Of a stretch of DNA of 42,922 bases, positions 1 to 42,922 are shown one piece after another (within the stretch, counting starts at the first letter, position 1; each line of letters begins with the position of its first letter). A program made the translations under genes and the position numbers. Origin of the DNA: Trueperaceae bacterium (GTDB taxonomy: Bacteria > Deinococcota > Deinococci > Deinococcales > Trueperaceae); contig PAMQ01000007.1 in NCBI GenBank assembly GCA_002707365.1, positions 1-42,922 on the forward strand. Direction: 5' to 3'. The notes under the pieces are model-generated. The model had not been told where the DNA came from, made no database searches, and was given only the letters and a program-made list of their open reading frames with translations.

Positions 1-81
1 TCACCATGTAAATGTGAAGTTTGGTGACACTGGTGTGCTTGAAGATATCAGTTTTGACATGGAAGCAGGCCAGTCCTTAGC
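1..81 (+). repeat. Left arm of an 81-base perfect inverted repeat (5' part of znuC)
   Basis: Bases 1-81 are identical to the reverse complement of 1740-1820. Identity stops at base 82 (a against g). The left limit cannot be seen because the window begins inside the repeat. Confidence 0.97.
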
Positions 82-715
82 AGTTGTCGGTCCTAATGGT
101 GGTGGAAAATCAACACTATTCCGAGTTGCTTTAGGACTGGTCAGTCCTAATCGTGGGCAAGCTGCGATCTTTGGCCAAGAACCAAGAAAGGCGTCTCCCG
201 CTGTAGGTTATGTACCCCAACTAAAAACTTTTGACCGGAGCTTCCCTACTAACGCCCTCGAGTTAGTTGTGTCTGGTATTCGGCGTGCCTGGCCAGCACG
301 AGTAACACGCCAAGAACACCAGCAGGCAGATCGGGCGTTAGATGGTGTTGGGGCCAGACACTTGCTCAAGCGCTCATTATCACGTCTTTCCGGTGGGGAA
401 TTGCAGCGTGTATTTCTTGCTCGCGCTCTGGTGAAGGAACCCAATCTTGTTCTTCTAGACGAACCTGCAACCGGGGTTGATTTCCTAGCCGAGAACGACC
501 TTTATGACCTGTTGGAACGTTATCAAGAAGCAACAGGTGCGGCTATAGCTATGATCACCCACGATCTTGCCGCAGCTAGGTACCATGCCTCGCAGGTGCT
601 GGTGCTGAACCGCCGAGTTCATGGTTTTGGTTGTCCTGAAGAGGTGTTACACGAGGATTATCTTCGTGGAGCTTATGGTCATGTGGGTCACTCTCATGAT
701 TTCACATTCGGATAA
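2..715 (+). CDS. znuC: Zinc/manganese ABC transporter ATP-binding protein ZnuC, 5' end cut by the window
   Basis: This is the ATPase subunit of a ZnuABC-type importer that drives uptake of Zn2+ or Mn2+ across the inner membrane. Visible motifs are Walker A GPNGGGKST, a Q-loop (VPQ), the signature LSGGELQR, Walker B LVLLDEP and the H-loop histidine in MITHD. The reading frame is open to the left edge (H-V-N-V before the GTG at 14). The inverted partial copy at 1703-1843 shows the native start to be an ATG about 13 codons upstream of that GTG, so the GTG is not the true start. znuB follows after 15 bases. The metal is not decided by the sequence, but the Fur/Zur-type gene nearby and the His-rich ZnuA favour zinc. 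Confidence 0.92.
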   Translation, partial: HHVNVKFGDTGVLEDISFDMEAGQSLAVVGPNGGGKSTLFRVALGLVSPNRGQAAIFGQEPRKASPAVGYVPQLKTFDRSFPTNALELVVSGIRRAWPARVTRQEHQQADRALDGVGARHLLKRSLSRLSGGELQRVFLARALVKEPNLVLLDEPATGVDFLAENDLYDLLERYQEATGAAIAMITHDLAAARYHASQVLVLNRRVHGFGCPEEVLHEDYLRGAYGHVGHSHDFTFG

Positions 716-730
716 TACACGTTAGGACCT

Positions 731-1585
731 ATGGAATTCATTGAACTTTTTGAGTTTGCGTTTATGCGGCGGGCATTAATTGCTGGTCTCCTGATTGCTT
801 TGATGACAAGTATCCTAGGGGTTTTTGTTGTGCAAAGGGGCCTAGCGTTCCTCGGTGATGGTCTCGCGCATGCTTCTTTTGGCGGAATGGGTTTAGGAGC
901 CCTCATAATTTTTGGCCTTGGGGCGTCTCTGGGGACTGATATTTTCCGACAACCTCTCTGGGTTGCACTACCATTCACCATAATGGCGGCATTAGGAATA
1001 GCTTGGGTTCGTGACCAAACTAACCTTGCGAGTGATACGGCAGTTGGGGTGTTCTTCGCTGTTTCCGTGTCATTAGGGGTAATCTTCTTCTCGATTATTC
1101 CACCAGATGCTGATATTGGGGTCGACGTTTTTGACCTTCTGTTCGGTTCAATCTTGGGGATACGTCAAGTAGATCTTCTATTGATTGTGATTGTTTGTGT
1201 TTTGTCTTTGCTGTTTTTCGCCTTAGCTTGGGGACACCTTGGTTACGCAACCTTTGACGAAGAAATGGCAAAGGTTGATGGGATAAGATCTAGGATTTTG
1301 GAGTACCTGCTTTTTGCAATAGCTGGCGTTGTAGTTGCTGTAAGTGCTTTTGTGGTGGGAATTATTCTGATCGCTGCTTATTTAGTTATTCCTGCTGCGG
1401 CTGCTCGGTTGTTATCACGTTCACTTATTGAATGGACAATTATCTCTTTGGGGATAGGCGTGATAACGACATTTCTTGGATTGATAATGTCATTTGTTCT
1501 GGATGTTCCGAGCGGGAGTACGATTGTGTTATCCCAGGCCTTAACCTTTATACTTGCAATCTTTTTCGGGAAACTTAGAGCTTAA
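731..1585 (+). CDS. znuB: Zinc/manganese ABC transporter permease ZnuB (ABC-3 family)
   Basis: This is the membrane channel subunit of the ZnuABC importer. It has 284 residues with about eight hydrophobic helices, the usual size for the ABC-3 family. The family-typical stretch FLGDGLAHASFGGMGLG lies near residues 37-53 and VVGIILIAAYLVIPAAAA near residues 208-225. The ATG at 731 is preceded by AGGA, a modest ribosome binding site, 15 bases after the znuC stop, so the two are co-transcribed. znuA lies beyond on the opposite strand, which is unusual for this operon. See the inverted repeat entries for a likely explanation. Confidence 0.92.
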   Translation: MEFIELFEFAFMRRALIAGLLIALMTSILGVFVVQRGLAFLGDGLAHASFGGMGLGALIIFGLGASLGTDIFRQPLWVALPFTIMAALGIAWVRDQTNLASDTAVGVFFAVSVSLGVIFFSIIPPDADIGVDVFDLLFGSILGIRQVDLLLIVIVCVLSLLFFALAWGHLGYATFDEEMAKVDGIRSRILEYLLFAIAGVVVAVSAFVVGIILIAAYLVIPAAAARLLSRSLIEWTIISLGIGVITTFLGLIMSFVLDVPSGSTIVLSQALTFILAIFFGKLRA

Positions 1586-1702
1586 AAACGATCTGATGGA
1601 TGTAAATCCACGCGGACAAGGCGGTATGACTAGGCCGTAAGAGAATCCTAAAATATTAGATCTTACTATTACAAGCTAGATAATGTAGTGTCATGTTTTT
1701 TC

Positions 1703-1843
1703 TTATAAATATTTTTCAATTTTGGCTAATTCGATAATCGCTAAGGACTGGCCTGCTTCCATGTCAAAACTGATATCTTCAAGCACACCAGTGTCACCAA
1801 ACTTCACATTTACATGGTGAAAATGCAAAGCCGGCGGGTTCAT
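1703..1843 (-). pseudogene. Truncated second copy of the znuC start, fused to unrelated codons
   Basis: On the minus strand an ATG lies 3 bases after the znuA stop and opens a 46-residue frame. Its first 35 residues (MNPPALHFHHVNVKFG and on to GQSLA) are the N-terminus of ZnuC. At the edge of the inverted repeat the frame runs into 11 unrelated codons and stops at 1703. It breaks off just before Walker A, so it cannot work as an ATPase. It shows that znuC originally followed znuA directly. It is either the scar of an inversion or an assembly or amplification chimera. Confidence 0.85.
1740..1820 (-). repeat. Right arm of the 81-base inverted repeat
   Basis: This is the reverse complement of bases 1-81. 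It lies just downstream of znuA on the same strand as znuA, where znuC would be expected in a normal znuACB operon. Confidence 0.97.
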
Positions 1844-1846
1844 TCG

Positions 1847-2761
1847 TTAATTACTAAGGCCCCGTAAAATCATTTCGGCATTGTATCGCATAAGATCTTG
1901 ATAAGACGGTCTATCCCCAAAACCACCAAGCGGATCAAGAGTCTCTAATTTCACTCCTGCGCTTTGTGCAATAATTTTGGCTGGACGAGTATCTAACTGA
2001 AACTCCGCAAATACTGCACGCGCCCCAGAGGCACGGACGCTATCCAGTGCCTTCTTAAGGTAAGAAATGCTCGGTTCTCTACCTGGGAAAGGTTCGATGC
2101 TCATCATAAGTTTCAGATCATATCGGTCAGCGAAGTAGCCCCATGCATCGTGATACGCCACAAATGGTTGTCCGGCTACCTCTGCTAATGCTGCAGATAG
2201 CTCCTCATGAAGGATAACTAAATCTTTGCGCAGAGTGGTGGCATTTAATCTATATTGCTCTTCCCCTTCTGGGTCAACTTTTATTAATTCCTGTTCTAAT
2301 AAATCAACGATTTGAATCATCACAATAGGATCAAGCCAGAAATGAGGATCCGGACCGAAGTAGTGATGCCCAGCGTGTGACCAACCATCATCATGGCCGT
2401 CGTGATTATCATGGTCAGTTGACACTAAGGGAAGGTCGACTTTATCTATAAGTTTTATGACTGAAGCTTGAGTTTCACTCGCTATTATCAAATCCTCAAT
2501 CCAAGCATCCACTCCACCGTTTACAACTACTAATTCTGCTTTTGATAATTTAACTAGATCACTTGGGCTCGGATCAAACGTATGTAGCGATTTACCTGGG
2601 GAAATCATTACATGCACCGGCAACCGATCCCCAACTAGTTGTTCAACTAAACTGGCGTGTGGTGGGATTGAAACAACGATCTCGGCAACACAACTACCAC
2701 CGAAGATACCTAGGGTGAGGAACGTTAGGTAACAAATAACTTTAGGACGAAAGTTTTTCAC
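1847..2761 (-). CDS. znuA: Zinc ABC transporter substrate-binding protein ZnuA
   Basis: This is the extracytoplasmic metal-binding component of the importer, a cluster A-I solute-binding protein of 304 residues. An N-terminal signal sequence covers about residues 1-26. It contains GGSC, which is only a poor lipobox, so lipid anchoring is unclear. Likely metal ligands are H60 (GKSLHTF), H140 (DPHFWLDP) and the histidine in AYHDAWG. Between them, residues 117-133 form a His/Asp-rich loop (DHDNHDGHDDGWSHAGHH), typical of zinc rather than manganese binders. The start is GTG at 2761 with AAAGGA upstream. A possible -10 box (TATGTT) lies further upstream. It is divergent from pyrE. Confidence 0.94.
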   Translation of the reverse strand: MKNFRPKVICYLTFLTLGIFGGSCVAEIVVSIPPHASLVEQLVGDRLPVHVMISPGKSLHTFDPSPSDLVKLSKAELVVVNGGVDAWIEDLIIASETQASVIKLIDKVDLPLVSTDHDNHDGHDDGWSHAGHHYFGPDPHFWLDPIVMIQIVDLLEQELIKVDPEGEEQYRLNATTLRKDLVILHEELSAALAEVAGQPFVAYHDAWGYFADRYDLKLMMSIEPFPGREPSISYLKKALDSVRASGARAVFAEFQLDTRPAKIIAQSAGVKLETLDPLGGFGDRPSYQDLMRYNAEMILRGLSN

Positions 2762-2873
2762 TATTGATAATCCTTTCTCATTAATAACCTTGGGAACATA
2801 CCACGAAACCTAGGCACCTTCTTAGTATCTGGGATTACATAGCGTCTATTAAAACGTAAAATAGAAACCCAGG

Positions 2874-2879
2874 TACAAT
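2874..2879 (+). promoter_or_regulatory. Candidate leaderless -10 box for pyrE
   Basis: TACAAT ends 6 bases before the GTG start of pyrE. No convincing -35 and no ribosome binding site are visible, which suggests transcription starts at or near the start codon. Confidence 0.55.
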
Positions 2880-2885
2880 GTATTT

Positions 2886-3419
2886 GTGAGTAACGAAAAC
2901 CTTGCAAAAGAAATTTATGATGCCTGCCACCTTAAAGGAAACTTTCTTCTTCGCTCTGGCGCAATCAGTAAAGAATACTTCGATAAATACCTATTCGAAT
3001 CCCAGCCAGGTCTCCTAATGAAAATTGCTAAGGCCTTAATTCCGCTGATCCCCCCAGAAACCGAAATCCTAGCAGGATTAGAACTTGGCGGCGTTCCCCT
3101 AGCAGTAATCCTCTCGCAGTTAACAAACCTACCTACTGCTTTCGTGCGTAAGGAAGCGAAAGCCTATGGCACTAAAAAAATAGCTGAAGGAATAGAAATT
3201 GACGGCGCTAAAGTACTACTAGTTGAGGATGTAGTCACCTCTGGAGGGCAACTCATTCTCTCTGCTTCTGACCTTCGGTCTATAGGGGCCGACCTGACAA
3301 ATGCTGTTTGCGTAATTGATCGAGAAGCTGGGGGAGTAGAAAATCTTTCTGCTGAAAGCATACAACTAGAAGCCCTTTTTTCGATGAGCTTACTCAAGCA
3401 TCAATCTTCTCAGGGCTGA
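2886..3419 (+). CDS. pyrE: Orotate phosphoribosyltransferase
   Basis: PyrE joins orotate to PRPP to give orotidine 5'-phosphate, the fifth step of pyrimidine synthesis, in the cytoplasm. The protein has 177 residues. The PRPP-binding loop [13 protein letters not shown] is at about residues 110-122, and [12 protein letters not shown] at about 91-102 matches the flexible catalytic loop. The start is GTG at 2886, directly behind a TACAAT box. The last 10 bases overlap the convergent moaB gene on the other strand. No other pyrimidine genes are adjacent. Confidence 0.93.
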
Positions 3420-3928
3420 TCGTGTCGGAACACTTCGAAAACAAGATGACTTAATTCATCTCTTAAAAGTTTTTCCCAACCCGTACGCACAGCATTCCGA
3501 GATCCTGGCAAAGCAAAGATTAACCCACCGTCAGCCAGGCCACCAACTGCACGGGAAAGCATCGCTGCCCCACCGACTTCTTTAAACGACAGCATCCGAA
3601 AAAGTTCGCCAAAACCTGGCATCGGCTTCACAATAAGAGAAGTCACGATTGGAATTGTCACGTCTCGGCCTGCTATGCCAGTACCTCCCGAGGAAATCAC
3701 CACCTGCGCCGGTCCGTCGAGGAGATCCTGCAGAGCATTCCTAATTTCTGCTTCCTCATCCCTGACGATCCTACGATCCACAAGAGTGTGACCCAAACGG
3801 CTTAGCTCTACCTCCAGATAATCCGAGCTGGCATCGTTGTAAATAGTCCTCGTGTCACTAATAGTAAGCAACGCTATAGCAACAGATTTTGGCCCCGCAC
3901 TCAAATGATCTGACCTACCTGAATCCAT
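3410..3928 (-). CDS. moaB: MoaB/Mog-family molybdenum cofactor protein
   Basis: This is a 172-residue MoaB/Mog-type domain. In Mog the fold adenylylates molybdopterin before molybdenum insertion. In many MoaB proteins the role is less clear. The family motif [16 protein letters not shown] spans about residues 76-91, where the usual proline after GIA is replaced by glycine, and the conserved MPGFGELFR follows near residues 102-111. The ATG at 3928 sits 7 bases after TAGACT. It overlaps pyrE tail to tail by 10 bases and diverges from the HIT gene. No other moa or moe gene is in the window, although a MobA-like protein is encoded at 10782-11507. Confidence 0.85.
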
Positions 3929-3935
3929 TCTCGAC

Positions 3936-3941
3936 AGTCTA
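3936..3941 (-). promoter_or_regulatory. Candidate leaderless -10 box for moaB
   Basis: TAGACT on the minus strand lies 7 bases before the moaB ATG. No ribosome binding site is visible between them. Confidence 0.5.
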
Positions 3942-3968
3942 CACTCGAACGGAACTCCAAGTAAAAGT

Positions 3969-3974
3969 TAGAGT
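3969..3974 (+). promoter_or_regulatory. Candidate leaderless -10 box for the HIT gene
   Basis: TAGAGT lies 7 bases before the ATG at 3982. This supports that start over the longer open frame beginning at 3889. Confidence 0.5.
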
Positions 3975-3981
3975 ATGGGCC

Positions 3982-4335
3982 ATGTGCCAAGATAATGTAT
4001 TTGCCAAAATCGTAACTGGAAAGATACAAGCGGACATAGTCTATAAGGATAATCTCGTTACGGCCTTTCGCGACAATAATCCACAAGCACCTACACATAT
4101 ACTTATTGTCCCAAACACAATAATCCCGAGCGCCGACCATGTCCTTCCAGAACATGAGCCGGCCCTCGGTAGAATGTTCACGGTGGCAAAAGATGTTGCT
4201 AGAGAAGAAAAGCTCGACAAAGGCTACCGTCTTTTGGTTAACTGCAAAGAACACGGAGGCCAGGAAATCTACCATCTTCACATGCACTTAATCGGTGGCC
4301 AGCCTTTAGGTCCGATAATCGCACCGAGTCTGTGA
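3982..4335 (+). CDS. HIT-family nucleotide phosphohydrolase (HinT-like)
   Basis: This is a histidine-triad protein of 117 residues, the usual HinT length. HinT enzymes hydrolyse nucleoside 5'-phosphoramidates and aminoacyl-adenylates. The catalytic triad is HLHMHLIGG at about residues 98-106, and NVFAKIVTGKIQADIVY at the N-terminus is classic for the family. I chose the ATG at 3982 because homologues begin with this segment and a TAGAGT box lies 7 bases upstream. The open frame continues to 3889 but that part overlaps moaB and looks noncoding. The Fur/Zur-type gene follows 37 bases downstream with its own promoter-like box. Confidence 0.9.
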   Translation: MCQDNVFAKIVTGKIQADIVYKDNLVTAFRDNNPQAPTHILIVPNTIIPSADHVLPEHEPALGRMFTVAKDVAREEKLDKGYRLLVNCKEHGGQEIYHLHMHLIGGQPLGPIIAPSL

Positions 4336-4358
4336 CTGTTCGACCCATCACAGGTTGT

Positions 4359-4364
4359 TACACT
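4359..4364 (+). promoter_or_regulatory. Candidate leaderless -10 box for the Fur/Zur-type gene
   Basis: TACACT lies 8 bases before the ATG at 4373. No ribosome binding site is visible. Confidence 0.45.
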
Positions 4365-4372
4365 CTTATTAG

Positions 4373-4747
4373 ATGAATCGGAACACACTACAGAAAACAG
4401 CCATTCTGCGAGCTCTCCAGAAAGCATCTGGACCTGTCACTCCCAAAGAGCTTAGGGACCTGACACAAACAGAGTTAAAAGGCATAGGGCTAGCGACCAT
4501 CTATAGAAATCTCCACCGCCTTCAGGAACAAGGGAAGGTGACTCCGGTCCACCTGCCAAACGATTCAACTCGGTATGAACCCTCTGGTAGAGATCATCAC
4601 CACCACTTTCGATGCGAATCATGCAACATGGTATTCGAACTCCTTTCAAGCTGCCCACCGCCTGAGGAGACCACCGTGCCAAACGGCTTTGCAGTACACG
4701 GCCACGAACTCGTACTTTATGGCCTATGTATAGATTGCCAAGGATAA
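4373..4747 (+). CDS. Fur-family metal-responsive repressor, probably Zur
   Basis: This is a DNA-binding repressor of 124 residues. The winged helix covers about residues 1-70 (recognition helix around GLATIYRNLHRLQEQGKV) and the C-terminal half is for metal binding and dimerization. Visible ligands are H75-H78 (DHHHHFRC), the structural zinc pairs C81/C84 and C119/C122, plus H109 and H111. It lacks the long acidic segments of many iron-sensing Fur proteins. Lying about 1.6 kb from znuA and immediately before a YibE/F gene with a His-rich tail, it most likely senses zinc, though PerR or Mur roles cannot be excluded. The yibE/F-type gene starts 12 bases after its stop. Confidence 0.85.
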   Translation: MNRNTLQKTAILRALQKASGPVTPKELRDLTQTELKGIGLATIYRNLHRLQEQGKVTPVHLPNDSTRYEPSGRDHHHHFRCESCNMVFELLSSCPPPEETTVPNGFAVHGHELVLYGLCIDCQG

Positions 4748-4759
4748 CTTAGAGGTTTC

Positions 4760-5872
4760 ATGTCAGTCCTAGCCTCAGCCATTCTAATTTCTAGCTCAAT
4801 ACTTTTTGGGACAATCAGTCAGGCTCAACCCAAACTCGAAGCCGATTTCGGCTACGTTGAGGGACGAATTAAAGATATTATTGCGTCCTCAAAACACGAT
4901 GGTCACTCTACAGCACTAGTTCAATTACGAAGCGGCCACGTGGTACGAGCAGAAATTCCCAGAGTCGATCAATTCACCCCCAAAGACCTCCCACCGTTCA
5001 AAGAGGGACAACGCGTAGAACTTTACTATTCTTACGGGACTGATGGCCAACACCAATTCGTGGTCTCAGACTGGGTCCGCCGCCCCTCCTTGTTCTGGTT
5101 AATAGGAATTTTCCTACTGGTCTCGATTGTTGTCGCTCGCTTTAAGGGTTTCCGAGCATTTCTTTCAACAGCAGCTAGCCTGCTGATAGTAGTGGCCTTT
5201 ATAATTCCTCAAATCCTTGCTGGCTGGAACCCGATTGTAGTATCTCTTGTCGGCGTTGGAAGCATACTCATCTTAGCCATTTACTTTGTACATGGACTGA
5301 ATTGGAGCACGACTGCAGCTTTAGCCGGTACGCTTGCAGCTGTCCTAATGACAATGGCGCTCGGTATAGCGTTCACTGAATGGAGCTACTTAACAGGTTT
5401 CGGCTCTGACGAAGCATTAATGATTAACGCTGGTGCTAATCAAATAAACCTCAAAGGTCTGCTCCTAGCTGGTCTTTTGATAGGCGCCTTAGGCGCACTT
5501 ACTGACATCACCATAGTTCAGGCCAGCGTAATTAGAGAACTAGCCCACGTAAATCCGGAGTTAACTGCCAGAGAACTATACCAACGCGGAATGAATGTAG
5601 GCCGGGATCACGTTGGCTCTTTAGTGAACACCTTAGTCTTAGCGTATACTGGAGCTTCTCTGCCACTCCTTTTGCTACTTACGCTAAACGATTTCAGTTT
5701 CGCTCGGGCTCTAAATATAGAACTAGTGGCTACGGAAATTATCCAAATCTTGGTTGGTTCAGTAGGACTCGTACTCAGTGTGCCAATTACAACCTACATA
5801 GCTGCCTTATTATTCCGAGGGGACCGGTTACCAATACAACCAAGTGAACTCAATCATCAACACCATCATTAA
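4760..5872 (+). CDS. YibE/F-family multipass membrane protein
   Basis: This YibE/F-like protein has 370 residues. A signal-like hydrophobic N-terminus (about 1-22) leads into an extracytoplasmic beta-rich part (about 25-105), then about seven membrane helices from residue 113 on. The family stretch GALGALTDITIVQASVIREL lies at about residues 242-261. The function of the family is not firmly established; transport has been proposed. The protein ends in NHQHHH, a possible metal-binding tail. It begins 12 bases after the Fur/Zur-type gene, with AGAGG as a ribosome binding site, so the pair is probably one transcript and the protein may act in zinc homeostasis (inference). Confidence 0.85.
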   Translation: MSVLASAILISSSILFGTISQAQPKLEADFGYVEGRIKDIIASSKHDGHSTALVQLRSGHVVRAEIPRVDQFTPKDLPPFKEGQRVELYYSYGTDGQHQFVVSDWVRRPSLFWLIGIFLLVSIVVARFKGFRAFLSTAASLLIVVAFIIPQILAGWNPIVVSLVGVGSILILAIYFVHGLNWSTTAALAGTLAAVLMTMALGIAFTEWSYLTGFGSDEALMINAGANQINLKGLLLAGLLIGALGALTDITIVQASVIRELAHVNPELTARELYQRGMNVGRDHVGSLVNTLVLAYTGASLPLLLLLTLNDFSFARALNIELVATEIIQILVGSVGLVLSVPITTYIAALLFRGDRLPIQPSELNHQHHH

Positions 5873-6094
5873 CTCTGCTTGTCGAAAAACTAAAGTAACA
5901 CCCTAAAAAACAGCCAGCTATACTAGCCTACTTTCTGCGGGAGCAAAGTAACAATTGGAATAGTAGTAACCAAATGTAATGGGGACAACAAAACCTTTCC
6001 ACCCCTAGTCTTCCCATTGCCAATTTTAAAAACAAGTCCTTCAACCACCCAAACTATGCGCACTACAAACACTGGGGGTAAACTTAAACTACTG

Positions 6095-7597
6095 ATGAAA
6101 TTATACACAGGACAAGACATGAAAATGGTTGATAAAAAAGCGATCGAGACTGGCATCCCCTCAATCGTCTTGATGGAAAACGCCGGACGATCAATAGCAG
6201 ACGACCTCCTTAAACGTTGGCCAACTACCAAAAACGTAGTCATACTTTGTGGCAATGGAAACAATGGAGGCGACGGTTACGTAGCTGCCAGGCATCTGAA
6301 GGAATCTGGTCTAGACGTCACAATTTTCGAAACCGATAACAAACTAACTAACGCTAGTAAAGACACTCAGGCAGCTCGAACTTCTGCTAGGGCTCATAGG
6401 ATTCCCTTCAGGAATATAGCCACGTTCTTATCTGGACCAATGCCATCAACCGATGTTTTTGTGGACTCCCTACTTGGTAGCGGCTTGTCCCGACCGCTCG
6501 AAGGTCAACTCGCTGAGATCGTCATTAAGATAAACACAACTGACCAGCCGGTCCTCAGCGTAGACATCCCAACTGGGGTAGGTGCTGATCAGGCCCAACC
6601 TCTTGGAGTCCACGTACGTGCAACTCGCACCGTACAACTAGCTGGCGCCAAATTAGCCAGCGCTCTATTCCCAGCACGGGCCGCTTTCGGTGAAATCTCC
6701 ACAGTCCCAATTGGTATCCCAAATGACGTGTTACACCGATATTCCACCACGGATCTTGTGACTCGGCAATACATCCAAGATAATGCACCTAGGCGTTTAC
6801 GATCTGGGCACAAGTATTCCGCAGGAACCGTCCTAGTGATTGGCGGATCAACGCAGTACTCTGGGGCAGCAGAGTTAGCTGCCCGTTCAGCACTACGCGC
6901 AGGCTCTGGACTCGTGTCCGTTCTTGCTGAGGACCCTCAAGCTGCAACCTGGCCCGACATAATCAGGTACAAATGGAAATCCAGTAAGGTTTTAGCTCAA
7001 CAAGTAGCAAGTATCAAGAACGCTAAATCCCATGCCCGCGTTATTGGACCCGGCCTTGACTCAAAATTGGCAAACCAAGTACCCTCAATCCTCGCATTAG
7101 ATAAAACTCCCACTGTATTGGATGCTGGGGCACTCCAACCCGGACACGAACTAAGCAAGGCCACCAAAAGACACGGTGCTTGTGTTTTGACTCCTCACCT
7201 TGGTGAAGCAAGCTTCCTTTTAGGGAGCGACATTTCAGAAATAATTGATGATCCAGTTGGAGCAGCGTCAGAAATGGCGAAGGAATACAGCGCAGTCTTA
7301 GTACTTAAAGGAGCTACCACCGTTATCGCCTCACCAAAAGAAAGAATAGCCATCAGTACATTTGGCCATCCTGGTATGGCTACTGCAGGCACAGGAGATG
7401 TTCTTGCTGGTCTCCTTGGTGCATGGCTCGCCACTTCAACCGACCCCTTTATAAGTTCCAGTGCAGCAGTGGGTATGCACGGCATTACTGGAGAAATAGC
7501 TGGAAACGAAAAAGGCGTTGGAATGATTGCTTCTGATCTCGTCGAATCCCTACCAACATCGCGACAGAAGCTCCACATGATAGGCTTCGCGCGATGA
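6095..7597 (+). CDS. nnr: Bifunctional NAD(P)HX epimerase and ADP/ATP-dependent NAD(P)HX dehydratase
   Basis: This enzyme repairs hydrated, damaged NADH and NADPH: the N-terminal YjeF_N domain interconverts the R and S hydrates and the C-terminal ribokinase-like domain dehydrates the S form using ADP or ATP. The epimerase part (about residues 1-210) shows MENAGRS and GNGNNGGDGYVAARHL. The dehydratase part (about 225-500) shows HPGMATAGTGDVLAGLLGAW. From the ATG at 6095 the protein has 500 residues. The open frame reaches back to 6017, but homologues start close to KLYTGQDM and the extra 26 residues are low in hydrophobic content. thrB overlaps its stop by 4 bases. Confidence 0.92.
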   Translation: MKLYTGQDMKMVDKKAIETGIPSIVLMENAGRSIADDLLKRWPTTKNVVILCGNGNNGGDGYVAARHLKESGLDVTIFETDNKLTNASKDTQAARTSARAHRIPFRNIATFLSGPMPSTDVFVDSLLGSGLSRPLEGQLAEIVIKINTTDQPVLSVDIPTGVGADQAQPLGVHVRATRTVQLAGAKLASALFPARAAFGEISTVPIGIPNDVLHRYSTTDLVTRQYIQDNAPRRLRSGHKYSAGTVLVIGGSTQYSGAAELAARSALRAGSGLVSVLAEDPQAATWPDIIRYKWKSSKVLAQQVASIKNAKSHARVIGPGLDSKLANQVPSILALDKTPTVLDAGALQPGHELSKATKRHGACVLTPHLGEASFLLGSDISEIIDDPVGAASEMAKEYSAVLVLKGATTVIASPKERIAISTFGHPGMATAGTGDVLAGLLGAWLATSTDPFISSSAAVGMHGITGEIAGNEKGVGMIASDLVESLPTSRQKLHMIGFAR

Positions 7598-8472
7598 TAC
7601 AAGTGCGCGTACCTGCAACCAGCGCAAACCTCGGACCAGGTTTCGATTGCCTCGGGATAGCTCTTGACCTAGAACTATCAGTGGTCATGACGCCTAGCGC
7701 TTATGATCACTTTAGATACACCGGAGAGGGCATGATCCCAGAAACATCTGACAATTTGATTCATGTCGGCTTCAGAGAAGCATTTAGAAGGTCCGGAAAT
7801 TCGTTTCCACGAGCAACCTTTACAGTAGATAACCCAATTCCCTTGGCTCGTGGACTAGGATCTTCCTCTGCAGCCCTAATTGCTGGGGCTGCTGTTGCCG
7901 ATCACATGTTAGGTAACCCTTTGGGTCGAGAAGGTGTATTCCAACTCACCGCAGAGCTCGAAGGTCATCCAGATAATGTTGCCCCCGCAACCTTTGGTGG
8001 TTTCACTGTTTCTACCAGAAATTCAGAAAACGGTTACCTAAGTAGAAGCCTCTCAATACCAGCTAATTGGCGATTACTATTTGGTGTACCAGCTTTTGAA
8101 CTCGCCACCACTAAAGCTCGAGAAATACTACCTGATAAATACAATCGAAACACTACGGTTCTTACTGCAGGACGAGTAGCTCTTTGGACCCTAGCAGTTG
8201 CTGAAGAGGACCCCTCTCTTTTACGAACGGCCTCCCAAGACGACCTGCACGAACCCTACCGGGAATCCTTAATCCCTGGCTTCATGCAGACTAAACAAAA
8301 ACTATACGACCACGGCGCCTATGCAGCATTTTTATCTGGCGGTGGACCATCAATTGGTGCAATTTGCGATGATTCTACTGCCCCGGAGTGCAAATCCATC
8401 CTCAATGATTTCGTTGGTTCCACCGGCCAGGTATTCGACCTCACCGCTGGAACCGGTTACCGCATAACCTAA
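7594..8472 (+). CDS. thrB: Homoserine kinase
   Basis: ThrB phosphorylates homoserine to O-phosphohomoserine in threonine synthesis. It is a GHMP kinase of 292 residues. The N-terminal VRVPATSANLGPGFDCLG is diagnostic, the ATP-binding loop PLARGLGSSSAALIAG is at about residues 84-99, and the C-terminal glycine motif AFLSGGGPSIGAI at about 243-255. Its ATG overlaps the nnr stop (ATGA), so translation is coupled. No thrC or hom gene is in the window, and the link to nnr looks like transcriptional convenience rather than pathway logic. Confidence 0.94.
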   Translation: MIQVRVPATSANLGPGFDCLGIALDLELSVVMTPSAYDHFRYTGEGMIPETSDNLIHVGFREAFRRSGNSFPRATFTVDNPIPLARGLGSSSAALIAGAAVADHMLGNPLGREGVFQLTAELEGHPDNVAPATFGGFTVSTRNSENGYLSRSLSIPANWRLLFGVPAFELATTKAREILPDKYNRNTTVLTAGRVALWTLAVAEEDPSLLRTASQDDLHEPYRESLIPGFMQTKQKLYDHGAYAAFLSGGGPSIGAICDDSTAPECKSILNDFVGSTGQVFDLTAGTGYRIT

Positions 8473-8476
8473 AAGA

Positions 8477-9586
8477 TCACTTCTGAGCCCAGAGCACCTT
8501 AAAGCCCCGAGAATCAGCAATCTTCTTAGTCTCAGCAAAAACTCCTAATAAACGTTCGTATGCAAGCTCACGATTGGCAACTAAAAACAACACCCCACCA
8601 TCCCGAAGATGAGCATAAGCAGCGTTAATGAAGGCAGCAGGAAGATCCATTTTAACAGTCTTACCTACATGAAAAGGAGGGTTAACCAGAACTATGTCAA
8701 ATCGTTCTTGAGGATCTAGATCGGACGTAAGGTCTGAATGCAAGACACGTGAATTAACACTCAATCGCTCAAGATTCTGCCGAGCACTGTCAACCGAAGG
8801 CCAATCGTCATCTAACGCAGTTACGTGTGCTCCACGAAGCCCAGCAAAAACACTAAGTAGGCCATAACCGCATCCTAGATCCAAGACTTGCCTCCCTTGG
8901 AGCGGCAAGTCTTGGATTGAATCAACTAGCAACCTCGTACCACTATCTATTTTCCCAGCAGAAAATACCCCTGGCCTCGCTTGCATCGGATGACCAATCG
9001 CCTCGAAATCAAGCCAAGGTGGACTTATCTGCAACGAGGAATCGCATCTTACGCCCTCAACAACCCGCCAACCAGACCGTTTTCCGATTAACCGAGTATC
9101 AAACCATCGTTTAGCAAGTTTCTCATAACGTTTTGCCCCTGATTTTTTATGAATTGTAAAAACCAGCCGCCCTGTCTTACGTAGAGCCCGATAGGCACCA
9201 GCTAACTCCGCTTCTACGCGGGCAGTTCCCCGATCAGCTTGTGGAATCAGGGCAATTGCATCTGCTGACTGTGGTACAGCATCCCATACTGCTCCAGCAA
9301 AGACCTTATATTGGCCTTCGCGCTGCATTTGCGCGGCACAAATTCCAGCCGCTCTAGAGGGTTCTAACACAATAACGGGTCCATCCCAATTAATGCCCAT
9401 CGCATATCCAGAAGCAGAACCACTAGCGTCAATTAAAGATCCCTTTCCTGCACTTGCATATTCTAAAAGCACGTTAAGTCCTGGCGTAAGCCCCGGGTAA
9501 CCGCGAATTCCAGGTTTAGTAATAAGTTGACCACCTTTTGGCAGCGGTACTTTTATCTCCTCGTAATGGGACTTTAACGCCGACAC
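8477..9586 (-). CDS. RsmC-like 16S rRNA guanine-N2 methyltransferase
   Basis: This is a 369-residue SAM-dependent methyltransferase with two tandem Rossmann-like halves, the layout of RsmC/RlmG enzymes that methylate guanine N2 in rRNA. The active C-terminal half shows the SAM motif VLDLGCGYGLLSVFAGLRGA at about residues 235-254 and the catalytic motif VNPPFHVGK at about 304-312, close to the NPPFH of RsmC. The N-terminal half has lost these motifs, as usual. The start is GTG at 9586, 6 bases behind TAAACT. Its stop lies 4 bases from the convergent thrB stop. The exact target (G1207 or another G) is inferred. Confidence 0.85.
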   Translation of the reverse strand: MSALKSHYEEIKVPLPKGGQLITKPGIRGYPGLTPGLNVLLEYASAGKGSLIDASGSASGYAMGINWDGPVIVLEPSRAAGICAAQMQREGQYKVFAGAVWDAVPQSADAIALIPQADRGTARVEAELAGAYRALRKTGRLVFTIHKKSGAKRYEKLAKRWFDTRLIGKRSGWRVVEGVRCDSSLQISPPWLDFEAIGHPMQARPGVFSAGKIDSGTRLLVDSIQDLPLQGRQVLDLGCGYGLLSVFAGLRGAHVTALDDDWPSVDSARQNLERLSVNSRVLHSDLTSDLDPQERFDIVLVNPPFHVGKTVKMDLPAAFINAAYAHLRDGGVLFLVANRELAYERLLGVFAETKKIADSRGFKVLWAQK

Positions 9587-9592
9587 CGTACC

Positions 9593-9598
9593 AGTTTA
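9593..9598 (-). promoter_or_regulatory. Candidate leaderless -10 box for the rsmC-like gene
   Basis: TAAACT on the minus strand lies 6 bases before the GTG at 9586, inside one arm of the inverted repeat. Confidence 0.5.
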
Positions 9599-9633
9599 CG
9601 ATGGACTAATAGAACTGGTCCGCCTTAAACTGG

Positions 9634-9639
9634 TACGGT
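9634..9639 (+). promoter_or_regulatory. Candidate leaderless -10 box for tsaD
   Basis: TACGGT lies 6 bases before the GTG at 9646, inside the other arm. A TAAACT copy at 9626-9631 is an alternative with a longer leader. Confidence 0.45.
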
Positions 9640-9645
9640 CAAGAG

Positions 9646-10626
9646 GTGCCATGCATTTTAGGTATAGATACATCTTGTGACGACACTGGGGTTGGACTAG
9701 TACTTGATGGGAAAATCATCGCCAACGTCGTAGCCTCTCAAACAGCTCTCCATGACCGCTTCGGTGGGATTGTGCCAGAACAAGCTAGCCGCGAACACCT
9801 GTCTATTCTGGACAGCGTATTTACAGAAGCGATTAATCAAGCGGGAATCTCTTTAAAAGACATCGACACCGTAGCGGCTACCTACGGCCCCGGCCTGATA
9901 GGTTCTCTACTTGTCGGCTTATCTTATGGGCGCTCATTTGCTTGGTCGCGTAACTTAAGATTCTTGAAGATACATCACCTTGAAGGGCACATTGCCTCGA
10001 GCTTTGCAACCGAAAACGTTAAGACGCCGTTCCTTTGTCTCATTGCATCAGGTGGGCATACCAGCCTTTTTCAGGTTGATGACTGGGGATCTTATGTTGA
10101 ATTAGGTTCCACTCGAGACGATGCAGCTGGCGAAGCTTTCGACAAGATCGCCCGATTATTAGGCTTGCCCTATCCAGGAGGTCCACCTCTCAGCCAACTC
10201 GCTCTTAGTGGAAATACTGACATTTACAAATTACCTAGGCCTCTCTGGGTGCAGAATGGCTTCGACTTCTCTTTTAGCGGCCTTAAGACGGCAGTAGTTA
10301 CCTTGATGGACAGAACCCCAAACGCTAATCGCGCTGACGTCGCAGCTAGTTTCCAAGAAGCCGTCGTCGACTCCTTAATCCACACCACCGTTAGAGCTGC
10401 TAAACAGACTCAACTACGACGCTTAGTGGTTGCAGGCGGAGTAGCTGCCAACCAAAGGCTGAGAGAGAAACTCAAAGATCAGGACCTTGAAATACATGTT
10501 CCTCCCCCCGATCTGACAACGGACAATGGAGCCATGATTGCGTTAGCGGCCTACCGTCAGTTAAAGACCAGACCTAACAGTGATTGGACCACCGACGCCC
10601 AACCTTACCTACCACTTGCTAACTAG
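9646..10626 (+). CDS. tsaD: tRNA N6-adenosine threonylcarbamoyltransferase TsaD
   Basis: TsaD transfers threonylcarbamoyl from its AMP ester to A37 of tRNAs that read ANN codons, working with TsaB and TsaE. The protein has 326 residues of the ASKHA fold. The N-terminal phosphate motif ILGIDTSCDDTG is at about residues 4-15, the metal-binding HLEGH at about 110-114, and GGVAANQRLREKL near 264-276. GTG at 9646 gives the expected N-terminus. The tsaB and tsaE genes are not in the window. Confidence 0.95.
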   Translation: MPCILGIDTSCDDTGVGLVLDGKIIANVVASQTALHDRFGGIVPEQASREHLSILDSVFTEAINQAGISLKDIDTVAATYGPGLIGSLLVGLSYGRSFAWSRNLRFLKIHHLEGHIASSFATENVKTPFLCLIASGGHTSLFQVDDWGSYVELGSTRDDAAGEAFDKIARLLGLPYPGGPPLSQLALSGNTDIYKLPRPLWVQNGFDFSFSGLKTAVVTLMDRTPNANRADVAASFQEAVVDSLIHTTVRAAKQTQLRRLVVAGGVAANQRLREKLKDQDLEIHVPPPDLTTDNGAMIALAAYRQLKTRPNSDWTTDAQPYLPLAN

Positions 10627-10781
10627 AATCTGCTGAGAGGCCCCTCTAGCCCTTGTGCCCTTAGTAGATACAGCTGAGAAATATGCGGTGATTCTTTGAA
10701 AATCGATGTTTAACCTTTCAAGGTACTGCTCTTGCATGTAAAGTAATTATCTCAGAAACTAACTTATTACGAACGTGGCCG

Positions 10782-11507
10782 TTAAATAATATGCTCAAGA
10801 CGGTCGACATCAGCCCCAATAGATGCCTCATCAGTTACGCTTACCCGAACATCAAGACCTACCTTAAGACCGACCTCTCTTTCTATGCCCTCCAACGTAA
10901 TCTGCCCGAGGAGAAGCTTAATAGCAGTGCCAAAACCGATAATCCTGGCCAACGCTAGAGGATTCTTACGTGCCCTATAGACCCGATCAATCCACGGCTT
11001 TAGCATTTCGATTGCATCAGGTTGAACCAAACACATGTTTCCGCCGGTAAAGCGGCCAGAACTCAATCTAACGAAAGTTCTCTCGTGTTCAGGAAAATCC
11101 TGTTTTGATACTTCCTCTGGTATCACTGGGTAAACTAGGTCTCCATAGGGTGCTTCCTCAATCCACTTATCTATTGCTTCACCCTTCAGCCAAGGTAGAT
11201 CACAAGACACAACCAGTAGGCCTCTCGATCCAAATCGCCCTGCAGCTTCACAACCAATAACCAAAGAATCAATAAGTCGTTCCCCTGGAGCAACCCTCAG
11301 GTCAGTGGGTCCTGGAAGATCTGAAGCGCCAACAAGGACAACCTTTTTAACGTATCTGCTAGCAGCGAGGGCTTTTAGGACATACGTTCCGAGCGCTACC
11401 CCGTTATAAGGCACTAAGCCTTTTGACTCCAGCGAAGACTCAGCAGCTAAACGATCGCTCCTTCCACCAGCCAGAACAATCGCTATAAGTTCGTCCCAAT
11501 GATTCAT
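10782..11507 (-). CDS. MobA-like nucleotidyltransferase
   Basis: This is a 241-residue protein with an NTP-transferase fold. IAIVLAGGRSDRL at about residues 8-20 is the nucleotide-binding loop, a lysine follows in SKGLVPYNG, and VVSCDLPWL around residues 98-106 carries the metal-binding aspartate. MobA itself, which attaches GMP to molybdopterin, is usually shorter (about 190-210) and keeps a clearer LxGGxSxRMG motif. Here the sugar or cofactor substrate is unknown, so a generic MobA-like call is safer. No ribosome binding site is obvious. The stop is followed by a 155-base gap to tsaD on the other strand. Confidence 0.75.
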   Translation of the reverse strand: MNHWDELIAIVLAGGRSDRLAAESSLESKGLVPYNGVALGTYVLKALAASRYVKKVVLVGASDLPGPTDLRVAPGERLIDSLVIGCEAAGRFGSRGLLVVSCDLPWLKGEAIDKWIEEAPYGDLVYPVIPEEVSKQDFPEHERTFVRLSSGRFTGGNMCLVQPDAIEMLKPWIDRVYRARKNPLALARIIGFGTAIKLLLGQITLEGIEREVGLKVGLDVRVSVTDEASIGADVDRLEHII

Positions 11508-11582
11508 GTGACTAGTATTGCACTTAATCCAATATTTTCTGCAGACCTAACACCGCAATGCAGCTAGTTTAGAAACCACGAT

Positions 11583-12620
11583 TCAATCTAATAAACTTTG
11601 CTTGATTATTACTTCGGTTGTTCGGTTACTATTGATCCAAAAGTACTGGATGACCGTGTTGAAACCAGGAGCTACAGCTGTTACTTGGTGATTACCTACT
11701 GTTAATCTCTTGCGAATTTTTTCTTGATCGTTATAGTCCTGACTGATAATCTTGCCGTCTACGAATATTTGAGCACCCATCACGTTGGTTCTGAATAGCA
11801 AAGTGCCCATGTCATCGTTCTCAGGAACAAGTGTTGCTTGGACTGGAAATATGTTACCCACACTAATATTAGCCCTGGTCGCAAATATCTCGTAACCATT
11901 TAGATCAAAGGAAATATCATGGTGCCCAATCGGACTTCCGTAAGTAGTGGGAGTGAAGCCAACAAATTTTCCGTCAACAAAAACCTTCGCCCCAGCGGGA
12001 TGACTATTTAGATATAAGGTCCCTAACTGAGAGTTCCCAATATCTTGACGCACATTTAACATCGCGGTATCTGTTGTCCATTTGTTTAGGGGAAAATTTT
12101 CAACAATGGTTCTGAAAAAACTAGTAGCCGTAGAATTAATGCTGGAACTTGTCAATGTAGAATCATTTTGCCTTAATAGAGCAAGATTCCCTGGATTTAT
12201 TGGATTTCTGGTAGCAATCACGACAACCTTCTCTAGTCCACTTGGACCGTCAACAGTGAATTTATAGTTAGATCTCGTTGGTGCAAATAGTTTCGTTTGC
12301 CCAGCCTTTAGGTAATTGTTTATTTCCTGACCCTCAAATAGATTCGGTAATATCTGGCTAATTTTGCCCGTTGATTTTATGCTGTAGAGGTATATGTAGC
12401 TAGGCTCAGTCACAAAAACGCCGATCCTTATCCTGTCACCAACCTCGTATTCAGGAACATTTTCGCCAGAAGGATCCTTATCAACCCATACCTGAACGTC
12501 GAAATCAGGCTTTAAACGAGCAACACCCTCTCGTGGACTAACAACTATAGTTTGTGCTGAGACAATAAAACTAAGTAAAAACATAACGGTAGGCAGCCAA
12601 GGTAGGCCGGGTCGGATCAT
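11583..12620 (-). CDS. Exported DUF4384 and PEGA-domain protein
   Basis: This is a 345-residue secreted or envelope protein of unknown function. A signal peptide covers about residues 1-22 (hydrophobic core, then SAQT). A DUF4384-like domain follows at about 35-135, with IRIGVFVTEPSYIYLYS. Two PEGA domains come next: TLYLNSHPAGAKVFVDGKF around 201-219, and a second near 270-330 containing GAQIFVDGK. DUF4384 plus PEGA proteins are common in Deinococcota. AGGAGGG 8 bases before the ATG at 12620 is a strong ribosome binding site, unlike the leaderless neighbours. It is divergent from the LolA-like gene. Confidence 0.8.
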   Translation of the reverse strand: MIRPGLPWLPTVMFLLSFIVSAQTIVVSPREGVARLKPDFDVQVWVDKDPSGENVPEYEVGDRIRIGVFVTEPSYIYLYSIKSTGKISQILPNLFEGQEINNYLKAGQTKLFAPTRSNYKFTVDGPSGLEKVVVIATRNPINPGNLALLRQNDSTLTSSSINSTATSFFRTIVENFPLNKWTTDTAMLNVRQDIGNSQLGTLYLNSHPAGAKVFVDGKFVGFTPTTYGSPIGHHDISFDLNGYEIFATRANISVGNIFPVQATLVPENDDMGTLLFRTNVMGAQIFVDGKIISQDYNDQEKIRKRLTVGNHQVTAVAPGFNTVIQYFWINSNRTTEVIIKQSLLD

Positions 12621-12754
12621 ATAAGATCCCTCCTCTACTAGACCTTAGGCTATCGCCGCTTTCAATCGAAAAGTGTGAACACCATAAAGAAACCTTTATC
12701 CATTGCCTTAAGAATGAAGAGAATACTCTCATGCCATTCACTAGTGACACAAGT

Positions 12755-12760
12755 TAGGCT
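12755..12760 (+). promoter_or_regulatory. Candidate -10 box for the LolA-like gene
   Basis: TAGGCT lies 9 bases before the ATG at 12770. The spacing is a little longer than at most neighbours, so confidence is lower. Confidence 0.3.
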
Positions 12761-12769
12761 TGACTTAAT

Positions 12770-13543
12770 ATGACCAGACCCTATCAATCCATTAACATAG
12801 GACCTTACGATTCTCCAGGGCAACCGACTAGATCTTTCGGCCGAATGCCTCTGGGCCTTGCCTTCTTGTGGTTCTCAATGTTGATAGCAAACCTTTCCCT
12901 TGCGCAGGACCTAAATATAGACACTGTTCTAAGCAATCTCAAGGAGAAAAGCGCGGCCTTAGCAGACCTTTCATTTCTTTTGAAGGGACGTCTGGTTGAC
13001 GCCGATGGGACAGAAATCTTCCTCGAGATAGATGTTCAGGCGATCCCAGCAGTCCCGGTACTCAGAGCCTACTTCATACAACCCGACGCTCTAGCTGACA
13101 ATTTTGTTGTTCTTGATGGCAACAAACTCTACAACTACCTATTCGTGACGAATCAAGCCACGCTCTTCGACTCCTCAGACCCCGAGGCCCTCGGACGACT
13201 AATGCCGCAAGATGATAACGGGAATATCTTTACTCTTTCGTTGGACCTTGAAGAGGTATTTTCTGGCTTTAGAACTAAGCTGATTGGCTATGAAAAAACT
13301 TCTGTAGGGAATGTGTATGTCCTTGATTTCGAAAATATTGACGGTACGATTGCCACTATAGGACGAGTTAATGCCCAGGTGGTTGACCAAGAATGGTACC
13401 CCTATCGCCTAACGTACTTTCACCGCAACGGTGCACTTCTTTTCGATTTGGTTTTTGAGAATTTCCGCCCTAATCAAGGATTAACAGCAACTGACGTTAC
13501 CTTTATCCCAAGAGACGTAGAAATTATCGACGAGCGCCGTTAA
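12770..13543 (+). CDS. LolA-like exported lipoprotein-carrier fold protein
   Basis: This is a 257-residue exported protein. A hydrophobic signal segment (MPLGLAFLWFSMLIANLSLAQ) begins at residue 26, so either the first 25 residues are an n-region extension or the real start is the ATG at 12845. The mature part is beta-rich, with VLSNLKEKSAALADLSFLLK followed by YFIQPDALADNFVVLDGNKL, which resembles the LolA/LolB lipoprotein-binding fold (DUF4292/MucB-like relatives are possible). It may carry lipids or lipoproteins across the periplasm, but no partner gene is seen. It is divergent from the PEGA protein and convergent with fumC, the stops being 6 bases apart. Confidence 0.7.
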   Translation: MTRPYQSINIGPYDSPGQPTRSFGRMPLGLAFLWFSMLIANLSLAQDLNIDTVLSNLKEKSAALADLSFLLKGRLVDADGTEIFLEIDVQAIPAVPVLRAYFIQPDALADNFVVLDGNKLYNYLFVTNQATLFDSSDPEALGRLMPQDDNGNIFTLSLDLEEVFSGFRTKLIGYEKTSVGNVYVLDFENIDGTIATIGRVNAQVVDQEWYPYRLTYFHRNGALLFDLVFENFRPNQGLTATDVTFIPRDVEIIDERR

Positions 13544-13549
13544 GTGAAA

Positions 13550-14929
13550 TCAAACCATGTTTGCAGGAATCACGATCCGATCAAACTCTTCAGCAGTAAG
13601 ATAACCTAGTTCTAAAGCCGCATCCTTTAGCGTAATATTTTCGGCATGGGCCTTCTGAGCAATCTCTGCAGCCTTGTAATAACCTATGTGGGGGTTTAAA
13701 GCTGTCACAAGCATTAACGAACGACTCAACTGCTCTTCAATCCTTTTACGATTCGGCTCAATTCCGATTGCGAGTCGCAGGTCAAATGAGTCACAAGCGT
13801 CAGCTAAGAGACAACCCGAACGTAACAGATTAAAGATCATTACTGGCTTGAATGTGTTGAGCTGAAAGTGACCTTGACTACCCCCAAGAGCTATCGCCAC
13901 ATCATTTCCAATAACTTCCGCACAAACCATGGTAAGTGCCTCAACTTGAGTGGGGTTAATCTTGCCAGGCATAATCGAGGAGCCGGGTTCATTTGCTGGG
14001 AGTTCTAGCTCTCCAATTCCGGATCGTGGTCCCGACGCCAGCATGCGAATATTATTAGCAATATTCATCAGGCTTACGGCCAAGCGTTTTAGAGCTCCGG
14101 AAGCCTCAACTACAGCATCGTGAGCGCTTAAAGCTTCAAACATGTTTCCTGCAGGAACAAATGGATATCCCGTAAAACTAGCAATTCGTTCAGCTACAGA
14201 GCTTGCGTATCCCTGAGGAGCATTAAGTCCTGTCCCTACTGCAGTACCTCCCAGCGCCAGTTCAGAAAGATTAGGAAGTACTGATCGCACCGCCTGAAGT
14301 CCCTTGTCGAGTTGGGCAACATACCCCGAAAACTCCTGACCAAGAGTAAGAGGGGTAGCGTCCATAAGATGCGTACGACCAATCTTAACTACATCACTAA
14401 AGGCCTCAGCCTTAGAAGCAAGCGTATTACGCAAATTCGAAACAGCCGGAACAACTCGATTTACTAAACTTGTATATGCGGCAATATGCATGGCTGTCGG
14501 GAAAGTATCGTTAGATGACTGTGAGCGATTCACATCATCGTTAGGATGAATAGGAACAGTGGAGCCGAGTTCACCCCCTAAGACCTCAATTGCCCTGTTG
14601 GCTATCACCTCATTAACATTCATGTTAGTTTGTGTGCCCGAACCAGTTTGCCAGACAACCAACGGAAAATGATTATCTAGTTTTCCCTCTAGTATCTCGT
14701 CACAAACGTCAGAGATTACCCGAGCCTTGTCAGGTTCAAGCCCAGCCAATTCGGCGTTAACAAGGGCGGCTGATTTTTTCAGCACCGCGAAGGCCTTTAT
14801 AATCTCTATTGGCATTATCTCGTCACCAATTGGGAAATTTTCCAGCGACCGCTGCGTCTGGGCGCCCCAATATCGATCTGCTGGAACCTGCACCTCACCA
14901 AGGGTGTCCTTCTCGATTCGGTAAACCAT
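13550..14929 (-). CDS. fumC: Class II fumarate hydratase
   Basis: FumC converts fumarate and L-malate in the TCA cycle, and is the iron-free, oxygen-stable class. From the ATG at 14929 the protein has 459 residues, the normal length. The superfamily signature [11 protein letters not shown] is near residues 310-320 and the substrate motifs [13 protein letters not shown] and [12 protein letters not shown] are present. The open frame starts at 14956, but [23 protein letters not shown] is the family N-terminus and TAGCAT lies 5 bases before the ATG at 14929, so the shorter form is preferred. An aspartase is less likely given the close fit to fumarase motifs. Confidence 0.95.
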
Positions 14930-14934
14930 GGTTA

Positions 14935-14940
14935 ATGCTA
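14935..14940 (-). promoter_or_regulatory. Candidate leaderless -10 box for fumC
   Basis: TAGCAT on the minus strand lies 5 bases before the ATG at 14929. Confidence 0.4.
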
Positions 14941-14955
14941 TCGCAACAACAACCA

Positions 14956-14971
14956 TGAAGGCGAACCTTCA
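14956..14971 (-). terminator. Small hairpin between the esterase and fumC
   Basis: On the minus strand TGAAGG and CCTTCA pair around a TTCG loop (6 base pairs). There is no T-run behind it, so it may be a weak terminator, a processing site or nothing. Confidence 0.25.
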
Positions 14972-15130
14972 CCCCTGCCCTACCGCATCAACAGGTCCAT
15001 CATCGGAGCTAAATTGATTCCCTTGTCATGGATATTGACGTGTCAGCACGGCTTGAGATCAGCTCAGTCCACAACACTAAATACCGCTAAGCAATCACTT
15101 AAAGCCCCAAGTAGGACATTGTTGTTAGTA

Positions 15131-16138
15131 TTAATTTTTAAGTCTTTTACTTTTATGGTTAAAAATTTTTGGAGAAAACGAGAACCTTATGGACTGGGTG
15201 AGGCAATTTCGCCAGCTGACCCAATTGTGACCAGAATTCCATTCCTGATAACGATGGGTTGCCCCACTACAGTCCAATGCCTCCTGAACACTTCTGTTTA
15301 TTTCAAGAAGCCATTCTAGGGTGCCCACATCAAGGGACCAGCGCAGGTTAGAACCTGCTCCTTCCTTGATCCTATTTAAGACCCATGATTTCGTAGAGTT
15401 ATATGGATCAGGATTTGAAGGGGTCCCAAGAAACGCGCCTGATAAGGTCACTACACCCTGATAGCGGTCTGGATCCTCTAGAGCAATGGTTGCACTCACG
15501 AGACCCCCTAAGCTGACTCCAATAAGAATTGGTTTGCCCTCTACTGGTATTTCTGCGTCAATAAAGGGAAGGAGTTCTTGAGATATGAATGACTTATAGG
15601 TGGGGGAAAATTGATATTCAATAGTTCGATCAGCTGGTTCTACAAAGACTAGCCGGACAGGATAGGCTAATCCTGCTTTCACTAAGGACTCAAAAATGCG
15701 ATCAAGGTACCCAATCCTAAGGAACGCAGGACCATCTTGAACGATTGCAATTGGTAGCGGCTTATCACCGACACCGTCTGGGGAAAAAATCGCAAATCGG
15801 CGCCGAGCTTTAAAATGGTAACTATGTAATTGATATCGCTTAAGGTCCCCGCTGCTTGGTGGAAGATCGACCAACGGCCCGAGGAATTTGTGCGTCGGAC
15901 CTGTTAAAACGCTTAACGCGGGATACCAGGGGTTTGCAGCTACTACTGGATTGTTAGGATCGGCTCTCATCTCGCCACCAGAATCGATGTAGCCATATTC
16001 AAAATAAACGTCGTCAGGTAGGGAAAGCTTTATGTGTCGTCCGGAACCCGCTTTTAAGCGTAGAGGATTCCTATCCATGTCCGTGTGGTCACTAACCATT
16101 TTGACAGCCCAATCAGGAACTTTCAGTTTGACTCTCAC
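15131..16138 (-). CDS. Alpha/beta-hydrolase esterase (enterochelin-esterase-like)
   Basis: This is a 335-residue cytoplasmic esterase-like protein with no signal peptide. An N-terminal beta-rich region of about 100 residues precedes a putative-esterase (esterase D/Fes-like) alpha/beta hydrolase domain. The nucleophile elbow GVSLGG puts the catalytic serine at about residue 209, and SGHNW near the C-terminus offers the histidine. The substrate is unknown; siderophore or carbohydrate esters are options for the family. GTG at 16138 is 7 bases behind TAGACT. It diverges from patB, 51 bases away. Confidence 0.8.
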   Translation of the reverse strand: MRVKLKVPDWAVKMVSDHTDMDRNPLRLKAGSGRHIKLSLPDDVYFEYGYIDSGGEMRADPNNPVVAANPWYPALSVLTGPTHKFLGPLVDLPPSSGDLKRYQLHSYHFKARRRFAIFSPDGVGDKPLPIAIVQDGPAFLRIGYLDRIFESLVKAGLAYPVRLVFVEPADRTIEYQFSPTYKSFISQELLPFIDAEIPVEGKPILIGVSLGGLVSATIALEDPDRYQGVVTLSGAFLGTPSNPDPYNSTKSWVLNRIKEGAGSNLRWSLDVGTLEWLLEINRSVQEALDCSGATHRYQEWNSGHNWVSWRNCLTQSIRFSFSPKIFNHKSKRLKN

Positions 16139-16145
16139 AATCCAG

Positions 16146-16151
16146 AGTCTA
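16146..16151 (-). promoter_or_regulatory. Candidate leaderless -10 box for the esterase
   Basis: TAGACT on the minus strand lies 7 bases before the GTG at 16138. Confidence 0.5.
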
Positions 16152-16176
16152 CCTGAGGAACCTGGGTCCGAACTGG

Positions 16177-16182
16177 TAAGCT
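16177..16182 (+). promoter_or_regulatory. Candidate leaderless -10 box for patB
   Basis: TAAGCT lies 7 bases before the ATG at 16190. AAGGAG is also present but ends only 1 base before the ATG, too close to act as a normal ribosome binding site. Confidence 0.5.
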
Positions 16183-16189
16183 AAGGAGC

Positions 16190-17356
16190 ATGCCAAAACC
16201 CTTCAATCAACTTGTCGTGGCCGACATGCGTAAGGTTTACAGCGACAAGTGGTGTGTGGTTGAAAAAGACGAACTGCCGCTATCTGTAGCAGACATGGAC
16301 CTCCCAATCGCTTCAGAAATTAGCACAGCTCTTATTAAACACGTAAGGGATGGAACCCTAATGTACTCAGCCAAACAGGGTATTCCTGGTCTCAAGGAGG
16401 TTGTCGCAAACCGACTCGCAGTTCGTTATGGGTGGGCCATTGGAGCAGAACAGATTCAGCCCCTCAGTGCGACTGTACCTGGACTTTTCTTATCAGTAAG
16501 TGCAGTAACTAAACCCGGTGAGGGTGTAATGGTGCAGACACCGGTTTATACGCCGTTCTTCGAAGCCATCGAATATACGGGCAGAAGAATCGTTCCAGTA
16601 CCCCTCAGCCAACCAGGATATCGGGTCAATCGAGAGGCTTTAGAAGAGGGTTGGACGCCAGAAGTCAAGGCACTCCTGGTATGCAATCCACATAACCCTG
16701 TTGGCCGTGTGTTTACTGAATCTGAAATTGAAACCTTAGCAAACTTTGCGCTTGAAAAAAAGCTGTGGATAATCTCTGATGAGCTCCACGCGGATCTTGT
16801 TCTAGATGGTGAGCATCGTCCCTTAGCGAACGTGTCTTCAGAATTAGCTCAGAAGACTGTTACGCTTTACGGACCTACAAAAGCCTTCAACTTTGCGGGA
16901 CTAAAAATTAGTTTTGCTATTACAGCGAATCGAAAGCTTAGTGAAAAGATGAAGTTGAGAGCTCGTGGTTCAGCAGAGGCCCCAAATACTCTCGCTCAAA
17001 CGGCTGCCTTAGCAGCTTACACAAAGGCCGATCCTTGGTTGATTAATACGCTAAACTACTTGCGCAAAAACCGTAAACGCATTGGTGAAATAGTCGCTGA
17101 AACCCCGGATCTTGAATGGATTCCTCCCGAAGGAACTTTCCTAGCTTGGCTCGACTTCCGTAAATTAGGACTTGACGACCCGGCCCAAAATCTACAAGAG
17201 TTAACCGGCCTAGTGCTAGAGAGAGGATCTCGATTCGGAAAGCTAGGAGAAGGACGTGGATTTGCACGACTAAATTTTGGAACTTCACAACCCATCCTCG
17301 ACGCGGCTCTAGACCGACTCCAAGACGCAACCGCAATCATTAGGAAGCAGGTATGA
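16190..17356 (+). CDS. patB: MalY/PatB-family PLP enzyme, probable cystathionine beta-lyase
   Basis: This is a PLP-dependent fold type I enzyme of 388 residues. MalY/PatB members cleave cystathionine to homocysteine, pyruvate and ammonia; some act as aminotransferases. The family start LPLSVADMDLPIASEI is at about residues 30-45, CNPHNPVGRVF near 165-175, ISDELHADLV near 195-204, and the PLP lysine sits in GPTKAFNFAGLK near 228. The stop overlaps udgB by 4 bases, forming a three-gene coupled operon with two nucleic-acid enzymes. There is no metabolic link to them that I can see. Confidence 0.88.
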   Translation: MPKPFNQLVVADMRKVYSDKWCVVEKDELPLSVADMDLPIASEISTALIKHVRDGTLMYSAKQGIPGLKEVVANRLAVRYGWAIGAEQIQPLSATVPGLFLSVSAVTKPGEGVMVQTPVYTPFFEAIEYTGRRIVPVPLSQPGYRVNREALEEGWTPEVKALLVCNPHNPVGRVFTESEIETLANFALEKKLWIISDELHADLVLDGEHRPLANVSSELAQKTVTLYGPTKAFNFAGLKISFAITANRKLSEKMKLRARGSAEAPNTLAQTAALAAYTKADPWLINTLNYLRKNRKRIGEIVAETPDLEWIPPEGTFLAWLDFRKLGLDDPAQNLQELTGLVLERGSRFGKLGEGRGFARLNFGTSQPILDAALDRLQDATAIIRKQV

Positions 17357-18045
17357 ATAACCTCCCTGCTGGGCTCGAGGACTGTGTCCGCTGTCCTAGG
17401 CTCGTAGAACATCGCAAGCGAACGGCTAAAGAAAAGAGGAAGGCCTATCGTAATCATTCGTACTGGGGACGACCAGTTCCTGGATTTGGCGATACAAGAG
17501 CCAAAGTGGTAATTATCGGATTGGCCCCGGGAGCGCATGGTAGCAACCGTACAGGAAGAATGTTCACCGGTGATGCCAGTGGAGATTTCCTTTACCCTGC
17601 CTTGTATCGGGCAGGCTTTTCAAATCAAGCTAGATCTGTTGATATGGATGATGACCTGACCCTGCAAGATGTTTGGGTCACCTCAGCAGCCCGATGTGTA
17701 CCCCCCGGAAACCGACCGCACCGCAATGAAATTGCTGCCTGCCGCGAGTGGCTAAATCATGACTTCTCACAACTTCCAGAAGCCCGAATCGTTCTTGCGC
17801 TAGGCAAAATAGCACACGACGCATACCTAGATTTTCTCAAAGCCAAAGGTAAAGATCTCGTGAAAGCCCGACATCCTTTTTGTCACGGCCAATTCCATAA
17901 GCTTGAAGACCAAGGACTACCCCTTTTGGACAGCTACCATGTGAGCTTCCAAAACACTAACACCGGCCGCTTGACTAAAAACATGTTCGACAGAATACTT
18001 ACAAGGGTCCGTGAACTAGCGGACATCCCATCCCTGTGCCGCTAA
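17353..18045 (+). CDS. udgB: Family 5 uracil-DNA glycosylase (UdgB)
   Basis: UdgB removes uracil and other deaminated bases from DNA as the first step of base excision repair. It has 230 residues. Motif 1 GLAPGAHGSNRTGR at about 56-69 lacks the usual catalytic Asp/Asn, a family 5 hallmark. C11, C14, C115 and C130 are placed to hold a 4Fe-4S cluster. Motif 3 is HVSFQNTNTGRLT, where Thermus-like proteins have HPS. Family 5 enzymes are typical of thermophiles, Deinococcota and actinobacteria. It overlaps patB by 4 bases and the next gene by 10. Confidence 0.92.
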   Translation: MNNLPAGLEDCVRCPRLVEHRKRTAKEKRKAYRNHSYWGRPVPGFGDTRAKVVIIGLAPGAHGSNRTGRMFTGDASGDFLYPALYRAGFSNQARSVDMDDDLTLQDVWVTSAARCVPPGNRPHRNEIAACREWLNHDFSQLPEARIVLALGKIAHDAYLDFLKAKGKDLVKARHPFCHGQFHKLEDQGLPLLDSYHVSFQNTNTGRLTKNMFDRILTRVRELADIPSLCR

Positions 18046-19184
18046 AAACCCTAAATATTGGAGATCGGCATGAAGGTCTTTTACGTAGCGGGCACCCTTG
18101 GATCTACAGGAACCACTTGCCAAAGCACAATCTTGAAACAGCTTGCTGGGTTCGTGTCGAAGCAGGGAGACTTAGCGCTATCGGCTTATACCAATCAATT
18201 GGTGACGTAGGTATCCGTCTTTACGATCGTAACCAGGTTCCAGACCACTCTTGGGTAATAAATCGACTGCAAACGGCCCAAGATATTAGAAAAGGACTTG
18301 GTAACCCGGGCAACAATGCATACCGCATTCTTTATGGCGAATCCGACGGATTCCCTGGCATCGTTGTAGACCGCTATGACCGTTTTGCAATAATCAAAAC
18401 TTACATTACTGGTGTGGATTCGCTTTTAATTACCCTAGCAAAAGCTCTAGGGAAAACCATGAAACTAAAAGGAGTACTAGCTCGTACTAAGGATGGCTAC
18501 CGCGTTCTCTGGGGCCAGGAACCACCAGCAGAATTTACAGTCCGCGAAAACGGCTTGAACTTCTTGGCTAATATTTATGAAGGTCAAAAGACTGGGCTCT
18601 ATCTCGATCAGCGAGATAATCGATCAATAGTGCGAGCTTGGGCGGCTGGAGCTCGAGTTTTAGACGTATTTAGCTACACCGGTGGATTCTCCGTCAACGC
18701 CCTCGAAGGGGGTGCACTTTACGCAACAATTGTAGACCGTGCTGACCAAGCTCTTCATGATGCACATAGGAATGTCATGGCCAACCGATTTAAACCTAAT
18801 CAATATGAGACGGTACGAGCTGATGCCTATGAGTACCTAAAGACGTTAGTTAGTCAAGGTAAGACCTATGACCTCGTTATCCTTGACCCTCCATCCCTAG
18901 CGCGCCGTAAAACGCAGCGAACCAAGGCACTAAAGTCGTATCGGCGCCTAAACCGCCTAGCTTTCCAAAGTGTTGCTAATGGGGGATTACTGGCTACTTC
19001 AAGCTGCACTACGCAAGTATCTCCCACAGGCTTTCGCAGAGTGCTAGCCGAAGCTGCGTCTTCGATCGGAGCAACAACACAAATAATCCATGAAACAGCT
19101 CACCCACCAGATCACCCCGTACCACTAAATTTTCCAGAAGCTAGGTACCTAAAGTTCTTTCTCATTCGAGTACTCCACAAATGA
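18036..19184 (+). CDS. RlmI-like 23S rRNA cytosine-C5 methyltransferase
   Basis: This is a SAM-dependent methyltransferase of 382 residues in the RlmI/RlmO group, which makes m5C in 23S rRNA. An N-terminal PUA-like RNA-binding domain (about 1-75, with SGHPWIYRNHL) precedes a middle linker and the Rossmann domain. Motifs are LDVFSYTGGFSVNAL near residues 209-223, ILDPPSLARRK near 286-296, and the catalytic cysteine in SSCTTQVSP. The start is GTG at 18036, inside the last codons of udgB, so the genes are coupled. The target base is inferred from the family. Confidence 0.9.
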   Translation: MPLKTLNIGDRHEGLLRSGHPWIYRNHLPKHNLETACWVRVEAGRLSAIGLYQSIGDVGIRLYDRNQVPDHSWVINRLQTAQDIRKGLGNPGNNAYRILYGESDGFPGIVVDRYDRFAIIKTYITGVDSLLITLAKALGKTMKLKGVLARTKDGYRVLWGQEPPAEFTVRENGLNFLANIYEGQKTGLYLDQRDNRSIVRAWAAGARVLDVFSYTGGFSVNALEGGALYATIVDRADQALHDAHRNVMANRFKPNQYETVRADAYEYLKTLVSQGKTYDLVILDPPSLARRKTQRTKALKSYRRLNRLAFQSVANGGLLATSSCTTQVSPTGFRRVLAEAASSIGATTQIIHETAHPPDHPVPLNFPEARYLKFFLIRVLHK

Positions 19185-19247
19185 TTCTTATGCCGACTAA
19201 GTTCACTTTTTTCTTTCCACTCAATCAGGTTAAAGAACCACCTAATT

Positions 19248-20090
19248 TTAAGTACCGATTCGATTCTCTATCCAAGTAACAACATTATCCAACGCCTTGG
19301 GTCCATCAAGATCATTAAATACCTCATGCAAACTGTCTTTATAGATCTGAAGGGTTTTGTCGGCCGGTGCGGCTTTGGCAACGAAATCACTACTTACGCT
19401 CGGGCTAGCGGTTGGATCTCTTCCTCCATGAACCACTAGCAAGGGGCGCTTAAGATCCTTAGTTCGCAGAAAAGCCGCTTTCCCCCCATTGATCAAAGAA
19501 AAAGCAGATCGAGCTTTCAACCAACCTCGATAAACTAGAGGGTCTTCATCGTATAACCTGACCACTTCACTAATGCGCGAGAGTTCGTTGCTATCGAAAT
19601 TGGTGACTGGAAGATTTGGAAAAACATTAGCTATCAGTCGTATCATTGCAACCTGCCATTTGGCAGGTTGCAATGTCGGCCTAAAGAAAGGTGAACTGAT
19701 AACAAGAAGTTCGTGTAAATCAGGCTCGTTAACAGCCAACATAGTGGCTACAAGCCCACCCATGCTGTGTCCAAACAAAATTATCGGCCTTCCCACCGGA
19801 TTATGGGTTCGCTCAAACTCCACCACCTGCTTGAAGTCTTCAGTCAAGACATTTATGTTGGGGATGAGACCCCGATCACCTCCGCTTTTACCGTGACCCC
19901 TAGAATCGTGAGTCACTAATCTTATGCCTACCTTAGTTAACGAATTTGCCAAAAACTCGTAACGCCCAGAGTGTTCAGCGTAACCGTGTGCAAGAAAAAC
20001 CGTAGCCCGGACATGAGTCTTCGGAGTCCAACTTTGGGTAAACAATGACAGGCCGTCATGAGTCTTGATACTTCCTGTACTGTGATCCAC
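19248..20090 (-). CDS. Monoacylglycerol lipase-like alpha/beta hydrolase
   Basis: This is a 280-residue serine hydrolase resembling monoacylglycerol lipases (Hydrolase_4). The oxyanion segment is FLAHGYAEHSGRY near residues 32-44, the nucleophile elbow GHSMGG at 107-112 (serine about 109), and the acid and base lie in VVHGGRDPTA and DSLHEVFND. There is no signal peptide. The GTG start lies 4 bases after the purS stop, so it is the last gene of the purB-purC-purS transcript, an odd partner for purine synthesis genes. Confidence 0.85.
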   Translation of the reverse strand: MDHSTGSIKTHDGLSLFTQSWTPKTHVRATVFLAHGYAEHSGRYEFLANSLTKVGIRLVTHDSRGHGKSGGDRGLIPNINVLTEDFKQVVEFERTHNPVGRPIILFGHSMGGLVATMLAVNEPDLHELLVISSPFFRPTLQPAKWQVAMIRLIANVFPNLPVTNFDSNELSRISEVVRLYDEDPLVYRGWLKARSAFSLINGGKAAFLRTKDLKRPLLVVHGGRDPTASPSVSSDFVAKAAPADKTLQIYKDSLHEVFNDLDGPKALDNVVTWIENRIGT

Positions 20091-20094
20091 TAGC

Positions 20095-20346
20095 TTACAA
20101 CTCGCTAAGCTGAATACTAAAGTCCTCAGTAATTGGATTACTTAAAACTTCTCGGGCTAACCCTTCAAGTTGAACTTCAACTGCTTCACGATCACCCTCA
20201 ATAAATAATTCAATTCGTTTTCCAATTCGCATATCCTTCACATTTTTGCTTCCCAGCCTCTGAACGGTTCGCTCTACAGCTCTTCCTTGAGGGTCAAGGA
20301 GGCTCGGTTTTAACATCACCAAAACTACAGCCCGGAATTCAGGCAT
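20095..20346 (-). CDS. purS: Phosphoribosylformylglycinamidine synthase subunit PurS
   Basis: PurS is the small structural subunit of the three-part FGAM synthase (PurS, PurQ, PurL), needed for ammonia channelling in purine synthesis. From the ATG at 20346 it has 83 residues, matching the family. [22 protein letters not shown] near the N-terminus is diagnostic in its central part (DPQGRAV). The longer frame from 20376 lies wholly within purC and is rejected. The start overlaps the purC stop by 8 bases. purQ and purL do not follow; a lipase gene does. Confidence 0.93.
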
Positions 20347-21067
20347 GAGTATTCCTAACGATCCGATGAAACACATCTAAATACGCTTCCTCAACCCCAC
20401 CTAGGTTACGTCGGAAACGATCTTTATCGAGACTACCTCCGGTGCTGACATCCCATAACCTGCAGGTATCTGGACTAATCTCGTCAGCAAGCAATATCTC
20501 ACCGGCCAAATCAACGCCAAACTCTAGCTTGAAATCTATCAGCTCAAGACCACGATCATGCAAATAGGGTTGCAGAAGATCGTTTACCTTTGATGATTGG
20601 TCTAAAAGTATCTCTAACTGCTCTGGCGTAGCAAATCCGAGGGCAACAGCGGTGGCATCATTCATTGGTGGATCACCAAGCGCATCACTCTTTAGGCACC
20701 ACTCAATAACCATCGGATTAAGCTCGTCACCCTCCTCTATGCCATAACGACTAGCGAAAGAACCAGCCGCACGATTCCTAACAATCACCTCTACAGGAAT
20801 AATCTTCACAGCCTGCACTAGTTGTTCCGTTATCCCAAGTTTCTTAACATAATGAGTCTTTATACCGTTGCATTCTAGATATTCGTAAAGCGTTGCGGTA
20901 ATTGCATTATTAATCTCACCTTTACGCACAATTATTCCCCGCTTCTGAGCATTAAAAGCGGTTGCGTCGTCCTTAAATTCAACGATATAACGGGCCTGAT
21001 CGTCGGTTTCAAAAATCTTCTTAGCCTTGCCCTCGTAACGGAGGGCAAGCTTTTGGGACTTTGCCAC
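20339..21067 (-). CDS. purC: Phosphoribosylaminoimidazole-succinocarboxamide synthase
   Basis: PurC ligates aspartate to CAIR to form SAICAR, using ATP. It has 242 residues, the bacterial norm. The N-terminal [13 protein letters not shown], the loop [14 protein letters not shown] near residues 97-110 and [14 protein letters not shown] near 192-205 are characteristic. The GTG at 21067 is 6 bases behind a TATGAT box, so it probably has its own promoter although purB ends only 39 bases upstream. It overlaps purS by 8 bases. Confidence 0.95.
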
Positions 21068-21073
21068 GGCGAA

Positions 21074-21079
21074 ATCATA
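21074..21079 (-). promoter_or_regulatory. Candidate leaderless -10 box for purC
   Basis: TATGAT on the minus strand lies 6 bases before the GTG at 21067, inside the purB-purC gap. Confidence 0.5.
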
Positions 21080-21106
21080 ACAGGTATTGCGTCCTAATTT
21101 ATCTAG

Positions 21107-22411
21107 TCAAAGAGTAAACCGGGCGAAAATCTCGTCTATATATCGAAGATACCAGTCAACGTCAAAGGCTTCATCGAGTTCGCTTGGAGTCAATGGGCAA
21201 CCAGAATCACCCTCCAAAAACTCTCGAAGGGCTGTCCCAGAATCCCAACTTAAGAGGCTGTTTCTTTGAACAACATCATAAGCATCTTCGCGCATCATTC
21301 CTTTAGCAATAAGCTTATGAAGCACCCGCTGAGAGAAGACAAGTCCCCCTAATTGGTCGAGATTTGCCGCCATTCGTTCTGGGAAAATCTCTAGTCTTCG
21401 CATGACTCGGGTCAATCGACGGACAGCATAGCTCGCCAAGGTTGTACTGTCTGGCAATATAAATCTCTCAACCGAGCTGTGACTGATATCCCGCTCATGC
21501 CAAAGCGAAACGTTCTCGAGTCCCGCCTGCAAGTTCGCCCGTAAGATCCTAGCCACACCTGTAAGGTTTTCTGTGGCAATAGGATTACGCTTATGTGGCA
21601 TGCTGGAACTTCCAGTTTGCCCAGGACTGAAACCCTCCATCGCCTCCCGAACTTCACTTCGTTGAAGATGACGGATCTCCACTGCAATTCGCTCAATTGT
21701 AGTGCCCAATATCGCGAGACTTGACAATAATACAGCATGCCGATCACGAGCTACAGTCTGGTTAGACACCGATTCTGGGGAGATTCCCAAGTCTTCTGCC
21801 ACGAATCTTTCGATCTCGGGTGGAACATGAGCGTAAGTGCCGACCGATCCGGACAGCATCGCCACTGAAATCCCCTCCCGGGCTTGTTTGAGACGAACCA
21901 AATCACGCTCCAAAATAGAATAGAAAAACAGAAACTTTAGCCCAAAGGTCATTGGTTCGGCATGTATACCGTGAGTCCGTCCTATACATGGCGTCAACTT
22001 ATGTTGAACAGCAAGGTCCCGTACCGCAGAAGAAAGTTCAACTAAATCAGTAATTACAATGGACATGGCATCGCGGAGCAAAAGATTTTGTGCGGTGTCA
22101 ACTATATCTGTACTGGTAAGACCTAAATGGATAAAGCGTGCATCTTCCCCGAAGCGTTCTGTTAACGCTCGTGTAAAAGCCACAATATCGTGATGAGTCT
22201 CAGCCTCAATTTCTGCAACTCGAGCGGCAAACCCTTCGTCGAGCGGGTTCTGTTCAACGGCAGTCCGAAGCCGGGACCCGGTTCCAGCCGGAACCTCACC
22301 AAATCGTTCCCATGCTTCAATTGCGGATAACTCAACTTGAAACCAAGTCCGATATCGATTTACCTCACCCCATAGGGACAACATTTCGGGAGTGGCGTAA
22401 CGATCAACCAT
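21107..22411 (-). CDS. purB: Adenylosuccinate lyase
   Basis: PurB cleaves SAICAR to AICAR and adenylosuccinate to AMP, each time releasing fumarate. It has 434 residues of the fumarase/aspartase superfamily. The signature GSSSMPHKRNPIATENLTG lies near residues 262-280, and the catalytic region GRTHGIHAEPMTFG near 143-156. The ATG at 22411 lies 6 bases after TACTGT. It heads the purB-purC-purS-lipase block. The fumarate it releases feeds the fumarase encoded about 6 kb away. Confidence 0.95.
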   Translation of the reverse strand: MVDRYATPEMLSLWGEVNRYRTWFQVELSAIEAWERFGEVPAGTGSRLRTAVEQNPLDEGFAARVAEIEAETHHDIVAFTRALTERFGEDARFIHLGLTSTDIVDTAQNLLLRDAMSIVITDLVELSSAVRDLAVQHKLTPCIGRTHGIHAEPMTFGLKFLFFYSILERDLVRLKQAREGISVAMLSGSVGTYAHVPPEIERFVAEDLGISPESVSNQTVARDRHAVLLSSLAILGTTIERIAVEIRHLQRSEVREAMEGFSPGQTGSSSMPHKRNPIATENLTGVARILRANLQAGLENVSLWHERDISHSSVERFILPDSTTLASYAVRRLTRVMRRLEIFPERMAANLDQLGGLVFSQRVLHKLIAKGMMREDAYDVVQRNSLLSWDSGTALREFLEGDSGCPLTPSELDEAFDVDWYLRYIDEIFARFTL

Positions 22412-22417
22412 GGCTGG

Positions 22418-22423
22418 ACAGTA
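22418..22423 (-). promoter_or_regulatory. Candidate leaderless -10 box for purB
   Basis: TACTGT on the minus strand lies 6 bases before the ATG at 22411. Confidence 0.45.
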
Positions 22424-22512
22424 CCACGCCCCAAAGTAAAAAGATCGCGATTCTTAAGCCTGATAGGATATTAACCAGACAAGTAAACTTTTTCCCAAAC
22501 CGGAGGAACCTG

Positions 22513-22995
22513 GTGAATAAGGTACGCAAAACAGAAAAGTGGCGCACGAAAGGCGTTCGCGTTGTTAGTACCAAAGACCTAGATCACAACACGCCCCAAA
22601 CTAGCGGTATGATCCGAGCGGCAGCCTTCAGTAAGGAACATATCCGACCCGAGAAGCTTTGGGCTGGCACCGTAACGGTCCAACCTGATGTTAAGACGGG
22701 AGCCCACCACCATGGTGAACTTGAAAGCATAATTTACGTGGTAAGTGGCCGAGCCAGAATGCGGTGGGGAGATCATCTCGAATATGTAGCGGAAGCGGAA
22801 CCTGGCGATTTTATCTTCGTTCCTCCTTACGTACCGCACCAAGAGATCAACGCGCTCTCTGACAAACCACTTAAATGCGTCTTGGTCCGTAGCGGACAAG
22901 ATCCCATTGTAGTTAATTTAGATCTTGCTCCTGTGGACGATCCTGAAACGGTAGGCTGGTCCCAGAACGACCTCTTCCATAAGAAACCTGATTAG
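22513..22995 (+). CDS. Cupin-domain protein of unknown function
   Basis: This is a single-domain cupin of 160 residues. Metal-binding motif 1 is TGAHHHGELESIIYVVSGRA near residues 60-79 and motif 2 is PPYVPHQEIN near residues 106-115, together giving the usual His/His/Glu/His set. Such cupins include isomerases, dioxygenases and sensors; nothing here decides among them. The start is GTG at 22513 behind a strong GGAGGAA ribosome binding site (22502-22508). The open frame reaches back to 22312 but that part overlaps purB in antisense and looks noncoding. Confidence 0.8.
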   Translation: MNKVRKTEKWRTKGVRVVSTKDLDHNTPQTSGMIRAAAFSKEHIRPEKLWAGTVTVQPDVKTGAHHHGELESIIYVVSGRARMRWGDHLEYVAEAEPGDFIFVPPYVPHQEINALSDKPLKCVLVRSGQDPIVVNLDLAPVDDPETVGWSQNDLFHKKPD

Positions 22996-23133
22996 TGCTT
23001 TGTAGTCGCTACTCCATTAATAGTTCAGAACTATTGACCTCAAGTGTTTTTCCTTAGCCTAGATATAAAAACTCTGCAAAACCAATTTACCTCAGTCCCT
23101 ATTTCGGTTATAAGTTTTGAACTCCCATACTGC

Positions 23134-24051
23134 CTAGCTCCCCACAAGCAGTCTTGCCAAAACAAGATCTTCGATCGCAAGCCCTACACTCTTGAACAAC
23201 GTAGGTCTTCGCCCCCGGATAAAATTACCTCTGATCACCTCAGCTAGATCAGAACGAATCTGAGTAAATTTCCACCCCTTTGATTGAGCGCTAATAAGAT
23301 CACCTGCCTCAGTCTTAACTGCTTGGCGGTCATCTACCACCACGTCACTACCCAACACGGCGTCAGTGTCTACCTCCCGCATTGTGGATGTGAAGGAACC
23401 GACAATATCTACATGATGGATTGGATCAAGCCATGCGCCACGAATGATTGGGTCCTTGGAACTAGTGGCGCAACTCACTACGGATACCGATCGTATTGCC
23501 TGTTCGAGATTCGCAGTAGTGTTCACCAACACATTAGGCAGACGTGAACGCACTTCAGTTGCAGTTCGTTCCGCCTTTTCGCTATCCCGACCCCAGATTG
23601 AAATCTTAGTGTATTTACGGGAATGCGCATGCGCCTCCGCCATCCAGGGTGCCAATGCACCGGTCCCTATAACAAGAAGTGTTGAAGCCCCTGTATGAGC
23701 CAAATAAGAAGCAGCAAGCGCAGAGACAGCGGCTGTTCTTATGCAGGTTAGAAAATCAGCTTCAGCGCTTAATATGGTCGCGCCATTGGGATCCATTAGT
23801 GTGTACCAAGCCTGTACTATCGGGAGGCCCCGCCCTACATTTTCTGGCGATACAGATACCTGTTTCACGCCAAAATACCCCTCGCTGGACAAACAAGGCA
23901 TAGTGAGCAAGCTCCTGTCATTCGATGCGGAGAGCACAACCCTATCTGGAATTAAGTATTCATCTTTATTCAAAAATGCATCCGAGAGTGCTGTAAGCAC
24001 AGCATCCCATTTTAGGCTCGCACGCACGTCCTCGTTAGACAGGATTCGCAT
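23134..24051 (-). CDS. Ornithine cyclodeaminase/mu-crystallin-family protein
   Basis: This is a 305-residue NAD(P)-dependent protein of the OCD/mu-crystallin family, whose members include ornithine cyclodeaminase, alanine dehydrogenase (archaeal type) and ketimine reductases. The N-terminal part shows YFGVKQVSVSPENVGRGLP, an arginine substrate region appears in LTCIRTAAVSALAA near residues 101-114, and the nucleotide-binding loop is VIGTGALAPW near 126-135. The motif VDIVGSFTSTMREVD near 211-225 is typical. The true substrate is unknown. The neighbours (cupin and gyrA) give no hint, although arg and pro genes lie 12-16 kb away. Confidence 0.85.
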   Translation of the reverse strand: MRILSNEDVRASLKWDAVLTALSDAFLNKDEYLIPDRVVLSASNDRSLLTMPCLSSEGYFGVKQVSVSPENVGRGLPIVQAWYTLMDPNGATILSAEADFLTCIRTAAVSALAASYLAHTGASTLLVIGTGALAPWMAEAHAHSRKYTKISIWGRDSEKAERTATEVRSRLPNVLVNTTANLEQAIRSVSVVSCATSSKDPIIRGAWLDPIHHVDIVGSFTSTMREVDTDAVLGSDVVVDDRQAVKTEAGDLISAQSKGWKFTQIRSDLAEVIRGNFIRGRRPTLFKSVGLAIEDLVLARLLVGS

Positions 24052-24062
24052 CGTTTCAGGAT

Positions 24063-24068
24063 AGCCTA
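24063..24068 (-). promoter_or_regulatory. Candidate -10 box for the cyclodeaminase-like gene
   Basis: TAGGCT on the minus strand lies 11 bases before the ATG at 24051, which would give a very short leader. Confidence 0.3.
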
Positions 24069-24212
24069 CTCACTCCTTTTAGGCTGGTATTACGGTTGTC
24101 TAGTGCCATGTAAATAACAGGTCAACCAATGCAGTAAGAGAAATTAGCCACATTCGAAGCTAAGTATTGAGTTTTTCGTTTCTCAGACAGCATTTCTACG
24201 CAATTGGTTGGT

Positions 24213-24242
24213 TTGCCCGACCCGGCAATCCAATGGTACTAT
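24213..24242 (+). promoter_or_regulatory. Candidate promoter for gyrA
   Basis: TTGCCC (24213-24218) and TACTAT (24237-24242) are 18 bases apart and would give a leader of about 80 bases before gyrA. The 280-base gap 24052-24331 holds nothing else that I recognise. Confidence 0.35.
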
Positions 24243-24331
24243 AGGGCATTGGATTTAGAGCTTATAACGCGCTGAATGCAGTTGATTAAATTACAAATAG
24301 TACACCAAGGTCCGAACATTAGGAGGCACCT

Positions 24332-26824
24332 TTGAACGAAGGTCATGTAGTTCCCGTTCAAATTACCGACGAAATCAAATCAAGCTTCATAAATTATGCC
24401 ATGTCTGTCATTGTGGACCGAGCTCTACCAGACGTCCGTGATGGCTTAAAGCCCGTACAACGAAGGATCCTTTACGCAATGCAACAAGAGGGCCTTTTTT
24501 CCAATCGAAAGCACTCGAAGAGTGCAGGTGTGGTTGGAGAGGTCATTAAGAAATATCATCCCCATTCCGACGCTTCAATTTATGACGCAATGGTTCGCTT
24601 AGCACAGGATTGGAATCTTCGTTATCCGCTAGTTGACGGGCAAGGCAATTTCGGTTCTATTGATGGCGATCCACCAGCAGCATACAGGTATACCGAGGCC
24701 CGATTATCTGCTTTGGGCGAATCAATGCTGGTTGACATAGACAAAGAAGTTGTCGAAGAAAAACCTAACTTTGACGACACCACAGTTGAACCAGAGGTAC
24801 TCCCTTCGGCTTTACCAAATCTACTTATTAATGGTGCTTCTGGAATTGCCGTTGGCATGGCAACTAACATTGCCCCTCATAATCTTTCTGAAATTATAGA
24901 TGGCCTGATCGCGATGATAGATCAACCCACGATTGATCTCGACGGCCTAATGGAGTACATACAAGGTCCAGACTTCCCAACTGGGGGAGTAATGAGTCGC
25001 GAAGGTATACGACAGGCTTTCGAAACTGGTCGAGGTGGAATAAGGGTTCGAGGTAGAGTCAGAATTGAAGAGCGGAATAATCGCAATTCTATTATCGTAA
25101 GTGAAATCCCATATCAGATAAACAAGACTTCGCTCATTCAAACAGCCGCAGGCTTGGTTCGTACTAAGAAGATAGATGATATCTCCAATATTCGCGATGA
25201 ATCGGATAGACAAGGGATGCGTATTGTTTTCGAATTAAAACGTGGTGCGCATCCCGAGTTAGTCCTAAACCAACTCTATAAATATACACAACTCCAAAGC
25301 ACCTTTTCGATTAATAACGTCGCCATCGTAGACAAATCCCCACGGATCTTGGCCCTCCCCGAAACACTACGCTTGTTTCTTGACCATCGAGCTGATGTAG
25401 TAAAACGCCGGAGTCAATTCGAACTGCGAAAGGCTCAAGAACGAGCCCACGTCCTGGAAGGTTATCTCATAGCTTTGGATCAACTAGATGAGGTTATAGA
25501 GCTCATCAGAAACTCACCTGATCCAACAACAGCCCGAGCAGGACTAATAACTGAATTCAATCTCAGCGAAATTCAAGCCCAAGCTGTTTTAGACATGAGA
25601 TTGCAGAGACTAACTGGTCTAGAAAGAGAACGGCTACAGGAAGAGTACCGTGGTTTACAGGAAGAAATATCTAGGCTAGAAACGATATTAGGAAAAAAAG
25701 AAGAACTATGGAAGGTAATTAAGGAAGAATTACAAAATATTAATGAACGGTTCGGTAACGGACGTAAAACTCAGATTGCTGACCTTTCTGAAGACATATC
25801 AAAGGAAGACCTTATAGCTGAAGAAAACATGGTTGTTACTGTTACTCGGGGCGGATACATCAAACGGACAGCGATGGCAAGCTACCGTGCCCAAAATCGT
25901 GGCGGAAGAGGCGTGAGTAGCCAACGGCAGAAAGAAGATGATATTAATTCGCTTCTACTGGTAGGAAGTACACACGATTACCTCCTTTTCTTTACTGATC
26001 GGGGTCGAGTATACCGAGAGAAGATATACGACCTACCTGAAGCTGAGCGAAATGCCCGGGGAAACCATCTCAGAAACCTTCTCCCTTTAGAGGGAGAAGA
26101 GCAAGTGGAAACAGTGCTTTCCCTTAAGTCATTCGACGTTGATGGCTACTTCCTATTTTCGACGCGACAAGGAATCATCAAGCGAACTGCAATCCGTGAT
26201 TACGCCAATATTAACGCGGCTGGATTAATCGCTATTAATCTGGTAGCTAGCGACGAGCTTGTGTCCGTCAGTATCAGTAACGGTAACGCTGACGTAGTCT
26301 TAGCTACTAGGGAGGGAAGATCAATCCGTTTTGAAGAAGGGCAAGTTAGGGAAACAGGTCGGGCGACCCAAGGCGTTATCGGAATTCGGCTCCGTAAAGA
26401 TGATTATGTTGTTAGCCTGGTCGTCATTCCTGAAGAAGCAAAGACTGAGGCAGAGCTTTTAACTGTTTCTGAAGCCGGTTTTGGTAAACGAACTTTGCTA
26501 GGAGAATACCCAGTCCAGAACAGAGGCGGCATGGGTGTAATAACTATGAAGGTCACGGAGCGGACAGGTTCCTTAGTTAGCCTCGGCCAAGTCACCGGCG
26601 AAGAAGAGCTATTCGTCCTTTCTGAAGGAGGTGTCCTTATAAGGACACGAGTCAGCGAGGTCAGTAATTATGGTCGCTCTTCACAAGGTGTAACAATCAT
26701 GCGCCTTGACGAAGGTGATCAAGCCGTCGCCACAATGGTCATGTTGCCTGACGACAAGCTTGAAGAGGCTCTCCTAGAACTGGAATCTGAGGTCGGATTA
26801 CAACAAGGAGGAACTACCAATTAG
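24332..26824 (+). CDS. gyrA: DNA gyrase subunit A
   Basis: GyrA is the DNA-cleaving and DNA-wrapping subunit of gyrase, which introduces negative supercoils. It has 830 residues. The catalytic tyrosine is Y120 in [10 protein letters not shown]. The quinolone-determining region reads [10 protein letters not shown] (76-85), where the usual HPHGD glycine is serine. The GyrA box QNRGGRGV opens the C-terminal wrapping domain and argues for gyrase rather than topoisomerase IV. The start is TTG at 24332 with a perfect AGGAGG 5 bases upstream, one of the few strong ribosome binding sites here. gyrB is not in the window. Confidence 0.95.
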
Positions 26825-26864
26825 AATAATTGCTACTTAGAGCCCTAGCTCGCCGACCTTACGG

Positions 26865-26870
26865 TATTCT
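26865..26870 (+). promoter_or_regulatory. Candidate leaderless -10 box for the nucleoside hydrolase
   Basis: TATTCT lies 6 bases before the GTG at 26877. Confidence 0.5.
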
Positions 26871-26876
26871 GAACTT

Positions 26877-27815
26877 GTGAACCACCCAACGATCCTACTA
26901 GATTGTGATCCTGGTCACGATGATGCCATTGCCCTTCTACTAGCTGGAGTGAAGACCAATCTCATTGGCGTGACGGTGGTTAGCGGGAACGTATCTATTG
27001 AACGAACGACTCGAAATGCGTTGGTTACCTGCCAACTGCTTGGTATTGACGTCCCAGTGTACCCTGGTGCGCTGGGACCCCTTACTGCAAAACCGCGCCA
27101 TGCCGAGTTCATACATGGCGCCTCAGGATTAGATGGACCTCAACTGCCTACCCTTCAAAAAAAACCAGAGCGGAAACCCGCAGCCCAATTCATAATCGAA
27201 GCATCTAACGAATACTCTGATCTTTGGCTAGTAGCGACGGGACCTCTGACTAACGTTGCACTTGCCATTCAACGTGATCCAGCTCTCGCTAATAGAATTT
27301 CCGGTATCGCTTTAATGGGTGGTTCAAGCACATTCGGAAATGTTACAGCAACTTCTGAATTTAATATTTTGTTTGATCCGGAAGCTGCTGATATCGTATT
27401 CCGTTCAGGAGCTAAAATCCTTATGGCAGGCCTAAATCTAACGCACCAATTCCTTATTAACCAGGGCCATATCCAGCATATACGTAGCCTAGGTAGTACA
27501 GTATCCATGTTCGTCTCAGATCTTCTTCAGTTCTACATCGCTTCATACGCTCGTGAATACTCAGGTCGTCTGGAAGGACCTCTTCACGATCCTCTTGCGG
27601 TATTAGCATTAACCGACCCCGATCTATTCAAATACTCATCTCACCACGCAACCATCGAACTCCAAGGAAAGTACACTCGTGGCATGACTGTCATTGATAC
27701 CCGACAGACCCACAAAACATTAGATCCGAATATCGATTTACTAACGACAATTGATAGTGATGGTGCATTCGATGTTATCTACGAAGCAATTAGAACTTAC
27801 GGAGGCCTATCTTGA
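26877..27815 (+). CDS. Inosine-uridine-preferring nucleoside hydrolase family protein
   Basis: The enzyme hydrolyses ribonucleosides to ribose and free base in salvage. It has 312 residues. The calcium-binding aspartate cluster DCDPGHDDAIALLLA near residues 9-23 is diagnostic. ATGPLTNVALA near 121-131, MGGSSTFGNVTATSEFN near 148-164 and the C-terminal LHDPLAV near 238-244 complete the active site. Base preference cannot be read from the sequence. Its stop overlaps the start of the ftsE-like gene by 4 bases, an unexpected pairing. Confidence 0.9.
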   Translation: MNHPTILLDCDPGHDDAIALLLAGVKTNLIGVTVVSGNVSIERTTRNALVTCQLLGIDVPVYPGALGPLTAKPRHAEFIHGASGLDGPQLPTLQKKPERKPAAQFIIEASNEYSDLWLVATGPLTNVALAIQRDPALANRISGIALMGGSSTFGNVTATSEFNILFDPEAADIVFRSGAKILMAGLNLTHQFLINQGHIQHIRSLGSTVSMFVSDLLQFYIASYAREYSGRLEGPLHDPLAVLALTDPDLFKYSSHHATIELQGKYTRGMTVIDTRQTHKTLDPNIDLLTTIDSDGAFDVIYEAIRTYGGLS

Positions 27816-28528
27816 CACATTCCTTTGATGAACAAAACAACTCTACGCTGATTCATTTTCACCAAGTAACCAAAACTTATCCCCGAACTCATACTCACGC
27901 GCTTCGTAATGTAGATTTTGGTATCCGACAAGGAGAATTTGTTTACATTACGGGTCATTCAGGGGCGGGGAAAAGCACACTGTTATCGCTGGTCCTGCGA
28001 CGCGCCCTCCCGACCGAAGGATTTGTAAGCATCTTGGGTCAGGACCTCAGCCGAGTCGGCACCCGTAAATTACCACTCCTGAGAAGGCAGATTGGAACGG
28101 TGTTTCAAGATCATCGACTCCTCGCTGGCCTCAGCGCTGTCGATAATTTAGTATTCGTGTTAAGAGCGACAAGGTCTAGAGGTAATCTCGAACAACGTGC
28201 CCTTACCGCTCTACGACAAGTGGGGCTTGCTCACAAACGCAAGGCATATCCCATCGAGTTGAGTTTGGGAGAACAACAGCGCATAGCCATTGCGCGAGCT
28301 TTAGTAACCTCGCCTCCAATACTATTAGCTGACGAGCCAACAGGGAATCTTGACCCCGATACAGGATGGGAAATATTTGAACTACTCAATGATATTAACT
28401 TGCAAGGAACTACCGTAGTAGTAGCAACTCACTCTAGGGATCTTGTCGATCGGCTTAGACATAGGACGCTAGTGCTCCGGAACGGAGAGCTAGTCCGAGA
28501 CGACTCAGACGGGGGGTACTCACTATGA
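27812..28528 (+). CDS. ftsE: FtsE-like ABC ATPase without FtsX
   Basis: FtsE is the ATPase that, with the membrane protein FtsX, controls cell-wall hydrolases at the division site. This protein has 238 residues. It has Walker A GHSGAGKST near 48-56, FQDHRLLAGLSAVDN (typical FtsE Q-loop region), Walker B LLADEPTGNLD and H-loop ATHSRD. The ABC signature reads LSLGEQQR instead of LSGGEQQR, a change at a usually invariant glycine. The start is TTG at 27812, overlapping the previous stop. An ATG overlaps its own stop but that frame ends after five codons, so no ftsX follows. A related ABC ATPase cannot be excluded. Confidence 0.78.
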   Translation: MTHSFDEQNNSTLIHFHQVTKTYPRTHTHALRNVDFGIRQGEFVYITGHSGAGKSTLLSLVLRRALPTEGFVSILGQDLSRVGTRKLPLLRRQIGTVFQDHRLLAGLSAVDNLVFVLRATRSRGNLEQRALTALRQVGLAHKRKAYPIELSLGEQQRIAIARALVTSPPILLADEPTGNLDPDTGWEIFELLNDINLQGTTVVVATHSRDLVDRLRHRTLVLRNGELVRDDSDGGYSL

Positions 28529-28645
28529 TATTATTGTACTGATTTTCTTATCTAATCAAGACACTGAAACCCGGTACCTACACCATTACAGAGAAACCTA
28601 TACTACTCAACTACAGCTCATGAGAAAGAAGCCAGGAGGCATATC

Positions 28646-28936
28646 GTGATAATCGTAAGAGACATTTTCCAACTACAGTTTGGTAAAGCTCGCGACGTAA
28701 TTGAGCTAATCAAAGAAGGTAGGGAGCTTTTTAAAGCTGCTGGCTATCCAATAGACCGTGTATTAACAGACATAACTGGTGAGTACTACACCCTAATCAT
28801 GGAAAGCCGGCTGGAAAACCTTTCAGAACTAGAAACCGTCCTGGGCAACCCTCCAGCCGGCTGGAGAGATATCTATGCGAGAATTGTTCCATTAGTGAAA
28901 TCTGGTCGACGCGAAATCTTACGCGAAGTAGAGTAA
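28646..28936 (+). CDS. Small protein of unknown function, ferredoxin-like barrel
   Basis: This is a 96-residue protein with alternating strands and helices (VRDIFQLQFGKARDVIELIK, then YYTLIMESRLENLSELETVL), which looks like a dimeric alpha-beta barrel of the NIPSNAP/ABM kind. No catalytic residues can be named. The start is GTG at 28646 with AGGAGG 6 bases upstream, and the sequence has good coding character. It follows ftsE by 117 bases, with TATACT as a possible -10 box in the gap. Confidence 0.65.
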   Translation: MIIVRDIFQLQFGKARDVIELIKEGRELFKAAGYPIDRVLTDITGEYYTLIMESRLENLSELETVLGNPPAGWRDIYARIVPLVKSGRREILREVE

Positions 28937-29231
28937 ATCTGGTTTCCGTAACCGGATGAAACTTTGAACCCATATAAACAGTATCTGAATCAGAACCAAC
29001 TCGTGCGGGCTGTCCGCTTGGCCAGCAACGACTCACAAATCCCCATTGTCGTATTCTCTGAGACTAGTCCTCTCTGACCTAAACCTATTCTGCCTAAGGG
29101 CCACGGTAAAGAAATGGGAGAAAAACATGGAGCAGAATTGTGCAACATCATGCTACTTCTCCCTACCCTAAAGCACTCTTAAAAGACCCCGACATAACCA
29201 ACGCCGGCGGAAATACGATATACAAGTAACT
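28937..29231. other. 295-base gap without a recognised gene
   Basis: I see no coding frame. GGGAGAA (29116-29122) can pair with TTCTCCC (29157-29163) across 34 bases, with an inner AGCA/TGCT pairing. TACGAT at 29214-29219 is a possible -10 box for the nitroreductase gene. Confidence 0.4.
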
Positions 29232-29996
29232 ATGATTAAACGAACACCAGTTATTGACACAATATACAATCACAGTTCAGTTCGGCACTACCGTGACGAG
29301 CCAATTTCTCCGGACTTAGTACGAACCATAGTAGCAGCCGGCCAGCAGGCTGCTACATCGTCCAATCTTCAGCTGTATAGCGCTATCGCTGTAAGCGATC
29401 CTGCTTCCCGGAAACACCTTGCAGAATTGTGTGGCGACCAGGAACATATCCGCCATGCACCAGTTTTTATTGCTTGGTGTGCAGATTTAAGTAGGCTGCA
29501 CAGAATCTGCCGAGAACAGGGACACCAAATAGACGCCGAGTATATGGAGAACTTCCTAGTCGCGGCGGTTGATACTGCCCTCCTGATGCAAAACGCTTGT
29601 CTGGCGGCTGAATCTCTCGGCCTAGGAACGTGCTTCATCGGTGGCATCAGGAACCGTCCAGCACAAGTTATCAAAGCCCTGGATCTACCAAAACTAACAT
29701 TTGCTGTTTCCGGAATGACCTTAGGTTATCCGGATTCAGCTCCAGTTAACCGACCAAGGCTAGAAACGGAGGCCATTCTCCACTGGGAACGCTATGACCC
29801 TAAGGATGAAGCTAAACTTCTTGATCTTTATGACGCATCAATGCGAGCCACTGGAATCTACCAAGGTCGTCAAATTGAAACGGATGAAGATAGCGACCAA
29901 TATGGCTGGCGTGAACACTCGGCTCGCCGGGTGAAAAAAACCTCACGGACTGACCTACGGGTCGTGCTTGAACACCAAGGTTTCGGGCTCAAGTAA
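29232..29996 (+). CDS. NfsA-like NADPH-dependent nitroreductase/FMN reductase
   Basis: This is an oxygen-insensitive nitroreductase-family flavoprotein of 254 residues, close in length to NfsA and Frp (about 240-250). These enzymes bind FMN and reduce nitroaromatics, quinones or flavins with NADPH. HSSVRHYRDEPIS at about residues 14-26 holds the FMN-phosphate arginines. NACLAAESLGLGTCFIGGIRN near 122-142 and GMTLGYPD near 160-168 are family-typical. Physiological substrate unknown. The ATG at 29232 has no clear ribosome binding site. The tauE-like gene follows 112 bases later with its own -10 box. Confidence 0.85.
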   Translation: MIKRTPVIDTIYNHSSVRHYRDEPISPDLVRTIVAAGQQAATSSNLQLYSAIAVSDPASRKHLAELCGDQEHIRHAPVFIAWCADLSRLHRICREQGHQIDAEYMENFLVAAVDTALLMQNACLAAESLGLGTCFIGGIRNRPAQVIKALDLPKLTFAVSGMTLGYPDSAPVNRPRLETEAILHWERYDPKDEAKLLDLYDASMRATGIYQGRQIETDEDSDQYGWREHSARRVKKTSRTDLRVVLEHQGFGLK

Positions 29997-30096
29997 AGCT
30001 CAGATCTCAACATAGGAATATTTGTGGGGGGTCAAGCAATTAGGTACACCATCTAGAAACCTGGTGCCAAAGGCAAGGTTGTCACCGAAGTAGTGT

Positions 30097-30102
30097 TAAA
30101 GT
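30097..30102 (+). promoter_or_regulatory. Candidate leaderless -10 box for the TauE-like gene
   Basis: TAAAGT lies 6 bases before the GTG at 30109. Confidence 0.45.
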
Positions 30103-30108
30103 TCGACG

Positions 30109-30900
30109 GTGGTAGTATGGCCCACTTATCCATTGGAAGTATGGTTACTAACGGGCTTAGCTGTCATTCTGATTGGAATCTCTAAAGCTGGGTTTGGTAG
30201 TTCAGTTGGTGTAGTAGCCACTCCTCTGATAGCTATAGTTTTACCAGTTACTGAGGCCGTTGCCCTGCTTCTCCCATTACTCCTGGCAGGTGACCTTTTT
30301 ACAGTCAGACATTACCAGCATAACTTCGACAAACCAAACCTGGTCTTGCTCGTGTTAAGCGCACTTGTCGGCGTTACCTTAGGTAGTCTTTTCTTCAATC
30401 ATTTTGTTGATCAAGAGGAAGTTCTCAAAATCGGGATTGGTATTATCAGTCTTGCATTTGTGTTGTATAAGGTTACCCAGATTACATTACCGAAAGCACT
30501 TAAACCGTACCAGCCCAACCGGATTATTGGAGCTGCACTCGGCACGTTTGCCGGCTTCACCTCGACGATAGCTCATGTGGGCGGTCCGCCTGTAATAATG
30601 TATCTCCTACCCCAGAATCTTGACCGCCGTAAATTTGTTGGAACAATTGCCTGGCTCTGGCTGATCATCAACAGCCTAAAGTTAATCCCCTACGGAATAC
30701 TTGGACTGCTTTCACTAAACAACCTACTTGTAGTGGCTGTCCTTCTCCCTCTTATATACATAGGAATCAGACTTGGGTTATTAATGATCGGGATTTTCAG
30801 TCAACGAATATTCAACCTACTCATCTACGTCCTTCTTACGATCACTGGCATTCAACTACTGATTGGCCGAAGCCTCCTAAGCTTCTTAGTCGTTGCCTAA
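30109..30900 (+). CDS. TauE/SafE-family membrane permease
   Basis: This is a 263-residue integral membrane protein with about seven or eight helices in two similar halves, the layout of TauE/SafE (DUF81) proteins that export sulfite, sulfoacetate or other organic anions. The first half has ISKAGFGSSVGVVATPLIA near residues 23-41, and the second half the matching GTFAGFTSTIAHVGGPPVIM near 144-163, both family hallmarks. The substrate is unknown. GTG at 30109 follows a TAAAGT box. Confidence 0.85.
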   Translation: MVVWPTYPLEVWLLTGLAVILIGISKAGFGSSVGVVATPLIAIVLPVTEAVALLLPLLLAGDLFTVRHYQHNFDKPNLVLLVLSALVGVTLGSLFFNHFVDQEEVLKIGIGIISLAFVLYKVTQITLPKALKPYQPNRIIGAALGTFAGFTSTIAHVGGPPVIMYLLPQNLDRRKFVGTIAWLWLIINSLKLIPYGILGLLSLNNLLVVAVLLPLIYIGIRLGLLMIGIFSQRIFNLLIYVLLTITGIQLLIGRSLLSFLVVA

Positions 30901-30977
30901 ATTCTGTAACCCACCCATTACCGCTTAGGTTAAACCTATCGGAGTTAAGGGCTTCTTATTGTGTTTTTGAGAGAGAT

Positions 30978-31436
30978 TCAGTGATTTTCAGAGGCGTGAT
31001 GTGCCACTCGCTGATATAGTACGGCTTGACCACTATGTAAAGTCTCATGCTGTAAAACAAGAAACTCTAACCTATGGCCATCCTCTTCCGAGAGCGCCTT
31101 GTCTATGTCGGATTCTGTTAAGCCCTTTAACGCCTGACTAACCAACGCCTGGGTGCTCTTAAAAATTTCTATCAACTTTTTAAATGATTCGGCTTGATCC
31201 CTCTGCGGAGCGGTCGATCCATATCCATACCGAGTACTCATTTCTGGTCCCCACGGGGCTTCATTACCCGAAGCTCTCAGAATTTCACACCGGTAATGAA
31301 TCAAATGACCCACTAACCAGTTAGCATTACTACCCCCTGGGACGCACGTAATTAAGCTCTGCTCTTGGGTTAAATCGCCGATGTCTTTAATTATACGTTG
31401 GAGGTTAGTTTCTAGCATTTTTATATATAAGTCCAT
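30978..31436 (-). CDS. DinB-family four-helix protein
   Basis: This is a 152-residue DinB/YfiT-like protein with a four-helix bundle and a probable metal-binding histidine triad: one histidine in WLVGHLIHYR near residues 40-49 and others in VLQHETLHSGQ near residues 127-137. Deinococcota carry many DinB paralogues; some act as bacillithiol-dependent transferases and most are undefined. The ATG at 31436 follows GGGGGGATTT, a plausible ribosome binding site. The DdrA-like gene lies upstream on the same strand, 128 bases away. Confidence 0.8.
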   Translation of the reverse strand: MDLYIKMLETNLQRIIKDIGDLTQEQSLITCVPGGSNANWLVGHLIHYRCEILRASGNEAPWGPEMSTRYGYGSTAPQRDQAESFKKLIEIFKSTQALVSQALKGLTESDIDKALSEEDGHRLEFLVLQHETLHSGQAVLYQRVAHHASENH

Positions 31437-31564
31437 AAATCCCCCCGGAAAGTTTTATCGCATCAGGGTATCAGGCAAAACCTAACGATCTAGTTTCCTC
31501 AAGAACCTACTCTCATCCGACCCAACAATTAATTGGAATTCATCTTGGTTCCTTGCGGTCCGTA

Positions 31565-32233
31565 TCAGTCAATGTTTTGAATGTCTATTTTGTTCAACAG
31601 TAAAGCTCTTAGCTTACTGTAAAGCTCTCGAGCCGCTTCCCTATTATTCCCGTATCCACCGTATTCAACAAGTAAACCAGCGGCCTCTTCGCTACAACCA
31701 GAATCCCGCAACCGATCTACCAATCGGTCGATCGCCATCTGTCCTTTGGTTTTCTGGTTATCAATACTTGCTCCAGAAATATCCAACGTTTGTGACAATC
31801 CATTACCGCCAGGATTTTCAGGCGTAATCGTGCTAATCCAGGGATCTATTACGGATGGTGAGGTAGCAACATCGTAATCCACCCAGACATACTCAGTTCC
31901 TTGAGTCGGTTTCATGCCAAACAATTCCGCTGCTCTAACAAAAGAAATTTGTCCTATTTGTTCGGTCATCTCCCCTTCCAAAGCTTCAACGATCGCTGAT
32001 TTGGTCGTCTGCCCAATAGTGAGAGCGCAACCTAAAACTCCATCCCCAGGCACGACATAGGTATTTGACCACCCACTCACGCCCACTTCAAAATTTAGTC
32101 TTGTAGTAATCGCATCGAAAGATACTTGTGATCGAACGCGGGCCCGACTATCGCCAGAAGATATCTCTGTTATTAACCATATGGTTTCCTCGTCAGGAAA
32201 CGGGGCTGCCAATCTGGCCCAGAGATCTTGCAT
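31565..32233 (-). CDS. DdrA/Rad52-like DNA repair protein
   Basis: This is a 222-residue protein resembling DdrA of Deinococcus, a Rad52-family protein that binds and protects 3' single-stranded ends. The N-terminal LWARLAAPFPDEETIWLI, then VRSQVSFDAITTRLNFEVG, GVLGCALTIGQTTKSAI and ISFVRAAELFGM follow the order of motifs in Rad52/DdrA domains, where the last corresponds to a KRAA-type helix. The C-terminal 60 residues may be an oligomerization or DNA-contact tail. The start is ATG at 32233, not the frame's 32257, because a perfect TATAAT lies 7 bases upstream. The assignment rests on pattern recall, so it is moderate. It diverges from the 820-residue protein gene. Confidence 0.6.
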   Translation of the reverse strand: MQDLWARLAAPFPDEETIWLITEISSGDSRARVRSQVSFDAITTRLNFEVGVSGWSNTYVVPGDGVLGCALTIGQTTKSAIVEALEGEMTEQIGQISFVRAAELFGMKPTQGTEYVWVDYDVATSPSVIDPWISTITPENPGGNGLSQTLDISGASIDNQKTKGQMAIDRLVDRLRDSGCSEEAAGLLVEYGGYGNNREAARELYSKLRALLLNKIDIQNID

Positions 32234-32240
32234 TAAGTTG

Positions 32241-32246
32241 ATTATA
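32241..32246 (-). promoter_or_regulatory. Leaderless -10 box for the DdrA-like gene
   Basis: A consensus TATAAT on the minus strand lies 7 bases before the ATG at 32233. No -35 element is evident, and I see no Deinococcus-type radiation response palindrome. Confidence 0.6.
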
Positions 32247-32337
32247 CCAAGTACCATCTTTAACCCAGAGAAACCCCTTACGGCCTATACTATCCTTGGA
32301 AGCTTTAGGCCAGCCAGAGTAGATACACTGTATACGG

Positions 32338-32343
32338 TAAGGT
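32338..32343 (+). promoter_or_regulatory. Candidate leaderless -10 box for the 820-residue protein gene
   Basis: TAAGGT lies 8 bases before the ATG at 32352. Confidence 0.4.
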
Positions 32344-32351
32344 TGTGGATC

Positions 32352-34814
32352 ATGACGACCCAGTTGCGGACGCTATTTAGGACACACTCCTGGACACTGT
32401 GCATAATGTTTGGCCTATTTACTCCTTGTGTCGCATTAGCTCAGGAACCTCCTTCCGTCTACCTTGAGGAGAGCAAGATCGAACTTGGGCGGCCATTGGT
32501 ACTTAAAGCTGAGGGTCTAGAACGGTTTTCCAACTATAATCTCAAAATCAAAGGGCCGAATCAAGAAGTCTTTGAAACAACTCTGAGAAGTAACAGCCAA
32601 GGAAAAGCGGAATACAAATTTTCGCCTGGGACACAAGGGATATGGGTTGTTGCTTTAAATAGAAATAATTTCACAACTAGTCAGAACCTAATAGTATCAT
32701 TACCCTCACAAGTCACCGAACTAGACCAAATGGACCCGTTATCTGATGTAGACCCCTTAGGGGAAAACACCACGGGCCTAGCTCCCAACATAGGCTTAGA
32801 ATCGAACCAAACCACCAATAATTTAACCGCAGAATCTTCTACAAGATTGACCTCCGATCTCACATTTGATTGGGACGGACGTGAATTGAAGGCCGTAGAT
32901 GGTCAAGCCACCATATGGTCACTTTCGTTCCCTGCGCCAGCAGGACCAATAGGCCCCTTAATTTTCGACAACAAGGAGCTAATTGTGGGTCTAGGCAATA
33001 GCTTGCTTAGAATAAACCCGGACGATGGAACCGTTATCAGACGAGATATTCTCCCAAACCAAATATCTGAGATTGTGAAGGAAGGCGACTCTGTTATTAT
33101 TACCGTAACGTTTACGCGGGGTTATACCGAACAGTTCACTGTCAGTAAATCTGGAGTCAACGAGATCGTTCGCTTTGAGACTGATCCTCTACCATTTTCC
33201 TGGTTACGCGCCGAAGCAAAAATTCAGGACATTGAAGACCGCATGAAGCGTGATACAACAAACCCTTGGCTCCATATCGCGCTAATTAACAGACCTGAGT
33301 CTGACCGAAGAGAATTACTGATCCAAGCCATCGAATCAGCTACTACTTTTTATGATCTAGCTAAGATCGCTAGGGTTGCTAATGAGTTTAATCAACATGA
33401 TCTCTTAGATAAGGCGATGAACCTAGCCTTAGTTGACTTTGCAACTAGGGGTTATGATCCGCGCCTTCTTACCGATATTGAACTCCACGAACTTTACGCA
33501 TTCCCAATGCAATACTTTCGAACTAGTCTTGAAACGGGCGATTTGAACTCTGCTGACAGTTGGGTTAAGTGGGTCCATCTATTATCAACACCTGAGGTTC
33601 CAGAGACCCGAAATTACCTCTTAAACTACGCCGCCCAACTTCGTTCTGCGGGTCGGAATGACGAAGCGCTATTATGGCAATCTAATGCTCGAGAATTGGG
33701 TCGGCCCTCACTAGCTGCTGGCCTCGACAACGCGTTTCTTGCTCTAGGTAGAACTGGTTGGTTAGCTGCAGGTGCAGTTTTTATTTCTATATTGACTTTG
33801 CATCTAACGCTGATGTTCAAATATTGGGGATCGCAGACAATAATGCTTCGTAACAATCAAAAGGCAGGAAGAAAAACAACTCACCTCACTCGACTTCTGG
33901 CAATTAGGTACTACAGTCTGAAGGAAAAGCTGACTTTAATTATGCTATTACTTATCATCTTTCTTCTCGCCCTACTGGCTGGATGGGCTGACAGAGCCGA
34001 TGCCATGCCATCCTCACTACGCTCGGGCACCCTTTCTAGCTCCTCAGCTTGGCTTGCTCTCCAAGGACCACAATTCACAGGTCCTAGAGCCCACTTCTTA
34101 GAGGGTTACGCGTCTCACATCATAGGTGACTTAAATGCAGCAATGACATCATATAAACAGGCGGGAAACTTCGCCCCAGCCATAAATAATCTTGCTGCGT
34201 TAACTGGTTCAGAGGTTCTTTATCAGCGAGCATCAGACCTCCAACCTGAATTAGGAGAGGCCCGTTACAATCTTGGTCGCATCACATCACCACTGCCTTT
34301 TCACGAAGCTTACCGACCAGGACAACCACTACTAGCATCCCCCACAACGCATGACCTTCTCGTCGCATGGACTGGTGGTTGGCATCACACACTGATTAAC
34401 GGATTAATGAATCCATGGAAAGGCCTAATCAATTCTCAACCGGATTGGGGTAGTCGTACACTTTGGTTGTCACTCGTTGTGTTGTTTCTGCTTTTCACAG
34501 CAGCAACAATCGTATGGCTAATAATTCCCCGACCACGATTAGCGCAGAGAGTTACCTACAACCCTGTCCTCTATGTTTTAGCTATCTTAGTACCGGGCAC
34601 GGGTCTTGCCGAAAGTTTTTGGGGCATATTATTGTTATCTTCATGGGCAGTGTTTGGTTTCGATTTAGTGAGCCAAACCTCTGGCTGGCAACTAGATAAT
34701 ATTTTCCCCATTGGTACCGACTATGTCATTTTAGGAATTGTTTATAGCGTTAACGTTGTTGTGTTTACAACGGCATTTATAGCACATCGACGCCGGTTAA
34801 TTGAACTCAAATAA
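32352..34814 (+). CDS. Large exported membrane protein of unknown function, with Ig-like and TPR-like parts
   Basis: I do not recognise a named family. The 820-residue protein starts with a signal segment (about 1-31, ending in VALAQ), then an Ig-like beta domain (about 35-105), a low-complexity acidic linker, and a propeller-like repeat stretch (FDNKELIVGLGNSLLRINPD). A helical region of TPR character is followed by a hydrophobic helix (GWLAAGAVFISILTLHL), a second helix (LTLIMLLLIIFLLALLAGW), another TPR-like segment and three or four C-terminal helices. The ATG at 32352 fits the signal peptide and a TAAGGT box; the frame reaches back to 32181 over the DdrA-like gene. An envelope scaffold role is a guess. 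Confidence 0.75.
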   Translation: MTTQLRTLFRTHSWTLCIMFGLFTPCVALAQEPPSVYLEESKIELGRPLVLKAEGLERFSNYNLKIKGPNQEVFETTLRSNSQGKAEYKFSPGTQGIWVVALNRNNFTTSQNLIVSLPSQVTELDQMDPLSDVDPLGENTTGLAPNIGLESNQTTNNLTAESSTRLTSDLTFDWDGRELKAVDGQATIWSLSFPAPAGPIGPLIFDNKELIVGLGNSLLRINPDDGTVIRRDILPNQISEIVKEGDSVIITVTFTRGYTEQFTVSKSGVNEIVRFETDPLPFSWLRAEAKIQDIEDRMKRDTTNPWLHIALINRPESDRRELLIQAIESATTFYDLAKIARVANEFNQHDLLDKAMNLALVDFATRGYDPRLLTDIELHELYAFPMQYFRTSLETGDLNSADSWVKWVHLLSTPEVPETRNYLLNYAAQLRSAGRNDEALLWQSNARELGRPSLAAGLDNAFLALGRTGWLAAGAVFISILTLHLTLMFKYWGSQTIMLRNNQKAGRKTTHLTRLLAIRYYSLKEKLTLIMLLLIIFLLALLAGWADRADAMPSSLRSGTLSSSSAWLALQGPQFTGPRAHFLEGYASHIIGDLNAAMTSYKQAGNFAPAINNLAALTGSEVLYQRASDLQPELGEARYNLGRITSPLPFHEAYRPGQPLLASPTTHDLLVAWTGGWHHTLINGLMNPWKGLINSQPDWGSRTLWLSLVVLFLLFTAATIVWLIIPRPRLAQRVTYNPVLYVLAILVPGTGLAESFWGILLLSSWAVFGFDLVSQTSGWQLDNIFPIGTDYVILGIVYSVNVVVFTTAFIAHRRRLIELK

Positions 34815-34892
34815 ACGGATTCCGGTGAGTTTAGCTTATTCGGACTTAAACTACTAAGTCACATATTGTCCCGGTGCTACTCAGCAGTGTTA

Positions 34893-34909
34893 GAGGCTTA
34901 AAGAGCCTC
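34893..34909 (+). terminator. Weak hairpin downstream of the 820-residue protein gene
   Basis: GAGGCT and AGCCTC pair around a five-base loop (TAAAG). There is no clear T-run behind it, so terminator activity is uncertain. Confidence 0.3.
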
Positions 34910-35069
34910 ATGCATTCCTATAAATCTTTTACTCAACCTGGCGGATCCCTTGACCGGCTCGTTAGAGTTTGCTACATTTGCAACGAAATACAACTGCCGT
35001 GTAAATTTTGACGGTAACCCATAATAGTAATGTTACGCTTATCACAGATCCGAAGACGCGCTCGACGCA

Positions 35070-35075
35070 TATAAT
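35070..35075 (+). promoter_or_regulatory. -10 box of the arg operon
   Basis: A perfect TATAAT lies 20 bases before the leader ATG at 35096 and 89 bases before the argG start. The -35 region is not recognisable. Confidence 0.5.
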
Positions 35076-35095
35076 TCCGCCCGCCAAAAGGGGCT

Positions 35096-35164
35096 ATGAA
35101 AATTTCCTGCGCCCGTAGGCGCAGGTCAGTTAAGTTTTTATTCGATAGAGATGAGGTCAACGCA
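35096..35164 (+). promoter_or_regulatory. Arginine-rich leader frame with hairpin upstream of argG
   Basis: From an ATG at 35096 (preceded by AAAAGGGG) the leader encodes [20 protein letters not shown] and runs in frame, with no stop, into argG. The four arginine codons CGT AGG CGC AGG lie inside a perfect 8-base-pair hairpin (CCTGCGCC at 35106-35113, GGCGCAGG at 35118-35125, loop CGTA), and a T-run starts about 10 bases later. This looks like ribosome-mediated arginine attenuation, although the missing stop codon is atypical. Confidence 0.5.
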
Positions 35165-36379
35165 ATGGCTCAACAGAGAAAAAAAGTGGTTCTTGCCTAT
35201 TCCGGCGGCTTAGATACCTCCGTGATACTAAAATGGATCGCCGTAAATTATAAGGCAGATGTAATCGCTTTTACAGCTGATATTGGTCAAGGAGAAGAGG
35301 TAGAAGAGGCCCGGAAGAAAGCCCTTGCCACTGGGGCCACTGAGGCTTATGCAGTCAATCTTGTAAATGAGTTCGTAGAGGATTTTGTATTTCCCGTCCT
35401 TCGCACGGGAGCCACATACGAGGGAACTTACCTACTGGGCACATCCTTTGCTCGGCCCCTTATAGCCAAGCATATGATATCTATTGCTGAGCAAGAAGGA
35501 GCTTACGCTATAGCTCACGGTGCCACTGGAAAAGGTAATGACCAGGTACGCTTTGAACTCACAGCCTACGCGCTCAATCCAGAAATAATTATTATTGCCC
35601 CATGGAGAGAATGGAACCTTAGGGGCCGTGAAGACTGTATAAATTACGCGACCGAACATGGTATCCCCGTACCAATTACGCCACAGAAACCTTACTCTAC
35701 TGATGCTAATCTGTTCCACGTTAGCTATGAAGGTGGGATATTGGAAGATCCTTGGGTAGCACCTCCTAAAGACATGTGGACATTAACTGTATCGCCCGAA
35801 GAAGCCCCGAATGAACCTGAGATAATCGAAATTTCTTTCGAAAAGGGTACGCCCGTAAAATTAAATGGGATTCGCCTTGGGCCTGTAGCCCTTCTAGAAC
35901 AGGTGAACCAATTAGCTGGAAAACATGGCATAGGTCGAGTGGATCTAGTTGAAAATAGATTCGTCGGAATGAAATCCCGCGGCTGTTACGAAACTCCGGG
36001 CGGTACAATTCTTTACGTTGCTCATAGGGCGGTTGAATCACTTACCCTCGACCGCCCCGTCTTACAAATGCGAAACGAGCTAGCGCCAAAATACGCGGCT
36101 ATGGTGTACAACGGATTTTGGTTTTCACCTGAGAGAGAAGCTCTACAAGGCCTTATGGATGATATACAACGTCCTGTGTCTGGCACTGCAAGAATTAAGC
36201 TATACAAAGGAAATGCAACGATCTTAGGGCGCTTTAGCCCCAATAGTTTATACCGCCAGGACATAGCTACTTTTGAAGCGGACAGCGTTTATGAACAGAA
36301 AGATGCCGAAGGGTTTATCAAATTAAACTCTCTCAGACTTCGCGTTGCAAACCAACTCTCAACCACAAGGTCCGAATGA
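35165..36379 (+). CDS. argG: Argininosuccinate synthase
   Basis: ArgG condenses citrulline and aspartate with ATP to argininosuccinate, the penultimate step of arginine synthesis. From ATG 35165 the protein has 404 residues. The ATP-binding loop [13 protein letters not shown] is at about residues 8-20. [13 protein letters not shown] near 116-128 and [11 protein letters not shown] near 266-276 are conserved active-site stretches. GAGG 8 bases upstream of the ATG supports this start; the in-frame ATG at 35096 would add 23 residues. The stop overlaps the GNAT gene by 4 bases. It begins a four-gene coupled operon. Confidence 0.95.
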
Positions 36380-36885
36380 CTAAACAAACAATGTTAAGCA
36401 AAAATAGCGTAATAGCACACGACCCAGGAATCGCTTACCAGGCAGCTCGTCTGCGCTCCGCTAACCTACAAGACTTAAACCGCCTCGAAGTGCTTTACAA
36501 CAAGGCCCGTCCCAAATCTCGTAACTTGGAGTCACGTATCCGTGCTTGGCTTGAGCATGGCGGCTCTCTTTATCTTGAGAACCAGTGCGGAAAAATATTA
36601 AGCGCTGTTTGCTGGGCAGAACACAATGGGGGATGGAGAGTTGATCGCATAGCCACCCTTCCCTCTGAACGAGGGCAGGCATTCGGTCGTTGGCTCATGA
36701 CTAAGGTTGAAGCTTTAGCAATACGTCACAACATCCCCGAACTATCACTTAGGCTCGACCGCAAAGATCTCCTCCCGTACTATGAACGCATGGGTTATCG
36801 AGTCATCGGCAAAGAAGATCATTGCAATTTGCTCCAGAAACGGGTTGGTGGCACCTGGCAAATCCAGTCGGACACTCCGTCATGA
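36376..36885 (+). CDS. GNAT-family acetyltransferase between argG and argH
   Basis: This is a 169-residue GCN5-related N-acetyltransferase of unknown substrate. The acetyl-CoA loop is visible in [20 protein letters not shown] near residues 90-109, a degenerate Q/RxxGxG/A motif, followed by the helix and the C-terminal [14 protein letters not shown] near residues 135-148. Both ends overlap their neighbours by 4 bases (ATGA), so it is translated in step with argG and argH. It may modify an arginine intermediate or an arginine enzyme, but nothing proves this. It is clearly different from the second GNAT at the operon's end. Confidence 0.82.
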
Positions 36886-38291
36886 ACAAAACAAAGCGTC
36901 GCATGTGGGGAGGTCGGTTCCAAAAACCGACAGACCAACTGGTACAAGCCTTTAACGCCTCTATTTCGGTAGATCAAGCTCTTGCCCTAGAGGACATTGA
37001 GGGCTCTATCGCTCACGCTAGGATGTTAGCCGAGCAGGACATAATTACCCAGGACGAGGTAACCATAATTATCGATGGACTCACCGTCATAAGGGAAGAA
37101 ATTGAAGCGGGACTGTTTGTTTGGCAAGAAGAGCTTGAAGATGTACACATGAACATTGAATCAGCTCTGACAGAAAAGATCGGTCCTCTAGGTGGAAAAC
37201 TCCACACTGCCCGAAGTCGTAACGACCAAGTAGCTACTGATTTCCGTCTCTGGTTACGAAAACGCATCAAGGAAACAATTAGAGAAATATGTATGGTTGA
37301 AACAGCCCTGGTCGATCTTGCGGAACGGCACATTTCTGTGATCATGCCGGGATACACCCATTTACAAGTGGCTCAACCAGTACTGTTCTCTCATCATCTT
37401 ATGGCCTACGTAGAGATGCTCGATCGGGATAGAGAGCGCCTCTTAGACTCCTTACCACGAGTCAACGTGTCCCCTCTTGGATCAGGAGCCTTAGCAGGAA
37501 CTGGTTTCAACATTAATCGGGAACGCACAGCCACTCTCCTGGGGTTTGATTCACCAGCAGTTAACTCCCTCGACGCTGTCTCCGATCGGGACTTTGCACT
37601 CGAATATCTTGCTAATTCAAGTATCTTGATTATGCACTTGTCACGGTTTCACGAGGAACTTGTGCTCTGGTCAAGCCCGGCATTCGGATTTATTACTTTG
37701 CCTGACTCCCACACAACAGGCAGTTCGATAATGCCACAAAAGAAAAATCCAGATGTGAGCGAGTTGATCCGGGGTAAAACAGGACGCATATATGGCTCGC
37801 TGATGGCTCTACTTACGGTTATGAAAGGCCTTCCTCTCAGCTATAACAAGGACATGCAAGAAGATAAGGAAGGAGTTATTGATACAGCATCAACTATCAT
37901 TGATGCTCTTGAGCTGACCACATCAATAATTCCCCTAATCGAGCCTAACCCTGCAGTGATGGCTGTGGCAGCAGCCGGCTCTCACAGCAACGCTACTGAC
38001 CTGGCTGACCACCTGGTATCTAGAGGAATGCCTTTTCGTGAGGCGCATCATGCTGTAGGCCAACTGGTAGCACTTGCAATCTCTGACGATGTTAATCTTG
38101 CTGACCTTAGTCTCACTAAAATGCAAGAAATTACCGAGCTTATTGACGAAAGTTCCCTTGAAATACTTTCTCTAGAAGATGTTGTTAACTCTCGGGATAG
38201 TTTTGGAGGTACGGCAAGAAGCCAGGTAGAGAAGCAGATTAACCGGACTAGAATACGACTATCCAAGTTGAAAACTGAGGAAAGTTCGTGA
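36882..38291 (+). CDS. argH: Argininosuccinate lyase
   Basis: ArgH splits argininosuccinate into arginine and fumarate. It has 469 residues of the fumarase/aspartase superfamily. MWGGRFQKPTD at the N-terminus, LHTARSRNDQVATDFRLW near residues 107-124 and the signature GSSIMPQKKNPD near 282-293 are diagnostic. The ATG at 36882 overlaps the GNAT stop (ATGA); the frame's earlier start at 36822 lies within the GNAT gene and is not used. Its own stop overlaps the downstream gene's GTG by 4 bases. Confidence 0.96.
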   Translation: MNKTKRRMWGGRFQKPTDQLVQAFNASISVDQALALEDIEGSIAHARMLAEQDIITQDEVTIIIDGLTVIREEIEAGLFVWQEELEDVHMNIESALTEKIGPLGGKLHTARSRNDQVATDFRLWLRKRIKETIREICMVETALVDLAERHISVIMPGYTHLQVAQPVLFSHHLMAYVEMLDRDRERLLDSLPRVNVSPLGSGALAGTGFNINRERTATLLGFDSPAVNSLDAVSDRDFALEYLANSSILIMHLSRFHEELVLWSSPAFGFITLPDSHTTGSSIMPQKKNPDVSELIRGKTGRIYGSLMALLTVMKGLPLSYNKDMQEDKEGVIDTASTIIDALELTTSIIPLIEPNPAVMAVAAAGSHSNATDLADHLVSRGMPFREAHHAVGQLVALAISDDVNLADLSLTKMQEITELIDESSLEILSLEDVVNSRDSFGGTARSQVEKQINRTRIRLSKLKTEESS

Positions 38292-38860
38292 ATAGTCAAA
38301 ATCTAGACTTGCCAGAATCAATCACTATTGAAGTAAGATCTGCCAAAGCAACCGACGTGCCAGCAATCCACAAGTTGATCGAACACTGGGCCCACAAAGA
38401 TCGCATGTTGCTGCGGCCGATAGATGATTTGTTTGCTAATCTGCGAGACTTCTTTGTCGCTGAAGACATGTCCGTAGGTATACCTCAAATTATCGGCACT
38501 GGGGCCTTACATATACTTTGGGGCGATATTGCTGAAATTCGTGGTCTAGCAGTAGCGCCAAAGCTTACTGCACGTGGTATTGGTCGTCAATTAGTCAAAG
38601 CCTGCGAAGACGAAGCTCGTTTCCTTGGAGTGCCTACGCTTTTCGCATGGACTTACGCTGTTGCGTTCTTTGAGCGTTGTGGATTCACTAAAATTGACAA
38701 AAGTCGCGAACTCCACCCAAGAGTTTGGTCAGAATGCCTCCGCTGCACTTTCTATAACAATTGCAATGAAAACGGAATGATTAAGCAACTCGAAGGAGTC
38801 CCGATACCGGAAGGCCTTCCGAAACCTCCTATATCACAAGTACCACCGGGAATCACCTAG
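38288..38860 (+). CDS. argA: N-acetylglutamate synthase, short GNAT type
   Basis: This GNAT protein of 190 residues fits the short ArgA type that acetylates glutamate as the first committed step of arginine synthesis. The acetyl-CoA motif is AVAPKLTARGIGRQLVKACE near residues 91-110, then FFERCGFTKID near residues 127-137, and the family-typical C-terminal segment PRVWSECLRCTFYNNCNENG near residues 144-163, with three cysteines. The GTG at 38288 overlaps the argH stop by 4 bases. Other acetyltransferase substrates are possible, but the operon context and C-terminal cysteine motif make ArgA the best call. argB, argC, argD, argF and argJ are not in the window. Confidence 0.78.
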   Translation: MNSQNLDLPESITIEVRSAKATDVPAIHKLIEHWAHKDRMLLRPIDDLFANLRDFFVAEDMSVGIPQIIGTGALHILWGDIAEIRGLAVAPKLTARGIGRQLVKACEDEARFLGVPTLFAWTYAVAFFERCGFTKIDKSRELHPRVWSECLRCTFYNNCNENGMIKQLEGVPIPEGLPKPPISQVPPGIT

Positions 38861-38892
38861 AATGTGGGTCAATTAACAAATCAAACAACTTA

Positions 38893-39021
38893 ATGATTAG
38901 GGGTCTCGCTAGATCCTATATTTCTATACGGCTATTGCACAAACAACTTACGTGTTTTTTGACGCACTGAACAACAAATCGCTTTCTCGAAATTAGCGCT
39001 GAAGTACCGACCCCTAATCAT
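38893..39021. repeat. 13-base perfect inverted repeat flanking a 129-base segment
   Basis: ATGATTAGGGGTC (38893-38905) and GACCCCTAATCAT (39009-39021) are exact reverse complements separated by 103 bases. The gap between argA and the cupin gene contains little else. No target-site duplication flanks the arms, so a mobile element is not demonstrated. Confidence 0.7.
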
Positions 39022-39063
39022 CCGTACGATACTATGAGAAACCTCAGCGCAGTTCTTTTAAGC

Positions 39064-39069
39064 TATTCT
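39064..39069 (+). promoter_or_regulatory. Candidate leaderless -10 box for the small cupin gene
   Basis: TATTCT lies 6 bases before the ATG at 39076 and favours that start over the ATG at 39034. Confidence 0.45.
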
Positions 39070-39075
39070 TATGGC

Positions 39076-39396
39076 ATGGAAACCGCTTTACTCTCAACCC
39101 TGAGTCAATTCGACAAAATAAAAATGAAGAAAATACCCATTTTCTCGAGCCAACAATTTTTTTACGACCTCTATTGCCTGCTACCAGGTCAGTTCCAAAA
39201 AGTGCACAGTCACCCGAAGGAAGACAAAGTTTACTTGGTCCTGGAAGGTGAAGCAACATTTGAGATTGCTGCTGAAGAAGCTACTTTAGGTGAAGGTAAA
39301 GCTGTCATCGCCCGTGCGGGTATACCCCACGGCGTGAGGAACACGACGGAGCGACAAGTAATCCTACTGGTCACAATGGCACCCAAACCATCGTGA
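39076..39396 (+). CDS. Small cupin-domain protein
   Basis: This is a 106-residue single cupin. The metal site is set by GQFQKVHSHPKEDKVYLVLE near residues 38-57 (two histidines and a glutamate) and AGIPHGVRNT near residues 84-93 (final histidine). Function unknown; such proteins are often sensors, isomerases or small dioxygenases. I prefer the ATG at 39076, which places a TATTCT box 6 bases upstream. The frame also allows the ATG at 39034, just after the inverted repeat. A VanZ-like gene follows after 160 bases. Confidence 0.75.
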   Translation: METALLSTLSQFDKIKMKKIPIFSSQQFFYDLYCLLPGQFQKVHSHPKEDKVYLVLEGEATFEIAAEEATLGEGKAVIARAGIPHGVRNTTERQVILLVTMAPKPS

Positions 39397-39556
39397 TCAC
39401 AGCAACTTTACATAGGGATGTTTTACGACCCGAAGCATCAATGAAAAGGATAGCCATAGGGGAATTTGCTCTCTCTAATTTCTCTACCTACATTTCAGCC
39501 ACTAAGCCTCATATTTTAGATATGATGCCCAACCAATTACTGTCACCAGGCCCTAA

Positions 39557-39946
39557 TTGAAACTTGCATACTTAGCTAAGTTAAACCGAATTATTTGGAT
39601 CATTGCTGCTGTAACCTGGGCATCACTGATATTCGTTTTTTCTTCCCAATCTCTCCCTATTCTGACGCCAGGATGGTTAGAACTACCCATTATCGACAAA
39701 GTGGTGCACGCTTGTGTTTTTGGCATCCTCGGTATTTTTTTATTCTTAGCAACCAAGCGAACCTGGCTTGCTATTATCATTGCCTCGTTCTACGGAGCAA
39801 CCGATGAGTGGCACCAACTCTATGTCGATGGAAGAATCGCGGATCTATGGGACTGGGTTGCGGATATTGTCGGAACAATAACGGCAGTATGCCTGTTATC
39901 CCTATATCGCAACAAATTAAGAGAACGGGTAAAATGGAACCCGTGA
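39557..39946 (+). CDS. VanZ-family membrane protein
   Basis: This is a 129-residue membrane protein with three or four helices. The VanZ-like signature is spread over LPIIDKVVHACVFGILGIFL near residues 43-62, GATDEWHQLYVDGR near residues 80-93 and DWVADIVGTI near 98-107. VanZ confers low-level teicoplanin resistance in enterococci, but most relatives are uncharacterized and resistance should not be assumed. The start is TTG at 39557 without a clear ribosome binding site. It overlaps proC by 13 bases. Confidence 0.85.
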   Translation: MKLAYLAKLNRIIWIIAAVTWASLIFVFSSQSLPILTPGWLELPIIDKVVHACVFGILGIFLFLATKRTWLAIIIASFYGATDEWHQLYVDGRIADLWDWVADIVGTITAVCLLSLYRNKLRERVKWNP

Positions 39947-40731
39947 AGCTTATTATAGTCGGTGCCGGAAAAATGGGGGGAGCCATTCTCACGGGAGCCC
40001 TGAGAGCTGAGATATTTACCACTGACGAAGTAGGAATTTATCATCCAGATCCAAAACGGCGTAAGTACTTATGTGAGCAGTTTCAAGTTCTTGAAGTGAC
40101 CGAAAAGGACATTCTTAAGGCCGAGGCTATCCTCATCGCCGTCAAGCCACAGGTGTTTTTGGCCAAAACCGCACCGCTATTGAAAGGATCTCGAGCCAGT
40201 TTCATATCCATCATGGCCGGCGTATCAGCTGAAACCCTTGCTTCTAGCCTAGACAGTAATATTATTACCCGTGCCATGCCGAACCTAGGTTCACACGTTG
40301 GTCTGAGCGCTACTGCGATAACGTCAAATTCTGAAGCAACCCCTAAACAGGTTGATTTCACAATTAGATTATTCAAGTCCGTTGGTAAAGTTTACCCTAT
40401 TCCCGAAACGATGTTTGACAGCTTTACAGGTCTGGCTGCTTCAGGCCCAGCCTTCGCCGCAGTAGTCGCCGAAGCTATGGCGGACGGTGGTGTTCGGGTT
40501 GGATTCACCCGTGAAATAGCCGCTGACCTCGTTAGACAGGTTTTGCTGGCAACGGCACAACTGCTTGAGGCAAAGGGTCCGGCTAGCATCAAAGATGAAG
40601 TATCTTCAGCCGGAGGTACTACCATAACCGGCATAAAAGCTTTAGAGAAACATCGAATACGATACGCCCTAATCGACGCTATCGAAGCTGCAACTTCTCG
40701 GGCCAAACAACTACGAGAAGATCATCATTAA
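39934..40731 (+). CDS. proC: Pyrroline-5-carboxylate reductase
   Basis: ProC reduces pyrroline-5-carboxylate to proline with NAD(P)H. From ATG 39934 the protein has 265 residues, typical for the family. The nucleotide loop LIIVGAGKMGGAIL is at about residues 6-19, AVKPQV near 69-74, ITRAMPNLGSHVG near 110-122, and the C-terminal signature DEVSSAGGTTITGIKALE near 227-244. The frame opens at 39808 but that extension lies inside the VanZ-like gene. The overlap with that gene implies shared transcription. Confidence 0.95.
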   Translation: MEPVKLIIVGAGKMGGAILTGALRAEIFTTDEVGIYHPDPKRRKYLCEQFQVLEVTEKDILKAEAILIAVKPQVFLAKTAPLLKGSRASFISIMAGVSAETLASSLDSNIITRAMPNLGSHVGLSATAITSNSEATPKQVDFTIRLFKSVGKVYPIPETMFDSFTGLAASGPAFAAVVAEAMADGGVRVGFTREIAADLVRQVLLATAQLLEAKGPASIKDEVSSAGGTTITGIKALEKHRIRYALIDAIEAATSRAKQLREDHH

Positions 40732-41051
40732 GAGATCTTGGTACTTTTATTTTGCATAGCTCCTCTCGTATTTTTGTTGCGGTGATGCTGATGGATTCAA
40801 GGCTAGAATAGCACCAACTATTTTTATGCCTAGGTTAATTCTGGTTTCTAACGCGACTTTGTCTGGCTTGTCAGGAAAAATTAATCAATAACTGGCCATT
40901 GAGATATTCCAATAGCTCATTTACATTAGTTTCGGACACCCAGAAAGCTCTAGTACAGGAAAACAACTCCCGCCTATCCATCATCTCTAAAGATTACTGG
41001 TCTTTCTTACGTCCCTCCTAGCAAATCATTACTGAGAGGCTTAGGAACTAA
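40732..41051. other. 320-base convergent gap without a recognised gene
   Basis: This lies between the stops of proC and tgt. I see no coding frame, no strong hairpin with a T-run and no repeat shared with the rest of the window. Confidence 0.5.
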
Positions 41052-42293
41052 TCACTCGAAGGTAAGCCATTCTTCTTTTAAAACTCCGAACCTGCCTTCT
41101 TTCAAGCTGCTTCTAATCTCAGACATTAGCCTCGCCATGAAATTCAAATTGTGAATGCTCGCGAGTTGATGCGCCAACTGCTCCTTAGCCCGAAACAGAT
41201 GCCTTATATAAGCACGCGTAAAATGTTGACAGGTGTAACATGAACACCCCTGCTCAAGAGGAGCAAGGTCGTTAGCAAAGCGAGCATTTCGAAGGTTTAA
41301 CCGGAAATTTCGGAGCTTAACTCCCTTATCAAAGCGAACTAGAACGCCCCCGTTACGGGCATTTCGGGTTGGACTAACGCAGTCGAACGTATCAACACCT
41401 CTTTCCACCGCCTCAAAAATGCTCGATACATCGCCTATACCTAGTAGATGGCGAGGTAAATCAGCTGGTAGGTATGGAATGGTCCATTCTAAAATCCGAT
41501 ACATATCCTGCCGGGTACGTCCTAGATTTCCACCGATAGCAATACCGTCAAACCCCTTCTTACCAATAATCTTTGCACTATATTCACGAGTATCTCGGTA
41601 GGCTCCTCCTTGAACAACACCAAAAAGAGCCTGTGGATATCCGTGTCTCGGAATCGTTGCCTCGAAAGCCTCAAGGCATCGATCAGCCCATCGATGCGTC
41701 CTCTCAGCACTAGCTCGTGTATAGTCTTTTTCATGCAACGGGCTAGTGCACTCATCAAATGCAAGAATAATATCCGCCCCCAGATCTCTTTGAACAATAA
41801 TTGAACCCTCTGGGGTGAACAGATGCTCACTACCGTCGATGTGACTAATAAAGCGGACACCCTCTTCTTCTATCGAAACCATCGATCTGTCCTTTAACGA
41901 GTCACCTTCTTCATTGGTCTGTGTATCTTCTTCACCTGGAAAGATGCTGGCAATCTTGCCGATACCGTGTTCAATCCCTGCACCGAGAGAGAATACCTGG
42001 AACCCTCCAGAGTCAGTCATCAAGGGACCCTGCCAATTCATGAACCGATGGAGTCCACCATGGTCTGCTATCACTCGCTGACCAGGTCGGAGGTAGAGAT
42101 GGTAGGTATTTGCGAACAAAACCTGGGTACCCGTTGCAATCACTGTCTCAGGGGCCAATGATTTAACAGTACCTTGGGTACCGACAGCTACAAAGGCGGG
42201 AGTTTCAATGACCCCGTGAGACGTACGTAAATAACCCGAACGAGCCATCCCGTGCTCTGCATCTATCTCGAAGACTAGCGGATTACGATCCAT
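41052..42293 (-). CDS. tgt: tRNA-guanine transglycosylase
   Basis: Tgt exchanges G34 for preQ1 in tRNAs with GUN anticodons, in queuosine synthesis. From the ATG at 42293 it has 413 residues. Active-site stretches are MTDSGGFQVFSLG (general base Asp), FDECTSPLHEKDY and DTFDCVSPTRNARNG, and the zinc site is CSCYTCQHF plus a later histidine. Between the first motif and FISHIDGSEHLFTPE is an extra acidic stretch of roughly 35 residues (PGEEDTQTNEEGDSLKDR), absent from the E. coli type. TATAAT 10 bases upstream supports the ATG at 42293 over the frame's start at 42365. Confidence 0.95.
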   Translation of the reverse strand: MDRNPLVFEIDAEHGMARSGYLRTSHGVIETPAFVAVGTQGTVKSLAPETVIATGTQVLFANTYHLYLRPGQRVIADHGGLHRFMNWQGPLMTDSGGFQVFSLGAGIEHGIGKIASIFPGEEDTQTNEEGDSLKDRSMVSIEEEGVRFISHIDGSEHLFTPEGSIIVQRDLGADIILAFDECTSPLHEKDYTRASAERTHRWADRCLEAFEATIPRHGYPQALFGVVQGGAYRDTREYSAKIIGKKGFDGIAIGGNLGRTRQDMYRILEWTIPYLPADLPRHLLGIGDVSSIFEAVERGVDTFDCVSPTRNARNGGVLVRFDKGVKLRNFRLNLRNARFANDLAPLEQGCSCYTCQHFTRAYIRHLFRAKEQLAHQLASIHNLNFMARLMSEIRSSLKEGRFGVLKEEWLTFE

Positions 42294-42303
42294 GAGCTTG
42301 ACG

Positions 42304-42309
42304 ATTATA
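42304..42309 (-). promoter_or_regulatory. -10 box for tgt
   Basis: A consensus TATAAT on the minus strand lies 10 bases before the ATG at 42293, giving at most a very short leader. Confidence 0.55.
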
Positions 42310-42365
42310 GCCCAAGACCGTTCTTCTCGAAAACGATCTGGATAAGTGCTACCCAAATTCGGCAA

Positions 42366-42791
42366 TACAGAAACCCAAGATCAAGGTTACGGTAACATCG
42401 GTCTCGCTAATTTCAACCTACTCTAAGAATAGCCTGCGTTTTTGCAACTTAGCCCTCTTCTATCAGTAATCATCGAAAACTAATACATCAACCGTTTACA
42501 TTTCGCAAATAAGTCAGATCCGGATCAGTATGACCCATCAGACCACAATCCCCTAAAACTCAGAGGCTAATTTTACTCTGAGCGAGTACAGCGTTCATTG
42601 GTGGCTCAGCTATCTATTTACTTTAAGATTTTGATTGAAGGAACCTTGGGTTTAACAAGTAACGAGGGTCATCTAAACTCGACAGCGGGGCTATTAACGA
42701 TGTGTTGGTTGCACAAAAACATTGTGACAGGTTATTCTCTTCGCTACCAAATAGATTGATCGCAACATTTTTTCTGGGAGATCGGGGACCT
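42366..42791. other. 426-base divergent gap without a recognised gene
   Basis: This lies between tgt (-) and the partial gene at the window end (+). The only structure noted is a short hairpin, CTCAGA (42559-42564) with TCTGAG (42577-42582). A minus-strand frame at 42623-42886 looks like a shadow of the partial + gene. Confidence 0.45.
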
Positions 42792-42922
42792 ATGGCGCTG
42801 CACCTAGGGGTAAAACTCACGACTGTTGGCATTGTCATCGCCATGCTAATTATGGGGTTTAGTCCCACTCCAATTGAAATGATCAATCTCCAGATAACTC
42901 CCTCAGTGACATTGCATCAGGA
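42792..42922 (+). CDS. Start of an exported or membrane-anchored protein, cut by the window end
   Basis: The frame opens with ATG at 42792 and continues to the last base. The 43 visible residues begin MALHLGVKLTTVGIVIAMLI, a basic residue followed by a hydrophobic run, like a signal peptide or anchor, and then SPTPIEMINLQITPSVTLHQ, likely the start of the exported part. GGGG lies 4 bases before the ATG. The frame is open further left, so a TTG at 42756 is an alternative start. No family can be named from this much sequence. Confidence 0.5.
   Translation, partial: MALHLGVKLTTVGIVIAMLIMGFSPTPIEMINLQITPSVTLHQ

Follow-up and report, generated by a model that had tools for sequence, protein, structure and literature searches.

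The window analysed here is a 42,922-base stretch (C7:1-42922) of the 354,322-base contig C7 of a Trueperaceae genome, which totals 2.08 Mb in 19 contigs and is 96.7% complete. Base 1 of the window is the end of contig C7, and the left arm of an inverted repeat is therefore cut there. The left end of the window holds the following features, in which the duplication and its parts are putative:

1–81, + strand: left arm of the inverted duplication, inner end, covering znuC codons 9–35; a candidate collapsed-repeat stub, the reverse complement of 1740–1820, and the start of contig C7
82–715, + strand: remainder of a znuC-like gene, encoding the ATPase of a cluster A-I metal ABC transporter; unique loop sequence, an open reading frame (ORF) scoring below the cut-offs of the NCBIfam MntA, AztA and ZnuC models
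731–1585, + strand: znuB-like permease gene, unique loop sequence; an ORF with AztB as its best NCBIfam model, below cut-off
1586–1739, + strand: A+T-rich spacer of 154 bases behind znuB, found once in the genome
1703–1843, − strand: truncated znuC copy in which 35 native codons run into 11 foreign ones before the stop (46 aa), lacking the ATP-binding motif
1740–2775, − strand: 1,036-base repeat unit made up of 14 bases before znuA (ribosome-binding region), the whole of znuA and the first 35 znuC codons; its ends match C7:1–81 and the stub at the end of contig C15
1847–2761, − strand: gene for a znuA-like substrate-binding protein of 304 aa with a His-rich loop, the probable native copy by pyrE; supported by ORF, NCBIfam and synteny
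2776–2885, no strand: native intergenic region from which znuA and pyrE diverge, recognised from the divergence from C15 at its border and from the divergent znuA and pyrE of relatives
2886–3419, + strand: pyrE-like gene, which in Trueperaceae natively adjoins the znu operon on the right; supported by NCBIfam and synteny

The transporter belongs to the cluster A-I metal importers. As in ZnuABC, AztABC and the Deinococcus MntABC, the locus has an operon for a substrate-binding protein (SBP), an ATPase and a permease, with a His-rich loop in the SBP; it differs from these systems in that every NCBIfam score was under the curated cut-off. The AztA, AztB and AztC models gave 158 of 220, 164 of 280 and 165 of 350 bits, respectively, and the ZnuABC scores were lower. 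The equivalog cut-offs of the ZnuABC and AztABC family models were not reached, and matches to the Deinococcus MntABC models were also below cut-off. As none of the three sets reached its cut-offs, znu is used as a working name, with the His-rich loop of ZnuA suggesting zinc as the possible metal. The znuC-like gene at 82–715 matched its counterparts in relatives at 54–73%. A promoter and terminator scan of the locus gave matches near chance level, and the literature on Trueperaceae zinc transport yielded nothing useful. A Fur-family regulator gene (4373–4747), close to the znu operon and conserved in relatives, could encode a zinc or manganese regulator.

Bases 1–81 were the exact reverse complement of 1740–1820, which confirmed the perfect 81-base inverted repeat given in the preliminary description; extended to 89 bases, the match was 97%. 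This was the only inverted pair of at least 25 bases within the window. A survey of 20 stretches of the same genome (400 kb) for exact inverted pairs of at least 18 bases with arms more than 100 bases apart found none, and at this threshold the window too yielded nothing besides the 81-base pair, which is therefore not attributable to chance. One surveyed stretch, C8:20001–40000, had a G+C content of 0.555 against 0.46–0.49 in the remaining sampled genome and is possibly foreign or mis-binned. The right copy was also as described: the znuC start codon, at 1843, lies 3 bases behind znuA and the gene breaks off after 35 native codons. This truncated copy is present only in the loop orientation shown in the window. 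The 81-base repeat is a real sequence feature, but 81 is no biological length; the contig end fixes one side.

A search of the genome with znuA located the other end of the repeat. The last 83 bases of contig C15 (C15:203868–203950) were the reverse complement of 2693–2775. This contig end carries a ubiD-like gene and then runs 83 bases into znuA, whose start is 15 bases past the ubiD stop. Together, the 81-base stub at the start of C7 and the 83-base stub at the end of C15 are the exact two ends of 1740–2775. The window and C15 diverge at 2775/2776, the outer border of the repeat; since the end of C15 repeats this border, the repeat would reach 2775, 1,036 bases in all. The block at 1740–2775 thus appears to flank znuC/znuB on either side as inverted copies and to have been assembled once; some 872 bases from the middle of the left copy presumably lie hidden between C15 and C7. 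The contigs were unbroken across the ubiD/znuA, spacer/repeat and znuA/pyrE junctions, and no ubiD/spacer join was found in the genome assembly. The repeat starts in AAGGATTATC where it borders ubiD, and the spacer starts with GATTATC at the inner border. Microhomology or quasi-palindromes are looked for at junctions of the tandem inversion duplication type, and, as a guess, AAGGATTATC and GATTATC could be microhomology used by a template switch.

Loci of relatives were gathered by a profile search of genome contigs with a UbiD alignment, which gave named Trueperaceae loci. All 19 relative contigs holding both genes had ubiD facing znuB (ubiD> <znuB), and the order continued as <znuB <znuC <znuA, followed, where the contig reached it, by pyrE> divergent from znuA. 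The comparison upheld znuA-znuC-znuB as the native unit, znuC and znuB being co-directional in 29/29 relative loci. In this genome, unlike in the relatives, ubiD abuts the start of znuA. From the relatives' gene order, the copy at 1740–2775 beside pyrE is taken as native and that between ubiD and znuB as the extra one. As the spacers of relatives span 15–158 bases where ubiD adjoins znuB, the 154-base spacer at 1586–1739 is likely to be the old ubiD-znuB intergenic spacer. None of the relatives examined carried the duplication, and the self-inverted repeats in their znu loci were short palindromes only, which argues against a conserved switch. A simple inversion of the whole operon was ruled out, as it gives no join of the spacer to znuC codon 35. 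A mixture of strains with and without such a plain inversion between ubiD and pyrE would account jointly for ubiD/znuA on C15 and znuA/pyrE in the window; it also predicts spacer/pyrE-upstream and ubiD/spacer joins, both of which were absent, and we regard it as very improbable.

The signature of a collapsed repeat was compared with known duplicates in the same assembly. A 1,218-base tuf sequence was identical in contigs C17 and C3, and C17 stops 99 bases into tuf. The complete relatives G006, G012 and G038 encode fusA-tufA-rpsJ and tRNA-Thr-Tyr-Gly-Thr-tufB-rpmG-secE-nusG. C17 ends in fusA-tuf and starts with tuf-rpmG-secE-nusG, and C3 (149000–152000) joins the four tRNAs upstream of tufB to tuf and then rpsJ, against the order in the complete relatives. 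On this comparison of gene order, the tuf join of C3 is assigned as a misassembly, a false route through a genuine 1.2-kb duplicate, and represents a definite error in a genome bin of high quality. The recA gene showed the same contig-end stub pattern (C3:188485–189526 and C1:28096–28194), and is two-copy in the complete genomes G012 and G006 (98.9–99.2% over 1 kb) and in G002 (100% over 947 bases); this genome and several Trueperaceae appear to carry two copies of it that are identical or almost so. In G016 the RecA model match of both recA copies stops at position 55, and these copies perhaps hold inteins. Since tuf and recA, duplicated in complete relatives, leave contig-end stubs here, such stubs mark true duplicates. 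Stub lengths in the assembly were 61, 81, 83, 86, 88, 99 and 120 bases, with 99 typical; given this variation (61–120 bases), the idea that 81 is the exact assembler k was dropped as proof. Further stubs of 88–120 bases were found at C4 start/C8 end, C14 end/C18 end, C18 start/C6:1055 and C19 start/C9:831, and are probably more collapsed repeats.

Direct observation covers the synteny, both stubs and all four junctions, and the apparent flip of znuCB is probably explained by a segmental inverted duplication of the 1,036-base block whose copies were merged by the short-read assembler. The chromosome would then read ubiD>, znuA> with 35 znuC codons, a loop (the rest of znuC, znuB and the 154-base spacer), the inverted copy and pyrE>. 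The native copy would lie beside pyrE and an identical inverted second copy, which may have arisen by duplication between ubiD and znuB, directly behind ubiD and before the end of znuB. The assembler would have passed the block once, in C7, leaving the 83-base stub at the end of C15 and the 81-base stub at the start of C7. Neighbouring contigs do end in stubs of 1740–2775, and the known duplicates tuf and recA give the same signature; it counts against this explanation that the stubs are 81 and 83 bases long and not the 99 typical of the assembly. Like other collapsed two-copy repeats (tufA/tufB here), the znu locus combines a repeat of 1.0–1.2 kb with one contig passing through it and exact stubs near k-mer length at the ends of neighbouring contigs; it differs in that the two putative znu copies are inverted and lie near each other, which makes the path double back. 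A resemblance also exists to segmental inverted duplication or tandem inversion duplication (Kugelberg et al. 2010, cited in PMC3533179), in that a short piece of chromosome would have an additional, inverted copy beside the original. The znu locus would differ in having one inserted inverted copy 1.66 kb away, and it shows no three-copy head-to-head-to-tail array.

The same observations bear on a library or assembly chimera, in which there would be no second znuA and both the spacer/repeat and the ubiD/znuA joins would be false. The window opens inside the repeat, at least one wrong join is proven in the assembly (tuf) and the duplication is missing in relatives, all of which would fit a chimera; the suspicion attached earlier to the contig edge was justified, as the window starts at the end of C7. 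However, two independent false joins would be needed, at both ends of the block, both replacing the true ubiD/spacer join; the tuf misjoin passes through a real repeat and is not a fold-back; and no other fold-back was seen in the 400 kb or at other contig ends. We consider a chimera unlikely, and its simplest form, the sequence folded back on itself as proposed in the preliminary description, does not agree with the presence of the missing left arm on C15 beside ubiD.

With a collapsed inverted duplication, the znuCB flip in the window would be one of two loop orientations that such an assembly graph allows. Short reads cannot orient the loop because both loop ends attach to the same end of the repeat, and the orientation in the window is not trustworthy given that the assembler joined the wrong flanks through the tuf repeat. 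The native orientation, pyrE-znuA-znuC-znuB, which all relatives have, stands at least an equal chance of being the true or predominant one. We built a model of both orientations, and in each znuA, znuC (245 aa) and znuB were intact, giving one intact znuACB operon and one solo znuA. Either orientation rebuilds znuACB because each arm holds the whole of znuA and znuC codons 1–35. For this reason, a switch that disconnects znuCB from its operon, as first proposed on the basis of 81-base arms, is not supported for arms of ~1,036 bases. In the model, a flip would change the upstream region, placing the operon behind the native intergenic region (2776–2885) or under read-through from ubiD.

Recombination between the arms may be able to flip the loop, and in a living inversion the long arms would recombine through RecA so that the znuCB loop flips in the population, changing the control of an unbroken operon. 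Such a self-rebuilding inversion, toggling the intact operon between a pyrE-side promoter and ubiD read-through by general recombination, is doubtful as an account of this contig. The arms, whose ends are identical, would match over 1,036 bases and enclose a loop of 1,658 bases; both modelled orientations restore znuA-znuC-znuB exactly, recA is present in the genome, and the left copy has a ribosome-binding region of its own and begins 15 bases past the ubiD stop. On the other hand, a dedicated invertase is lacking, the arrangement is absent from the relatives, and ordinary loop ambiguity accounts for the contig. No serine recombinase (PF00239) was found in the genome and its only tyrosine recombinase (PF00589) is on C12, far from the znu locus; with recA present, any flip would therefore run by general recombination. 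Invertons are site-specific, phase-variable inversions at short inverted repeats of 10–40 nt (PMC11892184). As in invertons, inverted repeats at the znu locus flank a segment whose orientation could matter, whereas its arms are at least 81 and probably ~1,036 bases long, no invertase is adjacent and the operon is intact in both orientations. An inverted duplication that is collapsed at the edge of a contig can thus mimic a gene switch, and before a flip is read from such contigs the missing stub has to be located elsewhere in the assembly. Should the duplication be real, znuA would be present twice in the species and the loop could flip freely with the transporter retained.
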